A program made the position numbers and the translations under genes. A stretch of DNA of 64,000 nt, from positions 62,001 to 126,000 of the IMG/VR virus record IMGVR_UViG_3300017917_002938; one strand, given 5' to 3'. Positions 1-64,000 of this stretch are shown one piece after another (the stretch's first letter is position 1; each line of letters opens with the position of its first letter). The notes under the pieces are model-generated. The model ran no database searches. It was not told the origin of the DNA and saw only the letters and a program-made list of their open reading frames with translations. The DNA comes from a virus.

Positions 1-54
1 TACCTGAGCGGTTACGACAGAAGGGAGAAGCAATGCTAGAAGTAATTTTTTCAT
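1..54 (-). CDS. Partial gene: N-terminus of a secreted protein
   Basis: Only the first 18 codons lie in the window. They read MKKLLLALLLPSVVTAQV, a typical Sec signal peptide (two lysines, a leucine-rich core, cleavage expected after VTA). No Shine-Dalgarno sequence precedes the ATG. The -10 box of a consensus-like promoter (61-66) ends only 6 nt before it, so the mRNA may be leaderless. The function cannot be told from this fragment. Confidence 0.6.
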   Translation of the reverse strand, partial: MKKLLLALLLPSVVTAQV

Positions 55-60
55 ACTAGT

Positions 61-89
61 ATTGTAACGAAAATGAAAAAATAAAGCAA
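61..89 (-). promoter_or_regulatory. Early-type promoter for the window-edge gene
   Basis: Reading on the minus strand, TTGCTT (84-89) is followed after 17 nt by TACAAT (61-66). It belongs to the family of repeated promoters in this phage. The predicted start of transcription falls at or next to the ATG at 54. Confidence 0.7.
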
Positions 90-101
90 CTAGTTTATGT
101 C

Positions 102-176
102 TGGCCCGGCGTGAGGGAATCGAACCCCCATTCGCACTTTAGAAGAATGCTGTCCTATCCATTGAACGAACGCCAG
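102..176 (-). tRNA. tRNA-Arg(TCT)
   Basis: The anticodon loop CTTCTAA gives TCT. The acceptor stem CTGGCGT/ACGCCGG is complete, the T-loop is TTCGATT and CCA is encoded (plus-strand TGG at 102-104). It is the last tRNA of the array in transcription order. Confidence 0.95.
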
Positions 177-185
177 GTATTGTTA

Positions 186-656
186 TTATGCTGCTTTCAG
201 AGATTTAAATCTATCGGCTGCATATGAGGCTGCGAAAGCTTCTGGTTTAACCAAAGGTACAACATTACATGTACCACGAATGTATCCAATAGCTTCATTC
301 ACCACGCATGATGATCCGTGCATTTCGTTAGGGTTGATGTCAAGATGAACTTGAACATCTCTGCCTTCTAGTACATCAGCAAGCTTCAAATACAATTCAC
401 TAACCTTATACACCTCATTCATTAGACGGTAACGTGGGCGATTAAACTTTTGATCGTAGTCACGTTCTTTTTGAATTTCACCAAATAGTTTACAACCGTT
501 ATTACCGTTGATGTGAACGACAATAGCTAGAATGTAATCCGCCCACCATTCCTTACCAACTTTATATCTCTCAGAGTCACAACCAATATAGATTTTTGTT
601 TCTGGAGATTGCGCCTGAATGAATTCTTTTACTTCTTCTAGATCAAGCTTACGCAT
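186..656 (-). CDS. YkuK-like (DUF458) RNase H-fold protein
   Basis: A 156-residue protein that resembles the YkuK/DUF458 family of RNase H-like predicted nucleases. The family pattern is visible as IGCDSE near residue 24, then HLDINPNEMHGSS around residues 104-116 and the C-terminal KPEAFAASYAADR. The family has acidic residues suited to metal binding, but its biochemical role is not settled. The start is supported by AAAGG about 7 nt upstream. It lies between tRNA-Trp and tRNA-Arg, so it is probably co-transcribed with tRNAs and could act in RNA metabolism; that last point is inference. Confidence 0.75.
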   Translation of the reverse strand: MRKLDLEEVKEFIQAQSPETKIYIGCDSERYKVGKEWWADYILAIVVHINGNNGCKLFGEIQKERDYDQKFNRPRYRLMNEVYKVSELYLKLADVLEGRDVQVHLDINPNEMHGSSCVVNEAIGYIRGTCNVVPLVKPEAFAASYAADRFKSLKAA

Positions 657-671
657 AGTACTACCTTTCTA

Positions 672-745
672 TGGCACCCCGAGAGGGATTCGAACCCCCA
701 CCAACGGTTTTGGAGACCGCAATGCTGCCGTTACACCATCGAGAT
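672..745 (-). tRNA. tRNA-Trp(CCA)
   Basis: Anticodon loop CTCCAAA gives CCA. Acceptor ATCTCGA pairs with TCGGGGT using G-T wobbles, the discriminator is G and CCA is encoded at 672-674. A CCTAAATA element (754-761) lies just upstream. Confidence 0.95.
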
Positions 746-753
746 ACGTTTTT

Positions 754-761
754 TATTTAGG
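754..761 (-). promoter_or_regulatory. Late-promoter-like CCTAAATA
   Basis: CCTAAATA on the minus strand, 9 bp upstream of the tRNA-Trp 5' end. The same octamer precedes three protein genes in this window at typical late-promoter distance. A chance match is possible for this copy. Confidence 0.3.
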
Positions 762-796
762 GTGAGGATATGAGTTTGATCCGGCAACGAAGCCGC

Positions 797-824
797 TTAG
801 CAATATGCAATTAGCAATATGCAA
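797..824. repeat. Exact 14-bp tandem direct repeat, two copies
   Basis: The unit TTAGCAATATGCAA occurs at 797-810 and again at 811-824 with no mismatch. It lies in the non-coding leader upstream of tRNA-Trp. Its role is unknown; it may reflect replication slippage. Confidence 0.85.
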
Positions 825-1021
825 TAAGCAGACCACAAAGCATAGGATTCCGTTTATCAACAAGCAGCGACTTTCGTCTTGTATGGAACGGAGCAACAAG
901 CATGGGTTGGTCGGGATTGATCGGATTCGGGTTAACAAGGCCCAAACCTAGCTAGTAAGACATTTCAAGTGTCAACTAGATTGCAACAACGCCCCCTTCA
1001 CTCCCCCATACCCTCAAAACT

Positions 1022-1603
1022 TTATAGAATACCTTCCGCTTTAAGAGTCTGAACGGTTAGTTCAGACAATGTAATCAAGGTATTGACATTGAGTTGTAAG
1101 AGTTTATCTTGCAGCTCTTGACGATCACGCTTGAGGTTTCTAACTGCATTTTTTGCAGCGTCAATATCTGATTGCAACACTACGCTGGTTTCAACGTTGT
1201 TAAAACGGTCACCGTAAATGGATGCACGCGCAGAATCGGAAGGTTGTTCTTTGAACTTTTGAATTCGTGCACTGATTTCAATCTGACTCTTACGAGGTTT
1301 GAGACCTGCAATCACACTATGTACGGCCATAGAAGCGTCTGTAGCTTCTACTTCTGCTAAGATAGTGTTAATGTCAGCATCAGCATTAGCCTTACCTACG
1401 CGTTTACGAATGTCGTACATTGCGTTGATAAGTGATAGTTTACGAGTAACTGTATCGTTTAACTCTGCACGGTTTTTGGTAAGAGTATCTTCTACCCCAT
1501 CTGTAAACTCAGATACCTGAGTCTCAGATTCAAATTTTATTCCGTTAATAGTTTTACGAATCTCGGCTTGAATTGCATTAGCTTTACGTAGATTAACTTG
1601 CAT
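1022..1603 (-). CDS. Hypothetical coiled-coil protein
   Basis: A 193-residue, mostly helical, charged protein with heptad-like patterns at both ends (for example DIDAAKNAVRNLKRDRQELQDKLLQL near the C-terminus). I do not recognise a functional family. The ATG at 1603 is preferred to an upstream in-frame codon because AAAGGAA lies 6 nt before it. It is read from the promoter at 1629-1657, which starts next to the tRNA-Phe CCA end, so it forms a unit with that promoter inside the tRNA array. Confidence 0.75.
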   Translation of the reverse strand: MQVNLRKANAIQAEIRKTINGIKFESETQVSEFTDGVEDTLTKNRAELNDTVTRKLSLINAMYDIRKRVGKANADADINTILAEVEATDASMAVHSVIAGLKPRKSQIEISARIQKFKEQPSDSARASIYGDRFNNVETSVVLQSDIDAAKNAVRNLKRDRQELQDKLLQLNVNTLITLSELTVQTLKAEGIL

Positions 1604-1628
1604 GTTATTTCCTTTCAATCAATAATGT

Positions 1629-1657
1629 ATTCTATATGAATTTTTTAATAAGATCAA
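1629..1657 (-). promoter_or_regulatory. Early-type promoter
   Basis: TTGATC (1652-1657), a 17-nt spacer and TAGAAT (1629-1634) on the minus strand. The -35 starts 2 nt after the CCA of tRNA-Phe. It serves the coiled-coil gene at 1022-1603. Confidence 0.65.
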
Positions 1658-1659
1658 CT

Positions 1660-1735
1660 TGGTGCTGCCTCGTGGGATCGAACCACGTTCCTCGGTTCTT
1701 CAGACCGGTGCTATGACCACATCAGCTAAAGCAGC
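1660..1735 (-). tRNA. tRNA-Phe(GAA)
   Basis: The anticodon loop CTGAAGA gives GAA. Acceptor GCTGCTT pairs with AGGCAGC, the T-loop is TTCGATC and CCA is encoded. The outermost anticodon-stem pair is a C-A mismatch. Confidence 0.93.
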
Positions 1736-1742
1736 ATTAAAT

Positions 1743-1817
1743 TGGTACCTGGTCACGGTTTCGAACCGCGGACCCTCTCCTTGTAAGGGAGACGCTCTAC
1801 CCCTGAGCTAACCAGGC
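1743..1817 (-). tRNA. tRNA-Val(TAC)
   Basis: Anticodon loop CTTACAA gives TAC. Acceptor GCCTGGT/ACCAGGT, T-loop TTCGAAA, encoded CCA at 1743-1745. Confidence 0.95.
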
Positions 1818-1828
1818 ATAATTCTCTT

Positions 1829-1904
1829 TGGGGTACTATAAGAGGATCGAACTCTTACTATCTCGGTCACAGCGAGAGGTGCAGACCACTACACTAATAG
1901 TACC
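1829..1904 (-). tRNA. tRNA-His(GTG)
   Basis: Anticodon loop CTGTGAC gives GTG. The acceptor GTACTAT/ATAGTAC is extended by a genomic G at -1 (position 1904) opposite C73, the usual identity element of histidine tRNA. CCA is encoded at 1829-1831. Confidence 0.95.
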
Positions 1905-1914
1905 CCAAAAAGAA

Positions 1915-2148
1915 CTAAGTTATTTGTTTCTGTACTCTACCTATACGACTATTTTTACTCCAATCATATTTGGTTCCATCTGGACATTTTCCATCTTTGA
2001 CAGAATCTACTCCAAATTTACCAACAATCTCTGTAACGCCGTTTGTAATAGTTACAAACTTTCCATATGCTTTTGCAAACTCCAATGCATCATTCAATGT
2101 TGGACTTGCGTTTAGTATCATACCGTTTTCTATTTTAATATTCCACAT
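1915..2148 (-). CDS. Hypothetical protein, 77 aa
   Basis: A small soluble-looking protein starting MWNIKIENGMILNASPTLNDAL. AAGGA lies 5 nt before the ATG, which makes translation likely. It sits between tRNA-Gln and tRNA-His with only about 10 nt on each side. No family is recognised. Confidence 0.65.
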   Translation of the reverse strand: MWNIKIENGMILNASPTLNDALEFAKAYGKFVTITNGVTEIVGKFGVDSVKDGKCPDGTKYDWSKNSRIGRVQKQIT

Positions 2149-2157
2149 AAAAATCCT

Positions 2158-2231
2158 TGGCCGGGGTGCTAGGGCTCGAACCTAGAATAGCAGAGTCAAA
2201 GTCTGCGGTGTTACCATTACACTACACCCCA
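2158..2231 (-). tRNA. tRNA-Gln(TTG)
   Basis: Anticodon loop CTTTGAC gives TTG. The acceptor TGGGGTG/CACCCCG begins with T1, as in many glutamine tRNAs. Discriminator G, CCA encoded at 2158-2160. Confidence 0.95.
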
Positions 2232-2239
2232 ATAATGAA

Positions 2240-2455
2240 TTTGTTGTAGTAGTGCCGCCATCGTTATCGGCACCATTCACCTGGATTAACTAGCCCGGGC
2301 AGGACTCGGTAAGTCACTTGGGATACTCATCCAGTTAGCAACCATACTGCGGCGATCTTCCGATCGCCCGGGAGTTGAACCCGTCCCCTTCTACTATATC
2401 AGTCCTTCGAAGAAACCTTTATAGCGTGACATTCTCTTGCTGACACTACAACAAA
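2240..2455 (-). ncRNA. Structured spacer RNA between tRNA-Pro and tRNA-Gln
   Basis: A 216-nt spacer without a gene, closed by complementary ends (2240-2248 with 2447-2455, plus a further GTG/CAC pairing). Inside, on the minus strand, are a 7-bp GGCGATC/GATCGCC hairpin with a GGAA (GNRA) tetraloop, a CTGGAT/ATCCAG pairing, a GTGCCG/CGGCAC hairpin and a T-arm-like CGGGTTCAACTCCCG. This density of complementary segments suggests a folded RNA. It does not match tmRNA, RNase P RNA or a group I intron as far as I can judge by eye. Confidence 0.55.
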
Positions 2456-2458
2456 ACT

Positions 2459-2535
<77 letters not shown>

Positions 2536-2541
2536 ATAACT

Positions 2542-2615
2542 TGGTGCCCCTTGACAGAATCGAACTGCCGTACCCGGGTTACAAAGCCGGTGTAATACCA
2601 CTATACTAAAAGGGC
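2542..2615 (-). tRNA. tRNA-Thr(TGT)
   Basis: Anticodon loop TTTGTAA gives TGT. Acceptor GCCCTTT/AAGGGGC and T-loop TTCGATT are normal. The last anticodon-stem pair (31-39) is a C-C mismatch. CCA is encoded. Confidence 0.9.
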
Positions 2616-2620
2616 AAAAA

Positions 2621-2695
2621 TGGCTCCGGTGGCTGGGATCGAACCAACGACCAATTGATTAACAGTCAACTGCACTACCGCTGTGCTACACCGGA
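2621..2695 (-). tRNA. tRNA-Asn(GTT)
   Basis: Anticodon loop CTGTTAA gives GTT. Acceptor TCCGGTG/CACCGGA, discriminator G, T-loop TTCGATC, CCA encoded at 2621-2623. Confidence 0.95.
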
Positions 2696-2701
2696 ATAAC
2701 C

Positions 2702-2775
2702 TGGTTGCGGGAGAGGGAATCGAACCCCCATCTGGAGCTTATGAGACTCCTGAATTACCGTTACTCTATCCCGCG
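2702..2775 (-). tRNA. tRNA-Met(CAT), initiator-like
   Basis: Anticodon loop CTCATAA gives CAT. The acceptor CGCGGGA faces TCCCGCA, so the first pair is a C1-A72 mismatch, the hallmark of bacterial initiator tRNA; the 3' end CCCGCAACCA is like that of E. coli tRNA-fMet. The anticodon stem (GGAGT/GCTCC) lacks the three G-C pairs that normally help initiator tRNA enter the P site. I call it initiator-like with reserve. Confidence 0.85.
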
Positions 2776-2782
2776 TCAAAAT

Positions 2783-2857
2783 TGGCGGTCTCAAGGGGTA
2801 ACGATCCCCTTCTTTATGCGTGACAGGCATACGTGCGTCCATGAACACTTTGAGACC
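2783..2857 (-). tRNA. tRNA-Asp(GTC), variant T-loop
   Basis: Anticodon loop CTGTCAC gives GTC. Acceptor GGTCTCA/TGAGACC, discriminator G, CCA encoded. The T-loop reads ATCGTTA in place of TTCGANT, so the usual T54-A58 pair is reversed to A54-T58. Three other tRNAs here share this. Confidence 0.92.
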
Positions 2858-3044
2858 TATATTCTTTGCACGGCTACGTTTTTCAAGTCGCCCCGTACTG
2901 AGTTTACAACCCTGTCGCCACCTTTGCTTATTCTGCTGTGTGGATCATCATACCAGATTCTGCTTACGTCTGCGCTAACGGTCTTCTGGACACCGGATCT
3001 TTATCGCGTAATCAAGCGCCTCTGCCACGCTGAGGAGCGGAAAC
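2858..3044. other. 187-nt spacer between tRNA-Tyr and tRNA-Asp
   Basis: No gene with a credible start is seen. Short complementary stretches exist (for example AGCG/CGCT and CGGT/ACCG on the minus strand), but unlike the other long spacers the ends are not complementary. It may hold another structured RNA or be a processing spacer. Confidence 0.4.
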
Positions 3045-3133
3045 TGGTGGAAGTGGTAGGATTCGAACCTACAGCGTTTCTTATGTGGCGGATTTACAGT
3101 CCGTTGCCTTCAACCAATTCAGCACACACTTCC
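3045..3133 (-). tRNA. tRNA-Tyr(GTA), class II
   Basis: Anticodon loop CTGTAAA gives GTA. The 89-nt gene has the long variable arm usual for bacterial tyrosine tRNA. Acceptor GGAAGTG/CACTTCC, discriminator A, CCA encoded at 3045-3047. Confidence 0.95.
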
Positions 3134-3138
3134 AATTT

Positions 3139-3222
3139 TGGTGCCCCAGGAGAGACTCGAACTCTCACGCCTTTCGACATTGGCTTCTAAGACCAACGTG
3201 TCTACCATTCCACCACCGGGGC
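3139..3222 (-). tRNA. tRNA-Leu(TAG), class II
   Basis: Anticodon loop CTTAGAA gives TAG. Acceptor GCCCCGG/CTGGGGC, long variable arm, discriminator A, CCA encoded. Its 5' end is 4 nt from a 21-bp spacer stem. Confidence 0.95.
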
Positions 3223-3226
3223 AAAT

Positions 3227-3382
3227 TACCATTTGTTTAGTGTTATCGTGCCTATTTGTCAACAATGTAGCTAGCACTGACAAGCGAATAACAGTTATAT
3301 CAGACAGTGTTGGTCGCACCCTTACTGTCGCGTAGTCATAGCGTCCTATGACGATACCTTTGATAACACTAAACAAATGGTA
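3227..3382 (-). ncRNA. Hairpin-bounded spacer between tRNA-Glu and tRNA-Leu
   Basis: The two ends, 3227-3247 and 3362-3382, are perfectly complementary over 21 bp. The downstream plus-strand arm contains the CCA, the discriminator and nucleotide 72 of tRNA-Glu, so this stem competes with the mature tRNA 3' end. The 114-nt interior has further stems, among them GTCATA/TATGAC and GACAGT/ACTGTC. No gene is present. It may be a processing signal or a separate stable RNA. Confidence 0.65.
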
Positions 3383-3453
3383 CACCGTACGGGAATCGAA
3401 CCCGTCTTACCAACGTGAAAGGCTGGTGTCCTAAACCGATAGACGAACGGTGC
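3378..3453 (-). tRNA. tRNA-Glu(TTC)
   Basis: Anticodon loop CTTTCAC gives TTC. Acceptor GCACCGT/ACGGTGT, T-loop TTCGATT, encoded CCA at 3378-3380, which also lies in the 21-bp spacer stem. Confidence 0.95.
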
Positions 3454-3480
3454 ATTTAACTTTTTTAAAGAACGAAACGA

Positions 3481-3509
3481 ATTATATTCTGCGATGGAAA
3501 ATAAATCAA
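3481..3509 (-). promoter_or_regulatory. Early-type promoter inside the tRNA array
   Basis: TTGATT (3504-3509), 17 nt, TATAAT (3481-3486) on the minus strand. The -35 begins 2 nt after the CCA of tRNA-Ile(GAT). It would drive tRNA-Glu and the downstream tRNAs. Confidence 0.85.
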
Positions 3510-3510
3510 C

Positions 3511-3584
3511 TGGTCCTTTCGAGAGGTAACGATCCTCTGTCTCTCGGTTATCAGCCGAGTGCTCTACCTTTGAGCTACGAAAGG
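3511..3584 (-). tRNA. tRNA-Ile(GAT), variant T-loop
   Basis: Anticodon loop CTGATAA gives GAT. Acceptor CCTTTCG/CGAAAGG, discriminator A, CCA encoded. The T arm AGAGG-ATCGTTA-CCTCT carries the reversed A54/T58 pair. Confidence 0.93.
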
Positions 3585-3585
3585 T

Positions 3586-3660
3586 TGGTGGTAATGAAGA
3601 GACTCGAACTCCTAACCTACACCGTATGAAGGTGCCGCACTACCATTGTGCTACATTACC
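3586..3660 (-). tRNA. tRNA with anticodon CAT (elongator Met or lysidine-type Ile)
   Basis: Anticodon loop TTCATAC gives CAT. The acceptor GGTAATG/CATTACC is fully paired, which argues against an initiator. Whether C34 stays C (Met) or becomes lysidine (Ile, AUA) cannot be told from sequence. Its 5' end overlaps the last codons of the methyltransferase gene by 7 nt. Confidence 0.9.
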
Positions 3661-4193
3661 AGTCTAGATGGTTTTACAGCCTGCAATGCAAACTTTAGCG
3701 TATCGTCGGTCTGAAAGTCTAAATGTACACATTTAAAATCTGCCTTATAGATATACCTAAAATCTGACATCGATGTCTTACCAATTTGCCTTGTGTATTC
3801 GGATTGATCGAGAAATATAAGAGATTCTTTTTGAATCACTCTCGTATGACTCGGATCTCCCCATACCCAGGGCGAGTTAATATTTGGACAGGTAGCCATC
3901 AAGAAACCTCCTGGTTTCAGAATTCTCCAGAACTCACTAAACTGAGCAAAGAAAAATTTATAGTCTCCCTGTCTTCCGGTATGTTCTAGAACTTCATATG
4001 CATGAATTTCATCAAACGTATTATCCTCAAAAACCGAATATGGTATGTTACAAAGATCCCACACTATATCCGGTTTATGATCGCGGTTAATATCAAGGGT
4101 AGTTAGATTATTCCATTCAGGATTACCATCATGAATGACTTTCTCTCTACGACTACCACATCCAATTAATAGTTCTTTTTTATAGTTTACCAT
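3651..4193 (-). CDS. Class I SAM-dependent methyltransferase
   Basis: A 180-residue Methyltransf_11-like protein. Motif I appears as LLIGCGSRREK (residues 8-18), an acidic strand end as TLDIN near residue 32, the post-motif region as FDEIHAYEVLEH around 59-70 and motif V/VI as WRILKPGGFLMATCPN around 87-102. The substrate is unknown; small phage enzymes of this type are found with sugar or RNA modification genes. The ATG at 4191-4193 has no clear ribosome binding site and lies inside one arm of a 19-nt inverted repeat (4188-4206 with 4272-4290), so its translation may be controlled by RNA structure. The stop codon abuts the tRNA(CAT) acceptor. Confidence 0.8.
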   Translation of the reverse strand: MVNYKKELLIGCGSRREKVIHDGNPEWNNLTTLDINRDHKPDIVWDLCNIPYSVFEDNTFDEIHAYEVLEHTGRQGDYKFFFAQFSEFWRILKPGGFLMATCPNINSPWVWGDPSHTRVIQKESLIFLDQSEYTRQIGKTSMSDFRYIYKADFKCVHLDFQTDDTLKFALQAVKPSRLVM

Positions 4194-4290
4194 ATAGAAA
4201 CATACTAAATCTGCGACACCGTCAAATGCCGCATCGCCTAGTTGACGCTAGACCGCCAGAGTGTGGCGTTCAGTATGTTTTTATATGGTA
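4188..4290 (-). ncRNA. Hairpin-bounded spacer between tRNA-Lys and the methyltransferase
   Basis: Arms 4188-4206 and 4272-4290 match over 18 of 19 positions. On the minus strand the first arm contains the tRNA-Lys discriminator and CCA and the second contains the start codon of the methyltransferase. The interior holds a perfect CGCCA/TGGCG hairpin. It could link tRNA processing with translation of the next gene; that is inference. Confidence 0.6.
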
Positions 4291-4360
4291 GGGGCACAGA
4301 GAATCGAACTCTGATTAATAGGTTAAAAGCCTACTACTTTAGCCGTTAAGTTATACCCCC
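4286..4360 (-). tRNA. tRNA-Lys(TTT)
   Basis: Anticodon loop CTTTTAA gives TTT. Acceptor GGGGGTA/TGCCCCT, T-loop TTCGATT, discriminator A, CCA encoded. Its first 10 nt (4351-4360) are also the end of a 43-codon gene. Confidence 0.94.
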
Positions 4361-4482
4361 AGCAATTCTTGTTTTTGAGCTCTACGTAGTGCCTTATTAG
4401 ACTTACGATGAACTCCTGCTTTACGAAAAAGCGCTAAACGAACGAAGCAGTTACGTTCGCGCGCGATGGGTTTTCGTTTCAT
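4351..4482 (-). CDS. Small basic protein, 43 aa
   Basis: A 43-residue, arginine- and lysine-rich protein beginning MKRKPIARERNCFVRLALFR and ending KNKALRRAQ-like, then QELLGV. GAGGAAAAA precedes the ATG at good distance. Very similar short basic proteins (RNPFV...FRKAG.HRKSNKA..R) are, as I recall, common in tailed phages, with unknown function and a plausible nucleic-acid-binding role. The stop codon lies in the acceptor stem of tRNA-Lys. Confidence 0.8.
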   Translation of the reverse strand: MKRKPIARERNCFVRLALFRKAGVHRKSNKALRRAQKQELLGV

Positions 4483-4527
4483 TTTTTCCTCACTTTAAGT
4501 TTTTGTCGATTACTACTATTAGTATTA

Positions 4528-4557
4528 TTACGATAAGAAGTACTGAGACCGCCCCAT
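4528..4557 (-). other. Possible 9-codon leader ORF with a strong ribosome binding site
   Basis: AAGGAG, 6 nt, then ATG and only eight sense codons (MGRSQYFLS-like) before a run of stop codons. The site follows directly from the promoter at 4581-4609 and precedes the 43-aa gene. Such a short reading frame with so good a start site could be a leader peptide. Confidence 0.35.
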
Positions 4558-4580
4558 GTTGTTTCTCCTTAACAAGTCTA

Positions 4581-4609
4581 ATTATAGATGTAGTTGGAAA
4601 ATAAGGCAA
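4581..4609 (-). promoter_or_regulatory. Early-type promoter
   Basis: TTGCCT (4604-4609), 17 nt, TATAAT (4581-4586), minus strand. It drives the leader ORF, the 43-aa gene and tRNA-Lys. Confidence 0.8.
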
Positions 4610-4638
4610 CAACTTTTTTTCTAACTATTTCTAGTTAC

Positions 4639-4716
4639 TGGAGTGTCGAGTCAGATTTGAACTGACGGCTTTACGGGTTTGCAATCCGTTCCCTTGGACC
4701 TCTCGGGCATCGACAC
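4639..4716 (-). tRNA. tRNA-Cys(GCA)
   Basis: Anticodon loop TTGCAAA gives GCA. Acceptor GTGTCGA/TCGACAC with discriminator T73, the cysteine identity base. The closing anticodon-stem pair is A-C. CCA is encoded at 4639-4641. Confidence 0.93.
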
Positions 4717-4721
4717 ATATC

Positions 4722-4795
4722 TGGTGCTGCTAGGAGGTAACGATCCTCCGTTTCCGCCTTACCAAGGCGGTGTAATACCTTTATACTATAGCAGC
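4722..4795 (-). tRNA. tRNA-Thr(GGT), variant T-loop
   Basis: Anticodon loop TTGGTAA gives GGT. Acceptor GCTGCTA/TAGCAGC, discriminator A, CCA encoded. T arm GGAGG-ATCGTTA-CCTCC has the reversed A54/T58 pair. Confidence 0.93.
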
Positions 4796-4800
4796 AAAAA

Positions 4801-4888
4801 TGGCGGAGGGTATCAGACTCGAACTGATGCGCCCATTTCTGAACGACGGTTTAGCAAACCGCTGGTTTAACCGCTCACCCAACCCTCC
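4801..4888 (-). tRNA. tRNA-Ser(GCT), class II
   Basis: Anticodon loop TTGCTAA gives GCT. Long variable arm, acceptor GGAGGGT/ACCCTCC, discriminator G, CCA encoded. Position 1 overlaps the stop codon of the upstream phosphoesterase gene. Confidence 0.94.
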
Positions 4889-5475
4889 TAAGTAGCAAAC
4901 TTCCACTCTGTTTTTTCTTTAAACCCTACCTCACCACCTTGCTCTTTTATTCTTTTGAACACCTCTTCAAGCAGTATTGGTCTAAAGTCAATCTGCTCAA
5001 CACAGACAGAGAAATAGCGAGGATCAATTTTTTTTCCATGTTTAGTAAATCCATCATCCATTTTTACTCTATTCGAATGGAGATGTCCATGAACGTTGCA
5101 GCCAAACCGATACAGTTGGTCAGGGTGCACTGGTACATGAGTAAAAATACAACCGTTCATTACATGGCTGCCTCTGATATCTCTAAAGTATTGAGTGTAT
5201 TCTTCAAGTTTAAAAATATCGTGGTTACCTTTAATCAACACTTTGTCTCCGTTCAACCGACCTAGCGTTTTTAATGCTTTACGGTTGATAACAACGTCGC
5301 CTAGATGATATACTTTGTCATTGGGTCGAACAGTTTCGTTCCACCGCTTGACCATTTCTTCATCCATCTCATCCGGGTTATCCCACGGCCTGAGCTTCTC
5401 TCCGTCTTCACGTGTAAATCGGCATACGCCGGCGTGACCGAAGTGCGTATCGCTAACTACGAATACCGATGGCAT
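4888..5475 (-). CDS. Calcineurin-like metallophosphoesterase
   Basis: A 195-residue phosphoesterase with the standard metal-binding motifs in order: SDTHFGH (8-14), GDVV (59-62), KGNHD (82-86), THVP (112-115) and HGHLH (129-133). The family hydrolyses phosphomono- or diesters with two metal ions; the substrate is unknown. AAAGGAGG lies 6 nt before the ATG. It sits inside the tRNA array, so an RNA-end processing role is possible, but other phage copies occur away from tRNAs. Its stop codon shares one base with tRNA-Ser. Confidence 0.88.
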   Translation of the reverse strand: MPSVFVVSDTHFGHAGVCRFTREDGEKLRPWDNPDEMDEEMVKRWNETVRPNDKVYHLGDVVINRKALKTLGRLNGDKVLIKGNHDIFKLEEYTQYFRDIRGSHVMNGCIFTHVPVHPDQLYRFGCNVHGHLHSNRVKMDDGFTKHGKKIDPRYFSVCVEQIDFRPILLEEVFKRIKEQGGEVGFKEKTEWKFAT

Positions 5476-5495
5476 ATACGCCTCCTTTCATGTTA

Positions 5496-5590
5496 TGGTA
5501 CTCCCGACAGGATTCGAACCTGTATCATCCCCTCATCTAGAGGCATCGCCGAGGTATAAGCTCGGAGTTTTACCGTTAAACTACAGGAGC
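5496..5590 (-). tRNA. Class II tRNA with anticodon TAT (isotype uncertain)
   Basis: The fold is clear: acceptor GCTCCTG/CGGGAGT, D stem GTTT/AAAC, anticodon stem CCGAG/CTCGG with loop CTTATAC, T arm ACAGG-TTCGAAT-CCTGT, discriminator A and encoded CCA. TAT would read AUA (Ile). The variable region is about 25 nt with its own CCTC/GAGG stem, as in Leu, Ser or Tyr tRNAs and not as in Ile tRNAs. It is therefore either an isoleucine tRNA with an insertion or a leucine/tyrosine-type tRNA reading AUA. Confidence 0.85.
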
Positions 5591-5598
5591 ATCTAAAG

Positions 5599-5672
5599 TG
5601 GTCTGGGTGGCAAGAATCGAACTTGCACCTCAAGTATCCAAGACTCGTCGACTACCACTATCCTACACCCAG
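5599..5672 (-). tRNA. tRNA-Pro(TGG), second copy, atypical
   Basis: Anticodon stem CGAGT/ACTTG with loop CTTGGAT gives TGG. Acceptor CTGGGTG/CACCCAG, discriminator A, CCA encoded. Position 37 is A, where proline tRNAs have G, and the D stem is weak. Proline is the best call, less sure than the others. Confidence 0.8.
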
Positions 5673-5680
5673 ATAAAAAT

Positions 5681-5756
5681 TGGTGGACCGGCGGGGTAAC
5701 GATCCCCGATCTTCGCATTGCAAGTGCGACGTGTAGCCCTCTATCACTACCAGCCC
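5681..5756 (-). tRNA. tRNA-Ala(TGC), variant T-loop
   Basis: Anticodon loop CTTGCAA gives TGC. Acceptor GGGCTGG/CCGGTCC, discriminator A, CCA encoded. T arm CGGGG-ATCGTTA-CCCCG has the reversed A54/T58 pair. Confidence 0.92.
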
Positions 5757-5760
5757 AAAA

Positions 5761-5796
5761 TGACTTACTACTTGTCCTATTATACGCCATAAGTCA
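5761..5796. repeat. Short inverted repeat in the Ala/Ser spacer
   Basis: TGACTTA (5761-5767) and TAAGTCA (5790-5796) can form a 7-bp stem with a 22-nt loop. It is a smaller version of the spacer hairpins seen elsewhere in the array. Confidence 0.5.
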
Positions 5797-5806
5797 AGGC
5801 GAGTTT

Positions 5807-5899
5807 TGGCGGAGACGGTGAGACTCGAACTCACACACCCATTTCTGAGCCTTCGGTTTTCAAGACCGCTGCCGCTATGCCGATTCGGCTAACATCTCC
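5807..5899 (-). tRNA. tRNA-Ser(TGA), class II
   Basis: Anticodon loop CTTGAAA gives TGA. Long variable arm, acceptor GGAGATG/CGTCTCC, discriminator G, CCA encoded at 5807-5809. Confidence 0.94.
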
Positions 5900-5904
5900 T
5901 TATT

Positions 5905-5978
5905 TGGAGCGGATAGGGGAAATCGAATCCCACTCTGCACAGCTTGGAAGGCTGGCGACACACCTCGTGCTTACCCGC
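5905..5978 (-). tRNA. tRNA-Gly(TCC)
   Basis: Anticodon loop CTTCCAA gives TCC. Acceptor GCGGGTA/TATCCGC, discriminator T, T-loop TTCGATT, CCA encoded at 5905-5907. Confidence 0.94.
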
Positions 5979-5982
5979 ATAA

Positions 5983-6061
5983 ACCATATAAAAGTTCTTT
6001 GCTCAGTATGGACTCTGACTATGCCTTGTCGTTACAAGCATTCAAAGAACTTTTATATGGT
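5983..6061 (-). ncRNA. Hairpin spacer between tRNA-Leu(CAA) and tRNA-Gly(TCC)
   Basis: Arms 5983-6001 and 6043-6061 are perfectly complementary over 19 bp. The arm next to tRNA-Leu includes its disc-CCA; the other ends 4 nt from the tRNA-Gly 5' end, the same geometry as the spacer at 3227-3382. The 41-nt loop holds a CTTGT/ACAAG mini-hairpin. Confidence 0.65.
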
Positions 6062-6139
6062 ACCCCTGCTCGGACTCGAACCGAGACTTACTAACACTCC
6101 TTTTGAGAGAGCTGCCTTTACCAATTTGGCCACAGGGGC
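6058..6139 (-). tRNA. tRNA-Leu(CAA)
   Basis: Anticodon loop CTCAAAA gives CAA. Acceptor GCCCCTG/CAGGGGT, discriminator A, CCA encoded; the variable arm is short for a leucine tRNA (about 10 nt). Confidence 0.93.
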
Positions 6140-6142
6140 ACA

Positions 6143-6217
6143 TGGAGCGGGCAGCGAGGATCGAACTCGCAACTAAACCTTGGCAAGGTCTCGTGTTACC
6201 ATTAGCACCATGCCCGC
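6143..6217 (-). tRNA. tRNA-Gly(GCC)
   Basis: Anticodon loop TTGCCAA gives GCC. Acceptor GCGGGCA/TGCCCGC, discriminator T, T-loop TTCGATC, CCA encoded at 6143-6145. Confidence 0.95.
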
Positions 6218-6223
6218 ATCATA

Positions 6224-6299
6224 TGGCCGGTCCTGAGAGAATCGAACTCCCACTTCAGCGTTCGTAGCGCTGCGTAATCATCCATTTTACTAAGGACCG
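6224..6299 (-). tRNA. tRNA-Arg(ACG)
   Basis: Anticodon loop CTACGAA gives ACG. Acceptor CGGTCCT/AGGACCG, discriminator G, CCA encoded at 6224-6226. It is the first tRNA downstream of the main array promoter. Confidence 0.95.
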
Positions 6300-6330
6300 A
6301 CTAAATCGTGTTCTAAATTGTTAATGAGCA

Positions 6331-6359
6331 ATTGTAGTTGAGGTAAAAAAATAAATCAA
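6331..6359 (-). promoter_or_regulatory. Main promoter of the tRNA array
   Basis: TTGATT (6354-6359), 17 nt, TACAAT (6331-6336) on the minus strand, about 30 nt upstream of tRNA-Arg(ACG). It belongs to the repeated early promoter family. Confidence 0.85.
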
Positions 6360-6380
6360 CTACTTTTTTTGCTAAAGAGC

Positions 6381-6412
6381 AAACAAAAACCCCAGGGTGT
6401 TTAGTCCTGGGG
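6381..6412 (-). terminator. Intrinsic terminator
   Basis: On the minus strand CCCCAGG and CCTGGGG form a 7-bp stem (6390-6396 with 6406-6412) followed by TTTTTGTTT. It ends the small RNA that starts near 6563 and insulates the tRNA promoter. Confidence 0.85.
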
Positions 6413-6563
6413 CTTGTGTTAGATCTCTAGATACTATTGGCTACACACAAACCCCTGGTGATGGATACTCAATGGCATTACCTCCAAATGAGCGGCCACA
6501 CTGACTCCATGTTACGTCTAGCGTAACGGAGTGTTTCAGCGATGTGGGTATGAGTGTTTGCAT
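6381..6563 (-). ncRNA. Probable independent small RNA, about 180 nt
   Basis: The stretch has its own promoter (6570-6598) and terminator (6381-6412) and no substantial reading frame. It contains a strong hairpin on the minus strand: ACTCC-GTTACG closing on CGTAAC-GGAGT with a 5-nt loop (6504-6532). A 14-codon frame after GGAGG exists, but the spacing to its ATG (about 2 nt) is poor. A structured regulatory RNA is the best reading. Confidence 0.6.
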
Positions 6564-6569
6564 CATAGT

Positions 6570-6598
6570 ATTATATAGCATCCTTTGCCCTAGGGCAA
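6570..6598 (-). promoter_or_regulatory. Promoter of the small RNA
   Basis: TTGCCC (6593-6598), 17 nt, TATAAT (6570-6575) on the minus strand. The -35 is part of a palindrome (6585-6598) that, with the T run at 6601-6609, also looks like a plus-strand terminator. Confidence 0.65.
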
Positions 6599-6611
6599 GC
6601 TTTTTTTTTGT

Positions 6612-7121
6612 TTATTTCAAATCTTTTTTGACTAGGTACACGTAAGTGTAAGCGTTCTGCTTAGAGACTCCTAGTGCTTCCGCAACTAGATCTATAACCA
6701 CCTTATCACCTTTATCTTTGTTCTCAATGTACAGTTGCTGGGCAATCGCACGTTTAGAGCCCTTCTTACCTTTTACTTTAGCTTTTCCGCTTTCCATAGT
6801 AACTGCCACGTCAGGCATCTTGAACGCAGTGGGACCCAAAATTTGAGTAAGATTGTTGATACGAGCATCAGCTTTCTCTAAAACTGCTTTAGGATCAACC
6901 GCCCCATCGTTCATTTGCTTTTCAATAGCAGTCATTGCAAAGATGTAAGCTTTGCGTACGTTAGTTTCAGGTTTTAGACCAAACGCATACATGATCTTAT
7001 TTGCAGCTTTGAGAGGATCAGGCTGAGCATCTAAGTATTCACGAATTGAACGAATAGCGCGAGTCGGAGACATTCCCGGCTCAAGCTTAAGTTTAGTCAT
7101 CAAATCAGTACCATGATTCAT
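6612..7121 (-). CDS. Hypothetical protein with C-terminal HTH-like motif
   Basis: A 169-residue basic protein. The last 50 residues (from KGSKRAIAQQLYIENKD, ending GVSKQNAYTYVYLVKKDLK) look like a small winged-helix or HTH domain. Two short proteins of the same phage (44065-44541 and 50019-50243) share this ending. AAAGG lies 8 nt before the ATG at 7121. It is driven by the tandem promoters at 7148-7241. A DNA-binding regulator is possible, not shown. Confidence 0.7.
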   Translation of the reverse strand: MNHGTDLMTKLKLEPGMSPTRAIRSIREYLDAQPDPLKAANKIMYAFGLKPETNVRKAYIFAMTAIEKQMNDGAVDPKAVLEKADARINNLTQILGPTAFKMPDVAVTMESGKAKVKGKKGSKRAIAQQLYIENKDKGDKVVIDLVAEALGVSKQNAYTYVYLVKKDLK

Positions 7122-7147
7122 AGTTCTCACCTTTCACATAAAACATT

Positions 7148-7176
7148 ATTATAACGACATGAAGAAATTAAATCAA
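7148..7176 (-). promoter_or_regulatory. Early-type promoter, proximal of a tandem pair
   Basis: TTGATT (7171-7176), 17 nt, TATAAT (7148-7153), minus strand, in front of the 169-aa gene. Confidence 0.85.
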
Positions 7177-7212
7177 CTGTTATTTACAATATCTTAATAC
7201 ATTTATAACTAT

Positions 7213-7241
7213 ATTGTACAGTGTAATGTAAATTAAATCAA
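7213..7241 (-). promoter_or_regulatory. Early-type promoter, distal of a tandem pair
   Basis: TTGATT (7236-7241), 17 nt, TACAAT (7213-7218). The TGA inside TTGATT is also the stop codon of the upstream nuclease gene. Confidence 0.85.
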
Positions 7242-7936
7242 CTGTTATTTAAAGTATATTGTTTGAAGATTTGAGTGGCTTTTTCGCGTCTGGGATTGCT
7301 AGATTCTACAAATGTCTGTAGGTCACCTTCTTCTACTGCTATTGCAATAGCAATTTGCGGAACTTTGAACCCGTACATTTCCTCTATCATCATAGCATAT
7401 ACAGTAGCTTGTATGAAATAGTTCTCAATCCACTCTTTATTTTTTGGCTTGGTGGAGGTTTTGTAGTCGAGAATGGAAGTTATTCCATGAAGTCTTCCTA
7501 CTAGATCGCATCTACCGGCTGTCTTTAGCGTATGAGAATACAAAGGAATTTCAATACCGTACACTCTATCTAAGTGCTCATCCAGATAGGGCTGTATCTG
7601 TTTGAACATCATTACATTAGACGGCATGTGACCGGAGAAGTAGTTGTCTACGTTCCTGATATAATCTTCACAAATGGAGTGTACTTTTGTTCCTCGAGTG
7701 GCCGCCTGAGTTCTAATTTTATTGGCTTGCTCTACTCCAACTCTTTCTACCCACTCAGTAATACCTTCCTTGGTTAAGGAAGAGAGAACGGTAGTAACGG
7801 AGGGATATTTTTCACCAGTAGGGGTGACGTAAAAACGCTTACCATCTACGTATTCTGTTTCCAGCTCTTTGGTTGGAAGAAGTAGATGTTCAAAGTAACG
7901 GTCACGATGAAAATTTGTTTGAAAAGGTAATGTCAC
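7238..7936 (-). CDS. PD-(D/E)XK nuclease (RecB/Cas4-like exonuclease)
   Basis: A 232-residue protein with the PD-(D/E)XK signature: GRCDLVG (Asp, near residue 145) followed by ILDYKTS (D-x-K, near 156-162), and the QATVYAMM helix typical of RecB-like nucleases. It probably cuts DNA during replication or recombination. Its start overlaps the upstream gene by 4 nt. The stop codon lies within a promoter -35 box. Confidence 0.82.
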   Translation of the reverse strand: MTLPFQTNFHRDRYFEHLLLPTKELETEYVDGKRFYVTPTGEKYPSVTTVLSSLTKEGITEWVERVGVEQANKIRTQAATRGTKVHSICEDYIRNVDNYFSGHMPSNVMMFKQIQPYLDEHLDRVYGIEIPLYSHTLKTAGRCDLVGRLHGITSILDYKTSTKPKNKEWIENYFIQATVYAMMIEEMYGFKVPQIAIAIAVEEGDLQTFVESSNPRREKATQIFKQYTLNNS

Positions 7937-8232
7937 AAAATACCATGTTTTTTAAGCACTTGATCTGTCTTCACTTCTTTAGTTGAACGTGATCTAGTTT
8001 TATCTGCAAGAGGAGATCTAGGATGGGCTTCCGATATCTTTGAAAGAACTTCTTTAAAGCCTTGATCGGTCCTGATACCTCCAACACCACTGACAATATT
8101 TAAAGCTTGATCAGGTGTAAAGAAGCGTTCTAGATTAGGATTATCTTTTACATACTGATCATATTCTGACATACGTAGAATAATTTCAGATGTTGCACCA
8201 GTCATCTTGTCACGGAATGCATAAGTTGGCAT
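7933..8232 (-). CDS. Conserved T4-like hypothetical, FmdB-like N-terminus
   Basis: A 99-residue protein starting MPTYAFRDKMTGATSEI, which resembles the start of FmdB-type regulators, but the zinc-binding cysteines are missing. Similar proteins are, as I recall, present in marine T4-like phages. Function unknown. It overlaps the nuclease gene by 4 nt. Confidence 0.7.
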   Translation of the reverse strand: MPTYAFRDKMTGATSEIILRMSEYDQYVKDNPNLERFFTPDQALNIVSGVGGIRTDQGFKEVLSKISEAHPRSPLADKTRSRSTKEVKTDQVLKKHGIL

Positions 8233-8233
8233 A

Positions 8234-8458
8234 TTACTTTACTGGTTGTTTTTTTGGCTTACCTGGGCCTCTAGGTTTTGTAGTTCTTGGCTTAGATGCT
8301 TTTGCAACTACTGGTTTAGATTCCTCTACAGGTACAGAAACGGATTCTTGTACTAGAGGTTTGTTATTTACCTCTTCTACCTTTGCAGGTGCAGGCTCAG
8401 GTACCTTCGCTGCAGGGCTTCCGGTAAAAAATTGAGTTAAAACTTTAAAAAGATACAT
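8234..8458 (-). CDS. Hypothetical proline/lysine-rich protein
   Basis: A 74-residue low-complexity protein rich in Pro, Val, Lys and Glu, ending KPRGPGKPKKQPVK. A perfect TATAAATA late promoter lies 35 nt upstream (8493-8500), so it may be a late or virion-associated protein. No family is recognised. Confidence 0.65.
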   Translation of the reverse strand: MYLFKVLTQFFTGSPAAKVPEPAPAKVEEVNNKPLVQESVSVPVEESKPVVAKASKPRTTKPRGPGKPKKQPVK

Positions 8459-8466
8459 TATAGCTC

Positions 8467-8649
8467 CTATTGTTCGTCGTACAACATCATTTTATTTATA
8501 TCTCTAGATCGTAATGCATTTTGAAAGTTTTTGTTTTGCTTTTGATGCAACTGAGTTTTTTTCTTTTTAAAATAATGGTGATTATTTTCACCAAACTCTA
8601 TAGCCATATCCTTTACGTGGCTTTTATGCTTCTTTTGCGTTTTGCTCAA
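8467..8649 (-). CDS. Small basic protein, 60 aa
   Basis: A very basic peptide (KTQKKHKSHVKDMAIEF, then KKKKTQLHQKQ). The start is TTG at 8649 with GGAGG 6 nt upstream; it overlaps the end of the preceding gene by 26 nt. Its position after rnh and the 149-aa gene recalls the T4 region that holds late-transcription factor gp33, but the sequence does not let me assign it. Confidence 0.6.
   Translation of the reverse strand: MSKTQKKHKSHVKDMAIEFGENNHHYFKKKKTQLHQKQNKNFQNALRSRDINKMMLYDEQ
8493..8500 (-). promoter_or_regulatory. T4-type late promoter TATAAATA
   Basis: A perfect match to the T4 late promoter octamer on the minus strand, 35 nt upstream of the 74-aa gene. Confidence 0.65.
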
Positions 8650-9073
8650 TTTGCTCCTCCGTTAACAGCCCGGGAAAGGCCTGCCGAACGATTTTTTCGT
8701 TGATGTTTTTAAAGGGTAGTTTTTTGTCTTTTACTGCCACTAATAACTCCGCATCCTTTGAATCTATTGATTCTAAGAGTTGGAGAAAAAGCATCTCTCT
8801 CTTGACTTTGGTAAGGTTAGGATTACCACCTTCAACAAAGAGATACAATCTTCGAAGTTCTTGAAGAAGTCTACCTTCTTGATCTATTGCTTCTGTTGCC
8901 TTAAAGGGAGCAGGACCAGTAGGTAACAGAAATTTAATTGTAGGGTCAAATGCGTATTTGAGAATAGTCTGTAGAGGGGCGGAGTTATTTTCCTGTAAGA
9001 GGCGAACTCTATCTGTCGGGGTTTTGCCCTCAGAACATATTTTAAGTACTGTGTAAAGACTTGTAATTCTCAT
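8624..9073 (-). CDS. Conserved T4-like protein (DUF6433-like)
   Basis: A 149-residue helical protein with the pattern ILKYAFDPTIKFLLPTGPAPFK (residues 38-59) and LESIDSKDAELLVAVKDKKLPFK, which I recognise from a conserved protein of T4-like phages next to rnh. Function unknown. It overlaps rnh by 4 nt and so is translationally coupled. Confidence 0.75.
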   Translation of the reverse strand: MRITSLYTVLKICSEGKTPTDRVRLLQENNSAPLQTILKYAFDPTIKFLLPTGPAPFKATEAIDQEGRLLQELRRLYLFVEGGNPNLTKVKREMLFLQLLESIDSKDAELLVAVKDKKLPFKNINEKIVRQAFPGLLTEEQIEQNAKEA

Positions 9074-9921
9074 AAAAAATCATCCATTTTCTCAGAAAGG
9101 GAAACCAGTTTTAATTGCTCGAAGTATTCGAGTAGTTTATTAGGTTTGTTGGTTTGTTGTTCATATTCGCTAATAATTTTTTCTCTAATATTTTCTGGAG
9201 TGTAGTGAAGATCGATTAGCTCTTCGTTACGAATCCAGTTTCTAAGTAGGTCACCTTTAAAGTGCTCTCTGGGATTGACGATGTCAATATACTTTTCGAC
9301 ACGAAGAGGCTTTTGACGCTCTCCTTTAACAAGGCAGTCGTCTGATGAAAGAATATTAGGAATACCGTCACCTCGGTCACCTTTGAGAATAAGCTCTCTG
9401 GTGAACCGGATAGGGTCAGTGTGTACGATTTGTTTCTTACGTACTGGGTCATATTGCGATACATTACCGTAGACATGAAGTTGTGCGAAGTCTTTATCAC
9501 CCGATAGAATCATTATGTGTTCACCAGTATTTAGCATGTTACCAAACTTATGAACTAATGTAGCAATGACATCGTCTGCCTCTGCGCTCTCAACCTGAAT
9601 AACTCTATACGGAGAATAATCTTTGAGTTCGCCCTTGATCTTGGACAGCGTATTAAAAATGCTACTCCAATCGAGTTCTGATTTTTCTCTATCTTTTTTA
9701 CGGTTAGCTTTATAATAAGGAAAAGTTTTCTTACGCCATATGTTCTTATCATCACAAGCAATGATAAGATCACCGTAATCCTTATACTTTTTCTTCATGG
9801 CACGTATCTGATTCAGAACCATATGTCTGAACAGGCCTTCGTCGAATTTAATATCGGTATGATTTCCAATCTGTGCCATGTAGTTGGAAATCATTACCTG
9901 GTTTAGGTCTACTATAATCAT
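9070..9921 (-). CDS. rnh: RNase H (T4 Rnh-type 5'-3' exonuclease, FEN-1 family)
   Basis: A 283-residue FEN-1-like nuclease. The N-terminus MIIVDLNQVM gives the first metal-binding Asp; AEADDVIATLVHKFG and ILSGDKDFAQL supply the acidic cluster; GDRGDGIPNI is the H3TH region. T4 RNase H removes RNA primers on the lagging strand, in line with gp41 and gp61 in the same window. No ribosome binding site precedes the ATG, and the promoter -10 (9928-9933) ends 6 nt before it, so the mRNA may be leaderless. Confidence 0.92.
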   Translation of the reverse strand: MIIVDLNQVMISNYMAQIGNHTDIKFDEGLFRHMVLNQIRAMKKKYKDYGDLIIACDDKNIWRKKTFPYYKANRKKDREKSELDWSSIFNTLSKIKGELKDYSPYRVIQVESAEADDVIATLVHKFGNMLNTGEHIMILSGDKDFAQLHVYGNVSQYDPVRKKQIVHTDPIRFTRELILKGDRGDGIPNILSSDDCLVKGERQKPLRVEKYIDIVNPREHFKGDLLRNWIRNEELIDLHYTPENIREKIISEYEQQTNKPNKLLEYFEQLKLVSLSEKMDDFL

Positions 9922-9927
9922 AAGTTG

Positions 9928-9956
9928 ATTGTATGTGGTTCTTAAAATTAAATCAA
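9928..9956 (-). promoter_or_regulatory. Early-type promoter for rnh
   Basis: TTGATT (9951-9956), 17 nt, TACAAT (9928-9933), minus strand. It begins 1 nt after the stop codon of the upstream isomerase gene. Confidence 0.85.
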
Positions 9957-9957
9957 C

Positions 9958-10581
9958 TTAATAAACTACCTTTGACATGTCTACTACTGGGTGAATGTTT
10001 TTGCGTCTGATCGTTTGCGCCATGGTGTGCATGATAGCTTGATGACTGTCCTCAACTATACCATAATTATTAGATTGTACGTGAAGTACTATGTCTGCTA
10101 GGTTTTTAGACTCACCGCCGTCAAACCCTACAAGAGCAATAGTATACATGTCCCGCGCTCTGGCTTGTTTAAGTGCCTTAATGATGTTAGGTGACTTACC
10201 ACTAGACGAAATAACTACCAAAATGTCCCCTTTATTGCCCAGGAAACTTAACTGCTTGCAGAAAACATCTTCATAAGATATATCATTAGCAATTGCTGAT
10301 ATGAGGGACATATTGCTTGACAGGCTGTGTAGCTTTGGAAAAAGCATAGTGCTATTATTTACGCCCTTCATGTGATCACACGTCATATGTTCAGCTATAG
10401 CAGCTGAACCTCCATTACCGCATACAAATATCTGTTTGCTGTTATGAGTAGCATCCTCAATCATGTTAGTAGCTATCTCATATGCTTCAGGGCTTATTGT
10501 GAGCAGCGCGTTGTGTAGTTGCTCAGCGTAGCTTGTAAGATAATTAAACGCCGGTAATTCAGAATCTAGTTGTTCCGTCAT
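9958..10581 (-). CDS. gmhA: Phosphoheptose isomerase (GmhA-like, SIS domain)
   Basis: A 207-residue SIS-domain protein. FVCGNGGSAAIAEHMTCDHMKG (around 53-74) and VVISSSGKSPNIIKAL (around 118-133) are the sugar-phosphate binding motifs of GmhA, which converts sedoheptulose 7-phosphate to D-glycero-manno-heptose 7-phosphate. The ATG at 10581 is chosen because GAGGTGG lies 7 nt upstream and the family length fits; it overlaps the kinase gene by 23 nt. Together with the kinase and nucleotidyltransferase upstream it forms a heptose activation pathway. Confidence 0.9.
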   Translation of the reverse strand: MTEQLDSELPAFNYLTSYAEQLHNALLTISPEAYEIATNMIEDATHNSKQIFVCGNGGSAAIAEHMTCDHMKGVNNSTMLFPKLHSLSSNMSLISAIANDISYEDVFCKQLSFLGNKGDILVVISSSGKSPNIIKALKQARARDMYTIALVGFDGGESKNLADIVLHVQSNNYGIVEDSHQAIMHTMAQTIRRKNIHPVVDMSKVVY

Positions 10582-11569
10582 CGTATACCACCTCTGCTCC
10601 TCTTTCTGTAAAATCAAAATTGCTAAACTCTTCATAAGAAGACATAGCTGCTTGCACGACGTGTCTCTTCTTGGGAGGTACATACAAAAGTAAAAACCCT
10701 CCTCCACCCGCACCAAGAATTTTGCCTCCAATTGCACCTGCTTTCAAAGCAGCAGAATACATTTTATCTATTTCAGGGTTGCTTATGTTGTTTGCTAGAG
10801 TTTTTTTAAATTGCCAGCTCACATCAAGCATTTTACCGAACTCGTCTAAATCAGCAGTTTCACTTTCAAGAATATCACGTGCATGGTGAGCAAAATCAAC
10901 CATACTTTTTAGACCGTTTCTTTTTTTCTTATCGTTCACTAACGTGTTGCCTTGTTTGGATAGAATATCGTTAGCTACTCTGGTTGTACCAGTGTAAAAA
11001 AGCATGAGGTTATCTCTTAGTCTTTGTGATCGTTCTGTACTGATAATAATCGGAGACACACTAACACTACCATCACTATTAAAAATATACTCATTCATAC
11101 CTCCAAAAGCTGCAGCATACTGATCTTGTTTACCGAGTATGTCTCCGCACATATTTCTTTCAATGTCATAGGCTGATTCGGCAACTTCAAATTCAGTCTC
11201 ACTCCAACCGTTCATAGCTCCTAAGGCTCTGCAAAGTGCTACAGTAAAGGTAGATGAAGAACCTAGACCAGTTCCTTTGGTAGGCATCTCACAAAAAGAC
11301 GCTACTTCAATACCTCTACTAATAGTATATTTTTTAAGAGTCTCTCGAATTCTATCATGTTGTAATTCGTTTAGATCTTCTACCGACTCAATTCTATCGT
11401 ATACGGCTTTAATATAGTTTTTAGGCGTTTTATTTACTACTAAGTACATGTACTTGTCTATAGCCACGCTTAGAGTACAGCCGGGTTGTTTTTCATTTTC
11501 ATAAAACTCCGGCATATCACTTCCGCCTCCAAAGAAACTAACTCTTAGAGGAGCTCTTACTACGATCAT
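10559..11569 (-). CDS. hddA: D-glycero-D-manno-heptose 7-phosphate kinase (HddA-like, GHMP family)
   Basis: A 336-residue GHMP kinase. RAPLRVSFFGGGSDMPEFY (5-23) is the substrate-binding start typical of HddA, GTGLGSSSTFTVALCRAL (around 94-111) is the ATP-binding glycine-rich motif, and GGKILGAGGGGFLLLY (around 279-294) is the C-terminal GHMP motif. The predicted reaction is phosphorylation of heptose 7-phosphate at C1. It overlaps the glycosyltransferase gene by 4 nt and gmhA by 23 nt. Confidence 0.9.
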   Translation of the reverse strand: MIVVRAPLRVSFFGGGSDMPEFYENEKQPGCTLSVAIDKYMYLVVNKTPKNYIKAVYDRIESVEDLNELQHDRIRETLKKYTISRGIEVASFCEMPTKGTGLGSSSTFTVALCRALGAMNGWSETEFEVAESAYDIERNMCGDILGKQDQYAAAFGGMNEYIFNSDGSVSVSPIIISTERSQRLRDNLMLFYTGTTRVANDILSKQGNTLVNDKKKRNGLKSMVDFAHHARDILESETADLDEFGKMLDVSWQFKKTLANNISNPEIDKMYSAALKAGAIGGKILGAGGGGFLLLYVPPKKRHVVQAAMSSYEEFSNFDFTERGAEVVYDDGTTRF

Positions 11570-12582
11570 TGAGTTAGCGCCCTTTGCGTATCATATACGA
11601 ACGTTGGTGCAGTAGGTATCTTCCTAGAGTCAACAGTCGGATGTTTGGCTTTTAACCCGTTTAATAGATCTGACCATTGAGCAGATATCTTGTTCCAATT
11701 GAATCGAGTGTCAGCGTAGGCTTTTTGAAGTACCAAGTAATTACGGATTGATTCTTCTTTTACAATTGAAATAGCGTGATCTAATGCATGATAGAAGATA
11801 TTTGCATGCTCGTTTTTATCGGTAGATCCCTGATATTGAAAAGTCATGTTACCAGATGTGTCGATTAATCCACCCCAGCTAGGATGTACGCAGAATAGTT
11901 CAGCTGACATAGCCTCAATCAAGCTACGAGAATTACATTCTAACCAAGTAGATGGGTATGCAAATATATGACTTTTTGCAACTTGAGCTCTAACAACCTC
12001 GTTAGGTTGAAACCCGTGGTAGGTCATTTGTGGGTGATTACGAATTTTTTCGTACAAGGCTTCGTAATTTTTATCTGCCTCTTCCCATCCGTAGATTTTA
12101 AAACTAGAAAATACATGCAGATGAATATTCTTGTGCTTCTCTGCTAGTTTTTCAAATACTGGTACTAAAATATCAAGCCCACGTTGAGGGGTAGACGTAT
12201 AGATTAGATTAATTACGTCGTCGGGTTTGGTAAGCTCTTCCGTCTTAAAAATCTCAATCGGAGTTTCAATCACCTGACATGTAGAGTCGTATGGCACTCC
12301 TAAAAAGTCACGGTATCGATTGTATTGCCAATTACCGCAAAAAACTAACTTATGAAAACGCATTCGACTGTTAATATCTTTCAAGTGATTACACTCTGGG
12401 TCTTCTGGTAGGTCGTGTAACCAGTAGATACGAATTTTATCGTTTTCTATTTCTCTTACTCGAGAGCATATGATTTGGAAATCATCTGCTAGACCTTCAG
12501 GTAAACGTTCTGCTAGTTGACGTTTAACAGTCTCAGTTCCTCCTTGACTGTTCTTACTAATTTCGTTTTCTTCAAACGGCAT
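11566..12582 (-). CDS. Glycosyltransferase, GT4-like
   Basis: A 338-residue protein resembling family 4 glycosyltransferases: NLIYTSTPQRGLDILVPVFEKL marks the start of the nucleotide-binding domain, and AYPSTWLECNSRSLIEAMSAEL carries the E-x7-E motif. NSQGGTETVKRQL near the N-terminus is the acceptor-side glycine motif. GGAG lies before the ATG at 12582; an upstream in-frame TTG (12627) is an alternative. It likely transfers an activated sugar made by this operon to a host glycan, a virion protein or modified DNA; the acceptor is unknown. Confidence 0.82.
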   Translation of the reverse strand: MPFEENEISKNSQGGTETVKRQLAERLPEGLADDFQIICSRVREIENDKIRIYWLHDLPEDPECNHLKDINSRMRFHKLVFCGNWQYNRYRDFLGVPYDSTCQVIETPIEIFKTEELTKPDDVINLIYTSTPQRGLDILVPVFEKLAEKHKNIHLHVFSSFKIYGWEEADKNYEALYEKIRNHPQMTYHGFQPNEVVRAQVAKSHIFAYPSTWLECNSRSLIEAMSAELFCVHPSWGGLIDTSGNMTFQYQGSTDKNEHANIFYHALDHAISIVKEESIRNYLVLQKAYADTRFNWNKISAQWSDLLNGLKAKHPTVDSRKIPTAPTFVYDTQRALTQ

Positions 12583-13549
12583 CTTTTTCTCCAGCTTTTT
12601 GTTGATAATAATTCCAAGCACTTTCAATAATACCCTCTAGGTGATCATTATAGCTAAAATTCATTTCTTTTGCAAATAACGACCCGTCTGCTACAAGATG
12701 AGGTGGGTCGCCCGGCCTTGAAGGTTGTGCATGAACTACTATGGTCTTACCGGTTACTTTCTCAAATACTTCTTTTAATTTCTTGACCGATACACCATTG
12801 GATGTTCCTAGATTGTAGGTGTTGTGGATTGAGGGTAGAGGTGTTTCAACTGCTAGCATATGTGCTTCACAAATATCATGTACGTCAATGTAGTCTCTTG
12901 TACATGTACCATCAGGTGTTTCTGCTAGATCGGTACCATACACGTTAAAAGGCTCATCATAGTATGCAGCATGACATAGCTTTTGTAATACGTGAGAAGA
13001 GTCTAAATGATCACCACAATCTTCATCAGCACCTACTACATTAAAATATCTGAATACACAGGTAGGTATGTGATACGCATGTGATAATTCTTCTAGCACT
13101 GATTCAGCTATTAGTTTACTTCTACCGTAGGGATGAGGTGGAGCTAATGGGTGTTCTTCATTAATTAATTCAGACGTCTTACCGTAAACACCTGCAGTAG
13201 ATGAAAATACAAACTTACCTCGCCAACCAGACCGTAATAAATTATGAAACAAAGATATAGTTTGAGCAGAATTGTAAAAGTAATAGGATGCGGGTGCTCT
13301 AAAACTATCCGGTACGTTGGCTAATGCTGCTAGATGAAATACATTCTCAACTTCATAGGTTTTGCATGATGCTAGAAAAGATTCATCCTGTACATCACAA
13401 TAGTGTAAGAAGTCGACGTACTTATTAGCACGTCTATTTGTATCATGATCTACACCTATAACAATGCATTCAGGATATTTTTTCTTAACATGCTTGGCTA
13501 GCACTTTACCAATATATCCATTACATCCTGTTATCAATACTGATTTCAT
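12572..13549 (-). CDS. NAD-dependent sugar epimerase (GalE-like SDR)
   Basis: A 325-residue extended short-chain dehydrogenase. VLITGCNGYIGKVLAKH (4-20) is the Rossmann NAD motif, FSSTAGVYGK gives the Ser/Thr of the active site and YGRSK the catalytic Tyr-x3-Lys. CTRDYIDVHD matches UDP-glucose 4-epimerases. The exact sugar is not decidable. It overlaps both neighbours in the sugar operon. Confidence 0.88.
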   Translation of the reverse strand: MKSVLITGCNGYIGKVLAKHVKKKYPECIVIGVDHDTNRRANKYVDFLHYCDVQDESFLASCKTYEVENVFHLAALANVPDSFRAPASYYFYNSAQTISLFHNLLRSGWRGKFVFSSTAGVYGKTSELINEEHPLAPPHPYGRSKLIAESVLEELSHAYHIPTCVFRYFNVVGADEDCGDHLDSSHVLQKLCHAAYYDEPFNVYGTDLAETPDGTCTRDYIDVHDICEAHMLAVETPLPSIHNTYNLGTSNGVSVKKLKEVFEKVTGKTIVVHAQPSRPGDPPHLVADGSLFAKEMNFSYNDHLEGIIESAWNYYQQKAGEKDAV

Positions 13550-13956
13550 TGATTGTCCTTAATTCTATTTCTTAGTTCAGTCGTACTAAATCCATGATCT
13601 CGTTTATTGTAAACTATATCGATCATTTTATCCATACAAAAGTTTTTACCAGTGAAGTCCCTACCAACATAATCATCTCCTACAAATCTGACGTTAACGT
13701 CGCGTGAGCTTAGTATTTGAACAATCTCATGCTCGTAAGCATAAGGAATCACCTCATCAATGTACTTGATGGCTGATAGTTGAACGTATCGTTCATAGAG
13801 GGACTGTACGGGGGTGTTTTTTGTATCCCGTTCGAGTGCGGGATTGACTTGCAGGCCTGCAATCAGGTAATCACAATTACGTTTGCATTCAGCAAACATT
13901 AGAACATGACCGGCGTGACAAAGATCAAATGCACCAAAAGTAATACCAATTTTCAT
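13546..13956 (-). CDS. Cytidylyltransferase-like nucleotidyltransferase (TagD / HldE C-domain type)
   Basis: A 136-residue protein with GAFDLCHAGHVLMFAECKR (7-25), the G-x-FD-x-xHxGH motif of the TagD/HldE nucleotidyltransferase family, and a C-terminal FSTTELRNRI in place of ISTT-x2-I. It would join a nucleotide to a phosphorylated sugar, plausibly heptose 1-phosphate given gmhA and hddA in the same operon, but glycerol phosphate cannot be excluded. The ATG at 13956 overlaps the preceding stop (TAATATG arrangement). Confidence 0.85.
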   Translation of the reverse strand: MKIGITFGAFDLCHAGHVLMFAECKRNCDYLIAGLQVNPALERDTKNTPVQSLYERYVQLSAIKYIDEVIPYAYEHEIVQILSSRDVNVRFVGDDYVGRDFTGKNFCMDKMIDIVYNKRDHGFSTTELRNRIKDNQ

Positions 13957-13957
13957 A

Positions 13958-14236
13958 TTAAATATCAAACTTAACTTGTGTAATACTATCTAGGCGGAAT
14001 GATCTCCAGGATTCTTTTTCTAGATCATATACCGGTAAAGTTTCCTCACTAACTACTCGCTTTTTTTCAGAGGTAGATTCGGAAGGAATATTGATCATTA
14101 AATCTTCTTTCAACGTACAGCTCATTACTCTCTCTGTACCATCTTTTTTAGTGAATGTAATCTCCACCGGGCCCATTTTTAACATATCGGTAAGCCACTT
14201 ACGACCTTCAGGTGTATTAAATTCGTTTGATGTCAT
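13958..14236 (-). CDS. WYL_2/DUF2693-like small protein
   Basis: About 92 residues. EFNTPEGRKWLTDMLKMGPVEITFTKKDG and the end LPVYDLEKESWRSFRLDSITQV resemble the SH3-like beta-barrel family DUF2693 (WYL_2), seen in many phages, function unknown. An alternative ATG 15 nt upstream lies in the T tract of a terminator hairpin, so I prefer the inner ATG. It is the first gene after that hairpin. Confidence 0.72.
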   Translation of the reverse strand: MTSNEFNTPEGRKWLTDMLKMGPVEITFTKKDGTERVMSCTLKEDLMINIPSESTSEKKRVVSEETLPVYDLEKESWRSFRLDSITQVKFDI

Positions 14237-14251
14237 AATATTGTATTCCAT

Positions 14252-14278
14252 AAAAAGAGAGGGGCGCAAAGCCCCTCT
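14252..14278 (-). terminator. Intrinsic terminator
   Basis: On the minus strand an 8-bp stem AGAGGGGC/GCCCCTCT with loop TTTGC is followed by C and five Ts. It ends the HTH gene transcript and lies directly before the next start codon, so partial read-through would set expression of the sugar operon. Confidence 0.85.
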
Positions 14279-14311
14279 TAAAGACCCACTCGAGGGGATT
14301 AGGTTCTTAGA

Positions 14312-14563
14312 TTAGAGACCTAGAGCGAGTGCACGGTAACCAGCAGCAATTACGCTACGTGAAGGAGTACCTAGACGGTACTTGTTAGTTACGCGACCTT
14401 TAGTATCTACATGACGGTTCAAGTAGATTGGTAGCCCGTCTTCCATACGAAGGTTAGAAACAACCTTTGAAGGAGATGCAATATTGAACTGTGCCTTGAT
14501 CTGCTTAGCAGTCAGTTGTTGACCGTTAAAAAATGCCTTGCGCAGTTTAGCTTTCTGAGTCAT
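14312..14563 (-). CDS. Small HTH DNA-binding protein
   Basis: An 83-residue basic protein. LTAKQIKAQFNIASPSKVVSNLR (17-39) reads as a helix-turn-helix and is followed by a beta-wing-like DGLPIYLN. Such proteins are frequent in large phages and are assumed to be transcriptional regulators. AAAGGAA precedes the ATG and a promoter lies at 14607-14635. Confidence 0.75.
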   Translation of the reverse strand: MTQKAKLRKAFFNGQQLTAKQIKAQFNIASPSKVVSNLRMEDGLPIYLNRHVDTKGRVTNKYRLGTPSRSVIAAGYRALALGL

Positions 14564-14606
14564 AATATTCCTTTCAAGTTAAAAAATGTCGACTAACGAC
14601 TCTATA

Positions 14607-14635
14607 ATTGTAAACAAACTAATAATCGAAATCCA
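14607..14635 (-). promoter_or_regulatory. Early-type promoter for the HTH gene
   Basis: TGGATT (14630-14635), 17 nt, TACAAT (14607-14612), minus strand, 44 nt upstream of the HTH start codon. Confidence 0.7.
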
Positions 14636-14647
14636 CTCCACCTGAAC

Positions 14648-14833
14648 TTATCCTACTTTCTGAATTGTGTAGGATTCTTTGGCGCATTTAATAGTGCGAT
14701 TGTTAACTTGCAAAACGTAGTAAGCCCTACCTTCAATGGTATCTTCATTAATAATATCACCTTTGATGGTTTCGCTATTGTAGCGATTCTTTAACGTGAC
14801 ATTAAATACACGTTTAAAAGTATGCTTTTTCAT
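14648..14833 (-). CDS. Hypothetical protein, 61 aa
   Basis: A small beta-rich basic protein (MKKHTFKRVFNVTLKNRYNS). It overlaps the resolvase gene by 4 nt (ATGA), which supports coupled translation. No family is recognised. Confidence 0.6.
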   Translation of the reverse strand: MKKHTFKRVFNVTLKNRYNSETIKGDIINEDTIEGRAYYVLQVNNRTIKCAKESYTIQKVG

Positions 14834-15378
14834 TTTGAATAAGTTAGTCCAGCTTTTATTACAAAGTAGCTATCGATTACGTCAGATACAGGATTTGATA
14901 CTGACCTTGATAATTGTAATCTATCTCTTATGTTAAATCCAGTTTCCTGAATGAACATTTGTTCCATGACTTCTTTTTTAGAGTTACCCTTACCGGTAGC
15001 TGCTTTTTTTACGACTGTCGGAGGAATGGTAGTATAGGTTACGTTACTTTTCCACAAGTTGTATTTTAGTATTCCACAGTTCTCAGCAATATTAAATACT
15101 CTCCCTGTTGATGCAAAGGAATAATCTTCGATAAAGATATGTTCAGGGGAATGTTCGTAAAGTAGGTTTAGTATCCACGTAGAGATAAAATGATATCTCA
15201 TCATGTCGTTACTTTCATAGTCTTCGATCATAGTACCCTCTAGTTGACCGAAAACACCTTGTAATTTTTTTTGTTTTGTTAGGTAATAAAATTTACAACC
15301 ATTAAAGTTAAACTCATCACCCTCAAAATAACATACTGCTGGAGATGTTAGAGATAGATCAATTCCTAAAACCTTCAT
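14830..15378 (-). CDS. RuvC-like Holliday junction resolvase / RNase H-fold nuclease
   Basis: About 182 residues with RuvC-type acidic motifs: VLGIDLSLTSPAV (first Asp), FIEDYSFAS (Glu, near 90), GKGNSKKEVM and the C-terminal NPVSDVIDSYF (two Asp). It probably resolves branched DNA before packaging, in place of T4 endonuclease VII. The ATG at 15378 is preferred because AGGAG lies 9 nt upstream; the ATG two codons earlier is very close to it. Confidence 0.82.
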   Translation of the reverse strand: MKVLGIDLSLTSPAVCYFEGDEFNFNGCKFYYLTKQKKLQGVFGQLEGTMIEDYESNDMMRYHFISTWILNLLYEHSPEHIFIEDYSFASTGRVFNIAENCGILKYNLWKSNVTYTTIPPTVVKKAATGKGNSKKEVMEQMFIQETGFNIRDRLQLSRSVSNPVSDVIDSYFVIKAGLTYSK

Positions 15379-15529
15379 TATCATCTTCTCCTATTTCATC
15401 ACCATCTTCATCAAATTCAATTACAACATCAGATCCACAATAAGGGCAAAACGCCACTACATCCTCTGTTTCATGTAATGATATTACGTCAAATTCTGCA
15501 TCACATTCGTAACAATGAATTATGTCCAT
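15359..15529 (-). CDS. Zinc-ribbon protein, 56 aa
   Basis: A short protein with two CxxC pairs (HCYECD at 5-10 and FCPYCGSD at 27-34) and an acidic tail, so a zinc ribbon. GAGGAAAAAAC precedes the ATG. It overlaps the deaminase gene by 10 nt and the resolvase gene by about 20 nt. A protein- or nucleic-acid-binding adapter is likely. Confidence 0.75.
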   Translation of the reverse strand: MDIIHCYECDAEFDVISLHETEDVVAFCPYCGSDVVIEFDEDGDEIGEDDNEGFRN

Positions 15530-16011
15530 GTTTTTTCCTCTAGTTGAGTTACTGTTAATCCCGCACTATGTAGCAACTGTATACCAGATTCATCCCTATA
15601 GTTAGATCCATAATATACTCTTTTGATCCCTGATTGAAGGATTAGTTTAGAACATTCTACACAGGGAGCATGTGTGATAAAGATATCTGCTCCATCTGAA
15701 CTATTATTTGTGCGGGCTAATTTGGCTATGGCATTTGCTTCTGCGTGTATTACTTCAGGTTTTGTTTTTAAATTAAAAGGTTTACCGTCTGAATCCTCAT
15801 ACTGCCATTCTTTATTATTAATGTTCCATTCGTTGGCATACTCTCTATCTTCACACTCATTATCCATACCTGAAGGCATGCCGTTATACCCAAATGATAT
15901 TATATTGTGATCTTTTACGATCACGGCACCTACTTTAAGTCTTTGGGCATGAGATAAAAAAGAGGTGGACTTGGCCACCTCCATAAAAAACTTTAAAAAT
16001 TTAAATTTCAT
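15520..16011 (-). CDS. cd: dCMP deaminase
   Basis: A 163-residue zinc-dependent deaminase. IHAEANAIAKLAR (about 88-100) has the catalytic His and Glu and APCVECSKLIL (about 114-124) the two zinc cysteines; GYNGMPSG is the substrate-site loop. It makes dUMP for thymidylate synthesis and fits with ThyX and NrdAB nearby. Confidence 0.92.
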   Translation of the reverse strand: MKFKFLKFFMEVAKSTSFLSHAQRLKVGAVIVKDHNIISFGYNGMPSGMDNECEDREYANEWNINNKEWQYEDSDGKPFNLKTKPEVIHAEANAIAKLARTNNSSDGADIFITHAPCVECSKLILQSGIKRVYYGSNYRDESGIQLLHSAGLTVTQLEEKTWT

Positions 16012-16247
16012 CTTACAATTAAAAGTAATGCTTTTGCACAGTCAATAATGTATTGTTTTGTTTCATCATCTTCTAAAATTTCGCCGTTAGCTCTAATATC
16101 TCTTATTTGTTGAATATTAAAAACAAATTCTTCGCTATTGATAATACCTTTTCTAAAGGACTCAGCGGTATCGAGTAAGTCTTTAGCAAGATTTGCGGCA
16201 GGAGTTGAACCTTCAGCGCGAGATTTTAATTCTTCATAAAATGACAT
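16008..16247 (-). CDS. Hypothetical helical protein, 79 aa
   Basis: A mostly helical, acidic protein (MSFYEELKSRAEGSTPAANL). It overlaps the deaminase gene by 4 nt. No family is recognised. Confidence 0.6.
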   Translation of the reverse strand: MSFYEELKSRAEGSTPAANLAKDLLDTAESFRKGIINSEEFVFNIQQIRDIRANGEILEDDETKQYIIDCAKALLLIVR

Positions 16248-16250
16248 AAT

Positions 16251-16445
16251 TTAGTCCTTACGATTTGATTTCTTAAAATAACTACACCATCCGTCTGGAG
16301 ATATGACACCAGATACTGCGGAACATCCATTGGGAGGTCTCCACATTGTGCATTCCGAGCAGTGCTCACTACCCTTAGGTTTTGACTGATATTTTGCTTC
16401 TACCTTAGAGTCTTTTTCTTCGTTAAATTGAGTGTATGATTTCAT
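16251..16445 (-). CDS. Small cysteine protein, HiPIP-like pattern
   Basis: A 64-residue protein with CSECTMWRPPNGC, then GWC, which follows the C-x2-C...C...GWC...F pattern of high-potential iron-sulfur-like proteins found in many phages. It starts MKSYTQFNEE, like the capsid-targeting sequence of T4 internal proteins, so it may be packaged. Function is unproven. Confidence 0.6.
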   Translation of the reverse strand: MKSYTQFNEEKDSKVEAKYQSKPKGSEHCSECTMWRPPNGCSAVSGVISPDGWCSYFKKSNRKD

Positions 16446-16449
16446 TATA

Positions 16450-17172
16450 TCATCTTTCTATAATTTTTGCAAGTCCTAATTTTTTAAATAATGACAGCCA
16501 AAACCATCCTATGTCAATCTCCCACCACTTCTGCGACAGCTTTGGATTAGCTGGAGAACTGTGATGATTGTTATGTAGTTCCTCACCACCAATTAACAAA
16601 CCGAAAGGTATAATGTTAGTAGATTTATCTTTTGTATCGGTATTCCTATAACCAAACCAATGTCCTACACCGTTTACGACGCCAGCAGCCCAGAACGGAA
16701 TCCATATCATTTGAATGCCCCAGATCAAGGCACCAATCCAACCAAAGAGGGCGAGGTTGAGCAAAAGGAGAATGCCAACGCCAAGTCTGGAGTGAGGAGT
16801 GTATACGTTGTGCTCCACCCAATCAGAAGGAGTACCACGGCCATATGAATTAACCATATCTTTATCTTTTGCTGCTTCATGATACAAAAACGCTCCTTTG
16901 AACAATACTGTTTTTATACCAAACAAAACCGGGGAGTGTGGGTCTCCCTCAACATCGGTTTTTTGGTGGTGCTTACGGTGAACTGCTACCCACTCTTTCG
17001 TTATTTGCCCTGTGGTGAGCCAAAGCCAGAACCTCATAAAGTGTTCAAGTGGTTTTGAAAACTCAATACCCATATGGGCTTGACCTCTATGCAAGAATAG
17101 AGTAACACACACAATAGTAATGTGTGTACATACGAGTAGGTAAATTAGTTCTGTCAAGCCGCTTTCCCCCAT
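16450..17172 (-). CDS. Fatty acid desaturase (delta-9 acyl type)
   Basis: A 240-residue membrane di-iron desaturase. The three histidine boxes are present: HRGQAH (near 29), HRKHHQ (near 65) and HNNHH (near 200). Long hydrophobic segments lie at the N-terminus and around LLLLNLALFGWIGALIWGIQ-like residues. It would introduce a double bond in acyl chains of host membrane lipids. The start is unsure: ATG at 17172 or TTG at 17157, which overlaps the nrdB stop codon and has GGGGGA upstream. Confidence 0.88.
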   Translation of the reverse strand: MGESGLTELIYLLVCTHITIVCVTLFLHRGQAHMGIEFSKPLEHFMRFWLWLTTGQITKEWVAVHRKHHQKTDVEGDPHSPVLFGIKTVLFKGAFLYHEAAKDKDMVNSYGRGTPSDWVEHNVYTPHSRLGVGILLLLNLALFGWIGALIWGIQMIWIPFWAAGVVNGVGHWFGYRNTDTKDKSTNIIPFGLLIGGEELHNNHHSSPANPKLSQKWWEIDIGWFWLSLFKKLGLAKIIER

Positions 17173-18140
17173 ACATCTGACCAATTGCCCGATAGTGCTC
17201 CTTTGGCATAGTCAGTGGCACGATTTTCAAAAAAGTTAGTATGAGTAGGAGCATTAATCATTTCTTCAACCCAAGGCAGTGGGTTCTTTTTAACTTTAAA
17301 GATACCTTTAAGACCGAGAGAAATAAGACGTCTGTCAGCAATATATCTGATGTACTGCTTTACATCGGCTGGCGTAAGGTCAGGCATATCACCCATCTTG
17401 AATGCTAGATCAATAAATTTATCTTCTAAGTCTACCATTCTTTCGGCGATGGTATAAATCTTACCTTTTAATTCATCGTTCCAAATCTCTCTATTTTCTT
17501 CAATGTACGTACGGAACAGTTTAATCATGTTCTCGGCATGCATAGTCTCATCAACGATAGACCAGGTAACTATCTGACCCATTCCCTTCATCAATCCGTG
17601 ACGAGGAAAGTTAAGTAACATAATAAATGAACTAAACAGTTGCATACCCTCGGTAAATGCTGAAAAGACCGCAATATGAGTAGCAGTATTCTCTTTCGTA
17701 GTGTTCTTCGATGATATGTCGGTCACGTAGTCATGTTTGTTCTTCATTTCCTCATATTCAAGAAACTCATTATAGGTTGTTTCCGGTAACCCCAGAGTCT
17801 CAATCAGATGAGAGTACGCTGCGATATGTAAAGCTTCTCTCGCTGCAAACCCCATCAACATCATTCTTATTTCCGGTTGTGGGAAGTAAGGTAAGTAGTT
17901 CTTGACGTATCCCCCCGCTACATCTACATCCCCTTGTGTGAAGAATCGAAAAATGTGCGTTAGAAATTGCTTCTGAGCTGGTGTAAGGCGACGTTTCCAA
18001 TCTTTTTCATCCTCTAACATAGGTACTTCTGTATGTAACCAGTGTGCTTGTTCATGCTTAAGCCACGCATCATATGCCCATGGGTAATGAAAAGGTTTAA
18101 AGCTGTTTCTTTCGTCGGTTACTCTTACTTTTGATATCAT
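17154..18140 (-). CDS. nrdB: Ribonucleotide reductase class I, beta subunit
   Basis: A 328-residue radical-generating subunit. EALHIAAYSHLIETLGL contains the iron ligands Glu and His and the Tyr that carries the radical, and VDETMHAENM supplies further ligands near residue 197. It partners NrdA encoded upstream. A 9-nt gap separates it from the preceding gene and it overlaps the desaturase start. Confidence 0.94.
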   Translation of the reverse strand: MISKVRVTDERNSFKPFHYPWAYDAWLKHEQAHWLHTEVPMLEDEKDWKRRLTPAQKQFLTHIFRFFTQGDVDVAGGYVKNYLPYFPQPEIRMMLMGFAAREALHIAAYSHLIETLGLPETTYNEFLEYEEMKNKHDYVTDISSKNTTKENTATHIAVFSAFTEGMQLFSSFIMLLNFPRHGLMKGMGQIVTWSIVDETMHAENMIKLFRTYIEENREIWNDELKGKIYTIAERMVDLEDKFIDLAFKMGDMPDLTPADVKQYIRYIADRRLISLGLKGIFKVKKNPLPWVEEMINAPTHTNFFENRATDYAKGALSGNWSDVWGKAA

Positions 18141-18149
18141 TTACTATCC

Positions 18150-18662
18150 TTATTTTATTGGCCAATGTTTATTAAATTTTTCAAAATAAAACATTAATTC
18201 TTCTTTCTCATCATCATAGTACTCACCGACATAATCTGATTTGACACGTGCATGAATATTTTCACACATAGCAACCAAGGTAATATTATTTCTGATATAG
18301 CCCCAATTGTAGAGAACGTCAAGCATCCATTTCCAATTGCCACCTCGAATGATACCTGCTTCCACTAATACTAGATGTTGGTATGGTCTAATATCTCCTG
18401 ATTGCATAACCATCTTCTTAATATATTGATCAGGTTCTTCATCTGGATATGTTACCTCTACAGGGATGATTGATAACATTTCTCCTCGCCTACTCCAACT
18501 ATGTGCAAGATGCATAGCAACTGTTGCTGAGTAATCAGGAGATGCCATAATCACAGCAGTAGTACTAGGATCAAAGTTGGAGCTATCAACAATAGTTTCT
18601 AATCGTTGTATCAGCTCCCACTCTTTCTCTCTGGTAATAAAGTGCAGTGGTCTTCTGGTCAT
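18150..18662 (-). CDS. Hypothetical protein, phosphoribosyltransferase-like pattern
   Basis: A 170-residue alpha/beta protein. TTAVIMASPDYSATVAMHLAHSW and HLVLVEAGIIRGGNWKWMLDVL resemble, loosely, the core of phosphoribosyltransferase folds, but the acidic PRPP motif is not clear. It lies between nrdA and nrdB, which suggests a nucleotide-related role. Low certainty on function. Confidence 0.6.
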   Translation of the reverse strand: MTRRPLHFITREKEWELIQRLETIVDSSNFDPSTTAVIMASPDYSATVAMHLAHSWSRRGEMLSIIPVEVTYPDEEPDQYIKKMVMQSGDIRPYQHLVLVEAGIIRGGNWKWMLDVLYNWGYIRNNITLVAMCENIHARVKSDYVGEYYDDEKEELMFYFEKFNKHWPIK

Positions 18663-18781
18663 TTTTTATCTTGATACTTAACAGCGTGTACTAAGCCACC
18701 GTAAAATAGGCCTGTTATAATAATAGCCATAGGTGGTACAACAAATACCATGTAAAACAAAAAAACTATCTTCCAAATCAT
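18659..18781 (-). CDS. Single-pass membrane peptide, 40 aa
   Basis: A 40-residue peptide dominated by hydrophobic residues (IVFLFYMVFVVPPMAIIITG). Its ATG overlaps the nrdA stop (ATGA) and its stop overlaps the next start (ATGA), so it is coupled on both sides. It could be an inner-membrane anchor or a small inhibitor. No family known. Confidence 0.6.
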   Translation of the reverse strand: MIWKIVFLFYMVFVVPPMAIIITGLFYGGLVHAVKYQDKK

Positions 18782-20574
18782 CCTTCACACGCCAGGCAAG
18801 TGTCGCCTTCGGTCAGAGCTTTAAGATCAATCTCTTTGATTACTTCTCTCTCAATTTTTTTCGAAACTTTATCTGCTTTGCCAATTTTTTCTGAACGGCA
18901 GTAGTATAAAGTTTTTAATTTTTGTTTCCATGCCTGAAAATGTACTGCATGAAGATACTTGATATTTACATTCGGTCGAAAGAAGAGGTTAATGGATTGT
19001 GCTTGATCAATGTAACTTTGTCTGTCAGCTGCGTGCTCCACAACCCATCTTTGGTCAATTTCCATAGACGTTTTGAATACATCTTTTGTCCAGTCGTCAA
19101 GGAAGTCCAAGTGTTGAACCGATCCGTCGTTAGCAATAATACTTGACCATATTTCTTGATAGTCGAGTTTAGAGTCATTTTCACATTTCTCCTTAATGAT
19201 TCGATCTAGATACTTGTTCTTGTTTAGGTGAGCACCCGACAAAGTGTCTTGACGGTAAGCATTAGCACGATAAGGCTCAACAGAAGGAGAAGTATTTCCC
19301 ATAAGGATAGAAGAAGAAGCATTCGGAGCAATAGCCATAAGGTGACTGAAGCGCTTACCAGTGCCAACAGCATCAGGAGCTTCACCTCGCTCTTTACCCA
19401 ACTGAAGATTAGCCTCATCTAACTTACTCCTTATATGCTTAAATATTTTATGATTAGCAGATACGGCTAGCGCTGATTCCCATGGTAGATTATTCTTCTG
19501 CAAGTACGCGTGCCACCCTAGGGCACCAACGCCAATAGAACGCTCAGCGCTAGCAGAATAACGGGCCCTGGAGATGGCATCAGGTGCGTTATCAATAAAA
19601 TACTGTAGAACGTTATCGAGCATTTCAGCAACATCCCGTAAGAATTGAGGGTCGTTTTTCCAATCATCGTAATACTCCAAGTTTAAAGAGGATAGGCAAC
19701 ATACTGCGGTTCGTTCTTCGTTAGTAGGAAGAATAATTTCCGAGCAAAGATTTGATTGATGTACTTTAAGACCTTTTTCTTTTAGCCACGTGGGTAGTTG
19801 TCTGTTTGATTCATCAATAAAGTGAATGTAGGGTTCACCCGTCTGCATTCTAAGTTCAAGTATCTTTTGCCACAGTTCTTTAGCAGATACTGTGTCTCTA
19901 ATTTCACCGGAGTGAGGATCACGTAACTGCCAGGAGTCATCGGACTGAGGATCCTGCATGCAACGTTCAACAATCTCCATAAAGTTATCGGTGATATTAA
20001 TACCGTGATGTAGATTCAACGCTCGCATATTTTGATCACCAGTCGGCTTTCTCATCTCTAAGAAAGTAATAATATCTGGATGACTAATATCAAGATAAGC
20101 AGCATAACTGCCCCTACGAGTACGCCCTTGGCGATATGCCAGAGAAGACGCATCGTAAATTTTGAGGTGCGGCATAACACCAGTAGATTTGTCATCCGCC
20201 GAACGTATACCGAAACCAATCCCAACACCGCCACCAAGCATACTAAGCCAATTAGTTTCACTAAGATTATCAACTAAACCCTCCGCAGTATCTTCTATGT
20301 AATTCAAAAAACAGCTGATAGGCATACCCCTTTTACTGCGCCCAAAGGATAGAATTGGTGTTGAATATGACAACCAATGCTTGGATGAATACTCGTACAG
20401 CCGCTGAGCATGAGCAGGGTTACTACCGAAAGAGCTCGACACATATGCAAACCTCTCTTGTGGTGATCGTTCCTCGTCTTTCATGTAGCTTTCTCTCAGC
20501 CTTATCTTACCTAATTCATCAAATAGACTATCGCGCGAATAGTCTACCGAGATACCGTGAACGACATCTTGCAT
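18778..20574 (-). CDS. nrdA: Ribonucleotide reductase class I, alpha subunit
   Basis: A 598-residue catalytic subunit, shorter than bacterial NrdA and without an ATP-cone domain. PISCFLN holds the first redox Cys, SNLCSEI the radical Cys, AVCCLSSLNL the second redox Cys, and the tail ends CLACEG (C-x2-C) for re-reduction by a thioredoxin or glutaredoxin. GAGG lies 7 nt before the ATG. Confidence 0.95.
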   Translation of the reverse strand: MQDVVHGISVDYSRDSLFDELGKIRLRESYMKDEERSPQERFAYVSSSFGSNPAHAQRLYEYSSKHWLSYSTPILSFGRSKRGMPISCFLNYIEDTAEGLVDNLSETNWLSMLGGGVGIGFGIRSADDKSTGVMPHLKIYDASSLAYRQGRTRRGSYAAYLDISHPDIITFLEMRKPTGDQNMRALNLHHGINITDNFMEIVERCMQDPQSDDSWQLRDPHSGEIRDTVSAKELWQKILELRMQTGEPYIHFIDESNRQLPTWLKEKGLKVHQSNLCSEIILPTNEERTAVCCLSSLNLEYYDDWKNDPQFLRDVAEMLDNVLQYFIDNAPDAISRARYSASAERSIGVGALGWHAYLQKNNLPWESALAVSANHKIFKHIRSKLDEANLQLGKERGEAPDAVGTGKRFSHLMAIAPNASSSILMGNTSPSVEPYRANAYRQDTLSGAHLNKNKYLDRIIKEKCENDSKLDYQEIWSSIIANDGSVQHLDFLDDWTKDVFKTSMEIDQRWVVEHAADRQSYIDQAQSINLFFRPNVNIKYLHAVHFQAWKQKLKTLYYCRSEKIGKADKVSKKIEREVIKEIDLKALTEGDTCLACEG

Positions 20575-20592
20575 ATTTACCTCTTTTTATAA

Positions 20593-21285
20593 TTATTGTT
20601 GTACTAAATTTTTAATGACAGGGAATACAGTGGCAATAACTTTCGCACACTCTTTCGCTATATCACAATGCTCTTGTTGTGTACCGTTACTTGATCTTAG
20701 TTGAATATAATGTACCCAAGATCTAACAGTACCATTCACATACAGTCTTGACTTTGTATTACCTTCTGGTAGCACACATCTTGCTTGTTCTTTAGCAATA
20801 CCTTTTTCTATTGCCCATTTGTAGATGTCTTTGGATCTACTAATTAAGTCGCGCTGTAGATTTTCCCACTGATAAGCTAACTGTCTATGCTCATTGTTAC
20901 TCATATCAAGCGGTATAGAGTTTTGTCTATTGGTAGTGTCCTGTAACCTTGCCTCTCGTATCATGAAGCTTAGATCGTCAGTTGGATCAGCGTACCTTTG
21001 GGAAAACTCTTGAAACGAGAACGACCGATGTCTGAGTAACTGTCTGGCAACGTCTCTGGTGGTTGTAATTTCAAGACACATGGAGACCATTTCGAGAGGT
21101 GACCAATGTTGATGTTTAATGAGGTATTTAATAAGCTTCTCTGATGTCTCGGTGTTAAATTGGTTCGATGGATTGGAGACACGGGCACAATACGCGATGA
21201 GTTCTTGTACATCTTTGATACCCATGCTTGAGTATTCACTAGTGGGTTGGGAATAGGAGACCAGTTTAACATCTTGCTCGTTCAC
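20593..21285 (-). CDS. thyX: Flavin-dependent thymidylate synthase
   Basis: A 230-residue ThyX with the signature RHRSFSFQEFSQRY (RHR-x7-S). It makes dTMP from dUMP with folate and FAD. The start is uncertain: a GTG at 21285 with GAGG 8 nt upstream begins just before the conserved VKLVSYSQPT; an in-frame ATG at 21372 would add 29 residues but has no ribosome binding site. Confidence 0.92.
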   Translation of the reverse strand: MNEQDVKLVSYSQPTSEYSSMGIKDVQELIAYCARVSNPSNQFNTETSEKLIKYLIKHQHWSPLEMVSMCLEITTTRDVARQLLRHRSFSFQEFSQRYADPTDDLSFMIREARLQDTTNRQNSIPLDMSNNEHRQLAYQWENLQRDLISRSKDIYKWAIEKGIAKEQARCVLPEGNTKSRLYVNGTVRSWVHYIQLRSSNGTQQEHCDIAKECAKVIATVFPVIKNLVQQ

Positions 21286-21393
21286 TAAACAATCCTCGGT
21301 TGTTAAAATATCATAATATTCGTTCGTCAGATTTTTTTCATAATAATTATTTTCAATCATTTTATGTTTCATTCATTGGTGGTTTATGTAGGC

Positions 21394-22404
21394 TCAGATT
21401 TTTTTCCAAACTGTGTGTTTTAACTTAGCTTCTAGTCCTTTGAAGGTATTTTTTTGAATTATTTCCATGACATTTTTACCTGCTAAAACCATGTCGTTCA
21501 CGTCTTTTTCTTCTAATGATTGAGGCCAGATCACAATATTATATCCTAGATCAATCATGGAGTCCATCTTCTTATTAATCTCTTTGTTGCGTGGCTCATT
21601 ATCATAAACAAAACACACGTTCATGTTGCCTGGAAATATTTTCGATATGTTTGCGTCTGATCCGGCCATGGCTACTCCATTAGGTAAAAACAAAGAGTCA
21701 ATAGGGCCTTCAGTCACGTAAATTAACTTAGACGTATCAACAGTATCTAAACCAAATAACTTGGGCTTAGACTGATCAATCATAATCGTGATATACCGTA
21801 CACCATTCTTAGAAAAGCTACGGCCTTGAAACCCGTACATATTTTCGTCTTTATCAAGAAACGGAATAATAAGTCTAGGTTCGTCTTTAGATCCTTCCGA
21901 TGTTACATCAAACTTTTCAGGTATGATTGTATTAACCCATTCCTTAAACTTAGGACAGAAGAATAACTTGTAGTGCGTGTTAGGAGGTATACGTCTCTTT
22001 ACAACATACTTCTTTGCTGGATGATCAGGTGATAATTGACTGATCTTCTTAAGGGAAACCAATGGAGACGCAATTCTATACTTGGGTATGTGTACTTTTG
22101 TTATATCTGGCTGAACAACCGGAGCTCCCTGGTTTTTCTCAGTAAACTTCTCAAGGACATACTCTTTATGTAATTCAGGATCAAGGTGCTTGATAAAATT
22201 ACCAAAGGCCATAGAAGCACCACAATTATGACAATAGAAAGTCATTCTACCTTCTTTTTCAAGAATATAGCCTCTAGACTTGTATTTGTTCTTTTGTGAA
22301 TCACCGCAGATAGGACATCTGAAGTTGTACGATGGTCCTCGCTTTGCAAAGCGCTCCAATCGCACGGAGAGTATACCAATATATTTATGCTCAATAAAGC
22401 TCAT
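21394..22404 (-). CDS. 61: DNA primase, T4 gp61-like
   Basis: A 336-residue primase with an N-terminal zinc finger (CPICGD near 29-34, CHNCGAS near 58-64) and a TOPRIM-like core (YVTEGPIDSLFLP, then FVYDNEPRN). It makes RNA primers with helicase gp41. The ATG at 22404 is preferred, with AGGA upstream, over a TTG 8 codons earlier that lies at the expected transcription start. Confidence 0.9.
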   Translation of the reverse strand: MSFIEHKYIGILSVRLERFAKRGPSYNFRCPICGDSQKNKYKSRGYILEKEGRMTFYCHNCGASMAFGNFIKHLDPELHKEYVLEKFTEKNQGAPVVQPDITKVHIPKYRIASPLVSLKKISQLSPDHPAKKYVVKRRIPPNTHYKLFFCPKFKEWVNTIIPEKFDVTSEGSKDEPRLIIPFLDKDENMYGFQGRSFSKNGVRYITIMIDQSKPKLFGLDTVDTSKLIYVTEGPIDSLFLPNGVAMAGSDANISKIFPGNMNVCFVYDNEPRNKEINKKMDSMIDLGYNIVIWPQSLEEKDVNDMVLAGKNVMEIIQKNTFKGLEAKLKHTVWKKI

Positions 22405-22432
22405 TATAATTATCCTGAAATCCGACAATACG

Positions 22433-22461
22433 ATTATATTATTATCGGATCAGGAAATCAA
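22433..22461 (-). promoter_or_regulatory. Early-type promoter for the primase operon
   Basis: TTGATT (22456-22461), 17 nt, TATAAT (22433-22438), minus strand. Confidence 0.85.
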
Positions 22462-22470
22462 CTTGACATG

Positions 22471-22710
22471 TTAGAAGAGTTTGTCTATTCGAACGTGAGC
22501 TAAAATATAACCTACTACGACAGCGGCTCCCACTATCATCCAACGCCAACGTTCAAGAACATCTACGCGACTACTCATATTGTCCATTTTAAAACATAGA
22601 TTGTCGTACTGTTCTTTTTGATCTTTTTTGATCTCTTTAACGTCACTAGCAATATTTTTTACTTCGTTCTCTAACACGGCTATCCTTGAGGTTGTGTCGA
22701 ATTGTTCCAT
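22471..22710 (-). CDS. XhlA-like membrane protein (lysis-associated)
   Basis: A 79-residue protein with an amphipathic coiled coil (RIAVLENEVKNIASDVKEIK) and one C-terminal membrane segment (WRWMIVGAAVVVGYILAHV). This matches haemolysin XhlA-type proteins, which often accompany holins. It follows the holin gene with 3 nt between. CCTAAATA (22740-22747) lies 30 nt upstream. Confidence 0.75.
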   Translation of the reverse strand: MEQFDTTSRIAVLENEVKNIASDVKEIKKDQKEQYDNLCFKMDNMSSRVDVLERWRWMIVGAAVVVGYILAHVRIDKLF

Positions 22711-22713
22711 ATA

Positions 22714-22998
22714 TTATTCTTCTTTTTGTGTCGACTTGGTATTTAGGGATGTAATTTTTTCCTGTCCTCTAGTCCACGCCGCTACACCTAAAACGGCACC
22801 CATAGCCATATGAAACAAACCTCCATCAGAAGACGTTAGAGGTTTCCACTGAGTAGTAATAGAACCACCTGTATGGATCTGTACCAGTATGACTACAATA
22901 GGAGCAATAATAAAATCGAACAAACAAATAGCCATGTAAGTCCAACCCATAGCTGGACGCCATTTATTATTTACCCAATTATCACTTAATCTTGTCAT
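22714..22998 (-). CDS. Holin, 3TM gene-transfer-release type
   Basis: A 94-residue protein. WRPAMGWTYMAICLFDFIIAPIVV is the first conserved segment of the 3TM holin family (Pfam GTA_holin_3TM) and GGLFHMAMGAVLGVAAWTRGQEK the second. It should form lesions in the inner membrane at lysis. No endolysin is visible next to it. Confidence 0.85.
   Translation of the reverse strand: MTRLSDNWVNNKWRPAMGWTYMAICLFDFIIAPIVVILVQIHTGGSITTQWKPLTSSDGGLFHMAMGAVLGVAAWTRGQEKITSLNTKSTQKEE
22740..22747 (-). promoter_or_regulatory. Late-promoter-like CCTAAATA
   Basis: Minus-strand CCTAAATA inside the 3' end of the holin gene, 30 nt upstream of the XhlA-like gene. Confidence 0.4.
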
Positions 22999-23242
22999 GT
23001 ATCTCTTTTTGAATACGATACCATTCTATCCACGCCTCATTTTTTATAGAACATTCATGGTACAAGGTATAATTTTCTACTACTGATTTAGCAACATCAC
23101 TCAATTTAACTTCACCAGATAGCTTATTAAGTTCAGAACATTTTTCCATTAACGCTGGAGGTACTTCCGGAAAGTTTTGCTTTACCGGCACTGACATACA
23201 GCCGGTTAAAACAAAAGCTATCAGTACAATAAGTTTATTCAT
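22982..23242 (-). CDS. Lipoprotein, probable outer-membrane spanin (Rz1-like)
   Basis: An 86-residue protein starting MNKLIVLIAFVLTGCMS, a lipoprotein signal with lipobox LTGC. The rest (FPEVPPALMEKC...) is a short polar domain as in o-spanins. The location between the holin gene and another spanin-like gene supports a role in disrupting the outer membrane. Confidence 0.75.
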   Translation of the reverse strand: MNKLIVLIAFVLTGCMSVPVKQNFPEVPPALMEKCSELNKLSGEVKLSDVAKSVVENYTLYHECSIKNEAWIEWYRIQKEIHDKIK

Positions 23243-23243
23243 A

Positions 23244-23510
23244 TTACCACGCTCTGCACGACCAGTATCTTGCTTTGGTTTTTGGACCCGGATCATCACA
23301 GTTATGTCTTGCTCTGAAACTTCTACGTCTAGCTGGAATATGTTTCTTTATTGAAAGATTCTTATCACCGAAGTTAACTTTCACTACATTACCATTTGCA
23401 TTTTTTACAAACACTTTTGATTTCTTAACATCACCAGCCATAGGTTTGTTAAGCTGAACTGTGCGGCCTTGGTATTCTGCTTCGGAAATAAATTCTTTAT
23501 ATCTTAACAT
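23244..23510 (-). CDS. Small basic protein with capsid-targeting N-terminus
   Basis: An 88-residue protein. It begins MLRYKEFISE, very close to the capsid-targeting sequence of T4 internal proteins (MKTYQEFIAE), which is removed by the head protease after Glu. The mature part (YQGRTVQLNKPMAGDVKKSK, then RARHNCDDPGPKTKARYWSC) is a conserved marine-phage domain of unknown function. AAAGG lies upstream of the ATG at 23510. Confidence 0.72.
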   Translation of the reverse strand: MLRYKEFISEAEYQGRTVQLNKPMAGDVKKSKVFVKNANGNVVKVNFGDKNLSIKKHIPARRRSFRARHNCDDPGPKTKARYWSCRAW

Positions 23511-23511
23511 A

Positions 23512-23832
23512 TTATTTACCTTTGTGCATGTTAATGAACCAATGGGCAAGTTGTTTTTTTCTAGGCGAAGCACTATCAGAAGAACGAACTTTTTTGAGTT
23601 GAGAAATACTCTTACCCTTCAATCCATGTCTGGACATGTCACCCTTATTTTCGGGGTTTCGGCCATCCATAAAGTTCTCTTGAGCGTCTATAAAGTTTTG
23701 TTTTGTAGGAGCACCTTTAGAACCTGGCTTTCGCATACGCTCACCGGAGCCGGCTTTGATGCGTTTACGCTTAGCATGAATATTGTCCCACAGTCCTCTT
23801 TTCTCACTAATGAAATCTTTATACCTTATCAT
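23512..23832 (-). CDS. DUF5872-like protein with capsid-targeting N-terminus
   Basis: A 106-residue, strongly basic protein. MIRYKDFISE matches the T4 capsid-targeting pattern, followed by RGLWDNIHAKRKRIKAGSG and RMRKPGSKGAPT, which resembles the DUF5872 domain. A DNA-associated internal head protein is the simplest reading. Confidence 0.72.
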   Translation of the reverse strand: MIRYKDFISEKRGLWDNIHAKRKRIKAGSGERMRKPGSKGAPTKQNFIDAQENFMDGRNPENKGDMSRHGLKGKSISQLKKVRSSDSASPRKKQLAHWFINMHKGK

Positions 23833-24266
23833 TTTACTCTTTCTGAAGCTTGGTTTATAGTAACGATAAACTCTTGAGGAATCTTACACTGATCATCATA
23901 CTTTATTATTTCTTTATCCACATATTGTATTAATGTTTCCCCACGCTCTTTTACTACTTGTATTTTGTTAACAACTTTTGTCTGTATTTCAACATTTTTT
24001 TGTTTTGATTCTTTTTCAGCGGCTGCAATTTGCTCTTGCAACTCGCTAACACGGGCCTGCCATATTAGATCGTTATGTTTGTACCCTAGCAACCAAAGAG
24101 ATATTACAAGGAGAGGAATAGCAATTATTTTTACAATAGAAGCGTAACTTCCTACAACTGGTATCTTTGAAAAAACCGTACCTACAATCAGCCCTATTGC
24201 ACTTGCCGCAAAAACTCCGTAAACCAATAGATCAGGTATAAACGACAAGTAGCTAAACATCCACAT
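23829..24266 (-). CDS. Probable inner-membrane spanin (Rz-like)
   Basis: A 145-residue protein with two N-terminal hydrophobic segments, a long coiled coil (ARVSELQEQIAAAEKESKQK) and a periplasmic end (YDDQCKIPQEF). This organisation is that of i-spanins. Paired with the lipoprotein at 22982-23242 it would complete the spanin function. Confidence 0.7.
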   Translation of the reverse strand: MWMFSYLSFIPDLLVYGVFAASAIGLIVGTVFSKIPVVGSYASIVKIIAIPLLVISLWLLGYKHNDLIWQARVSELQEQIAAAEKESKQKNVEIQTKVVNKIQVVKERGETLIQYVDKEIIKYDDQCKIPQEFIVTINQASERVK

Positions 24267-24268
24267 TA

Positions 24269-24757
24269 TTATTCCTTATTGTAGTTTGGAAATTTTCTTT
24301 TTAGCATCTTTTTTAGAATAGGATTATGTTTTTTAGACACACCAGGCTCTCCCTGAGCACCTACTCCAGCCCCTGCAATGTTTCCTTGGCCTACTACATT
24401 GGCAATTTCTTCTGTTAATGTGAGTTCATTACTAATAAAATATTGCTCTAACTCTTCTTCTGAAAGAACATGTAGTTGATTGTGTTCTTTTAGAAGTAAA
24501 GCTGCCGCAGCAATAGTACCGATACGAGAAGAACCACCAGGTACTTTTGCTAGAAGTTTCTTCAAGTTAGCAGTCATAATATCAAAATAACCCCATGCAT
24601 TTATTTCTTCTGGAGTTTTAAGTTCAGCACGCTTTTTTAAAACATGACCCGTACTATCAATTATGCCAAGCTTGTATGCATCCCAGTTTTCAAAGGGAGT
24701 GGCAATTCTTTTTAAGAACTGATATATTAGAAAAACATCAACTACTTTGTTTGCCAT
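24269..24757 (-). CDS. Conserved T4-like structural-region protein
   Basis: A 162-residue protein. FLKRIATPFENWDAYKLGIIDSTG and NLKKLLAKVPGGSSRIGT form a pattern I recognise from conserved proteins in the virion region of marine T4-like phages, where the function is not known. It overlaps the next upstream gene by 20 nt. Confidence 0.7.
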   Translation of the reverse strand: MANKVVDVFLIYQFLKRIATPFENWDAYKLGIIDSTGHVLKKRAELKTPEEINAWGYFDIMTANLKKLLAKVPGGSSRIGTIAAAALLLKEHNQLHVLSEEELEQYFISNELTLTEEIANVVGQGNIAGAGVGAQGEPGVSKKHNPILKKMLKRKFPNYNKE

Positions 24758-25154
24758 TTTGTATTTCTCTGAGAGAGTTTACTATACCTGGGTCCATTAT
24801 TATATCTGATGTAATAATGTTCTTACCATCAATTCCAATACCAACAACTTTGTCTGGTAAATAATTAAGCATTACAAGAAAGGGTTTTAAACAATGATAA
24901 AAACCTTTTAATTTGAAAAATAAAAGCCGTGTAGCGGCTTCTACGCCAAACAGATTGTAAATAATAATGATGTGATTGAGTATCAGCCGCTCTTTCAACT
25001 CACCTGATTCTTCGTAACGGCTGAATAATCTCTTTATATACTTAAACCTGTTTAAATCTTCGTAAAACTCCAGCGTGTCAAAACAAGACGGGTTATCATA
25101 ATGTTTTGCTGCATAAAGTAGAAAATTTGTCTCATCTAATTTCTCAGTGTGCAT
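24738..25154 (-). CDS. Conserved T4-like protein (DUF7207-like)
   Basis: A 138-residue protein with NFLLYAAKHYDNPSC and RFKYIKRLFSRYEESGELKERLILNHIIIIYNLFG, a pattern conserved among T4-like phages in the virion gene region. Function unknown. Confidence 0.72.
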   Translation of the reverse strand: MHTEKLDETNFLLYAAKHYDNPSCFDTLEFYEDLNRFKYIKRLFSRYEESGELKERLILNHIIIIYNLFGVEAATRLLFFKLKGFYHCLKPFLVMLNYLPDKVVGIGIDGKNIITSDIIMDPGIVNSLREIQNGKQSS

Positions 25155-25171
25155 AATTTATAGTTATAATA

Positions 25172-26266
25172 TTAAACAATATGTCTATATACTCCGCTTG
25201 CGTCGTAGAACCAAGTATGAGATTGACCTAGGTTATTCATACTGTAAGTAATTTGAAGGGTACCGGTAGCAGGATCTTCTATAGAGTTGGCTCCTCCCCC
25301 AGACGTAATATTAAGTATATGACCGGAGTTGTTAATTATTTTAACTGTATAAAATCTACCCTCTGTAATTCCAGTATTAGGTAAAGTTAGGGTACAGTTA
25401 GATCCAACAGCATTTAAATCTACTAATAGTACATCAGCAGCGCTAGGATTACCATTGGCCGCGTATGTGTTGCTCGTTATAGTAGTAGGTTTAACAAAAC
25501 TACCTTTGAATGCTGTGCTCTGCAAGGTGGTATCAGGGAAAGATAACTGACCGTTAGCGCCAAATTTCCAAATGTAGTCGGCACCGTTATTACCAGTTTC
25601 AATTTGAACACCACCGTTTGATCCATTTTTAGCAGACCCTGCTATACGAACGGTAGGATTTACTTCTGATTGACCGGTAACCTGAATAAAATTCACGCCC
25701 ATTATACCTGGGCCTATTTGAATAGTATCGCCGTTTGCTTCGTATATTATACTACCGGAGAAGAGAACGTTATCAGTAGCAGCTGATCCTGTATCCCCTT
25801 TATTACCCTGAGATCCTAGATCACCTTTATCTCCTTTAGATCCTACCTCCCCTTTTGATCCTAGATCGCCTTTTTGACCTTTTATACCTGTAACGTAAAC
25901 ATTAGATGATGCGTCAGAGGACCCAAACTCAAGAGTATTGTTTGCGTCGGTATAGGTTGCGCTGATGTAGCGCTCGCCCTTCTCACCCTTTGCTCCAGTT
26001 GCTCCAGTTGAGCCGGTAGAACCTAAATCACCCTTATCTCCTTGACCGCCTTTCTCACCTTTATCTCCCTTGGAACCAGTAGTTCCAAGCTCGCCTTTTT
26101 CTCCTTTGTTTACAAGACCAACAAAGTACTGAGCCATGTTGTTGGCCAATACCTTTTTAGTCTCACCAGCAGAAACATCCACAACAACAAAAAGATCTCC
26201 GTTCGCTACTGCATTAGCAGCGAGTGTGGTTAAATCGGAGATCTTTTTTGCGCGATCAGTTGCCAT
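25172..26266 (-). CDS. Collagen-like virion fibre protein
   Basis: A 364-residue protein. Residues about 53-100 and 128-163 are Gly-x-y repeats (GEKGELGTTGSKGDKGEKG, GQKGDLGSKGEVGSKGDKG), which form collagen-type triple helices; the C-terminus is beta-rich and ends in a likely trimerisation or receptor-binding domain. A tail or head fibre is likely. The N-terminal domain would attach it to the particle. Confidence 0.78.
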   Translation of the reverse strand: MATDRAKKISDLTTLAANAVANGDLFVVVDVSAGETKKVLANNMAQYFVGLVNKGEKGELGTTGSKGDKGEKGGQGDKGDLGSTGSTGATGAKGEKGERYISATYTDANNTLEFGSSDASSNVYVTGIKGQKGDLGSKGEVGSKGDKGDLGSQGNKGDTGSAATDNVLFSGSIIYEANGDTIQIGPGIMGVNFIQVTGQSEVNPTVRIAGSAKNGSNGGVQIETGNNGADYIWKFGANGQLSFPDTTLQSTAFKGSFVKPTTITSNTYAANGNPSAADVLLVDLNAVGSNCTLTLPNTGITEGRFYTVKIINNSGHILNITSGGGANSIEDPATGTLQITYSMNNLGQSHTWFYDASGVYRHIV

Positions 26267-26271
26267 AGTGA

Positions 26272-27120
26272 TTAAGCGTCAGGTAATACAGTATCGTCAG
26301 ATGCATCGGAAGCGATTGATCCCATTGCAACCAGTGTTTCATAGTTTACACGACCAGCACGCCCACCAGTACCCTCGGTTCTTACAACCCATCCAGCGTG
26401 TGCAAGCCCGGTATTGATACCGCCACCAACAGTTGCTTGTCCGGTAGCTGTCTCACCTTTAACAGTGTGTGTTTGACCTGCGGTTGCTGTTGCTTCGGTT
26501 AGGTTAACATTAGAACCATTTTGTGTGGTTGATACGGCAAAAGAGGATGCGTTTACAAACGAGATGTAATAGAAAGTGTTACCAGTGAGACCACCGATAG
26601 CGGTATTACCAGTAGGAACTTCGTAGTAAATTCTGTCGCCAACTACAAATTTGCTGTTAGCAGTTGTTAACGCAATCGTATCAGTAGTATTGCTTACACC
26701 TGTGGTGTTAGCAGTAACGTTAAGTGCTGATGGTGCTGCTACTGCTACTGTAGGAGCAACCTTGTATCCAGAACCCGCAGCAGATACATTCAATGCAATA
26801 ATTCTACCAGTAGAAGTATTAGCTGTTGCGTTTGCTGTAGCAGAAGCTCCTCCGTTTACCGCGGTAAGAGTTACTGCTGCGTTAGCTGTATAGCCCGAAC
26901 CTGGATTAGTAATAACAATGTTAACAACTGGACCGCCGCTAACGACCATCTCAGCTGCATCTACACCGTACATACCGATTGTTTCTCCAGTTCCATAACC
27001 GTTTGCGGTTGTGTTACCGAACATTAAGTTTGCGTTGGTTCTTGTTGGTGCCTGAGCAACCTGTGCTGGTGCCCAAAGTACGCTGTTAGAAGCAACGTCT
27101 GATTTACCCCATTGACTCAT
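26272..27120 (-). CDS. Virion structural protein, decoration-like
   Basis: A 282-residue Gly/Ala/Thr-rich beta protein (VNIVITNPGSGYTANAAVTLT is an immunoglobulin-like or head-decoration pattern). It ends HAGWVVRTEGTGGRAGRVNYETLVAMGSI, conserved in marine T4-like virion proteins. AAAGGAG precedes the ATG and an AATAAATA late-promoter-like box lies 31 nt upstream. Confidence 0.72.
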   Translation of the reverse strand: MSQWGKSDVASNSVLWAPAQVAQAPTRTNANLMFGNTTANGYGTGETIGMYGVDAAEMVVSGGPVVNIVITNPGSGYTANAAVTLTAVNGGASATANATANTSTGRIIALNVSAAGSGYKVAPTVAVAAPSALNVTANTTGVSNTTDTIALTTANSKFVVGDRIYYEVPTGNTAIGGLTGNTFYYISFVNASSFAVSTTQNGSNVNLTEATATAGQTHTVKGETATGQATVGGGINTGLAHAGWVVRTEGTGGRAGRVNYETLVAMGSIASDASDDTVLPDA

Positions 27121-27150
27121 TTGTTTCTCCTTTGATAGGTTTATTAATAG

Positions 27151-27158
27151 TATTTATT
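27151..27158 (-). promoter_or_regulatory. Late-promoter-like AATAAATA
   Basis: One mismatch to TATAAATA, on the minus strand, 31 nt upstream of the structural gene at 26272-27120. Confidence 0.4.
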
Positions 27159-27360
27159 ATTTCTTCTCAGCAAGCATGTCACGTAAAAAAGCCGATGATT
27201 TACTTACTATTTCAAAATTTTCTCCTGATGTTTCAGATAATGGCTGCTCTTGACGAATCTCAGGAGTACCAGCTTTATTTCTAATAGCAGTAAGATCACT
27301 GTCGGTACTCTCGTTGCGTTTTCTAGCAACAACCACCGGATTTATTACGTTAATAGGCAT
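27157..27360 (-). CDS. Hypothetical protein, 67 aa
   Basis: A short, likely unstructured protein (MPINVINPVVVARKRNESTD) between two virion genes; its ATG overlaps the stop of the polyprotein gene. No family known. Confidence 0.6.
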   Translation of the reverse strand: MPINVINPVVVARKRNESTDSDLTAIRNKAGTPEIRQEQPLSETSGENFEIVSKSSAFLRDMLAEKK

Positions 27361-29492
27361 TACTTTCCCCCAGATACCATTTTATGCACTGCCATGAAAT
27401 TATCATGGGATTGTGCAATATGGTTATGAAGTTGGGATCTTGCTTCAGGCTTCACTTTCTGAAGTGCTGAAAGGACTGCGTGAGCATGCTCGGCCTTAAC
27501 AAAGTGAGTCTTACCATTATCAAACTTAACATCAGCTCCACCCTTGGTTTTAAATCCTTCTTTACCTTTTACTTCATGAGCTTTAGCATCAGCCGCTTTA
27601 CTCAGCTGAACATGTACATGCTGGTCTGGTTCTTTACCAGAATCCGAACCACCATAATCATGGTCCTCATCATCACCTGATTTAGTTTTACCTTTTGACC
27701 ATTTTGGGTCTGTAGGATTTTTACGAGGGCGGCCGCGGCCCTCGTCAATGTCTTGCATTAGTGTTTTAAATGTTTTCATATTACTCTCGTCAAAGTGTTT
27801 GTAGTCAACGGTAGTCTTGTCACTTGTAGCTCCATGAGATACTAAGTGAACTTTGTCACCTTCTCTAGTAGCATGAACTCTTCTACCGGTTTCATCCTTG
27901 AATGATGTTTTTGAATTTACGCCAGATGGACGTAAATCTCTAATAGCTTTTTGATGTTCAGGATGTAAAGGATAGGAAGTATCAGCACCTTTATGCACAG
28001 TAATCATCTTACCCCAAGAATAGTTTTGTTTTTTAACAGTAACTGCTTCTTGAATATTATCACATACGCATGGCTCTTCCATACATTCTGGGCACAGATC
28101 AGACTCATTCATTTTAAGAATAGACTGTTCTCTTCCTTTTACTGATGCAGAATCGCTGCTTGCTTTTTTACGAGCTATCATTTGAATATTACTACGATCT
28201 GCTTCTGCTTTATCTTTTTTTGCTTTGAAATCATTTACTTGCTTTTCTGATTTTAATCTTTGCAATCTCGCTTTATTAAGATCATCCATTTCTTTTTCAA
28301 ATTCTGCACTTGACTCATTCATGCCTTTTTTAGCCTGTAAGTAAGCAGCAATTCCCATTATACGGCGCTTTTCTTTTGACTTACCTTTAAACTGAGGTGC
28401 ATTAGACTTTTTAAAGTCCCTTATGTAATCACCAGCAGTAGCAGAAGCTGGTAATTTTTCATCAAGCTGCTCTACATCCTCTTTCATTTGTTTACGTAAA
28501 GACATTTTAGCAGTATTCTCGGCATCTTCTTTATCGCTGTGATAAGATACTGGGCCTTCACCCATGTGCTTACCATCTTTATAATGATGAACCTGATACT
28601 CATTATACTCAGTATCTTTGTATACTCTTGCTGTATGAGATCCTTCTCCATGTTTGGAAATCAAACGCTTTCCAGTAGTCAAACTTGCTTCGTCAACATG
28701 TTCGAGTTCTTCCGGTAATTTACCTTTAGGCCCTGTTCGTTTGATATCATAAGCATGAGATTTAGTCATACCTATTTTGTCTCCCGGATATGTTTTTTTA
28801 TAAACTTGACCAGTACCATGTTGTTTAGCATAAGATGCTCTATTGGCCAAAGGATCAGAGTTATTATTACCTTCCTTTACATTCATTTGTTCTTCCTTGT
28901 ACGATTCTTTCTGCAGGTTTTTTCTAGTAGTCAACTTAACAGATAATGCAATACCCTTTGCACGCTTATCTTGTCGGGCTGCTGCAGCTTTTTGCGTATC
29001 ACCTTGTGCTACTCTTTTCATAAAGTTTTGATGACCATAATCACTAACCGCACTAGACATGTACTTGTCATGTGCTTGTTGGCTTATTTCATTAACTGTA
29101 CCAATGTAGTGATGATCATGCACCTTATAACCTTTGCGGCGATAATGCATGATAGCGGACGTGATAGCTTTTTCTTTATCTGGTCCTTTTACACGAACGG
29201 TCTTCTGAATAGTTTCTTTACGTTTAGAAACCATTGGGTGTTTAGGATCAGTTACTGTCAAGCCAATACGGTGTACATTTTCTTCTAACTCAACTTCTTC
29301 TTTATTTAAAGCTTTTCTGATACTAGCAGTAGTTTTTTCTATCTGTTTACCAGTTGCTTTCATAACATTACCTAGCCTATCAGTAGACTTTCTGAACTGA
29401 CCTTTAGCAGCCAATTCATCAGCCGACTTCTTTGCTTTTTCTTTATATCGGTCAAGCAGCTCTGAGCTAACCTCTTGAATTGACTTAGCCAT
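27360..29492 (-). CDS. Large head-internal polyprotein
   Basis: A 710-residue, highly charged protein made of separate modules joined by acidic linkers that end in head-protease-like sites: EEVELEEN (about 80), ELEHVDEASL (about 280), EDVEQLDEKLP (about 350) and LMQDIDEGRG (about 605). Modules include basic segments, a LCPECMEEPCVC zinc-ribbon-like knot (about 475) and a His-rich C-terminus. In T4 the prohead protease gp21 cuts after similar Glu sites. I infer a scaffold or core polyprotein cut into DNA-binding pieces within the head. Start at 29492 with GAAGAAG upstream. Confidence 0.7.
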   Translation of the reverse strand: MAKSIQEVSSELLDRYKEKAKKSADELAAKGQFRKSTDRLGNVMKATGKQIEKTTASIRKALNKEEVELEENVHRIGLTVTDPKHPMVSKRKETIQKTVRVKGPDKEKAITSAIMHYRRKGYKVHDHHYIGTVNEISQQAHDKYMSSAVSDYGHQNFMKRVAQGDTQKAAAARQDKRAKGIALSVKLTTRKNLQKESYKEEQMNVKEGNNNSDPLANRASYAKQHGTGQVYKKTYPGDKIGMTKSHAYDIKRTGPKGKLPEELEHVDEASLTTGKRLISKHGEGSHTARVYKDTEYNEYQVHHYKDGKHMGEGPVSYHSDKEDAENTAKMSLRKQMKEDVEQLDEKLPASATAGDYIRDFKKSNAPQFKGKSKEKRRIMGIAAYLQAKKGMNESSAEFEKEMDDLNKARLQRLKSEKQVNDFKAKKDKAEADRSNIQMIARKKASSDSASVKGREQSILKMNESDLCPECMEEPCVCDNIQEAVTVKKQNYSWGKMITVHKGADTSYPLHPEHQKAIRDLRPSGVNSKTSFKDETGRRVHATREGDKVHLVSHGATSDKTTVDYKHFDESNMKTFKTLMQDIDEGRGRPRKNPTDPKWSKGKTKSGDDEDHDYGGSDSGKEPDQHVHVQLSKAADAKAHEVKGKEGFKTKGGADVKFDNGKTHFVKAEHAHAVLSALQKVKPEARSQLHNHIAQSHDNFMAVHKMVSGGK

Positions 29493-29493
29493 G

Positions 29494-29895
29494 TTACTTC
29501 TTCTTATGGTTGCCGTGGGCTTCAGAAACAACGATCTCTAAATTCTCTACAGGTACTTTTTTTTCAATGCCATGCTCAAACATAACATCATACCATGCAA
29601 TAGATCCATCTTCAGTAGGTTCAGCATGCTGGGAGAAAAGAGTTCTACCCTCACCCATTGTCTTATGTTTTACATGAACAGCACATTGGTGTTGTCCTGG
29701 AGTATCTCTTTGGGCAGCTTCTTCCATTTTTTCATGAGCGGCCGATTCACCCTTTTTATCTTTCTTTAAGAGTTTAAAATCGTGCGCGTCAATCTTACCA
29801 TTTTTATTTTTATCAATTTTGTGTTGATTGCCTTTTAATACTTCTTGAATAGAAGCAAGCACTTCTGGTTTGTCATACTGTTTTCTTAAGTCCAT
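29494..29895 (-). CDS. EF-hand-containing internal virion protein
   Basis: A 133-residue protein with DKNKNGKIDAHDF (about 28-40), a complete EF-hand loop (D-x-N-x-N-G-x-I-D-x2-D). The C-terminal half (IAWYDVMFEHGIEKKVPVENLEIVVSEAHG) looks like a small beta domain also found in phage head polyproteins. It directly precedes the polyprotein gene in the transcript and is probably a head-internal calcium-binding protein. Confidence 0.68.
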   Translation of the reverse strand: MDLRKQYDKPEVLASIQEVLKGNQHKIDKNKNGKIDAHDFKLLKKDKKGESAAHEKMEEAAQRDTPGQHQCAVHVKHKTMGEGRTLFSQHAEPTEDGSIAWYDVMFEHGIEKKVPVENLEIVVSEAHGNHKKK

Positions 29896-29909
29896 TTTTT
29901 TCTCCTGGG

Positions 29910-30548
29910 TTAGTCTTCATCAATAATTTTAATCTTACGTTGCATTAGCAACCCTCTTGACACTTTCATTGAATCATTATCGATATCTCTGTCAGGAGGC
30001 TCGGCTGTTGGTTCGTATGGTTTACTAGCAAATCGTTTGGTTTTCTCAATATCAAATCTAGTCATATCAGGTAAAACGTTTGAACCTTCGTCAACCAGAC
30101 TTTTGATTTTGTTTAGAATATCGTCAATATAGTCATGCTCTTTTTCTAATTTCATATCTTTAGCATAACCTTTGATATTCTGTACTAACTTTTCTGCTTC
30201 CTTTACGTCCTGTTCTGCAGCTCTTTGTTTTACTTTAGCTGTTTTGTAGATACCAAACAATTTGTCATGGTCTATTAAAGATTTTTCTGCTAGACTTGGA
30301 CTAACATCTTTAGGTAGTTTTTGAGCATACAAAATTTGAGCTTTTGGTTCCATTTCAAAATGTTTAGTTTTGTATGTACCTGCAGCTATTTGATCTCTAC
30401 CATCTTTTTCAACATACGTTTTATCTCCCACATCGGGGAATTTAGTTTTAAGAACACCCATAACGGCTTCTTCCACTGAACGGAAGTTACCTTCTCCGCG
30501 CTTACCCTTAAGCACGTCCATAATTGTGTTCTCTACAGTTCTATACAT
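29910..30548 (-). CDS. Hypothetical virion-region protein, 212 aa
   Basis: A helical, charged protein. The ATG at 30548 overlaps the stop of the Dps-like gene (TAATG) and has AGGTGG upstream. SLVDEGS near residue 146 could be a head-protease site. Function unknown. Confidence 0.65.
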   Translation of the reverse strand: MYRTVENTIMDVLKGKRGEGNFRSVEEAVMGVLKTKFPDVGDKTYVEKDGRDQIAAGTYKTKHFEMEPKAQILYAQKLPKDVSPSLAEKSLIDHDKLFGIYKTAKVKQRAAEQDVKEAEKLVQNIKGYAKDMKLEKEHDYIDDILNKIKSLVDEGSNVLPDMTRFDIEKTKRFASKPYEPTAEPPDRDIDNDSMKVSRGLLMQRKIKIIDED

Positions 30549-30982
30549 TATCCACCTGTGGCTTTTAACATCCAAGCGTGTTTGGAGTGGGCATCTAATC
30601 TTCCTGCAATAAAATCAGCAAGACCTTGTTTGTTTAGATCATTTGCAAGTGCAAACGTCTTGTTCAATTCTGTTATTACAATGTAATTATCGCGTGATAG
30701 TTCATCTATCATATCTTTAGCAGATAATATTTTATCTTGATCTCTTATTTTAGATAGTTCCAACATTCGGTATAAGCTCCCAGGAGCAAAACTATCTAAT
30801 GCTCTTACTTCTTCAGCCATAGGATCTATTGAACCGTAAACCTCTTCATACAGATTACCAAAGAAGGTATGATACTGAGGGAAGTTAGGACCTTCAACAT
30901 TCCAGTGAAACCCCTGAGCCTTTAAGTAAAAAGAAAAGGTGGTTCCTAGGGCAATTTTCAGTTGATTGATTAACTCATCCAT
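30548..30982 (-). CDS. Dps-like ferritin
   Basis: A 144-residue four-helix protein. FYLKAQGFHWNVEGPNFPQYHTFFGNLYEEVYGSIDPMAEEVRAL holds the Dps ferroxidase residues His, Asp/Glu (HWN...H...F...Y...D..AE..R). Dps proteins bind or oxidise iron and protect DNA. It is embedded between head-internal proteins, so it may be made late or packaged to protect phage DNA. Confidence 0.85.
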   Translation of the reverse strand: MDELINQLKIALGTTFSFYLKAQGFHWNVEGPNFPQYHTFFGNLYEEVYGSIDPMAEEVRALDSFAPGSLYRMLELSKIRDQDKILSAKDMIDELSRDNYIVITELNKTFALANDLNKQGLADFIAGRLDAHSKHAWMLKATGG

Positions 30983-30983
30983 A

Positions 30984-33209
30984 TTATTTTTTCTTCGCTA
31001 GTTTTTTCTGCACTTGGGTTAATAATGTAGGGTCAGAAGAAAGTATGTCGGCTAACCTATCATACATCTTTGCCATTAAGTCCCTATCCTTTTGATTCAA
31101 TTTTTCTATATCGTCTAGATTACTTAAACGAGAAAGTATTTGAGAGAATTTAGTTTTATCTCCCGATACTTTTGTTCCTAGGTCACGCTCTCTTGCATAG
31201 CGTGTAGGATCTCTTTCTCTCATCTGCTCGAGCACGGTAGGGTGGTGAGCAAACCCACCTTGTATTTTCATACCTAGATCGGCTGCTGTCATTACAGTAC
31301 CTAAGCCTGTTGGTTTAGCAATTTCAAAAACTTCGGTTATGGTTTTTTTTTGTTGTATGTCACGAGTAATAGCTTGTGCGGAAGTTTTATCTCCTCTTTT
31401 GATAGCAGCTGCAGCCTTCATGTGTAGATTAGCTAGCATATGCTTGCCTTTTTGTCTTAACTTCGCTGCTTGCTGTTCATGAGAAGAGGCATTCTCATCA
31501 ATAGTAGTCAGAGCATCAAAAAACTCTTTTACATTAACCTTCTGTTTTTTCTGCTTAATAGGCTTTATTCCTTGCACAGTCATTTTTTTAAAGCCTTTTG
31601 ACTCATAATATTGTCTTGCTCTCTCACTAGCACTTTCATCCGACTCTGCTTGTACTTTTAGCTCTTTGACAATACGAGCTTGAACTCCGGGGTTTAGTGG
31701 ATCATGCATGTGAAGAGTTACAAGGTGGGTATGCTGCGGATCTTGAGTAGGCATGTCACTTATTCTTTTAGCAGTTTTACTAACTTGTTCTGCTAAATCA
31801 CTATCTAACCTTACAAAAGAATCACCGCCGCTAACAAATGAGTTTACTCTATTGAATGCTGCCTGTTGTGGAGTATAGTTTATATCTGCTGTTTTTTTCC
31901 ATTCGTTTATACCTCTAGTATAAACCTCGGCTACTATATTAAAAGGAATGTTGTATTGATCGGCTTTTTTCTGAAGAGAATTAATTTCTTGTTCACTTAA
32001 GTTGCTGATAAGAGCATTATATACCTTTTCAACATACCCTACCAAACGAGACATTTCTTTAAGTGTCTCACCGTGCATAGGTTCGTGAGAGAAAGCCATG
32101 AAGCTTTTCATACCAGGAGGCTTTCCATGATGTGTTCTTACACGCACAAGCCTTTGTTGTTCGGCTTGTTTTACTTTGGGCATTAAACGTAAAGCCATAC
32201 GTTTAATAAATTTAGTTTTTGAATCAATCATCTTATCTACACCAATTTTATCGGATGTCGACATATGTTGATAGCTTGCCCCTCTTTTACCGGCAAATCT
32301 TATACGAAGAACGTTCTTTGCTCTCTTCTCAGCTCTTCTTTTTAATGTAGTATCGGTAGCTAGTTTTTGTTTTGCAATGTTACGAGCACGTGTAAGTCTT
32401 GGGTTAATTCGTTTCATTAGCAGAGCGCGTTGACGTCTTTGCATCAGATTAACCACGCGTTCAAAAATATCTTCTGTAGTTTCTTTAACAGATTGAATGT
32501 GCTTTACTATCTCATCAGCGTGTGGATGTAATGCTTTAGGAAGACCGGATTTAAATTTTGATTTGTTGCCCGCTCTAGCATGCTCGCGCATTTTAGTGCC
32601 TGACATACCCTCAGCACCTTCGGCATCTGGATCACGGTGACCAGCTGAAACAACTTTAATGGATTTGAAATTATAGTGTCCGTGCTTACCTTCTACATTG
32701 TTGTAAGCTTTTAACTTCTTTTCATACTCATCTACACGATCAGACCCAGCAACTACCACTAGATGTTTGTGGCCAGCAGCATGTAGCTTAGATGCTGCGT
32801 GAAATATGGATGGATGTTCTTTAGAGGAACCAGTAACGTGAACGCTCTCACCCGCTACCTTTTTAAGGTAACCTAATTTTTTGTGTTGTGGGAGAGGATC
32901 TTTAGAAGTGCCTTCGGAATGGCTAGCTACAATATGAGCCTGGCCTCCGTGTTCATCTGCTACTTCTTTTACTTTATTGATAAGTTTTTCATGTCCGATG
33001 GTAGGAGGATTATAGCGTCCAAAAGCCATAACAGCAGTAGAATCCTTAGCTTCCGCAACTGGTCGCTTACCTAGTCCATCATCTATAAATGGATTAATGT
33101 CAATTTTATCAGGTGTTTCACCTGTAACAGTCTTACCCTTCTGAAGTTTTGCATCAGAAGCAGTTTCTTTAGCTGGTTTCTTACCAGCTGGTATATCTTT
33201 ATCTTTCAT
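30984..33209 (-). CDS. Head-internal polyprotein with N-terminal nucleotidyltransferase domain
   Basis: A 741-residue protein. After a short leader ending RPVAEAKDS comes a nucleotidyltransferase-like domain (about 57-235): VMAFGRYNPPTIGHEKLI corresponds to the G-x-F-x-P-x-HxGH motif and GMSGTKMREHARAG to the ISGT-x-R motif of NadM/CoaD-type adenylyltransferases. A long basic part follows, with TTIDENASS (about 555) as a further likely protease site. A TATAAATA late promoter lies 42 nt upstream. I infer an enzyme carried into the cell with the DNA, as T4 Alt is. Confidence 0.75.
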   Translation of the reverse strand: MKDKDIPAGKKPAKETASDAKLQKGKTVTGETPDKIDINPFIDDGLGKRPVAEAKDSTAVMAFGRYNPPTIGHEKLINKVKEVADEHGGQAHIVASHSEGTSKDPLPQHKKLGYLKKVAGESVHVTGSSKEHPSIFHAASKLHAAGHKHLVVVAGSDRVDEYEKKLKAYNNVEGKHGHYNFKSIKVVSAGHRDPDAEGAEGMSGTKMREHARAGNKSKFKSGLPKALHPHADEIVKHIQSVKETTEDIFERVVNLMQRRQRALLMKRINPRLTRARNIAKQKLATDTTLKRRAEKRAKNVLRIRFAGKRGASYQHMSTSDKIGVDKMIDSKTKFIKRMALRLMPKVKQAEQQRLVRVRTHHGKPPGMKSFMAFSHEPMHGETLKEMSRLVGYVEKVYNALISNLSEQEINSLQKKADQYNIPFNIVAEVYTRGINEWKKTADINYTPQQAAFNRVNSFVSGGDSFVRLDSDLAEQVSKTAKRISDMPTQDPQHTHLVTLHMHDPLNPGVQARIVKELKVQAESDESASERARQYYESKGFKKMTVQGIKPIKQKKQKVNVKEFFDALTTIDENASSHEQQAAKLRQKGKHMLANLHMKAAAAIKRGDKTSAQAITRDIQQKKTITEVFEIAKPTGLGTVMTAADLGMKIQGGFAHHPTVLEQMRERDPTRYARERDLGTKVSGDKTKFSQILSRLSNLDDIEKLNQKDRDLMAKMYDRLADILSSDPTLLTQVQKKLAKKK

Positions 33210-33250
33210 GTTTTCCTTTGATCAGGTTTACCTTAGCCTAACTGACCTTT

Positions 33251-33258
33251 TATTTATA
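33251..33258 (-). promoter_or_regulatory. T4-type late promoter TATAAATA
   Basis: A perfect late octamer on the minus strand, 42 nt upstream of the polyprotein gene at 30984-33209. Confidence 0.7.
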
Positions 33259-33276
33259 ATTTATTGATTTTATCTA

Positions 33277-34584
33277 TTATCTTGTTACTTCGTCCCAATC
33301 CATTGATGCATGAACAACCGTATTTAAGGTATCGCTAACAGCACATAGAGTCAATTCATACGGTGTGTTTGACAGTCCATCTCTTTCTAATTGAAATTTA
33401 AATAATGCTTCGCGTAAGATAGTAACAGGGACAGCAGATTGTGTTGTAGATGATGTAAACCCTGATGCAAGAATTCTTCCACCAGAAACAGTTGCTGAAT
33501 CTAATTTATACTCTATACTACTATTCGTTCCTGCACTGACCCAGGACCCCCCGCTTGTTGTTGCAGATGCTCTTACTTGCCAATTGACAACAGCGTTATT
33601 TGTTCCAGTAAGTAAGGATATTGCAGTTATAATTGCAATAGCGTCTAGATTAGAAGCTTTCAAACGAAGAGAGACTAAATTATAAAATGTTCCTGGCGTC
33701 GAAAGAGTTATAGGTGAAGTAACAGAACTTCCTACCGCTTGTTGTGTTCCACTTAACTCATACCCACCTTCTGATATTACAGTTGAACATATCTGTTTTA
33801 AAGTACTTGAGCTTGCTGTTGTTCCTGTATTCGTTATTTCATATCTCAAAGGAAGAGTAGCAGTTGTCATGTAAGGAACTGTATTACGGTTGTCGTTATG
33901 AAATACATGAGCGGTCTTCATTATTCCATCTACAACAAACCCACATCTGACATCACCAACACCTAGCCACTCGATATCAAACCATAGAATATTAGTTTTT
34001 GTAATGTCTAACCCTGTTGAGTGTTCGGGTGCAGATCCCTGTCCGGAATATCCAGTACCGTCAAACTTATCATGGTTCCAATTAGCTTGAGCTACCCTTG
34101 TTTCAACTACAGATCCACTTGTATATGATCTTATAACCAGGTAAGTTGTAGTACCGTCATTTTCTAAGAATACACCGTTTTGAGCACCAAAGTAACCAAT
34201 ACGCTGTCTAAGGTTAGCCTTTGGTGTGTTCATTGCAAATGTATTCATTATCAACAATGACTTACCGGGCTGGTAGGAGAATACTTTTGTTGTTTCTCTG
34301 ATAACTTCTGCACCTGATGCTGTGCTAACATTTAAATTAACAAGTGACTGATTAGAGGCAAATGCATAAGTTCCACCTGAGGTATTTGAAGTTGCCCAAA
34401 GCCCGTTATCACTATACCTATGAGAGCTATCAAATAATGTAAACGGCTGAGAGATTCTTAGTCGACCAAACGCATCTGTTAATGTTCCAGCCGGAGATAA
34501 TCTATCAGACATCATGAACACTTCATATCGTGTTCTGTTGTTTGTAAAATCTAGCTTATTTTGATCTGTTCTAAATTGAGCCAT
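33277..34584 (-). CDS. Virion structural protein (fibre/baseplate-type)
   Basis: A 435-residue beta-rich protein. LTDAFGRLRISQPFTLFDSSHRYSDNGLWA (about 36-65) is a pattern shared by structural proteins of marine T4-like phages and other large viruses. The rest is Thr/Ser-rich, as in fibres. Role inferred from location and composition. Confidence 0.7.
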   Translation of the reverse strand: MAQFRTDQNKLDFTNNRTRYEVFMMSDRLSPAGTLTDAFGRLRISQPFTLFDSSHRYSDNGLWATSNTSGGTYAFASNQSLVNLNVSTASGAEVIRETTKVFSYQPGKSLLIMNTFAMNTPKANLRQRIGYFGAQNGVFLENDGTTTYLVIRSYTSGSVVETRVAQANWNHDKFDGTGYSGQGSAPEHSTGLDITKTNILWFDIEWLGVGDVRCGFVVDGIMKTAHVFHNDNRNTVPYMTTATLPLRYEITNTGTTASSSTLKQICSTVISEGGYELSGTQQAVGSSVTSPITLSTPGTFYNLVSLRLKASNLDAIAIITAISLLTGTNNAVVNWQVRASATTSGGSWVSAGTNSSIEYKLDSATVSGGRILASGFTSSTTQSAVPVTILREALFKFQLERDGLSNTPYELTLCAVSDTLNTVVHASMDWDEVTR

Positions 34585-34586
34585 TA

Positions 34587-35753
34587 TTATCTTTCCCTTG
34601 CTAAGAAGTTAGCTCTGCTAAACTCAGAACGATCTACAAACTTAGTAGGGCGATTACCACGTACGGCAACAAACCCTTCCGGTTTTGTTTTTTGACCGGC
34701 AATATGGTGCTCGTATGTTGAGTTTTGAGACATTGAATTAACCAAAACATTTTTAGCTTGCTGTAAATGATGATGCATTTGTAATAAGCTATTAAAATGC
34801 TTTTTATTTTGATCTACGTGCTTTAAATGTCCTTGAAGTTCATTGTTTCTTGCATCAATAGCTTTGGTTGTTTTTAATTTACCTATCTCTTTAGTCATTC
34901 TTTCTTTGATGTGATCTTTGAAACCTTCATGAGACGGTTTTGTCTGATCCCGTACAGTTTTATTAATGTATGTTTTTAAATGTTCAGTATATGGTTCTGT
35001 AGCCTTATGAAAGTCTTTATGTGCATCGTTGAAGGCCTTAGTCGCAGCTTCTAGATGGGTGTTAAATTTTTGTTGATCTTCTTTTGAATATTTGTTCTTT
35101 GAGAAATCATGATGGGCTGATATAAGATGAACGTCGGGATGGTCTTTAAACCCGTGTTCGTGAGTGTCTGCATTATATTGAGCTTTCATATCATCTAAAG
35201 TCTTACCTTTATATGCAGTATGAATAACTACGCCTAATTTTGCTTTTTCAATCTTCTTACCCTCGGGCGAATCTTTTTTCGTAGAGTAAGTAATAGTGTT
35301 TGGTTTAAAATGATACTTGTTACCCTTATCCTCTACCTCATGTTTAGAGTACATAAAGTCACCTTGAAACACTCCTTGTTTAGGAGAAACCTTTTTCAAG
35401 TGTTTTAAACCTTCTTTTAACTTAGCCACTAACCCAGGAGCATGTCCGTGGTTTTTCTCGATATCTTCATCTGAATAGTTAAGCTTAGGATTCTTATTGA
35501 AGGCAGATTTAGATGCAATGAAGAATTTACCATTCTCCGGATGATGTCCAAATACGATTGCAGGAGAACCGTCATACTTCACAGACACGGATGTCTTATT
35601 ATGTTTGCCCATCAGCTTGTCGTGCACGTCTTTTAAATTGTGGAATGCATGAGCATACCCTTTATCACCTGCATTGATAGGATGATCTTCTAAATGCTCC
35701 AGGTGAGTAAGTTTGTTCTCATCTGAAACCGCTTCTACTAATAAACTCATCAT
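34587..35753 (-). CDS. Ligase-like nucleotidyltransferase (DUF6267-like), probably virion-associated
   Basis: A 388-residue protein. VSVKYDGSPAIVFG (about 57-70) matches motif I (K-x-D-G) of ATP-dependent ligases and capping enzymes, GVFQGDFMY (about 127-135) motif III, KLGVVIHTAYKG motif IV and, near the C-terminus, EGFVAVRGNRPTKFVDR has the EG-x-V...K pattern of motif V, after a long helical insertion. It starts MMSLLVEAVSDEN, with LLVE resembling a head-protease site. It lies among virion genes. Activity is inferred from motifs only. Confidence 0.7.
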   Translation of the reverse strand: MMSLLVEAVSDENKLTHLEHLEDHPINAGDKGYAHAFHNLKDVHDKLMGKHNKTSVSVKYDGSPAIVFGHHPENGKFFIASKSAFNKNPKLNYSDEDIEKNHGHAPGLVAKLKEGLKHLKKVSPKQGVFQGDFMYSKHEVEDKGNKYHFKPNTITYSTKKDSPEGKKIEKAKLGVVIHTAYKGKTLDDMKAQYNADTHEHGFKDHPDVHLISAHHDFSKNKYSKEDQQKFNTHLEAATKAFNDAHKDFHKATEPYTEHLKTYINKTVRDQTKPSHEGFKDHIKERMTKEIGKLKTTKAIDARNNELQGHLKHVDQNKKHFNSLLQMHHHLQQAKNVLVNSMSQNSTYEHHIAGQKTKPEGFVAVRGNRPTKFVDRSEFSRANFLARER

Positions 35754-35754
35754 T

Positions 35755-36810
35755 TTATTTTACTCTAAATTTAGTATCGTTAGGATATTCTCCACCTTTA
35801 GAGTTTCTTATCTCTACTAGATAATCGTACTCCGGGCTACTACAAAGGATAGAGATTTGTTTGCTAGCTTTTGTAGGATATTTAATTTCCTTAACAGTTA
35901 CATTTGTTAATTTATCTAATTTTTTTCTATCAATCCAAAAGACCTTCCAACCAAAGGATTCTTTCTTTACATAGAAATAATTCATTCCCCAAGCTCTTTC
36001 AAATATTTTTTTGAGCTCAGCTGCATTAGGTCTCTTTACTGGTTGTTTAGCTCTGATAGCTTTAATGCCATTTCTTTCATCAAACCCAGCTTGTACTTTG
36101 TTTAGATCTACACCAAAGGAATTAAGAAAATCTGCCCCGGGTGATTTTGGTTGAAGTTCTCCAGAAGCATTAAAAAGAGACGCAGCTCCAGAATATGAAC
36201 TGAAAGTGTATCCGTTTATATCCTTCAAACTAATATACCATTTTTTATTAGTAGTATCGGTAAGAACGATATCACCAATAATGGCTCCTAGATCCTCAAT
36301 TCTGACATTTTCTTTCTTTGTAGATCCTGTTCTTTGGATAGCACTAGTAATCTCTACTTTTGCAAAATCAGAATTAGCCTTATTAAGCTGCTCTATGAGA
36401 TCAGCCATTTTTTCTTCTTTGATCCCACTACCAAAATAACTAGCAAGATTACTTACAATTGTTTTTTCAAAATTTTCACCTTTATTAGCACCCCTTGCAA
36501 TTACTAAGTCTATCTTATCGTCCCCCCACACAAATTCTATGCTAGGAAATTTACTACTGTTTGGAGAAAGGGGGTTAGTTTTTATTTTTGAAAGTGCTGT
36601 TATCTTTTTTAAATCGTTAGGCAGCTTTCCTAAGACTAATTCAGAGGTATCATTTTGAGTATTGATAAGCTGCAATCTATATTCACGGGAAAAAGATTTA
36701 TCCGTAGGAGTTCCACCATTTGGTTGCTTGGGTGCTATTTGATAATTATATTGTTTTGTTATAGCAGAAAGAGCTTCTGCTATTTGCTTGTATTCCGCCA
36801 TGGTACCCAT
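35755..36810 (-). CDS. Hypothetical protein, possible PD-(D/E)XK nuclease
   Basis: A 351-residue protein. IGDIVLTDTTNKKWYISLKDINGYTF (about 178-203) resembles the D-x-n-(E/S)-x-K core of restriction-type nucleases, and GANKGENFEKTIVSNLASYF upstream could be the leading helix. AAGGAG lies 6 nt before the ATG, and CCTAAATA lies 21 nt upstream. It is adjacent to the ligase-like gene, which would suit an end-processing pair. Function is not certain. Confidence 0.65.
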   Translation of the reverse strand: MGTMAEYKQIAEALSAITKQYNYQIAPKQPNGGTPTDKSFSREYRLQLINTQNDTSELVLGKLPNDLKKITALSKIKTNPLSPNSSKFPSIEFVWGDDKIDLVIARGANKGENFEKTIVSNLASYFGSGIKEEKMADLIEQLNKANSDFAKVEITSAIQRTGSTKKENVRIEDLGAIIGDIVLTDTTNKKWYISLKDINGYTFSSYSGAASLFNASGELQPKSPGADFLNSFGVDLNKVQAGFDERNGIKAIRAKQPVKRPNAAELKKIFERAWGMNYFYVKKESFGWKVFWIDRKKLDKLTNVTVKEIKYPTKASKQISILCSSPEYDYLVEIRNSKGGEYPNDTKFRVK

Positions 36811-36830
36811 TTTTTTCTCCTTTTATGGGG

Positions 36831-36838
36831 TATTTAGG
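36831..36838 (-). promoter_or_regulatory. Late-promoter-like CCTAAATA
   Basis: Minus strand, 21 nt upstream of the 351-aa gene and directly after the terminator at 36841-36865. Confidence 0.5.
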
Positions 36839-36840
36839 AG

Positions 36841-36865
36841 AAAAAAAATCCCGCCTAAGCGGGAT
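36841..36865 (-). terminator. Intrinsic terminator
   Basis: ATCCCGC/GCGGGAT stem (7 bp) with a 4-nt loop, then a run of eight Ts on the minus strand. It ends the transcript of the phosphoesterase gene just before the virion genes. Confidence 0.9.
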
Positions 36866-36868
36866 TAA

Positions 36869-37735
36869 TTAGACTTCAAAGACTTTGGCGTAATACGGCT
36901 CTTCTTTTTGTGAATGTCTCTCGTAGTTTACATAGCCTCGAGGGTTACAGATAATACGAGTAGATCCAATCATGTAGTCAAATTCATCGTGTGTATGACC
37001 ATGAGTCCACACTTTGATCTGAGGATGATCCAGAATAAAGGCAGTTAAATCAGATGAGTAACCGCCGTTCATAATAGTATCATTTTGATATCTAGGTTTA
37101 GTAGATTGTTTGCAGGGAGCATGATGTCCTACCACTACAAACTTTTCATCAAATTTACCTTCCGTCATCAAACTAATGTATTTGACCATATTCTTGTGCT
37201 CTTCTACTGCATCCTCGGGAGTAAACCTGGCTGGTCGGTACGCAGTGTAGGTAGCATCAGGTTTGTCACTCATTACATCCATTGCGTTGTATCCAACCAT
37301 CCGAGCACTATTCTTTACTTGAATAAAGTCGTTCATCATACCCTTCATGTGCATGAGAGTAATAGGGTCTTCTTTATTCATATCAGTCCATAGAGTACCT
37401 CCGATGAACGTAACATCATCAATCTTCTTAACACCTCTATCCAGCAGGTGAAGGTTAGGAAACTCTTCGAAAGCTTTATAAAGGTAATCAGCCGAGTATT
37501 TAAAATCACCATGATAGTGTTCATGGTTACCCATTACATAGATAACATTCTTATATTTGTCTGAGGCTTGTTTGAAAAAATTCATGTATTCCTGACCTCT
37601 TTTACTCTCAGGAAAATCCATATCCTTAGCAACGCAAATATCCCCGGAAAGGATCAATACGTCAGCTTCGGGCTGATCATCAAAACCTAGAGGACCAAAC
37701 TCTAGATGCACATCAGACATTAATGCTAATTTCAT
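36869..37735 (-). CDS. Calcineurin-like metallophosphoesterase
   Basis: A 288-residue phosphoesterase with MSDVHLEFG (7-15), SGDICVAKD (30-38), MGNHEHYHG (68-76), GHHAP (about 201-205) and HGHTHDEFD (about 248-256). It is distinct from the shorter one in the tRNA array. Substrate unknown. It ends directly before a terminator. Confidence 0.88.
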   Translation of the reverse strand: MKLALMSDVHLEFGPLGFDDQPEADVLILSGDICVAKDMDFPESKRGQEYMNFFKQASDKYKNVIYVMGNHEHYHGDFKYSADYLYKAFEEFPNLHLLDRGVKKIDDVTFIGGTLWTDMNKEDPITLMHMKGMMNDFIQVKNSARMVGYNAMDVMSDKPDATYTAYRPARFTPEDAVEEHKNMVKYISLMTEGKFDEKFVVVGHHAPCKQSTKPRYQNDTIMNGGYSSDLTAFILDHPQIKVWTHGHTHDEFDYMIGSTRIICNPRGYVNYERHSQKEEPYYAKVFEV

Positions 37736-37914
37736 TTTATTTCTTTCTTACGTCGTCTGTATTCGGCTCTAAGCCACCATTTATATTTTTTAAAATACTC
37801 CGCGGAGAGGTACTTAGGGTTTTCTCCCGTGATAGAGTAAATCTCATCGCAATGCTCGTACCATATATTTCTTACCCAGTTGCGAAACAATTCATGTTTA
37901 GGTCCAGAGTGCAT
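37732..37914 (-). CDS. Conserved small T4-like protein, 60 aa
   Basis: A basic, Trp/Tyr-rich peptide (HELFRNWVRNIWYEHCDE). Similar sequences occur in other T4-like phages as I recall; function unknown. It overlaps both neighbours. Confidence 0.65.
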   Translation of the reverse strand: MHSGPKHELFRNWVRNIWYEHCDEIYSITGENPKYLSAEYFKKYKWWLRAEYRRRKKEIK

Positions 37915-38737
37915 GGCGTACCTTGATAAGTCTGATCAACATTTGTTCATCCTCTTCATCATACTCTTGCTCTATTTCTTGACATCTCTTAAGTGAGCTT
38001 TCACCTAGAGCTTTTGTTTCAGGATCCTTAGAATCAACCCCTATCCATCTTATACCGTCGCCCTTCTCTTTGCGCATACGTTCACAATACTCCGACCATC
38101 CGCTAGCATCATGTGGATCAGGACGATTGGGATATACTTCCTTCCACCATTTGTAAAGGGTAAGTATTTCCTCAGCATTTTTAGCTTGTGGTGTAAGTTC
38201 TCCTAGTGATGCAGAGTCTTCTCCTACCTCTTCTTCTTTCCAGCGAAGTTTTCTTTGCCACTCAAGGTTGGCTAGTCCAGCTTCAGGGCAACGCCATACT
38301 CTCCAGCGGAACCATCCTGACCCCCAGAAAGGAGCATTATATAGTTTCTTTTTTTCTGGACTCCAAACTATCTCCCACCATGCTAGTTCTACTTCTACAA
38401 ATTCTACTAGCTCATTGAATAAGCAAGGAAGAAAACGATTTCCTACATCGCGCCACTCACCAGGTTTAATATCCCGGGGATGAGCAGTAAGAGCGTGAGT
38501 GCGAGTGACCCAGCGATTATTTACATAGTATTTTACCGAGTAAATTTTATCAACGGGCCACCAAATAAAGTTCTGAATAGCATCAAGAGCTTCCTCGGCA
38601 ATCCAATATCTAACTGGATACGTTTTACTAGCCAGCCTCTGCCAACTATCCCATCCCTCGGAAGTTTCTGCTTTTGGTTTTGGAGTTCCACGAAGCCAGT
38701 CAGCAAACTTAGAACACGACCAATAATTACTGCGCAT
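37898..38737 (-). CDS. Conserved phage protein of unknown function
   Basis: A 279-residue, tryptophan-rich protein. SKFADWLRGTPKPKAETSEGW (9-29) and RYWIAEEALDAIQNFIWWPVDKI and YYVNNRWVTRTHAL are patterns I know from widely distributed tailed-phage proteins without assigned function. It is read from the promoter at 38761-38789. Confidence 0.75.
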   Translation of the reverse strand: MRSNYWSCSKFADWLRGTPKPKAETSEGWDSWQRLASKTYPVRYWIAEEALDAIQNFIWWPVDKIYSVKYYVNNRWVTRTHALTAHPRDIKPGEWRDVGNRFLPCLFNELVEFVEVELAWWEIVWSPEKKKLYNAPFWGSGWFRWRVWRCPEAGLANLEWQRKLRWKEEEVGEDSASLGELTPQAKNAEEILTLYKWWKEVYPNRPDPHDASGWSEYCERMRKEKGDGIRWIGVDSKDPETKALGESSLKRCQEIEQEYDEEDEQMLIRLIKVRHALWT

Positions 38738-38760
38738 AAATTTCTCCGTTTAATGATTAC

Positions 38761-38789
38761 ATTATATCTATAACGAGAAATTAAATCAA
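38761..38789 (-). promoter_or_regulatory. Early-type promoter
   Basis: TTGATT (38784-38789), 17 nt, TATAAT (38761-38766), minus strand. It drives the three-gene unit 36869-38737 and begins just after the pqqA terminator. Confidence 0.88.
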
Positions 38790-38792
38790 CAT

Positions 38793-38818
38793 AAAAAAAA
38801 CGCCCCGTACGGGGCGTT
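38793..38818 (-). terminator. Intrinsic terminator downstream of pqqA
   Basis: A perfect palindrome AACGCCCCGTACGGGGCGTT (38799-38818) followed by eight Ts on the minus strand, starting 4 nt after the pqqA stop codon. Confidence 0.93.
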
Positions 38819-38821
38819 TGG

Positions 38822-38893
38822 TTAACGATTTGCGATATACATCGTAATCTCAAACCCAAATCTCATATCCACTGCTTCTGGCTTAGTCCACAT
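38822..38893 (-). CDS. pqqA: PqqA, pyrroloquinoline quinone precursor peptide
   Basis: A 23-residue peptide that starts [13 protein letters not shown] and ends [10 protein letters not shown]. This is the PqqA pattern of proteobacteria: MW-x-KP at the start, the conserved Glu and Tyr three residues apart (E-ITM-Y) that the radical SAM enzyme PqqE cross-links, and the I-x-NR end. AAAGGAG lies 6 nt before the ATG and a strong terminator follows the stop codon, so it is a stand-alone gene. PqqA is consumed as the substrate of PQQ synthesis by PqqB-E, none of which is in this window. The phage would supply substrate to host enzymes. Confidence 0.9.
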
Positions 38894-38909
38894 ACCGATC
38901 TCCTTTGTG

Positions 38910-38933
38910 AAAAACGTGTACAAAGGTACACGT
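38910..38933 (-). promoter_or_regulatory. Terminator-like hairpin or operator in the pqqA leader
   Basis: ACGTGTAC/GTACACGT form an 8-bp stem with a 4-nt loop, followed by five Ts on the minus strand and then the pqqA ribosome binding site. It could be an attenuator, an operator palindrome or a stabilising 5' hairpin. A possible promoter (GTGACT, then TATATT after about 18 nt) lies upstream. Confidence 0.65.
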
Positions 38934-38983
38934 AATATATTGCTTAGTTTAAGCGATAGTCACATACAGAAAATCATTAATTA

Positions 38984-39505
38984 CTAACTATTAAGGACTC
39001 GCGACACAGATGTAATGACTGCAGCAATACGACCAATATCACGGAGTTGTTCAACCGTGTAACCTTCCTTCTTGAGCGTGTCGTAGTGTGCCTTGACACA
39101 GAAATGACATTTACCTACAATCGAAGCAGACAGGCTATACGCTTCAAATTTTGCTTTAGTAGTACCACCGTGATTAGCAATCGCGTTCATTCGTAGTTGA
39201 GCGGGCAACCCTTTCAGGCTTTCATCCTCGGCCATTTCAACGTAAGGATACCAAACGTTATTTTGCGCCATGATACTAGCTGCAATCATTGCTGGGTCGT
39301 AATTTACTCCCTCAGCTCCTAGAATGGTACCAAGCCATCCTACCAACTTACCGTTACCTGTAGCAAATGCTGCTGCCATAGCACAAAGAGCGGCTTCCTC
39401 TTTATCCAAAGTGCTGCGTTTCAATACCGCATCTAAGTTAAGTTTAGTATCCTTGGCATACTCAGGGATACTATCCTTGAGTTGGTCTACCCAATCTAAA
39501 TTCAT
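38984..39505 (-). CDS. ahpD: Alkylhydroperoxidase AhpD-like protein
   Basis: A 173-residue AhpD-family protein. GKCHFCVKAHYDTL (about 131-144) holds the C-x2-C catalytic pair and the following His. AhpD regenerates peroxiredoxins and has weak peroxidase activity. It ends an operon with the SGNH hydrolase and AhpC, and pqqA follows about 90 nt downstream. Confidence 0.9.
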   Translation of the reverse strand: MNLDWVDQLKDSIPEYAKDTKLNLDAVLKRSTLDKEEAALCAMAAAFATGNGKLVGWLGTILGAEGVNYDPAMIAASIMAQNNVWYPYVEMAEDESLKGLPAQLRMNAIANHGGTTKAKFEAYSLSASIVGKCHFCVKAHYDTLKKEGYTVEQLRDIGRIAAVITSVSRVLNS

Positions 39506-39915
39506 TTTGTTTGTTCTCCTAAAATCTTGTAACCTTTACCTGTAGGATGTATTCCATCACCACTCATATGACCTTTAGGGCGAGCAATAATTGTGTCTCC
39601 GTACTCTTGAGCAATGCGAGTAATTGCATCATGTGGAATAGGTTTACGGTCTTGCCCGGGGTCAATCCAAAACACACGCTCACCTTTGATGGAGGAACGC
39701 ATCTTCCTTAATTCACTTTCAGTCTTCACTCCCTTGTGGTCGTTTGCACCCAGACTGATGATCACGGTTCTTGCCGGTTGAGATGAGGCTTTGGGTAGGT
39801 AGTCTTTGTTCCACTGCCAACTGTTCCATCCACCTTTAGAGTAGCTTACACATTCAGGACGAGCCATCGACGTTCCTACTGCGATGCTGTCACCTATGAT
39901 CATACAGTCAATCAT
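39502..39915 (-). CDS. SGNH/GDSL-type hydrolase
   Basis: A 137-residue protein with block I GDSIAVG (8-14, nucleophile Ser), block III LGANDHKG (about 55-62, Asn) and block V GDGIHPTGKGY (about 119-129, catalytic Asp and His). It is short for the family. It would cleave an ester, for example on peptidoglycan or polysaccharide; no signal peptide is visible. It overlaps its neighbours by 1-4 nt. Confidence 0.85.
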   Translation of the reverse strand: MIDCMIIGDSIAVGTSMARPECVSYSKGGWNSWQWNKDYLPKASSQPARTVIISLGANDHKGVKTESELRKMRSSIKGERVFWIDPGQDRKPIPHDAITRIAQEYGDTIIARPKGHMSGDGIHPTGKGYKILGEQTK

Positions 39916-40457
39916 TAGAGAGTCTCCCCACCAACGACTCGGTTACATGCACAAAGTTCTCCAGTTTGCAATGCATCAAGTACGCGCAAAGTTTCTTCTG
40001 GAGAGCGACCTACGTTTAAATTGTTGACAGTTACATGTTGAATAACGTTATCAGGATCTACAATAAATGTAGCGCGCAATGCTGCACCAGCAGGGGCATA
40101 GAATACGCCAAGCTGGTCAATCAATGATTTGTCCCATTCACGAGATGTGTCGGCAAACTGAATATGCTTGATCTTAGCCAAATCAGGGTGTGCTTTCTGC
40201 CATGCTAGTTTACAGAACTCATTATCTGTTGAACCTGTTAGCAGAACTGCATCACGGTCTGCAAAGTCCTGGAATAGTTTATCATATGCAACTATCTCGG
40301 TTGGACATACGAATGTGAAATCTTTTGGATAGTAAACGATTACTTTCCATTTACCTTCAAACGATTCTTCTGTGATGTCAAAAAACGCATCTTCTGGTTG
40401 ACCAGGTTTAACTCCCGTGATAGCGAACGGGTGTAGTTTATCTCCTACTGTAAGCAT
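39915..40457 (-). CDS. ahpC: Peroxiredoxin AhpC (2-Cys)
   Basis: A 180-residue peroxiredoxin. YPKDFTFVCPTE (about 43-54) contains the peroxidatic Cys and the C-terminal GELCACNR the resolving Cys. It reduces hydrogen and organic peroxides. The gene begins an operon with the hydrolase and AhpD, an uncommon set in phages. The leader carries a terminator-like hairpin. Confidence 0.92.
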   Translation of the reverse strand: MLTVGDKLHPFAITGVKPGQPEDAFFDITEESFEGKWKVIVYYPKDFTFVCPTEIVAYDKLFQDFADRDAVLLTGSTDNEFCKLAWQKAHPDLAKIKHIQFADTSREWDKSLIDQLGVFYAPAGAALRATFIVDPDNVIQHVTVNNLNVGRSPEETLRVLDALQTGELCACNRVVGGETL

Positions 40458-40477
40458 ATTTTCTCCTAAGTGAAAGT

Positions 40478-40501
40478 AAAAAGAGTGCCTGAAGCACTCT
40501 T
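40478..40501 (-). terminator. Terminator hairpin in the ahpC leader
   Basis: AAGAGTGC/GCACTCTT stem (8 bp) followed by five Ts on the minus strand, 21 nt before the ahpC start codon and about 4 nt after the predicted transcription start of the promoter at 40512-40540. It may stop read-through from upstream or act as an attenuator. Confidence 0.8.
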
Positions 40502-40511
40502 ACATTGTATG

Positions 40512-40540
40512 ATTATCTATAATTGAAAACCAGAATACAA
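40512..40540 (-). promoter_or_regulatory. Promoter for the ahpC operon
   Basis: TTGTAT (40535-40540), 17 nt, GATAAT (40512-40517) on the minus strand. It lacks the TTGATTTAATTT signature of the repeated early promoters. Confidence 0.55.
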
Positions 40541-40584
40541 TTGAATATTTCTATTGAATGTTTCTATAACGATGATCGATTTTA

Positions 40585-41067
40585 TTAATCATCCTTAGGT
40601 GCTTCTACATACTTACGTTCGGGGGCGTATGGGAAGTTAACTTCTACTCTTGAATCGCGGCTGGTGAAATAACTCTTATATTTTTCACCTGTCTCCTCAT
40701 CTGTATGCCAATCGTAGAACACTACTCCATCGATATCATAAGCGCCCGATTCATCTTTGAAGACATGGGAACAGCGTTTGTTCTGCCATAACTTACCCCC
40801 ATCTCGTCCACCCCTATCACTTACATCTGTCCATTCCCAGTCTTCACCAGTCAATGGTACAATAGGTTTGAACATAGCCAATTGTTGAAACATATTAATG
40901 GCATATGGTGCAGTTGAACCAGAATGTCCTTCACCACTAAACACTTCTAATAATTTTAGAACATGATTACAGATTGCTTCCTGCATATCATCATCGTATT
41001 TTCCATTCTCGTCTACCCAACCAGCGGCACGGAATTCTTCTTTAGCGTGATTCAATAAGTTACTCAT
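40585..41067 (-). CDS. Hypothetical protein, 160 aa
   Basis: An acidic, aromatic-rich protein (LTGEDWEWTDVSDRGGRDGGKLWQNKRCSHVF). Similar proteins are common in large phages as I recall, with no known role. Its ATG overlaps the stop of the preceding 55-aa gene. Confidence 0.68.
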   Translation of the reverse strand: MSNLLNHAKEEFRAAGWVDENGKYDDDMQEAICNHVLKLLEVFSGEGHSGSTAPYAINMFQQLAMFKPIVPLTGEDWEWTDVSDRGGRDGGKLWQNKRCSHVFKDESGAYDIDGVVFYDWHTDEETGEKYKSYFTSRDSRVEVNFPYAPERKYVEAPKDD

Positions 41068-41227
41068 TATGTTCTCTCCACATCTTGATTGCTTTTTTCA
41101 ACTCATCCATCTGTTCAAGTCGAATATGATCCATGATACCCCATTCATCTTTGTTCTTCGACATATCCCAAAGTTTATCATGGTGTTTCTGTAATACATC
41201 AATTACTACATCATAATCTTCACTCAC
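41060..41227 (-). CDS. Hypothetical protein, 55 aa
   Basis: A small helical protein (MSEDYDVVIDVLQKHHDKLW) with a GTG start that overlaps the previous gene by 8 nt; GGAG lies upstream. Its stop overlaps the next ATG. No family known. Confidence 0.6.
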   Translation of the reverse strand: MSEDYDVVIDVLQKHHDKLWDMSKNKDEWGIMDHIRLEQMDELKKAIKMWREHNE

Positions 41228-41468
41228 TTGGCACTCCTACTTTTGGACCAACAAGTGAATTACCCCATTGGTCTGTTTCCACTGCCCAATGTACCACGAT
41301 CCAATCATCTAGTGCAGCCTGGTCTGTCATTAAATGGGCTTTATCGGCTTGACACATCATCATAACCCAATTGCGATACCATGCACTTCTCAGTATCTGT
41401 TCTTCAGACCAAGTCTCTACAACATGCTGATCTTCTTCACCAGGGAAAGATATAGTCCAGTATTTCAT
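41220..41468 (-). CDS. Hypothetical protein, 82 aa
   Basis: A Trp-rich small protein (MKYWTISFPGEEDQHVVETW), of a kind widespread in phage accessory regions. It overlaps both neighbours. Function unknown. Confidence 0.65.
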   Translation of the reverse strand: MKYWTISFPGEEDQHVVETWSEEQILRSAWYRNWVMMMCQADKAHLMTDQAALDDWIVVHWAVETDQWGNSLVGPKVGVPSE

Positions 41469-41635
41469 TTATCTTTTTCGGTAAGAAATGTACTGTGCGT
41501 ATTTTGAACGAGTGGGCTTGTGTTTGAAGCTGACTCCACCTTTGGAGGACAATAGAAACACATATGTGTTGTAGGTGCATATACGCGATTACAAAGTGGG
41601 CATTGCCAGCCTTGTTGTGGGGTATTAAACATCAT
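41465..41635 (-). CDS. Zinc-ribbon protein, 56 aa
   Basis: WQCPLCNRVYAPTTHMCFYC carries two C-x2-C pairs spaced as in a zinc ribbon. GGAG lies 6 nt before the ATG at 41635. Probably a small adapter or inhibitor. Confidence 0.7.
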   Translation of the reverse strand: MMFNTPQQGWQCPLCNRVYAPTTHMCFYCPPKVESASNTSPLVQNTHSTFLTEKDK

Positions 41636-41837
41636 CTTCTTCTCCGTACCCAATTTCATCCAAAGCTTTGTCAAACTCATGATCTAGCCCTCTACATTCA
41701 CAAACAGTATCACAATCATGACTTTCGAAATGATCGATATACAACTTATATAACTCTTTTCGATACTTTTTAGGAACGGCTTTCTGGGTAGAAAGAATAA
41801 CATCCCTTAACAGATCAGAACCTGATGCCCATCCCAT
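41625..41837 (-). CDS. Conserved small phage protein, 70 aa
   Basis: MGWASGSDLLRDVI at the start and FESHDCDTVCECRGLDHEFDKALDEIG near the end form a pattern common in phages, function unknown. GGAG precedes the ATG at 41837. Confidence 0.7.
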   Translation of the reverse strand: MGWASGSDLLRDVILSTQKAVPKKYRKELYKLYIDHFESHDCDTVCECRGLDHEFDKALDEIGYGEEDDV

Positions 41838-41838
41838 T

Positions 41839-42165
41839 TTATACTCCAAACATTCTTTTCAGTTGTTCGATATGCAAAGATCTCAAATTGGATTCAATCT
41901 CAACATTAGCGGCTTCTCTAACACATTCTTCAATGTCAATCTGACCACCAACGATTGCCGCTGTCACCAGCAGCCTCATCTCATCAAGATGTAAATCAAA
42001 CTTTTTGGTTTCTTTATTGTGTTCAATGGTATAATCCATTCCTTCACCGTTCCACCATTCAGAAAAATGAACAGAGACGGGGCCGTGTAGGCTGCTATCC
42101 TCAATTATACCGACTGTCCCGGTCTTCCTGACGTTTGCAAATTTCTTTTGCTGATTCAAATCCAT
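41839..42165 (-). CDS. Hypothetical protein, 108 aa
   Basis: A protein with an N-terminal beta-rich part (VSVHFSEWWNGEGMDYTIE) and a helical C-terminus. AAGGAG is 11 nt before the ATG at 42165, which lies within the previous gene. No family recognised. Confidence 0.62.
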   Translation of the reverse strand: MDLNQQKKFANVRKTGTVGIIEDSSLHGPVSVHFSEWWNGEGMDYTIEHNKETKKFDLHLDEMRLLVTAAIVGGQIDIEECVREAANVEIESNLRSLHIEQLKRMFGV

Positions 42166-42451
42166 AATCAAATGTCTCCTTAATAAGTTGTTCAAATTCT
42201 TGAGGGGAAAAGCAGTAGGTTGAAATAGAATATTCTTTACCCATAAGCTCGGGGCGGTCTCTTTGAGATAGGAGTACCAACTTTGGTTTATCAATAATAG
42301 CCTGTGCTATAGCTTGTCTTAAACCATCGGTGATCATATGATGTACATCTACATCATTTTTAATATCTAGTATGCTACTGACTATTGTCTTGCATTCTAG
42401 CCTACAATCTACTTTTTTACCTTTGAGGTACTTTACCAACATATCATTCAC
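42101..42451 (-). CDS. Hypothetical protein, 116 aa
   Basis: Start GTG at 42451 with AAGGGG 7 nt upstream. Sequence alpha/beta (LRQAIAQAIIDKPKLVLLSQ). It overlaps the next gene by 65 nt. No family recognised. Confidence 0.6.
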   Translation of the reverse strand: MNDMLVKYLKGKKVDCRLECKTIVSSILDIKNDVDVHHMITDGLRQAIAQAIIDKPKLVLLSQRDRPELMGKEYSISTYCFSPQEFEQLIKETFDYGFESAKEICKRQEDRDSRYN

Positions 42452-42599
42452 TGTTCTTCCCCTTATAATTACCTAGTAGTAAGACAGTGAGTAAGAACCA
42501 CCAAGGAGACCAGTCCCACATCTGTACCATATACGCAGTACCGGCTAGTAGGGAGAGATTATAGACGGCGACGATAATTATTGCTATTAATTTTATCAT
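42444..42599 (-). CDS. Two-helix membrane protein, 51 aa
   Basis: Two hydrophobic segments (KLIAIIIVAVYNLSLLAG and SPWWFLLTVLLLG) joined by a short loop. It starts inside the upstream membrane-protein gene. Possibly an early inner-membrane effector. Confidence 0.6.
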   Translation of the reverse strand: MIKLIAIIIVAVYNLSLLAGTAYMVQMWDWSPWWFLLTVLLLGNYKGKNSE

Positions 42600-42750
42600 A
42601 TTCATCTTGACTGTCCCTATCAATTTTTCTCAAACCGGAAAACAAAAAAATGAAGCCGGTTACCAATACTGTCAACCATTGATACGGTGCTAACATTTCA
42701 TCGTAGGTTCCGTAGAAGATAATGATCAACCCTATCCATAGTCTGATCAT
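42559..42750 (-). CDS. Two-helix membrane protein, 63 aa
   Basis: Hydrophobic segments at 2-14 and 25-40 (LWIGLIIIFYGTY, WLTVLVTGFIFLFSGL), with a polar C-terminus. It overlaps the previous gene by 4 nt. Function unknown. Confidence 0.62.
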   Translation of the reverse strand: MIRLWIGLIIIFYGTYDEMLAPYQWLTVLVTGFIFLFSGLRKIDRDSQDEYDKINSNNYRRRL

Positions 42751-42962
42751 TTGATGGCTCTCACCCTATCAATTACTTCATTGGCAAGAGTATAATCACC
42801 ACTCAACTCTACCGCTTGATCGATCAAATCAAGTCTGTAACATCTAAGCAATTCCATAGCATATTCCCTATCATCAGAAGAAATCGTATCCCACCATTCG
42901 TCAAGATCCTTTTTCTTAAGGTTCAATATGAAGTTGAGGTTGTTCAGATCATACTCATCCAT
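42747..42962 (-). CDS. Hypothetical acidic helical protein, 71 aa
   Basis: An all-helical small protein (LDEWWDTISSDDREYAMELL). It overlaps the next gene by 4 nt. No family recognised. Confidence 0.6.
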   Translation of the reverse strand: MDEYDLNNLNFILNLKKKDLDEWWDTISSDDREYAMELLRCYRLDLIDQAVELSGDYTLANEVIDRVRAIK

Positions 42963-42963
42963 A

Positions 42964-43158
42964 TTAACTCCCTCCGCCGGCGTATGCGTGATGAAGTACG
43001 TAATTGATCACTTCTTTTTGTCCTCTTTCTCCACTGATCCACAGATCAATAGGGCGTTGGAACTTGAAGGAAGCGTTAGGACTATCCCACCATTTAGAAA
43101 CAAAATCTTCTGATCCTAGCATGGCCAGAAGGTGTTTATCCACGATATGTTTGTACAT
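42964..43158 (-). CDS. Small protein resembling MbcA/ParS antitoxin C-termini (DUF2384-like)
   Basis: A 64-residue protein; KWWDSPNASFKFQRPIDLWIS resembles the W-x2-PN...F/G...P-x-(D/E)L pattern of DUF2384. Such short phage proteins are common; a toxin-neutralising role is possible but unproven. Confidence 0.6.
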   Translation of the reverse strand: MYKHIVDKHLLAMLGSEDFVSKWWDSPNASFKFQRPIDLWISGERGQKEVINYVLHHAYAGGGS

Positions 43159-43345
43159 CCCAATACTCCTCTAATAACTGTGCACCATATACACAGTTAT
43201 TTTCTTTTAAATATTCTATAGATTCTTCTATGGACTTATGTACAGCTTCAGGGACCTGATCACGGGTGCGCATCCATTTACCATCGATAGATTTTTCGGC
43301 CTGTTCAACCAGATCGGCAATTTGCCTCTTACGCCACCCACTCAT
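43136..43345 (-). CDS. Hypothetical protein, 69 aa
   Basis: A helical small protein (KRQIADLVEQAEKSIDGKWM). It overlaps neighbours by 4-23 nt. No family recognised. Confidence 0.58.
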   Translation of the reverse strand: MSGWRKRQIADLVEQAEKSIDGKWMRTRDQVPEAVHKSIEESIEYLKENNCVYGAQLLEEYWDVQTYRG

Positions 43346-43614
43346 AACGCTCTCCCTGTCTTAATGTAGAGGTATTCATCCAGTTCTTGATCGAAAGGTT
43401 TACCTTGACGGCGTAGGTGGAAGATCTTATCAATCAGGCTCTCCGAATCACCGTATGTCGGATGAAACAGATCCCGCTTTTGACACTCTTCAATCAATTC
43501 TTGATCGGAGGTGTTTTCTAGAAAATCATAACCACGACATTGAAGCTCATCGATCAAATCATCTTCATCGAAGTCTTCCAGATCTACATCTACATCTACA
43601 CTTTTACGAACCAT
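43342..43614 (-). CDS. Hypothetical acidic protein, 90 aa
   Basis: Very acidic (VDVDVDLEDFDEDDLIDEL), then helical. Similar to phage proteins with a DxDxDxxDF start, function unknown; acidity could point to DNA mimicry, which is speculative. Confidence 0.6.
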   Translation of the reverse strand: MVRKSVDVDVDLEDFDEDDLIDELQCRGYDFLENTSDQELIEECQKRDLFHPTYGDSESLIDKIFHLRRQGKPFDQELDEYLYIKTGRAL

Positions 43615-43852
43615 ATAACATCTCCTGAATTCGTCTCTTGGCCTCAGTAATAGACTTACATACCACGTTATTAACAGCTATCTTGTTATGGGCGGCAATC
43701 GCTACCTCATACTCATCGGTAGATAGATTATAAACTTTTTTATTATTTACTACAACTTTATCATAGGTAGGACGTTGACCGGTCGCAAAGAAGAGTGTAT
43801 CGGATAATTCCTCGCGAGCGGTCATCATCAGAAACGCATTATTGGCCTGCAT
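43604..43852 (-). CDS. Hypothetical protein, 82 aa
   Basis: Starts MQANNAFLMMTAREELSDTL; no family recognised. Its ATG lies inside the end of the next upstream small gene. Confidence 0.58.
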   Translation of the reverse strand: MQANNAFLMMTAREELSDTLFFATGQRPTYDKVVVNNKKVYNLSTDEYEVAIAAHNKIAVNNVVCKSITEAKRRIQEMLYGS

Positions 43853-44003
43853 TCAACGCCTCCTGGTACTTAGTCGAGTGGCAGTACTTAAAGAGCATGA
43901 CGTGGTATTTGAACTGTTTGGGGTGGTGTTCAAAACTGGGAAGGTTATCTCCCCAAATCTCTACCATTGCCTGGTACAGGTTCATGATTTGTTTTTCCGT
44001 CAT
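43839..44003 (-). CDS. Hypothetical protein, 54 aa
   Basis: A short His/Tyr-rich helical protein (MTEKQIMNLYQAMVEIWGDN). No good ribosome binding site is seen, but the frame is open between two genes and ends in an overlap. A GC-rich hairpin lies just upstream. Confidence 0.5.
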   Translation of the reverse strand: MTEKQIMNLYQAMVEIWGDNLPSFEHHPKQFKYHVMLFKYCHSTKYQEALNAGQ

Positions 44004-44027
44004 ACTGAAAAAGGGGAGTATACTTTA

Positions 44028-44064
44028 GATGCAAGGGCCCCGCAGGGGCCCCCCCGCCGCCGGC
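44028..44064. repeat. GC-rich palindrome after the 158-aa gene
   Basis: GGGCCCC and GGGGCCC flank a 3-nt loop, next to a GCCGGCGGCGGG block, in an otherwise AT-rich genome. There is no T run, so it is not a typical terminator. It may be an RNA-stabilising 3' hairpin or a recombination scar. Confidence 0.6.
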
Positions 44065-44541
44065 TCAGGCCAACTCTTTGCACTTGTTGAAGTAGATGGT
44101 AGCGTTGTTCTTAGACACCACCAAACTGGCCATGATAGACTGAATGCACTCCAGACGGACTTCCTTGGAGAATTCAGTTTGACCGAACCCTTTGTAGATG
44201 TCCAATGCTTTCGAAAGCTTGGAGGTGGTGCGAGGCAGTTTAGCCACTTTCACACCGACCACATCGGTCTTCATGCGAGCCATTTTCTTACCTTTGGCAG
44301 GTTTGGTAGTAGCTTGAACTTCTTGACTAGTATTTTCCATAACAGATTTCCTTTTCACTTTTTTACTAGGTTTAAGCAAGTCCTCGGCCGTACAATACGG
44401 AACGATTACTTGACGATAACAAACGGCGTAGGTGCCGTCTGGTCTACTGACGAATTCGCTTTTATACGAACGCATCAATCCTTGGGCCTTCAGATCCTGA
44501 TCGTACTGATCGGTCATCGGTATCTTCTTCATTCTGGCCAT
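44065..44541 (-). CDS. Hypothetical protein with HTH-like C-terminus (paralogue group)
   Basis: A 158-residue basic protein. Its C-terminal 50 residues, ending VSKNNATIYFNKCKELA, match the endings of the proteins at 50019-50243 and 6612-7121. AAAGGATG precedes the ATG, and an early promoter lies at 44574-44602. Confidence 0.65.
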   Translation of the reverse strand: MARMKKIPMTDQYDQDLKAQGLMRSYKSEFVSRPDGTYAVCYRQVIVPYCTAEDLLKPSKKVKRKSVMENTSQEVQATTKPAKGKKMARMKTDVVGVKVAKLPRTTSKLSKALDIYKGFGQTEFSKEVRLECIQSIMASLVVSKNNATIYFNKCKELA

Positions 44542-44573
44542 TTCAACATCCTTTTCTCATTCACTATACATTA

Positions 44574-44602
44574 ATTATAGCGACATGTCGAAATTAAATC
44601 CA
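44574..44602 (-). promoter_or_regulatory. Early-type promoter
   Basis: TGGATT (44597-44602), 17 nt, TATAAT (44574-44579), minus strand. Confidence 0.83.
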
Positions 44603-44659
44603 CTGTTTTTTCATTGAAAAACACCCACGGATTCTGTAGTGTCTGAGGTTATTGAAACG

Positions 44660-45001
44660 TTAATTACCCGAGTTTTGGAGAAATTCCCCTCTGACACCGC
44701 ACATTCCGGCGATGATCGTACGTATATCAGAATCTCCTTCATTCCAAAGAGGGCGCTTGGCGATGACGTTGCCGTACCGTTCCACTGAATCCAGGTATCG
44801 TTGATCAAATATTTTACCGATAGTATCGAACATCAGAAGGCGTTCTTCTTCGGTGAGATTGGCCATGGCAATGGCTTCCATGATTTTTGACTTATTCTCC
44901 CGACCGGTCGTCCATACTCGGTGGTCATCGGAATATTCATAGAAGTGATCAAAGTTGATGATAGCGTTAATCAGGTATTGGAGTTGTTGTAGTGTTCTCA
45001 T
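44660..45001 (-). CDS. Hypothetical protein, 113 aa
   Basis: A helical protein (MRTLQQLQYLINAIINFDHF). No family recognised. It follows the upstream gene without a gap and ends just before an early promoter. Confidence 0.62.
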   Translation of the reverse strand: MRTLQQLQYLINAIINFDHFYEYSDDHRVWTTGRENKSKIMEAIAMANLTEEERLLMFDTIGKIFDQRYLDSVERYGNVIAKRPLWNEGDSDIRTIIAGMCGVRGEFLQNSGN

Positions 45002-45175
45002 TTAAACCTCTCGCAAAAGAATACAATGGTCATAAAGTTCTAGAAGATCAACGTCAGATAGATCCTCCACCTCTTGGGGAGTCATGGAATATTCAGCCAT
45101 CAACATATCTTCATCTAACGCAAAGAATATGTATTCGACTAAAAGTTCCCGAAGGGAGAGTTCAGTCTTTACCAT
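45002..45175 (-). CDS. Hypothetical acidic protein, 57 aa
   Basis: MVKTELSLRELLVEYIFFAL then YSMTPQEVEDLSDVDLLEL. The ATG at 45175 follows the upstream stop by 1 nt, with AGGA upstream. Function unknown. Confidence 0.6.
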   Translation of the reverse strand: MVKTELSLRELLVEYIFFALDEDMLMAEYSMTPQEVEDLSDVDLLELYDHCILLREV

Positions 45176-45176
45176 A

Positions 45177-45602
45177 TCAGTACCAAGTCCTATGTTCTTC
45201 AGCCACATGTTCGCGTCCATCATACTCATCAATGTACCACTTAACATCATCTGGAATCTCTACAACAGCAAGTTCAGCAGCTACTCCATCAGCTTCACTA
45301 CCCATCTCTTCAACTACTTGAACCAATGCTGGATCATGTCGTTCGATATCTCGTTCATAAAAACTCTGCGCAGAATACAACTTATTGTAAGCAACACGCT
45401 CTTCTCTAGACATGGCGCGCCATGCATCACCTTCTTTAGATTCAATGCGATCTTCTGGCTTAACTAGCCAGTAAGTCCAAAACTTCCAGTTACGGTTATT
45501 CTGTTCTGGGTATACAGTGATACCTTTGATCTCGAAGTATCGCATAACAGCTTCATGACTCAAACCAAAGCCACCAAAGCATCTATTAATTACTACTTTC
45601 AT
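45177..45602 (-). CDS. Conserved phage protein (MKVVINRCFGGFGLS family)
   Basis: A 141-residue protein. The start MKVVINRCFGGFGLSHEAVM is typical of a widespread phage protein family of unknown function. It overlaps the next gene by 4 nt. Confidence 0.7.
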   Translation of the reverse strand: MKVVINRCFGGFGLSHEAVMRYFEIKGITVYPEQNNRNWKFWTYWLVKPEDRIESKEGDAWRAMSREERVAYNKLYSAQSFYERDIERHDPALVQVVEEMGSEADGVAAELAVVEIPDDVKWYIDEYDGREHVAEEHRTWY

Positions 45603-45841
45603 TCTTTAACTCCGAAACGTTCCTTGATATCATCAATTAATATACTCAGCCCATAATCTGATGCTTCACCACGCCTACAGTTTGAATACTCAAGCGCATC
45701 GATGAATTCATTTAGCAACAACTCGGCAAATTTTTCTACTTCTGATCCCAATAGGACGTTTGCCGATTCGTAGATGTCTTGGGATTTCAGAGCCTCTGCT
45801 GGCCTGCATGATCTGTAGATTTCAGTTAGTCGTTCGTTCAT
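45599..45841 (-). CDS. Small phage protein of the MNER group, 80 aa
   Basis: Starts MNERLTEIYRSC and contains EVEKFAELLLNEFIDAL, parts of a very common small phage protein (MNER...EKFAELIVREC). Function unknown. Two genes upstream share the MNER/MNEL start. Confidence 0.62.
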   Translation of the reverse strand: MNERLTEIYRSCRPAEALKSQDIYESANVLLGSEVEKFAELLLNEFIDALEYSNCRRGEASDYGLSILIDDIKERFGVKE

Positions 45842-46047
45842 TATCGTTCTCTGAATAATGGCATACTGTCAGTCATGTGTCTAATATACACCAAGTCAGG
45901 GAAAGTATCAAGGGAACCTCTATGGCTTTTGATTTTAATGTGATGTTCAACCAAGTCTTTGGCGATAGTCTCAATCCCATAGAAAAACATTTCTGTGGCG
46001 CCTTGTTCTATTTGTTTTGCAAAGTGTTCTTTCATACGTTCGTTCAT
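45841..46047 (-). CDS. Small phage protein of the MNER group, 68 aa
   Basis: Starts MNERMKEHFAKQIEQGATEM; overlaps the previous and next genes by 1-4 nt. Function unknown. Confidence 0.6.
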   Translation of the reverse strand: MNERMKEHFAKQIEQGATEMFFYGIETIAKDLVEHHIKIKSHRGSLDTFPDLVYIRHMTDSMPLFRER

Positions 46048-46247
46048 CTCAACTCCGGCTCTTTATCATAGCATGTCAAACACACCGCATCGTACTTTGG
46101 ACCCATACAGTGGTAGATGGCACCGTTGCAATACTTACACAAAATAAATGCATGGGTCACAATGGATCCTTTTGGTGGTGCATACAGTTTATAGAACCCC
46201 TCTTCTCTTTCTACGTAACCAATATGTTCACGTATTAGTTCGTTCAT
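46044..46247 (-). CDS. Zinc-ribbon protein, 67 aa
   Basis: Starts MNELIREHIGYVEREEG; CKYCNGAIYHC and CLTC provide zinc ligands. The ATG at 46247 lies at the end of the upstream gene. Function unknown. Confidence 0.62.
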   Translation of the reverse strand: MNELIREHIGYVEREEGFYKLYAPPKGSIVTHAFILCKYCNGAIYHCMGPKYDAVCLTCYDKEPELR

Positions 46248-46440
46248 TCTGGTAATACTCTTCTTGCAGGAATATGGGGCCATTTATTTCATGGAAAATC
46301 TCCAGCACCTCATCAAACTTCAATCCATGGCGATGGGAAACCAATCGAAGTTGCTCCATGATCTGGGTATAGGTTTGATTGGTGGAGACTTGGCGAACTT
46401 CTTCTTCAATACCCATGTAAAAGTCCTTCAATTTACCCAT
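46228..46440 (-). CDS. Hypothetical protein, 70 aa
   Basis: MGKLKDFYMGIEEEVRQVS then GLKFDEVLEIFHEI. It shares this helical pattern with the next gene, which suggests a tandem duplication. Function unknown. Confidence 0.6.
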   Translation of the reverse strand: MGKLKDFYMGIEEEVRQVSTNQTYTQIMEQLRLVSHRHGLKFDEVLEIFHEINGPIFLQEEYYQNERTNT

Positions 46441-46624
46441 GATCTACTCCTGCCTTGACATCCATGTCGTGATAGATTTCCCAGACGTAGTCGGTACCGA
46501 TTTGGTATTCAGAGGCAATCTCGTTGAATACTTCTAGCATTTCGTCAAAGGTCTCAAAACCCTTGGCTACCTCTTCGGCGACAGCCTCTCGTACATCCAT
46601 GATTACTCGCTTGTAATATGCCAT
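46433..46624 (-). CDS. Hypothetical protein, 63 aa
   Basis: Contains FETFDEMLEVFNEIASEYQIG, similar to FDEVLEIFHEI in the gene at 46228-46440. Function unknown. It overlaps both neighbours. Confidence 0.6.
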   Translation of the reverse strand: MAYYKRVIMDVREAVAEEVAKGFETFDEMLEVFNEIASEYQIGTDYVWEIYHDMDVKAGVDHG

Positions 46625-46995
46625 TATGCTATCTCCTTTGGCACTAAATCACCGTCAATCGTAATACGGGGTTCGGGGAATTGAACAAACCCTTCGTACT
46701 CCATCTGGCTTTGTTCGAACTCAGATACCCATCCGTTATCCTCGATCGAATACCCCAGGATGTATTCCCGGCAGTACTCGTTGTTTCGTTCGATCTTGGG
46801 ACCGATGATGTTATCCACGATATCGCGGATCTTCTTATCGAAGAACTCATCGGTAGGACGGACGGAGTATTCCACGTCTTCAACCACGTACGAAGAACCA
46901 CCCTTCATCTTCCAATACTGGGGGCACTCACCTTTGCCATCCCAATCGTGGGCACCGTAGTTTTCCATGTATTGGGTATTAATAACTAATTTCAT
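46624..46995 (-). CDS. Conserved phage protein, 123 aa
   Basis: MKLVINTQYMENYGAHDWDGKGECPQYWKMKGG is a start I know from a common phage family of unknown function. Driven by the promoter at 47025-47053, with GAAAGGAACG upstream of the ATG. Confidence 0.7.
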   Translation of the reverse strand: MKLVINTQYMENYGAHDWDGKGECPQYWKMKGGSSYVVEDVEYSVRPTDEFFDKKIRDIVDNIIGPKIERNNEYCREYILGYSIEDNGWVSEFEQSQMEYEGFVQFPEPRITIDGDLVPKEIA

Positions 46996-47024
46996 ACCGT
47001 TCCTTTCTCATTCATCATAATACA

Positions 47025-47053
47025 ATTATAGAGAAATGTCGAAATTAAATCAA
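47025..47053 (-). promoter_or_regulatory. Early-type promoter
   Basis: TTGATT (47048-47053), 17 nt, TATAAT (47025-47030). The TGA in the -35 is also the stop codon of the upstream 56-aa gene. Confidence 0.88.
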
Positions 47054-47220
47054 CAGGTTTTTTCGCCATGGAGACACTCATGGATAAGAGAGTTCACGAA
47101 ATCACAATACTCTTGATCCAGTAAGGCCAAATACTCCTCTTCTTGACGAAGTTCTAACATGTAGTTGTAGAACTCGTATCCGGAGTCTTCTTCACACTGA
47201 ATTTGATCAAATGAGTCCAT
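47050..47220 (-). CDS. Hypothetical acidic protein, 56 aa
   Basis: MDSFDQIQCEEDSGYEFYNY, then helical. Its stop codon is embedded in the -35 box of the next promoter. No family known. Confidence 0.6.
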   Translation of the reverse strand: MDSFDQIQCEEDSGYEFYNYMLELRQEEEYLALLDQEYCDFVNSLIHECLHGEKTC

Positions 47221-47222
47221 GA

Positions 47223-47537
47223 TTAAGATCCCATAGAGACTTCGAACTTACCGTTACGGCGGTAGAAACGTTCGATGAAATTACCCCAGTATCCGGCCTT
47301 CTCTACAATCTCACCAATGGATACTTTAGCCTGGGGAATATTGAATTTACCGTCTTTGACTTCTACGGTGGTAGAGAACCCATCATACCATACCTCATGG
47401 ATGCCATCGTGCATCATGCGGACTTGATTGTGGGGGGAGCCTTTGCAGTCCATATCGAAGAAGATAGCAGCATCCATTTCCTGCCAATCATCGTAATCGC
47501 CGGAAGTATCTTTGTAGATTGACCAAACCATCTGCAT
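47223..47537 (-). CDS. Hypothetical protein, 104 aa
   Basis: A Trp/Asp-rich protein (MQMVWSIYKDTSGDYDDWQE). AAGGAG lies upstream of the ATG. No family recognised. Confidence 0.62.
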   Translation of the reverse strand: MQMVWSIYKDTSGDYDDWQEMDAAIFFDMDCKGSPHNQVRMMHDGIHEVWYDGFSTTVEVKDGKFNIPQAKVSIGEIVEKAGYWGNFIERFYRRNGKFEVSMGS

Positions 47538-47549
47538 TTGATTATCTCC

Positions 47550-47645
47550 TTAGATGAAGCAAATTGCGATCATGAAAACCGCAAAAGCCGCACAACACAA
47601 CACTTCTTCTACTTTCTCGCGAAACGTCAGATCTTTGAATTCCAT
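47550..47645 (-). CDS. Membrane peptide, 31 aa
   Basis: A 31-residue peptide with a charged N-terminus (MEFKDLTFREKVEEVL) and one hydrophobic helix (CCAAFAVFMIAICFI). AAAGGTGATGAA precedes the ATG. It follows a strong promoter directly. Confidence 0.6.
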   Translation of the reverse strand: MEFKDLTFREKVEEVLCCAAFAVFMIAICFI

Positions 47646-47675
47646 TTCATCACCTTTCTTAATCATCATACCTTA

Positions 47676-47704
47676 ATTATAAGGATATGTCGAAATTAAA
47701 TCAA
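47676..47704 (-). promoter_or_regulatory. Early-type promoter
   Basis: TTGATT (47699-47704), 17 nt, TATAAT (47676-47681), minus strand. Confidence 0.87.
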
Positions 47705-47735
47705 CTGTTTATAAAGTAATAAGAAATAGTTACTT

Positions 47736-48020
47736 TTACGGTTGTTCGGTGTAAGGGATTCGAACGATGAGAGACTGAAGGAAAACCATTCTACCCCAGA
47801 CACGGGCAGGTATAGTTTTGATTGAAAAGTCGTTAACGCCGGATTTAATCAAAGTCTGGCGGATGTCCATGATTAGATCGTGAGCGCTATCGCGTGAGTA
47901 GCACTTGACCGTGCGGCATTTTTCGTACCGGTTGGTGTAAATCATGTAACTCGGTTTACCGTACTGGCGCATGACCGAACGTACGATTTGGGTAGGGCGA
48001 ATACAATCTTTGATTTCCAT
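47736..48020 (-). CDS. Hypothetical basic protein, 94 aa
   Basis: MEIKDCIRPTQIVRSVMRQY at the start, beta-rich end. AAAGGA lies 8 nt before the ATG at 48020. No family recognised. Confidence 0.62.
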   Translation of the reverse strand: MEIKDCIRPTQIVRSVMRQYGKPSYMIYTNRYEKCRTVKCYSRDSAHDLIMDIRQTLIKSGVNDFSIKTIPARVWGRMVFLQSLIVRIPYTEQP

Positions 48021-48051
48021 AATATCATCCTTTCTCATTCATCATACGTTC

Positions 48052-48080
48052 ATTATAGAGAAACTCGGAAATTAAATCCA
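48052..48080 (-). promoter_or_regulatory. Early-type promoter
   Basis: TGGATT (48075-48080), 17 nt, TATAAT (48052-48057), minus strand. Confidence 0.83.
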
Positions 48081-48091
48081 CGGTTACTATT

Positions 48092-48247
48092 TTAATAACC
48101 CTTGGATCTAGCGGCTTTTCCGGCCGCTATGATACCCAGGAGGCAGCGCTGGGGGATGATGAGTCCACAGATGATGATGAGAAAGCCCAGCGCTGCCAAA
48201 ACCAGACGTAGCCATACGTTATACAATACAACCTTGATCCACTTCAT
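48092..48247 (-). CDS. Membrane protein, 51 aa
   Basis: A hydrophobic peptide (LVLAALGFLIIICGLIIP) with basic ends. AGGATC precedes the ATG; it overlaps the next upstream gene by 29 nt. Confidence 0.6.
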   Translation of the reverse strand: MKWIKVVLYNVWLRLVLAALGFLIIICGLIIPQRCLLGIIAAGKAARSKGY

Positions 48248-48446
48248 TAATTGATCCTAATTCTTTTGAAATCGTGTTTACTACTACCCATACGGCGGTC
48301 ATCACCGCGGCTGGGTTATCGGAGGCGTTGGCCACCTTAACAGCATAATCAAACGCCTCCGACAGTGTCTCGCGGTCGGCAAACAACGAGCTCTTGATTT
48401 GTTTTCGGTATTCGTCTAAACTCATTTTGTTAGGTTCCCAATTCAT
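48219..48446 (-). CDS. Hypothetical protein, 75 aa
   Basis: MNWEPNKMSLDEYRKQIKSS, then helical with Ala/Val. An inner ATG at residue 8 is an alternative start. No family recognised. Confidence 0.6.
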   Translation of the reverse strand: MNWEPNKMSLDEYRKQIKSSLFADRETLSEAFDYAVKVANASDNPAAVMTAVWVVVNTISKELGSINEVDQGCIV

Positions 48447-48643
48447 TCTACCAGCGCCCCCTCAAATTGTTCGTACATCTGAATGAAATCTTTGCATTGG
48501 GTGTACATATGGTGAAAGGCTCGGAGTTCGTACTCATTCATATCCATTTCACCATGGCCAAAGCAAAACTGTTCCATCTTATCCAGGCATTGGCCCAGAT
48601 CACCGGAGGTGTTCTCAAACACACAATATGACATGGAAGGCAT
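48443..48643 (-). CDS. Small phage protein, MSYC family
   Basis: A 66-residue protein with MSYCVFENTSGDLGQCLDKM; MSYC-x-F-x-NT-x2-DL-x2-C is the start of a very common small phage protein of unknown function. AAAGGA is upstream of the ATG at 48643. Confidence 0.7.
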   Translation of the reverse strand: MPSMSYCVFENTSGDLGQCLDKMEQFCFGHGEMDMNEYELRAFHHMYTQCKDFIQMYEQFEGALVE

Positions 48644-48732
48644 TATTCTACATCCTTTAGAGTAACGGGGTTCAACAACTGCTTGACCATCCACTCGAAC
48701 ACTTTTTGACTCAATTCTGAATTCGATTCCAT
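48643..48732 (-). CDS. Hypothetical peptide, 29 aa
   Basis: MESNSELSQKVFEWMVKQLL, then NPVTLKDVE. GAGGTGG precedes the ATG, which overlaps the upstream stop (TAATG), and the stop overlaps the next ATG in the same way. The layout supports translation. Confidence 0.55.
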   Translation of the reverse strand: MESNSELSQKVFEWMVKQLLNPVTLKDVE

Positions 48733-48917
48733 TACACCACCTCTTTCACTTGAAACAACTTTCTACCTTCGGCCATGAACATTCTGAATTCACGTCCAAC
48801 TTGTGTACCGCGATACTCTTCGAAGTTCTCATCAATGAACTGCATGGCTTCGAGGATTCCAAAGCCTTTCCAGGCCTGGCGGATACACTCTACTTCATTC
48901 ATCAGATTCTCGTACAT
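48732..48917 (-). CDS. Hypothetical protein, 61 aa
   Basis: MYENLMNEVECIRQAWKGFG, helical. AAAGGAAA precedes the ATG at 48917. Driven by the promoter at 48948-48976. Confidence 0.62.
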   Translation of the reverse strand: MYENLMNEVECIRQAWKGFGILEAMQFIDENFEEYRGTQVGREFRMFMAEGRKLFQVKEVV

Positions 48918-48947
48918 TTGATTTCCTTTCTCATTCATCATAATACA

Positions 48948-48976
48948 ATTATAAGGATATGTCGAAATTAAATCAA
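48948..48976 (-). promoter_or_regulatory. Early-type promoter
   Basis: TTGATT (48971-48976), 17 nt, TATAAT (48948-48953). The TGA in the -35 is the stop codon of the zinc-ribbon gene upstream. Confidence 0.88.
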
Positions 48977-49140
48977 CTGTTTTCTTCCACGGCTTCCTTG
49001 ATGCAATCCAGGCATTGGATGAGGCCGGAGAACATCTTGAAATTCCCCTTGATCTTGGACTGGCCGCACACCGGGCACAGCTGGCGTTCGCCCAAGTACC
49101 GTTGGGTGGAGTATTTGGATTGATAGAAGAACGTAGCCAT
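48973..49140 (-). CDS. Zinc-ribbon protein, 55 aa
   Basis: CPVCGQ (22-27) and CLDC (43-46) are two zinc knuckles. The gene is GC-rich in third positions compared with the rest of the window. Its stop is inside the following promoter. Confidence 0.68.
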   Translation of the reverse strand: MATFFYQSKYSTQRYLGERQLCPVCGQSKIKGNFKMFSGLIQCLDCIKEAVEENS

Positions 49141-49427
49141 TATGCGGTCTCCTCAATCAACCCCAGACACTCCAGCACTCGAATCTCGGCCATATAGTTC
49201 TTCCCACCGATGTGCCAGCGATGGAGCCCCATGGGTGTGGTATACTCTTTCCAATCGTAGATCGTGGCGATCGTACCGTCTTCAAACTCCAGGCACCATT
49301 CACAGGTGGTTTTATCGCCACCCAGAGAATCAGGTTCCCCGAACACCTCTACCAGGCGGTGGTAGTAGGTTTCCACGTAGCCGACTCGGCCGGTCATATT
49401 AGGGTTTGCGTCTTTGGTGAATTTCAT
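49140..49427 (-). CDS. Conserved phage protein, 95 aa
   Basis: Contains GYVETYYHRLVEVFGEPDSLGGDKTTCEWCLEFEDGTIATIYDWK, a pattern known from widespread phage proteins, function unknown. GC-rich codons. It overlaps the next gene by 4 nt. Confidence 0.7.
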   Translation of the reverse strand: MKFTKDANPNMTGRVGYVETYYHRLVEVFGEPDSLGGDKTTCEWCLEFEDGTIATIYDWKEYTTPMGLHRWHIGGKNYMAEIRVLECLGLIEETA

Positions 49428-49714
49428 ACAATCTCCTTACCATCGGACGTTACCAGCACCATTTCTTCGCTTTCACGTCTATCCATCATTTCACTCAGAA
49501 TGAACTTCGCGCGATTGAGTTGCTTGCGAACGTACTCGTTAGAGTTAGGGGAAGGGATGGTTGGATTATTCATCTCGATCATCTCTTGGCAATCGGACAA
49601 GATACCCATCACCACCATTTCCAAACCGGAGAACTTAGCGGTAATGGATTCCATGTATTGTCTACGGATCTCAACTTCTGTCATACCGTAGCAGCGCTTT
49701 TCAAATTCAGTCAT
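49424..49714 (-). CDS. Hypothetical protein, 96 aa
   Basis: MTEFEKRCYGMTEVEIRRQY, then helical. AAAGGAAATGAA lies before the ATG at 49714. No family recognised. Confidence 0.62.
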   Translation of the reverse strand: MTEFEKRCYGMTEVEIRRQYMESITAKFSGLEMVVMGILSDCQEMIEMNNPTIPSPNSNEYVRKQLNRAKFILSEMMDRRESEEMVLVTSDGKEIV

Positions 49715-49745
49715 TTCATTTCCTTTCTCATTCATCATAAGAATA

Positions 49746-49774
49746 ATTATAGAGAAATGACGAAATTAAATCAA
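49746..49774 (-). promoter_or_regulatory. Early-type promoter
   Basis: TTGATT (49769-49774), 17 nt, TATAAT (49746-49751), minus strand. Confidence 0.87.
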
Positions 49775-49775
49775 C

Positions 49776-50018
49776 CGCTTTTTTCCTCACAGAATCCGTG
49801 GGGTCTCCAATACCTTACTGAGCCGTATGGGTATTGGAGGGGAAAAGGTGCCTGTTTTTAGATCATGCCCAGGCTCGATCCTGCTCTTAAACACCGGACG
49901 GATTTGGCAGCCGTTACCGTCCTACTATGGGGCGCCTTTTGGTCCTTTAATACCGAGGTGGATCTCACGTAAGAGATAAGCCACCGATACCCCGTACTCC
50001 AACCCCTCCCGGGGTGTC
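49776..50018 (-). ncRNA. Structured 243-nt untranslated region
   Basis: No gene is seen between 50019 and the promoter at 49774. On the minus strand the stretch contains an ACCCC/GGGGT hairpin and a 10-bp CTCCAATACC/GGTATTGGAG stem with a 15-nt loop. It is either a long 3' UTR or a small RNA processed from the upstream transcript. Confidence 0.45.
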
Positions 50019-50243
50019 TTATAGACCGGCTTCTACAATAGCCTTGGCTTTAGCAAAGTAGATAGAAGCGTTGGTCTTGGTGATTTTGAGGTCTTCTACC
50101 ATCACCTGGATGATTTCATCCTTAGGCAACAGACCATTCACACGGAACAACTCCACCGCTACAGCCAACTTGGTGCCGGCCTTGGGCGCTCGCTTGAACA
50201 CGTACTGCTTACCTTTGAGCTTGGTTACGGATTCGATTTTCAT
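50019..50243 (-). CDS. Small HTH-like basic protein (paralogue group)
   Basis: A 74-residue protein ending VEDLKITKTNASIYFAKAKA, the same motif as at the ends of the proteins at 44065-44541 and 6612-7121. It may be the stand-alone form of this domain. Driven by the promoter at 50270-50298. Confidence 0.68.
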   Translation of the reverse strand: MKIESVTKLKGKQYVFKRAPKAGTKLAVAVELFRVNGLLPKDEIIQVMVEDLKITKTNASIYFAKAKAIVEAGL

Positions 50244-50269
50244 GGTTTCTCCTTATTCACTATACCTCT

Positions 50270-50298
50270 ATTATGGATTCTACCGGAAATTAAATCAA
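50270..50298 (-). promoter_or_regulatory. Early-type promoter
   Basis: TTGATT (50293-50298), 17 nt, CATAAT (50270-50275), minus strand. Confidence 0.82.
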
Positions 50299-50448
50299 CT
50301 GAATTCATGACTAAAGAGCCCCTTTTCTGCTTGATTTAATTTATGAGTCTGAGCCAGACTTCAGAATTCTTCTGAGACCCTCTTCTCCCAGGAGCTCTCC
50401 AGGCAGAGCATTATTCCCAGAGCATTTCCCTATTTTCTTCTGTAAATT

Positions 50449-50456
50449 GCTAAATA
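50449..50456 (+). promoter_or_regulatory. Late-promoter-like GCTAAATA on the plus strand
   Basis: TAAATA core on the plus strand, 31 nt upstream of the only plus-strand gene. No early-type promoter is seen for that gene. Confidence 0.4.
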
Positions 50457-50486
50457 AACAAATCTAATTCATTCAGGAGCCCGTCC

Positions 50487-50984
50487 ATGTACTTTTTCTA
50501 TCTCACCAAAGACTCTATCATCATTACTGAGGAGAGGTTAAAGCATGAGCAAATACAATCGACCAAAGACTATGACAATATTGACAAGATCGTAGATCAA
50601 TTGAAGAGGACTTATAAAGATTGTTCTATTGATAGACGTGTCAAGGTCAAGAGACAATTTGGATGGAAGTATTGGTCTGATGAAACCAAAGAAAAGAGTA
50701 GGAAAGCCATTTCCCGTTCTCTGACTGGATTGTTAAAGAGCGAGGAGCACAAGAGAGCGATCTCTCTGGCCCGTAAGGGTAAAGGTAACTTTACCGGTAA
50801 GAAACATACTGACTATACTAAAGCACTTCTATCTCATGCCAGACGAGGTAAGGATCCTATTAAAGGTAAACGTTGGTGTCATAATCCTTTAACCGGGGAA
50901 GAGAGACGTCTCTATGAGTTAATTGAAGGATTTACTTGGGGTCGTTCACCAGAAATCAAAGATTACTTCGGTCGTTGGCGTTAA
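50487..50984 (+). CDS. NUMOD3-type DNA-binding protein (homing-endonuclease-like)
   Basis: A 165-residue basic protein, the only plus-strand gene here. EETKEKSRKAIS-like and HKRAISLARKGKGNFTGKKH segments repeat the NUMOD3 helix pattern of GIY-YIG and HNH homing endonucleases, and CHNPLTGEERRLYELIEGFTWGRS is a typical phage C-terminus. No GIY-YIG or HNH catalytic motif is visible, so it is either a nuclease remnant or a DNA-binding protein. AGGAG lies 7 nt before the ATG. Confidence 0.75.
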   Translation: MYFFYLTKDSIIITEERLKHEQIQSTKDYDNIDKIVDQLKRTYKDCSIDRRVKVKRQFGWKYWSDETKEKSRKAISRSLTGLLKSEEHKRAISLARKGKGNFTGKKHTDYTKALLSHARRGKDPIKGKRWCHNPLTGEERRLYELIEGFTWGRSPEIKDYFGRWR

Positions 50985-51343
50985 CGCCTCATCTGGGCCA
51001 CATCAATGGCATGCTGTTCATCAATAATAGGAATAGCATTTGACTTATGCATCGTAGCAATTCCTTTGATTAACGTCCCCGTATAAACCTTTCTTTCTAC
51101 CGGGGCCGTCGATCCACTACCCGTATCTAACGAAGGATAATGAGGAACCTCTCGAATAGGCTGACGCGTGACGATCGGCGATCGTATATTCTTTACCGCC
51201 TCGACCTTGATATTAGAGTAAGTAGTCTTATACTTCTTCTCCAACTCCTCGTTCTGCCTCTTGAATGCAGCCTTAGAACGGGCAGCCAGCTTCTTACCCT
51301 TCTTCGTTGACTTAGATGATTGATAGGTATAAATCAGACTCAT
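50981..51343 (-). CDS. Conserved phage protein, 120 aa
   Basis: Lys-rich N-terminus (KSTKKGKKLAARSKAAFKRQ) and conserved end YTGTLIKGIATMHKSNAIPI...AIDVAQMRR, a pattern I know from many large phages, function unknown. It converges with the plus-strand gene with a 4-nt overlap. Confidence 0.7.
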   Translation of the reverse strand: MSLIYTYQSSKSTKKGKKLAARSKAAFKRQNEELEKKYKTTYSNIKVEAVKNIRSPIVTRQPIREVPHYPSLDTGSGSTAPVERKVYTGTLIKGIATMHKSNAIPIIDEQHAIDVAQMRR

Positions 51344-51537
51344 TCGTTATCCTTCCATATCCATCCCAACATTATACGCGTATACCATCGATGAATCAAC
51401 TTCGGTCTCTTGGTACAGTGCACATGAAACGATTCATTAATCTCCCACCTCCCCTTGTATTGAGGGGGAGAGAATACTTCTAAGTGATGATTACTCACCA
51501 CTTCTTTTAGTTTAAGTAGACTATTGTCCTCGTTCAT
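51340..51537 (-). CDS. Hypothetical protein, 65 aa
   Basis: MNEDNSLLKLKEVVSNHHLE; Trp-rich end. It overlaps the ATPase gene by 4 nt. No family recognised. Confidence 0.6.
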   Translation of the reverse strand: MNEDNSLLKLKEVVSNHHLEVFSPPQYKGRWEINESFHVHCTKRPKLIHRWYTRIMLGWIWKDNE

Positions 51538-52430
51538 CCTTGAACCAACATGTACTTGGCCAATTGCTTCCAGTTAGAGTTGCCAGAGTTGGCAATCTTG
51601 GCCGTTTGAATCAGAGTTCGTAGAGAGATCTCCTTGCACTCATTCATGTTCTGACGAATGATCTCCAACGCCGACCTCTTACTGTCAATCGATACGTTAG
51701 GCAAGAACTCATCCGAAGACATGATCGTCTCCATACGCTCGAGCTTTTGCTCGGTATTCATCGACAAATCAATATTCATCGATCGAGTCTTCAACGCCTG
51801 ATCCAGTCTTTCGGGGGAGAGGTTAGAGATAAAGATCACCCCGCCCTTGAATGAGAACGAACGAGGAAGATTGGGATCTCGCATCTCACTGTTCCAAGTG
51901 ATGATACGACGATCGAACGAGTCCAACGCACCCTTCAATAGGTTCAAAGCATCAGGGTCCTTCAATACAGAATCACAATCGTCAAACACAATGACACTGT
52001 TACGATTCTCATAAAGAATACGATAGAGAGCCTTAGCAGTAGAAAAGCCCTTGATCACAGAGAACATCATGTTGGTCATCACTACCGAACCAATATCCTT
52101 CTCCGCTAACACATCGGACATATCTCGGAGCCCGGCTGCCTCTAACGCTTTGATCACAGTATAAGACTTACCCAACCCTCCCTCACCAGTAATAATCACC
52201 GAGGGAGTTTGCTTCTTAGCTACCATCTCAACCACATTCTGCACAAAGCCAAAACGTTCATTGATAGGAAACTCAATGGACTTCTCTTTCTGCTTGGCTT
52301 GCTCGACCTTGGAGTCAGCAGCATGGGAGGCCAGTTGTCGTTCAACATAGTACTTCGAAGAACTCTTTACAACTAACTTACCGTTCACATATCCGTGATA
52401 CTTACCTGAAATCAACTCAATCTTAGTCAT
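51534..52430 (-). CDS. AAA+ ATPase
   Basis: A 298-residue protein with Walker A GEGGLGKSYT (about 83-92), Walker B VIVFDDCDS (about 145-153), sensor 1 FISNLS and an arginine-rich C-terminal part. Such single AAA+ proteins occur in many large phages; the substrate is unknown. It is the first gene behind the promoter at 52461-52489. Confidence 0.85.
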   Translation of the reverse strand: MTKIELISGKYHGYVNGKLVVKSSSKYYVERQLASHAADSKVEQAKQKEKSIEFPINERFGFVQNVVEMVAKKQTPSVIITGEGGLGKSYTVIKALEAAGLRDMSDVLAEKDIGSVVMTNMMFSVIKGFSTAKALYRILYENRNSVIVFDDCDSVLKDPDALNLLKGALDSFDRRIITWNSEMRDPNLPRSFSFKGGVIFISNLSPERLDQALKTRSMNIDLSMNTEQKLERMETIMSSDEFLPNVSIDSKRSALEIIRQNMNECKEISLRTLIQTAKIANSGNSNWKQLAKYMLVQG

Positions 52431-52460
52431 GTCATACCTTTCTCAATCATCAATATACCA

Positions 52461-52489
52461 ATTGTAAGGATGTCAGGAAATTAAATCAA
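52461..52489 (-). promoter_or_regulatory. Early-type promoter for the ATPase
   Basis: TTGATT (52484-52489), 17 nt, TACAAT (52461-52466), minus strand. Confidence 0.87.
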
Positions 52490-52567
52490 CAACTTTCTCC
52501 CCCTGAAAATCATCAATAAAATCAATGAGTTATACCAGAGAATGTGGGGAAACGCTGGTTTTCCCAT

Positions 52568-52595
52568 AAAAAAAGGAGGGAAAACCCTCCTTTTT
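52568..52595. terminator. Bidirectional intrinsic terminator
   Basis: AAGGAGGG/CCCTCCTT stem (8 bp) with an AAAA loop on the plus strand, flanked by A and T runs. On the minus strand it ends the envelope-protein transcript after 52615. Confidence 0.9.
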
Positions 52596-52614
52596 GCTCA
52601 GGTATTTCTGAGTG

Positions 52615-52860
52615 TTACGCTAACTTGCTTCCAAGCATGATAGCACTCACCAGCATATTCTTTACCTCCATGTCGTCGGCCTCGGCTTCCAACTCATCTA
52701 CTTTGATTAAGTCTAACATCAAAGCAGAGAATTCTGAATCAGATAACTGACCGCTCTCCATTCCCTCAATGAGTTGAAGGGCCATCTGAGCACGAGTCTC
52801 AGCCCATGGGCGCCCGCATGTGGATACTGCTTGTAAAGTACCTTTGTCTTGAATTAACAT
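52615..52860 (-). CDS. Hypothetical protein, 81 aa
   Basis: MLIQDKGTLQAVSTCGRPWAETR, then acidic and helical. The ATG at 52860 overlaps the lipoprotein stop (TAATG), with AGGGAG upstream. Function unknown. Confidence 0.65.
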   Translation of the reverse strand: MLIQDKGTLQAVSTCGRPWAETRAQMALQLIEGMESGQLSDSEFSALMLDLIKVDELEAEADDMEVKNMLVSAIMLGSKLA

Positions 52861-53240
52861 TACCATCTCCCTAATATGACTTTAGATGCACGCTCACTTT
52901 GTTGTAAGAGAATCTTCTTCTTCATCTCACAATATAGTGTAGCTCCCTCTCCCCTTTGTTGCCACTCATTGATAGTGAACCTCATAGGTTCAACTAGTCT
53001 GAGCACATCTTTCTGAAGAGCACCCTTGGCTTGACTATACAACTCAAACCTCTTGATGTCTTCAGAAACAAGATTGACTTGGGGGATCTGTGGCTTCTCA
53101 CAATCAATCTTTCCTATCGATATTCTAGCCTGAATTATATAGTTAGACTGATTATCATCCCAGAACGAGGGAATCCACTTCTCAATAGTAGAACACCCTG
53201 TCAACATTACCATAGTTACTGCTGCTAAGAGCATTCTCAT
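52860..53240 (-). CDS. Lipoprotein, 126 aa
   Basis: MRMLLAAVTMVMLTGCSTIE is a lipoprotein signal with lipobox LTGC. The mature part is helical with three Cys. It is the last of a run of envelope proteins. It might be a second spanin-like or a superinfection-exclusion protein; no family is recognised. Confidence 0.72.
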   Translation of the reverse strand: MRMLLAAVTMVMLTGCSTIEKWIPSFWDDNQSNYIIQARISIGKIDCEKPQIPQVNLVSEDIKRFELYSQAKGALQKDVLRLVEPMRFTINEWQQRGEGATLYCEMKKKILLQQSERASKVILGRW

Positions 53241-53241
53241 G

Positions 53242-53739
53242 TTATAGCTCCGGTTGAGGTTCTTGAACAGGCATTGGTTTACCAGTCGATGACATCATCA
53301 CGGGACCTTGGGTGGCAGGAGCTACAGTGCCCGGACTATTAAATTGCGGAGTGAACACGGGAGCGCTTGTTCTCGCTGGGGCTGGCTGTGTTTGAATAGG
53401 AGTAGGAGGCTTGTCCCATCCTTTATTAGCTGCTGCTAATGCTTGCTTCTGTGCATCCTTATCATTTCCAGCCAGCATTATCCCTGATAGAGTACCAGTT
53501 AGGAAAGTAGCAATAGGAATGATCAACTCAAAGAACTTCTGATCGATAGGTGAGATCGCATTCAATGGTTGAGTTACAAATATGATAGAATAAAGAACAA
53601 CAAATACAATACCGGTAAGCGTTAATGCTAAACATATACCGATGAAGAAGCGCAAACGCGCCATAAGTTGATCTTCTGTGTAGATGAATGTATCATCTGC
53701 CTCTTTTTCTTTGAAAAAATTAATGTCTTTCATTTGCAA
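53242..53739 (-). CDS. Membrane protein with proline-rich tail
   Basis: A 165-residue protein with two membrane helices (LRFFIGICLALTLTGIVFVV and FFELIIPIATFLTGTLSGIM) and a Pro/Ala/Thr-rich C-terminus. Similar proteins occur in marine phages as I recall, function unknown. Confidence 0.7.
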   Translation of the reverse strand: MQMKDINFFKEKEADDTFIYTEDQLMARLRFFIGICLALTLTGIVFVVLYSIIFVTQPLNAISPIDQKFFELIIPIATFLTGTLSGIMLAGNDKDAQKQALAAANKGWDKPPTPIQTQPAPARTSAPVFTPQFNSPGTVAPATQGPVMMSSTGKPMPVQEPQPEL

Positions 53740-54017
53740 TTCGCTCCTTGTTGTGTTTGTGGGGCAGCAGGAGCCGCTCCCACTTGTCCTTCTAATCTGG
53801 TTGGAGGTGGTCCTAATCTAGGATCTCTCTGACCTTTAAAAATATGCTCTGGGCATGTTCTAGTCACATCACATAGAGGCATCTTACAGTAATCCTTATC
53901 CCAGTTGGCTGGGTCTTGACATGGATAGCGGAACTTATCCCCTCCAAAGATGGCAAGCATCAATGGAAGGAATAGCAGCAACGCCAGCCATCTAAACATT
54001 TTTCTATCATTCATCAT
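53730..54017 (-). CDS. Secreted or membrane-anchored Cys protein, 95 aa
   Basis: An N-terminal hydrophobic segment (WLALLLFLPLMLAIFGG) followed by a periplasmic part with CQDPANWDKDYCKMPLCDVTRTC, probably disulfide-bonded, and a Pro-rich tail. Confidence 0.65.
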   Translation of the reverse strand: MMNDRKMFRWLALLLFLPLMLAIFGGDKFRYPCQDPANWDKDYCKMPLCDVTRTCPEHIFKGQRDPRLGPPPTRLEGQVGAAPAAPQTQQGANCK

Positions 54018-54036
54018 TCCATCCTTCTCGTTATAA

Positions 54037-54567
54037 TTATTTGGCTAACGGATTGTCTAACGCTTTTTGTATTTTTGAGTCGACAGTTCGTTCCATATTC
54101 TTTAGTGCCCCGTCCGTCTCTTTACGAGATTGGCGAAGCTCATCACGCACATCTTTAACAGCCAAGTCCGTCTCTCTTTGAGATTGTTTGGCCGAACGCT
54201 CAACATTATCCACAGTGCTTTCCAAGCGACGGATGTCACTCTTCAAATCATTCTTAATGTTATTGGTATAATCTTGAGCAGATTCTGCTTGTTTAGAAAT
54301 AACAGCTAATCTTTTGTCAAACTCTGATAAATCAGGAGCCACATACTCTGCAATTCTTTTCTTCATACTTTGATAGTCTTTATATACTTCAAACGCACCA
54401 TACAATCCACCTAGTATTGAAGATACGATTGTGAATGCAACCATTAGCTTTGCTGGAGTAAATTCATATCCGCCAATACTGATGACGGTATCTTTACTCG
54501 CATACTTTTTAACTCCTGCTTCCAGATCATCAATTTTCTTATTTACATCTTTGATTTCTTCTGGCAT
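54037..54567 (-). CDS. Membrane-anchored coiled-coil protein, 176 aa
   Basis: One membrane segment (LMVAFTIVSSILGGLYGAF) followed by a long coiled coil (RLESTVDNVERSAKQSQRET). The layout recalls spanin or membrane-scaffold proteins. Function unknown. Confidence 0.68.
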   Translation of the reverse strand: MPEEIKDVNKKIDDLEAGVKKYASKDTVISIGGYEFTPAKLMVAFTIVSSILGGLYGAFEVYKDYQSMKKRIAEYVAPDLSEFDKRLAVISKQAESAQDYTNNIKNDLKSDIRRLESTVDNVERSAKQSQRETDLAVKDVRDELRQSRKETDGALKNMERTVDSKIQKALDNPLAK

Positions 54568-54575
54568 AACTTTTC

Positions 54576-54782
54576 CTATTTCTGTCTGTCCAACTGTTTG
54601 GCCAACGATCTCATCTTAATCAAGTCAGAAGGGGTTGGACCTTTCTCCTTCTTTTCTTCTATATCCTTTGTACTAACATCATTTTGTTCAGATTCTTTAT
54701 AAAGGTAGAACGCATATATTACTAAAACCATTACCTCTATAAGATAAAATACTATGAATGATTCAAGAAGAAGGCTCATCAT
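54576..54782 (-). CDS. Single-pass membrane protein, 68 aa
   Basis: LESFIVFYLIEVMVLVIYAFYL is one membrane helix; the rest is charged. It overlaps the large secreted protein gene by 4 nt. Confidence 0.65.
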   Translation of the reverse strand: MMSLLLESFIVFYLIEVMVLVIYAFYLYKESEQNDVSTKDIEEKKEKGPTPSDLIKMRSLAKQLDRQK

Positions 54783-56260
54783 CTGTACTGTTGATTAACC
54801 ATTTCTTCATGAAGCCTATCCGACCCTCCAAATAATCTTCTTCCTGCGTTTCTATTATCTACAACATCTTTTCCATATTGTCTTTGTAATTGCTTTTGAA
54901 GCAGATCAGGAACGTTTGCTTGAGCGTAAGAAGCAAACCCAGGAACAAATCCCATTGCCCCTATGACATTTTGTTGCACGGCTACTTGACTTTCAAATGT
55001 AGTAGCTGTTTGAGCTTTTTTCATCTCATCTCTTGCTTTTTCATTTGCTGCTCTCTTTATCTCGGCACTAGGTTTACCTTCATTAGAATTAGCTCTTGCC
55101 TCAGCTCTCTCAGCTCTTTCTGCCCTAACTGATTTAGGGGCGGGTTGCTCTTGAGAGTTACTTCCTTGTTTAGGTTCTGGCTTTTGCTGTTGAGCAACTT
55201 GATTTGGTCCACCTTGTCCTCCTTGTGAAGGGGCTAATTGTACGGGGGCTGTCGCACTAGGAGTAACAGAAGATTTTGATTCTATTGTTTTATCTACGTT
55301 ACTATCTCCTGTAGTTGATACCTGTGTCTCTACCTTACCATCAGATGAAACTGTAGTAGAAGGTTCAGATTTAGGCTTAACAGTAGATGTGGAAGATGTA
55401 GAAGATATTCCTAATACATTTTTCTTAGCATATGCAGCTGCATAATCCGGGCACGAAGTACTATAGAGACTATCTAATGTGCATTGTTGTGCAAGATAAG
55501 CCGATTGATATCCCGGGCATGATTGAGAGAATAATGGATTGATTGTACATTGAGCAGTTGTATATCCTGGGCATGATGGATCATGCAATGGATTAATAGA
55601 GCATTGCTGTGTTAGATAAGCGGCTGCATAACCTGGACATGAAGCATTAGATAAAGGATCAGAAGCACATATGTCTGCGGTATAGTTAAATCTCAAATAT
55701 GGATCTTTAAACTGAGGTCCATAGTAACCAGCCCAGAATCTACTATCTTTTCCTGTAAATGTTAATCTTGCATTACCAACACTAGCTAATGAATAAGGAG
55801 AAGAAAATATTTTTGTTTGATCCCATTGAGTCCATCCATTGGTAGTCTGAGGTAAATTATCATTATATGATTGTAAGGTTTCACCTGATGGACTTAAAAT
55901 AGACGCTCCCACAGATAATGTTCCTGAATAATCATTTTGATTATAGTAAGTTAATCCATATTCTATTCCGTTGATCTGAAGACCAGACCCAGACAAAGCA
56001 GAATTAATTGCCATTGAGTATGCAATTGTTCCTTGAGTATAGCCAAACATGAACTGCCCTGTTGAACTATTATATCCAGGTTGGTTTCCCCCTGCAAATC
56101 CCCCTCCTGTAGAATTAGTAACAGTAAATCCTGTCCAGTTGTAATCAACTCCAGCTGGAGCGGGACTTACAGTTGTTCCAACTACATTAGGAGAAGTCTG
56201 GATCTGTGCGTAAACAGATCCAGCTAGCAAGAATAAGAATATAGAAAGAAACTTTTTCAT
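54779..56260 (-). CDS. Large secreted protein with cysteine repeats
   Basis: A 493-residue protein with a signal peptide (MKKFLSIFLFLLAGSVYAQ). Residues about 30-195 form a beta domain. Four repeats of about 22 residues follow (pattern C-x3-PL-x3-SCPGY-x2-AY-x3-QC, about 195-285), then a Ser/Thr/Pro-rich linker and a charged helical end. It is exported to the periplasm or surface; a receptor mask or adhesin is possible. Function not known. Confidence 0.75.
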   Translation of the reverse strand: MKKFLSIFLFLLAGSVYAQIQTSPNVVGTTVSPAPAGVDYNWTGFTVTNSTGGGFAGGNQPGYNSSTGQFMFGYTQGTIAYSMAINSALSGSGLQINGIEYGLTYYNQNDYSGTLSVGASILSPSGETLQSYNDNLPQTTNGWTQWDQTKIFSSPYSLASVGNARLTFTGKDSRFWAGYYGPQFKDPYLRFNYTADICASDPLSNASCPGYAAAYLTQQCSINPLHDPSCPGYTTAQCTINPLFSQSCPGYQSAYLAQQCTLDSLYSTSCPDYAAAYAKKNVLGISSTSSTSTVKPKSEPSTTVSSDGKVETQVSTTGDSNVDKTIESKSSVTPSATAPVQLAPSQGGQGGPNQVAQQQKPEPKQGSNSQEQPAPKSVRAERAERAEARANSNEGKPSAEIKRAANEKARDEMKKAQTATTFESQVAVQQNVIGAMGFVPGFASYAQANVPDLLQKQLQRQYGKDVVDNRNAGRRLFGGSDRLHEEMVNQQYR

Positions 56261-56802
56261 TTAGCTGCTTCTTCTTTCTTATCTTCTTTTTTGTCTTCTT
56301 TCTTTTCCGGCTCTCTTAAATCAACTATAGGAGGTTTAATAGCGTAATTACCTACTTCGTCTTTCTTTGCCCTGTTTAATGCTCCTCGTCTTTCCCATTC
56401 TGTTTTAGCATCAGCACCTATCTTACCGTCGATTGGGCAAGGGGTTCCAGCTGCTATCATAGCAGTAAAGATACGCTCATCTTGACACAATGTTGCAACT
56501 GCAGCAACCTTCATGCCCATGTCGTAGAGGTTTTTAGATAATTTAATTCTCTCGCAATTTAAATCCTTTTGCGTCCCTCCCATCGAGATGCCAAGTATTT
56601 GCGTTTGAACGGCGCCAGATGCTGCTACAGCGCACACGTCATTATTAATTGTTGTGATTGCGGGAGCCACAGCCGTAGGAGGCGGTGACTTTACCGTAGT
56701 TTCTGAGGTGCTTCTTGAAGTCGAGTCAGTAACAATTGTTTGACCAATTGCAGGTGATGATAACATAACAAAAAGCACCGCAGCTGCGAGCTTTCTGTTC
56801 AT
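56257..56802 (-). CDS. Secreted protein, 181 aa
   Basis: Signal peptide MNRKLAAAVLFVMLSSPAIGQ. The core (AVQTQILGISMGGTQKDLNC, then MGMKVAAVATLCQDERIF) is conserved in marine phages as I recall, and the tail is a run of Lys/Glu/Asp repeats. It overlaps the larger secreted protein gene by 4 nt, so the two are probably partners. Confidence 0.72.
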   Translation of the reverse strand: MNRKLAAAVLFVMLSSPAIGQTIVTDSTSRSTSETTVKSPPPTAVAPAITTINNDVCAVAASGAVQTQILGISMGGTQKDLNCERIKLSKNLYDMGMKVAAVATLCQDERIFTAMIAAGTPCPIDGKIGADAKTEWERRGALNRAKKDEVGNYAIKPPIVDLREPEKKEDKKEDKKEEAAK

Positions 56803-56819
56803 TTCGTTTGTTCCTTAAC

Positions 56820-57065
56820 TTAAATAATTGTTTGTTCTATCCAAAACATTACAAATTGGTTGGCAGAATTTTCTTCTTCGAACAAACCTATCTTAGTTAC
56901 ATGTAGTAGTCTATGATGCATCACTACTAGAATAGTGTCGAGATTAGTCATTGAGGCCTTCAATACCCAATCATTAATAACGACAGGCTCAACCGAAGTT
57001 AATTCTAATCCACTCTCAAGGGACTTTACTTTTGTTAAGTATTTTGTTCTTTCTGGTTGAGACAT
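56820..57065 (-). CDS. Hypothetical protein, 81 aa
   Basis: MSQPERTKYLTKVKSLESGL; a small beta-rich protein. CCTAAATA lies 16 nt upstream and AGGAGG precedes the ATG. No family recognised. Confidence 0.65.
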   Translation of the reverse strand: MSQPERTKYLTKVKSLESGLELTSVEPVVINDWVLKASMTNLDTILVVMHHRLLHVTKIGLFEEENSANQFVMFWIEQTII

Positions 57066-57080
57066 AAGACCTCCTACGAC

Positions 57081-57088
57081 TATTTAGG
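57081..57088 (-). promoter_or_regulatory. Late-promoter-like CCTAAATA
   Basis: Minus strand, 16 nt upstream of the 81-aa gene that opens the envelope-protein cluster; close to the lower limit of distance for a promoter. Confidence 0.4.
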
Positions 57089-57110
57089 AGGACTCAAGTT
57101 GAGGGTGATA

Positions 57111-57560
57111 TTATAAACCGAATGTTTCCACGTATCTCGAGAATAAACCTAACTCTCTTCCATACGCTTCTATTTCCCAAGGTTGATCCCAGTAATCAAT
57201 CTTATTATTTTCAAAGTGTCTATCATGCCAGGTAGTCGGGCGAGAGAATACAAACCCGTTAGACAATTCACCTAGAGCAAATTGTTTAAGATGTACCATC
57301 TCATGGGCAAGATTTTTAAGTAAATCTTCCTTCTTTTCTTTCTTATCTAACTCAATGATAAAAAATCTATGAGGTCCATCCTTATCTGAGTATTCACAAT
57401 ATCCAGAAGCATTATCATCTAGCTTTCCTTTAAGAAGAATATCTAAACTGATATTATTAGTCATTCTTCGAGGTAAAAGAATGGATCCGTAGAACTCAGC
57501 TGCTTGCGCTAGCTCGTTCTTAAGCTTGGAAGATCTATGTCCTTTAACCTCTATATCCAT
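57111..57560 (-). CDS. SprT-like zinc metallopeptidase
   Basis: About 149 residues. NLAHEMVHLKQFALGEL has the HE-x2-H zinc motif and DYWDQPWEIEAYGRE is the second conserved block of phage SprT-like peptidases. The ATG at 57560 has AGGTAA upstream; an ATG at 57686 would add 42 residues but lacks a ribosome binding site. The substrate is unknown. Confidence 0.8.
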   Translation of the reverse strand: MDIEVKGHRSSKLKNELAQAAEFYGSILLPRRMTNNISLDILLKGKLDDNASGYCEYSDKDGPHRFFIIELDKKEKKEDLLKNLAHEMVHLKQFALGELSNGFVFSRPTTWHDRHFENNKIDYWDQPWEIEAYGRELGLFSRYVETFGL

Positions 57561-57704
57561 AAGATTACCTACAGAATAACGATAACTAAAAGTCCTCGTA
57601 AAGTGAAACGCTCGATCGTATCTTGCCTTTTTCTTCCTATAAGATCCAATATGTTCTTGATTTTGAAGATAATAACTGTATCTCATTGGTTTTATAATGC
57701 AAAA

Positions 57705-59087
57705 TTATTTGAAGGAATCGAAAAGATTCTTTCTCTCAGTATTTATTCTTTTCCCGGTTGCTGAGCTATCAAAAACAGGTGTATCATCTTGAATGTTTTG
57801 CTGAGCATGTTGTTCTACATCGTATAAACGCATCTTAGACTTATCCACACCAATAACGAACTTGCGATGAAAGCCTGGATCTGAATATCGATTCTTCAAT
57901 TGTTTAACCATGAATTGCCCTAGATCCTGTAGTTCTTCAGAGGATATTAAAGCAAACATAAAGTCAGCAGTTGCAGGCAATCCAAACGATTCAGAAGTAT
58001 CTTCTAACCCTAAGTCGGTATTCGTGTAACCCGAGCGAGTAGTCTGAGTAGCGGATACGATAGGGACGTTAAATTCAACCGCCAAACCTCTTAACTCTTC
58101 AGCAATAGCCTTTACATAAGAATAAGAATTAACATTGCTTCCAAATTTAAGTCTAGAACTTATACAGATATTTAAATAGTCAATATAGATGATATCAGGT
58201 ACGAAGTTACGTTTAAGCTTAAGCTCATTCAACAGATGCCTGAAGTTAGCCGATCCAGCACTAGCGGTAGGATACTCTTTGATGATTAGTTTACCGGTAG
58301 TCTTTTCTTTTACTCTTGCGATCTTCTTTTCGTATACATCTAGAGGGAGTACGGAAAGCATATCGATAGTCTCATTTAGAAGATTAGCATCGATCCTCTC
58401 TGCAATCTTCTCTTCCGCCATTTCTAACGTAATGTAAAGAACATCATATCCTTTAGAGAGGTTAGATGCAGCACAATGACACATGAACAAAGACTTACCA
58501 ACACCAGTACCAGCAAGTGCCACATTAAGGGTCTTAGCCGGTAAGCCTCCCTTTGTAATTTTATTAAAGTATTCGAGATCAAATTCAACTCGCTTTATCT
58601 TTTCATGATACGAATCGTAACGATCTTCAAAGTCTTCCAAAAAGTCATGCCCGATGCTCGTATCAAATGACACCGATAATGCTTCTGATAATAACGCTGG
58701 AATACTTCCCTTTGAAAGCTTTCCAGTCTTATCGTCGAGTATGTGGATTGATTCCATGATCGCATTCTGAATAGCTTTATCTTGACAGAATTTCTCAGTT
58801 ACATCTAACAACCACTCTACATCGTCTTGTTTGTCTTCTTCTTTCAGAGTATGAATATAATCTTTCAGATGTTGAACTTCTTCATCAGATAGACCATCAA
58901 CGTTATCTGCATCAACTAATAGTGCAGTTTGATTAGGAGACTTATTATAGAGTTCTGTATATTGCTTGATTAACTTATATGTCGTCTTTGTAATTCTATC
59001 AGCAAAGTAGCTATCTTTGAGGAATGGTAATACTTTTCTTGTGTACTCTTCATTATGAATTAGATTGAACAGTATCGTCTTTTCCAC
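57705..59087 (-). CDS. 41: Replicative helicase, T4 gp41-like (DnaB family)
   Basis: A 460-residue helicase with Walker A AGTGVGKSLFMCH (about 193-205), Walker B IIYIDYLNI (about 285-293), and VSATQTTRSG and KNRYSDPG for motifs H3/H4. It unwinds the fork together with primase gp61. Confidence 0.93.
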   Translation of the reverse strand: MEKTILFNLIHNEEYTRKVLPFLKDSYFADRITKTTYKLIKQYTELYNKSPNQTALLVDADNVDGLSDEEVQHLKDYIHTLKEEDKQDDVEWLLDVTEKFCQDKAIQNAIMESIHILDDKTGKLSKGSIPALLSEALSVSFDTSIGHDFLEDFEDRYDSYHEKIKRVEFDLEYFNKITKGGLPAKTLNVALAGTGVGKSLFMCHCAASNLSKGYDVLYITLEMAEEKIAERIDANLLNETIDMLSVLPLDVYEKKIARVKEKTTGKLIIKEYPTASAGSANFRHLLNELKLKRNFVPDIIYIDYLNICISSRLKFGSNVNSYSYVKAIAEELRGLAVEFNVPIVSATQTTRSGYTNTDLGLEDTSESFGLPATADFMFALISSEELQDLGQFMVKQLKNRYSDPGFHRKFVIGVDKSKMRLYDVEQHAQQNIQDDTPVFDSSATGKRINTERKNLFDSFK

Positions 59088-59292
59088 TATTTCTTTCCTT
59101 CCAGGAGCTATTTTCTATAATTATAGAACCATCTTCATTTATTTTCCATTCAAGGGTATCATTCACACGCCAGTCCCATTCTTCCAGCGTTCCCTCGTCA
59201 AAAACCAGAAATTGATCTCCGTTTTCGTCTTCTTCTACATTTGCTACTATCGTCTTACTTTGAAGGGGATGTACTTTTGTATTTGGCTGCAC
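59053..59292 (-). CDS. Hypothetical acidic protein, 79 aa
   Basis: Contains FLVFDEGTLEEWDWRVNDTLEWKINEDGSIIIEN, a beta-rich AbrB-like or small-barrel pattern seen in T4-like phages next to the helicase gene. Function unknown. It overlaps both neighbours. Confidence 0.65.
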   Translation of the reverse strand: MQPNTKVHPLQSKTIVANVEEDENGDQFLVFDEGTLEEWDWRVNDTLEWKINEDGSIIIENSSWKERNSGKDDTVQSNS

Positions 59293-59578
59293 GAACTTGC
59301 TCCTGAGGGACTTTAAATCTCGTGTCTGGGTATCTTGTTTTTGCAGCTAGCTCAAGATCTTCAAATGTCTTTCCTTGAGCAATAAAGTCTCCTTTATCGG
59401 AGTAGAGAAGAAAGAATCCGCTATGCTCTTCTATAGATGCATCAACAATTATCTCTTCTACTTCCTCTAATGCTCGATGAAAGAATTCTTCTTCAACCTT
59501 GGCTTTTGCTACACGGTACAATGCATATATGAACCCAATTATGAAACCTAAAGCAATTAAAAATAAATCATCAAACAT
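59255..59578 (-). CDS. Membrane-anchored hypothetical protein, 107 aa
   Basis: One N-terminal membrane helix (LFLIALGFIIGFIYALYRVA), then a soluble domain (GFFLLYSDKGDFIAQGKTFEDLE). Similar proteins in T4-like phages lie near uvsX and 41. Function unknown. Confidence 0.66.
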   Translation of the reverse strand: MFDDLFLIALGFIIGFIYALYRVAKAKVEEEFFHRALEEVEEIIVDASIEEHSGFFLLYSDKGDFIAQGKTFEDLELAAKTRYPDTRFKVPQEQVRAAKYKSTSPSK

Positions 59579-59855
59579 TACTTTTAAGGTCTTTTTCGAA
59601 TGTAAAAAAGGCTTTCATTTTTTGTTCTTCTGTCCATGAAGAACAATAATCATTATCAACATCACATAGAGATAATGCTTGTTCTTGTGATACTACTCGA
59701 TGAGAAACAATAGTCTCTCCTAAGTGCTCTTGACTAAATTCCTGAGCCTCTTGACATACTACGGTGTCAAGGGCGTATTCAGGATGACTGTCTGGCGTCT
59801 CAACCATGTAACGCATACGGAACATTGATACTGCTTCTACTAATACCCAGGCCAT
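59571..59855 (-). CDS. Conserved T4-like protein, 94 aa
   Basis: VEAVSMFRMRYMVETPD at the start and EFSQEHLGETIVSHRVV, then DNDYCSSWTEEQK, a pattern conserved in T4-like phages, function unknown. It overlaps both neighbours. Confidence 0.7.
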   Translation of the reverse strand: MAWVLVEAVSMFRMRYMVETPDSHPEYALDTVVCQEAQEFSQEHLGETIVSHRVVSQEQALSLCDVDNDYCSSWTEEQKMKAFFTFEKDLKSNV

Positions 59856-60127
59856 TATATTTTTCTCCTACAATCAAAACTATCTACCATTACTCTAAAT
59901 GAACCAGCATACTTGCAATCAAGAACGATGTCCTGTCCTCTGAAGTGACTTCCGGTCCAAAACCCAATAGCAAAAATAATAAACACTAACGCATAGGTGG
60001 GAGCTGCTTGAAGAAAACCTTTTTTAAAGCTTCTCCAATCTCTCTTACTAAACCAAACGTTATTATAATCACTCCGCTGCGACTGCCTCGACGAGTTCTT
60101 CGTCGACCGAACGCCCTGCTGTTCCAT
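59855..60127 (-). CDS. Hypothetical membrane protein, 90 aa
   Basis: One membrane helix ([18 protein letters not shown]) after a charged N-terminus. The ATG at 60127, inside the 3' end of uvsX, has AAAGGAA 7 nt upstream. The overlap with uvsX is 59 nt. Confidence 0.62.
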
Positions 60128-61133
60128 AGCTAAATTCCTTTTTGGCTGCTTCCTCAAGCTGCTTCATAATGTCTTCCGTGAAGTACTTTTCTGGATTCTC
60201 ATTAATATTTTTACCAAATACCTTTGTGCCATCTGGTAATTCATAACGAGTAGAGGATTTTTTGATAATGTTATACTTCTCTGCTAGCTCTAGGAGCCCA
60301 TAGTACCTATCGAGCCCTTTGGAGAAAGTAAGTAACACTTCGACTTGGGCTTGCTCTTTTGATAGCCTAGATTTATACATCTTGACTTTGATGATATTAC
60401 CGATAACTTCTGTTCCATCTTTTTCACGTCTTTTGGTGAGCATAGCAATCGTGCTAGCCGCATATTTGAGTCCTGTTCCACCGCCTAGCTCCTTTGTAGG
60501 TACGTAAGATCCAACTAAATCATAAACATGATTAGTCACTAACATTGGCACTTTAACCTTAGCTAATTTCAAAGTAATTACTCTGAAAGCAGCTTTAATG
60601 ACCTGCGCCTTAGTCATATCTCTAGTATCCTTACCTTCAAGAGAGTCTTCCATCTCTTTAGAGGTCGATAGCATTCCTAAACTATCTAATACAAATAGCA
60701 TAGGAGGACGTTTATTCTCAGGTTGTTTATCATATGCATCAAGCATCTTTAATGCATGAGTTTTAAACTTCTGAATAGTATCCGGCTCAGCAATAATTAC
60801 TCTTCCGGTATCAATACCTCTTTCCTCCATCATACCTTTGGTAACGGCGGCTTCAGTATCGTAATATACTACTCCTCCCTCGGGGTTTTGTTCAAGGAAG
60901 GATCTGACGACCCCAAGAACGAAGTAAGTCTTACCAGTAGCGGACTCTCCTGCAAAAGCAGTAACTTTATTATCAGGGACGCCACCGTAGAGGCTACCAC
61001 TGAGAACAGCGTTGAGAATGTAGCTGCCAGTATCAATAAAACCCCCAAACTCAGCACTGCCGTTGCCGTCAGCGGCAATAGAAGTATCTTCATCTTTAAT
61101 TTCCTCTACTAAATTTCTAAAAAAACTAGTCAT
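60069..61133 (-). CDS. uvsX: UvsX, RecA-like recombinase
   Basis: A 354-residue recombinase. [14 protein letters not shown] (about 60-73) is Walker [13 protein letters not shown] (about 145-156) Walker B, and [12 protein letters not shown] the DNA-binding loop region. It forms filaments on single-stranded DNA for recombination-dependent replication. Confidence 0.95.
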
Positions 61134-61312
61134 TGTATATTATCCTCTATTTGTTTCTGATAATGATTTTTTAATCGAATGTATGCGTCGTATACAGATT
61201 TAGGAATTACTTTGCCGTAAGAGGTTAGTTCTTGTTCGATAGCTAGCGCAAGCTCCCTCGACAATTTAATCTCTTGTGCGTATCCAATAGGGTGAACTTC
61301 GAAGTCAGGCAT
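61130..61312 (-). CDS. Conserved T4-like protein, 60 aa
   Basis: [21 protein letters not shown] is a start found in conserved T4-like proteins next to uvsX. GGAG lies 6 nt before the ATG at 61312. Function unknown. Confidence 0.7.
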
Positions 61313-61523
61313 TTTGTCTCCAAGGGTCTTTACTTTCAAGTATACTAGGATTATTCTCCGCTAACAAATCCATTTCATAACGGTGAGGATAATGTCTAAG
61401 AATAGTTCTAGCTTGGTCACGAATACTCTTAGGTAATCGGGGTGTCTTTTTAGGGTCAATAAGTTCAAGCATGAATTCTTCAGCCCAAATTACTGCACGG
61501 TATCTTTCATATGGTATAGTCAA
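61305..61523 (-). CDS. BPSL0761-like small protein, 72 aa
   Basis: MTIPYERYRAVIWAEEFMLELIDPKKTPRLPKSIRDQARTILRHYP matches the family named after BPSL0761 (PYERYRAV...DP...TPR.PK.IR..A...LRHYP), found in phages and bacteria, function unknown. Confidence 0.72.
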   Translation of the reverse strand: MTIPYERYRAVIWAEEFMLELIDPKKTPRLPKSIRDQARTILRHYPHRYEMDLLAENNPSILESKDPWRQNA

Positions 61524-62443
61524 AACGAACCTCCATCCTTCATATCTTTAATCTGATTGGGATCTATCTCTATTTTACCTGCTTTTCGTTTTCTGTTCAA
61601 CTCTTGTGTACGTCTGATCCATCTAGGGACATAGTCTTTTTTTTCATCTTTGTCTTCTCTTATCATTTCTGCAATGACAGGATCTTCTTCTATTGGACGT
61701 CTATAATTGATAGAACTGTTAGCAGCTATAAGAAGAGCAAGAGCAAGAGGATCAAACACCACTACGATAAGAATAATAACCCATCTGACAGATTTGTCAA
61801 TGATAGAGTCAGAAGCTTCCCCGTATATTAACTCAGCAATGTACTTGATGGGTCCTACTTCTGCAGTTACTTTTCTTAATTCAGATGCTATGGGAGCTCG
61901 TTCTTCATTCAGTCTGGCGATTCTTCCTTGAGCTGATCCAATGTCAGCCATAAGTGAGGTTCGTTCCTTCTGTTGTCCTCGTCTAATTTGTACAGCTCTC
62001 TCCATTCCCTTCTCATCTGAGCTTCGTGTAACTGTCTGGTCAACCTGCGCGTCCAGTTGATTGAGTGCTTTTCTTGCTGTTTCAATTGTATCTCTCTCTG
62101 TTTTTATTTTTTCGTCTATAATTGAAAGTTTACTTGCAACGTCTCCAGTAGGGACAGCTTGATCGAGATGGGCTTTGGAAAGATATCCAAACGTTCCCAT
62201 CGATGTTATTAACATGAGTACTGCTACAGCTGCAGTCAAATAATACTTAATAGTTTTAGGAGCTGTATACCAGTTTCTATAGACCCAAGATGCAGCTACT
62301 ACTTTAGCTAACTCTAACGACCCGCCCATGATTACAATAGGCCAGAAGGCAGTTGAAAAAATAGCGGTAAGGCCTACTACAGAGTAAAAGGCCGCTACTG
62401 TAGAAAGTAGTAAAGCAGTAAAAAGGGTCAATAAATTAATCAT
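61520..62443 (-). CDS. Membrane protein with coiled coil, 307 aa
   Basis: Three N-terminal membrane segments within residues 1-90, a coiled coil at about 105-205, another membrane segment (WVIILIVVVFDPLALALLIA) and a basic C-terminus. Similar proteins lie in the replication region of marine T4-like phages as I recall. A membrane anchor for replication is conceivable but unproven. Confidence 0.72.
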   Translation of the reverse strand: MINLLTLFTALLLSTVAAFYSVVGLTAIFSTAFWPIVIMGGSLELAKVVAASWVYRNWYTAPKTIKYYLTAAVAVLMLITSMGTFGYLSKAHLDQAVPTGDVASKLSIIDEKIKTERDTIETARKALNQLDAQVDQTVTRSSDEKGMERAVQIRRGQQKERTSLMADIGSAQGRIARLNEERAPIASELRKVTAEVGPIKYIAELIYGEASDSIIDKSVRWVIILIVVVFDPLALALLIAANSSINYRRPIEEDPVIAEMIREDKDEKKDYVPRWIRRTQELNRKRKAGKIEIDPNQIKDMKDGGSF

Positions 62444-62732
62444 TTACAATCTTATTCACTCTATCAATAAAAGCTTTCATCTTTACGGATCTATCAGGCC
62501 AGTGAATATATTCTTTATTGTCGTCTTTGGCTAGATTTTTTAACAAAGGCATTACTGCCTTATACAATTGTTCTAGTTTACCTTTGTAGGTTTGTTCGAT
62601 TTCTTCAATATCTTTTGATTGTTTAGTAACTTGTTGTTGAAGGGCTCGTTCTCTTGCTCTCAACTCCTCTTCACTAACAGCACTAAATCCAAAGTCATCG
62701 TCATCATATGCGTCGTCTATGCTTAGTCTCAT
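62436..62732 (-). CDS. Conserved T4-like protein, 98 aa
   Basis: FGFSAVSEEELRARERALQQ, a coiled coil and the end YIHWPDRSVKMKAFIDRVNK, a pattern conserved in T4-like phages between gp43 and uvsX. It overlaps the polymerase gene by 4 nt. Function unknown. Confidence 0.7.
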   Translation of the reverse strand: MRLSIDDAYDDDDFGFSAVSEEELRARERALQQQVTKQSKDIEEIEQTYKGKLEQLYKAVMPLLKNLAKDDNKEYIHWPDRSVKMKAFIDRVNKIVND

Positions 62733-64000
62733 CCGAAAAATGCCTCCAGGTTATTTCTTTTTTCAACATGCCATCCAATAGTGTTTAGAATAGACTGTAG
62801 TGGATCAATAAAAGCTTTTTCAAATTGCTTATTATAGTCAATATAGCTATCTAAGTTCAACTCTTTAGGTAGTTTACCCGGGGTCGAGATAACATGCTCT
62901 CCAATATAGTTAGGGGTCTTGAGATAACAGAATTTTATCTTCTCACCTCTATTAACTAAATCGTATTTTTTATCCAGCTGTTTTTGCTTTAAGAAGTGAT
63001 TATATAGTAGTGCGCCTTTAACATGAATAGGAGTACCGGTCTTGAATATAGTGTTAACATCTTGCCATTTTCCTAACTCTTTACACCCTCTAGGAAACGC
63101 CACAACATCAAATGGTTGTTGGAAGAAGTTGTCTTTAGTCTGTTCGACAAACTTAATCAAATCATCTTCCGTATCATTCATAATAATATTAAACGCTTTG
63201 GTAATCGATTCTTTTACGATAGCAGGAGTAGAAGAGCGTACCGCCTCTACACCCATCATCTTAAGTTTAGGTTCTTTATACCTTACGCCTTCGTTGTCAT
63301 GTACGTTTAAGATGTAGCGTTTCTTAGCAATAAAAATTCCTTTGTCAGCAATAGCCTCACGCTTCATCTTCATCTTCTGATCGTAAGCGTTTACATATAC
63401 TGCAAGTTCATCGTATTGTTTGTCAATGAAAGGTTCAAGCGCTGACTGGCAATACTTGTCAATCATCTCGATGATCTTTTCTTTTGAGGGAGATTGTTGA
63501 CCCTCGAAAGCTTTCTTAATAAAAGGACCAAAGTCAATATACATCGAGTCAGTATCAACAGCAATTACATAATCTACACCCTGTGTTTTGAGTGCTTTGT
63601 TGAAGTACTCATTAATCTTGTTCTCTATCCAACGAATAGATAATTGACCGGACTTAGTAATAGACTCAGCAAAGCGAGTATCAAACCATCTGAAGAACTT
63701 ATTAGCCAAAGCACCATAAGCAGAGTTTAACTGAATCTTTTTCGCAAGCTGCATATTATGGCAGCGAGCGATCTCCTTTTCCAACTCATACGTCTTTTCT
63801 TTCTCATACTTACGTTTGGCATCGAGCATTTCGTTCTTGAATTTGACACGGTCATTGTACATCTTCTCCATTAGCTTAGGAAGGAATCCTTGGCGGTCTC
63901 TGTCATAATAACATCCACTTGCTGCTACGGTGTAGTTGCACGATAACATCTCATTACGAATTCCAAAATCGTTCAGAGCACCGCCAAGAATTTTTTCAAC
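62729..64000 (-). CDS. 43: DNA polymerase, T4 gp43-like (family B), C-terminal part
   Basis: The open frame runs to the window edge, so 423 C-terminal residues are seen. QLAKKIQLNSAYGALANKFF is motif B of family B polymerases and DYVIAVDTDSMYIDF is motif C with the catalytic DTD. The exonuclease and motif A regions lie outside. The end NLEAFFG could bind the sliding clamp. Confidence 0.95.
   Translation of the reverse strand, partial: VEKILGGALNDFGIRNEMLSCNYTVAASGCYYDRDRQGFLPKLMEKMYNDRVKFKNEMLDAKRKYEKEKTYELEKEIARCHNMQLAKKIQLNSAYGALANKFFRWFDTRFAESITKSGQLSIRWIENKINEYFNKALKTQGVDYVIAVDTDSMYIDFGPFIKKAFEGQQSPSKEKIIEMIDKYCQSALEPFIDKQYDELAVYVNAYDQKMKMKREAIADKGIFIAKKRYILNVHDNEGVRYKEPKLKMMGVEAVRSSTPAIVKESITKAFNIIMNDTEDDLIKFVEQTKDNFFQQPFDVVAFPRGCKELGKWQDVNTIFKTGTPIHVKGALLYNHFLKQKQLDKKYDLVNRGEKIKFCYLKTPNYIGEHVISTPGKLPKELNLDSYIDYNKQFEKAFIDPLQSILNTIGWHVEKRNNLEAFFG

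Follow-up and report, generated by a model that had tools for sequence, protein, structure and literature searches.

A tRNA gene with a UAU anticodon, encoded on the minus strand at positions 5496–5590 of the window (the whole 64,000-nt stretch of viral DNA analysed), carries a second hairpin in its variable arm whose loop displays GAU, the standard isoleucine anticodon. The reading we favour, with a probability of roughly 60%, is that this is an AUA-decoding tRNA-Ile in which the variable hairpin mimics the anticodon arm of tRNA-Ile(GAU) for IleRS, making lysidine unnecessary. By this mechanism, the host IleRS would recognise the variable hairpin as a tRNA-Ile(GAU) anticodon arm and charge the tRNA with isoleucine, while the ribosome would use the UAU arm at AUA codons, with the tRNA serving as an elongator that delivers isoleucine. 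A UAU tRNA, which IleRS normally charges poorly in most bacteria, could then be charged without TilS or lysidine, and an A at position 33 of the variable loop would stop that loop from acting as a decoding loop. We also think it probable that the gene belongs to a naturally occurring family of tRNAs whose two anticodon arms have separate functions, the ribosome using UAU and the synthetase reading a GAU relocated to the variable region, and that this design has spread among phages and into bacterial genomes.

Structure and setting of the tRNA gene

The viral record is 163.5 kb long and shows a partial relationship to Stenotrophomonas phage DLP_6. Within the first 6.3 kb of the window, a minus-strand cluster (102–6299) holds 27 tRNAs called by ARAGORN together with a missed tRNA-Gly(UCC), and covers all 20 amino acids. 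The tRNA-Gly(UCC), at about 5901–5975 on the minus strand (loop CTTCCAA, acceptor GCGGGTA/TATCCGC), was read by eye, having been missed by both ARAGORN and Rfam. Beside the tRNA-Leu(CAA), positions 5985–6060 contain an inverted repeat of about 17 bp (ATATAAAAGTTCTTTG ... CAAAGAACTTTTATAT), perhaps with a role in processing or termination. The phage's own class I tRNA-Ile(GAU), which served for comparison, was called by ARAGORN at 3511–3584 (minus strand) and has the loop CTGATAA.

The UAU tRNA is 95 nt long including an encoded CCA, was called as tRNA(tat) by ARAGORN and scored 60.1 bits against the Rfam tRNA family RF00005 (gathering threshold, 29), and is therefore a member of it. Its cloverleaf is of the 7/5 type, with an acceptor stem of 7 bp (including G1·U72), a D stem of 4 bp and anticodon and T stems of 5 bp each. 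The 5′ half reads GCTCCTG TA GTTT AACGGTA AAAC T CCGAG CTTATAC CTCGG and is followed by a variable region of 25 nt (CGATG CCTC TAGATGA GGGG ATGAT; 5524–5548, minus strand) and a 3′ part, ACAGG TTCGAAT CCTGT CGGGAGT A CCA. The UAU anticodon (5556–5558, minus strand) lies within the loop CUUAUAC (5554–5560). The variable hairpin (5529–5543, minus strand) consists of 4 bp (CCTC/GGGG) and the loop TAGATGA, with a 5-nt linker to the T stem, and the GAU triplet proposed as the IleRS anticodon mimic occupies loop positions 3–5 (5535–5537, minus strand). The initial annotation had described a long variable arm with its own stem, a discriminator A and an anticodon for AUA; all three are borne out, the discriminator being A73. 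Minimum-energy folds did not always return the cloverleaf, and the folding z-score was unremarkable.

A GAU loop tied to the UAU anticodon

In an alignment of 41 diverse members, pairing of the variable hairpin holds in 93.3% of cells, with double changes at four of four pairs; an arm found repeatedly in diverse relatives, with covariation at its four pairs, is more than a product of chance. Among the matches listed, 70 of 73 UAU tRNAs with a variable region of at least 20 nt have GAU at positions 3–5 of a 7-nt variable loop. This sample was picked by the UAU anticodon and a long gap to the T loop, and the sequence of the variable loop played no part. L066, which is among the 70, has poor pairing next to the loop, and the exceptions are L015, with a GAC loop, and L093 and L108, with other loops. 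The last two, also UAU tRNAs, have another kind of variable hairpin (loops CTAACAA and CTAGCAA), a possible second solution. In true Leu, Ser and Tyr arms, GAU stands at the same loop positions in 2 of 501 cases.

The association was also found when the anticodon was left unspecified. Scanning with the variable loop CAGATTA and the T loop returned 121 hits, 103 of which are called UAU tRNAs and five more of which show CTTATA; the remaining hits have the motif elsewhere, for example in the anticodon loop of a tRNA-Arg. A second such scan, with CAGATAA, gave nothing but UAU tRNAs wherever the motif forms a variable hairpin, and such hairpins are tied one-to-one to UAU in both scans. Besides the usual tRNA invariants, the aligned members have invariant columns at anticodon-loop UUAU and variable-loop GAU; the former was imposed by the search and the latter by the choice of members, and the fair counts are the 70 of 73 and the reverse scan. 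The variable loop CAGATAA is one base apart from the tRNA-Ile(GAU) anticodon loop CTGATAA, and one relative (L090) has exactly CTGATAA as its variable loop. Three viral class I tRNAs-Ile(GAU) (L405, L415 and L468) have the anticodon loop CAGATAA, with A replacing the near-universal U33.

The placement of the hairpin is equally regular. Its linker to the T stem measures 5–6 nt in 84 of 84 non-redundant relatives, close to the usual length of a class I variable loop, and the distance from the variable loop to the T stem is 9–10 nt, compared with 10 from a class I anticodon loop. In the Leu, Ser and Tyr tRNAs found at the same loci, the linker is almost always 1–3 nt (for Tyr, mostly). The earlier classification as a class II arm like that of Leu or Tyr tRNAs holds for the length of the variable region (25 nt, above 10) but not for the linker. 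We rejected an intramolecular kissing partner for GAU, as the alignment of members shows no conserved unpaired candidate within the tRNA, which points to a reader outside it. Taken from sequence conservation, the case for a GAU-specific reader of the variable loop is strong; that this reader may be IleRS is suggested indirectly.

Isoleucine identity elements in the body and the variable hairpin

The 12–23 pair of E. coli tRNA-Ile is U12–A23, and U–A is found in 68 of 80 Ile tRNAs of the compared loci. Published determinants of E. coli tRNA-Ile include the discriminator, the anticodon, t6A37, C4–G69, a 12–23 pair (printed as U12–G23) and C29–G41 (PMC9976931). The body of the window tRNA carries A73, A37, U12–A23 and C4–G69. 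Its UAU arm has G29–C41 and C38 rather than C29–G41 and A38, and the variable hairpin has C–G and A at the positions equivalent to 29–41 and 38.

The same division is seen across the family, based on non-redundant sets of 84 members, 75 tRNAs-Ile(GAU) and 387 other class I tRNAs. C–G at 29–41 or its equivalent occurs in 82% of variable hairpins versus 25% of the members' own anticodon stems, 44% of tRNAs-Ile(GAU) and 17% of other class I tRNAs (Fisher P = 7e-14 against the own stem and 2e-30 against other class I tRNAs, treating related sequences as independent). A38 or its equivalent occurs in 82% of variable loops versus 48% of own anticodon loops, and in 85% of tRNAs-Ile(GAU); it weighs less than C29–G41 because it is common in other class I tRNAs (311 of 387). 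Both differences suggest that the variable hairpin retains features read by IleRS, which are relaxed in the UAU arm. The initial annotation had allowed for an unusual isoleucine tRNA, and this branch gains support from the body elements and from GAU and the C–G pair in the hairpin. The likeness to an Ile anticodon loop has exceptions, namely A rather than U at the 33 position (79 of 84) and mostly U at the 37 position. Both count against IleRS mimicry, the U at 37 because bacterial IleRS relies strongly on t6A37 as a determinant.

These two mismatches sit more comfortably with an alternative in which IleRS charges the tRNA through its UAU arm and body, and the hairpin serves another purpose, for instance a U34 modification enzyme, stability or escape from a host anticodon nuclease. 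The conserved A73, A37 and U12–A23 would suit it too, and short-loop class I UAU tRNAs without the hairpin are also present in viral contigs, so that in some hosts UAU can suffice by itself. Close relatives with a short variable loop had been named at the outset, next to plain isoleucine at AUA, as grounds for dropping the initial interpretation. This applies by half: short-loop UAU tRNAs do exist, but among the close relatives the long arm is retained. We consider charging through the UAU arm plausible but unlikely, because it leaves unexplained an exact Ile anticodon at anticodon geometry, the C–G pair at the 29–41 equivalent and a motif that never accompanies another anticodon.

Distribution among phages and bacterial genomes

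The family, which is widespread in phages and occurs in some bacterial chromosomes, is represented here by at least 204 distinct sequences, or 84 after redundancy removal. A scan of viral contigs for UAU, a long gap and the T loop gave at least 120 loci, and ARAGORN, applied to the loci gathered by then, called 84 UAU tRNAs among the matches listed, mostly with a variable region of 21–27 nt. A covariance model also matched ordinary tRNAs at about 55 bits and was left out of the counting. BLAST with the window tRNA returned few named phages, and DLP_6 was reached through a neighbouring gene; named phages with the tRNA are Lactobacillus phages LpeD and ENFP1, Acinetobacter phage qsb1, Vibrio phage 12VC501 and Stenotrophomonas phage DLP_6.

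Scanning of genomes returned 70 stretches, mostly containing this tRNA, from Ruegeria and other Roseobacter relatives, Acidobacteriota, Pseudoxanthomonas, Planctomycetota and others, and some of these bacterial contigs may be prophage or misbinned virus. Several Ruegeria species share the surroundings over kilobases, and between genera it is often the tRNA alone that aligns. We rejected the idea that the tRNA is general within one bacterial family, given that the strict pattern is matched by only 2 of the 199 genomes from the family to which the Ruegeria genome belongs. The idea that its bacterial carriers are without lysidine was likewise rejected: TilS is present in 23 of 23 tested bacterial genomes with the tRNA, and there the UAU tRNA is therefore an addition. 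In Pseudoxanthomonas, the tRNA adjoins genes resembling the methylase and helicase genes of a defence island at one locus (L330) and a large putative NTPase at another (L384).

The D arm is very short or unusual in some relatives. Among Acidobacterial members, the D arm is strongly altered (CCTCC..GGAGG) in L322, L342, L350, L358, L365, L379 and L381, several of which adjoin other tRNAs; these members may correspond to the published allo-tRNA(UAU). Unusual D arms speak for a non-translational or selfish tRNA-like RNA, in line with the transposon or toxin–antitoxin idea for the Acidobacterial allo-tRNA(UAU). The related-looking allo-tRNA(UAU) is also reported as inactive and unusable in E. coli (PMC7609411), which counts against the IleRS-mimic reading as well. 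A selfish RNA is nonetheless improbable, since the phage gene sits in a tRNA array covering all amino acids, U8, A14, G18, the T-loop bases and CCA are invariant in the aligned members, and Ruegeria and its relatives conserve the tRNA where the flanks differ.

Body class compared with Leu, Ser and Tyr tRNAs

The initial annotation had also raised charging by LeuRS or TyrRS, and with it recoding of AUA. The nematode nev-tRNAs would be a parallel: nev-tRNA-Ile(UAU) is charged only with Leu in vitro (PMC4300185). Body class was scored in 162 relatives using a classifier that works position by position and was trained on the tRNAs found at the same loci; it recovers 262 of 283 Leu and 158 of 172 Ser tRNAs. 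This isotype scoring assigned no single class to the body: it was Leu in at most 6 of the 162, Leu and Ser were rarely the best class and Tyr was the best class for 36. The G1·U72 pair is found in 93 of 162 long UAU tRNAs, 36 of 90 short UAU tRNAs and 6 of 80 tRNAs-Ile(GAU); it is also frequent in viral tRNA-Leu and rare in CAU, Ser and Tyr tRNAs, and is a possible antideterminant.

A Leu or Tyr tRNA recoding AUA would account for the long variable region and A73, and for Leu also for the shared G1·U72. However, the near absence of Leu bodies speaks against it, as do the 12–23 pair, which is U–A in the family as in Ile tRNAs and G–C or C–G in Leu, and the 5–6-nt spacing between arm and T stem, which differs from that of Leu arms and of most Tyr arms. 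Tyr identity needs U35, which the UAU anticodon lacks, and G1–C72, typical of Tyr tRNAs (56 of 63), occurs in just 22 of the 162 relatives and is replaced by G1·U72 in the window tRNA. The GAU loop would also go unexplained, and recoding by LeuRS or TyrRS, which is left unsupported, appears very improbable. Serine identity was rejected on the basis of A73 (Ser tRNAs have G73) and a body that is not Ser-like. An artefact, a pseudogene or a chance insertion in one phage tRNA, to which only the unusual shape and the folding z-score would point, is refuted by the many relatives with covarying stems.

AUA use and other routes to AUA in the phage

AUA makes up 802 of 41,879 codons in open frames of at least 120 aa (19 per 1000) and 28.7% of Ile codons, compared with 37% expected from four-fold sites. 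No TilS was found above the cut-off in the phage genome. The premise of the initial annotation that AUA in bacteria normally needs a lysidine-modified CAU tRNA is correct (PMC9976931), although some bacteria are known to have UAU tRNAs-Ile (PMC8450103). A third CAU tRNA lies upstream of the window, on the minus strand at genome positions 59604–59678 (L398:19604-19678), and resembles E. coli tRNA-Ile rather than tRNA-Met (best match E. coli tRNA-Ile, 79% over 91% of the length, with weak E-values of 0.05–0.2). Judged by this resemblance, it may be a lysidine-dependent Ile2, in which case the UAU tRNA may offer an additional route to AUA rather than being its sole possible reader.

Support for and implications of a proposed synthetase-read hairpin

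The GAU loop, its one-to-one link to UAU, the C–G pair at 29–41, the 5–6-nt linker and the Ile body elements together favour recognition of the variable hairpin by IleRS, as do the 802 AUA codons in a phage with no TilS above the cut-off. Against this stand the Ile2-like CAU tRNA and the retention of the hairpin in LpeD and ENFP1, although the group to which their hosts belong reportedly uses a UAU tRNA-Ile, according to the titles of references in PMC9976931. We infer that IleRS charges the tRNA, that it does so by reading the variable loop and that the ribosome works with the UAU arm.

Decoding of AUA is a textbook conflict between anticodon identity and codon reading in the Ile/Met box. If our reading is true, the addition of a second anticodon hairpin that serves identity alone would be a new way of keeping the genetic code, in which identity and decoding, normally sharing one anticodon in tRNA-Ile, are split between two hairpins. 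It would explain how phages can bring a UAU tRNA into hosts in which IleRS normally depends on GAU or lysidine, and would provide a ready-made design separating decoding from charging.

Comparison with known systems

Among known tRNAs, the class I tRNA-Ile(UAU) (Ile3) of Mollicutes, Bifidobacterium and lactic acid bacteria uses the same UAU for AUA without lysidine and has Ile body elements; unlike the window tRNA, Ile3 tRNAs have, as far as known, a short variable loop and no second hairpin. The known cases are linked to a host IleRS that accepts UAU (PMC8450103; references in PMC9976931). The tRNA-Ile2(CAU) with lysidine or ava2C likewise solves AUA decoding by presenting an acceptable signal to IleRS, but does so through a TilS-dependent modification of C34 (PMC11938285), whereas the signal of the window tRNA would be a separate hairpin.

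The allo-tRNA(UAU) of Acidobacteria and soil metagenomes, as outlined in the relevant section of the review PMC7609411, shares UAU, a long variable arm and Terriglobia hosts. Mukai et al. 2017 observed it without explaining it, and that section of the review makes no mention of a GAU loop. Our Terriglobia loci, likened to it by description, may be the same genes. However, allo-tRNA(UAU) is described there as 8/4 or five-stem and related to serine allo-tRNAs, whereas the window tRNA is 7/5 with A73; the 12-bp acceptor branch of allo-tRNAs (8/4 or 9/3) is absent from it and from its aligned relatives, all of which are 7/5. The nematode nev-tRNA-Ile(UAU) also shares UAU and a variable arm, but its arm is Leu-like, it is charged with Leu and it is eukaryotic (PMC4300185), whereas neither the placement of the arm nor the body is Leu-like in the window family.

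No description of the GAU variable-arm loop, or of the family as such, was found in the literature searched, which covered few subscription journals; UAU tRNAs-Ile without such a hairpin are already known. In plant-virus tRNA-like structures, such as that of brome mosaic virus, the synthetase reads a displaced hairpin that mimics the anticodon; unlike the window tRNA, these structures are the 3′ ends of viral RNAs rather than tRNAs, and do not take part in decoding.
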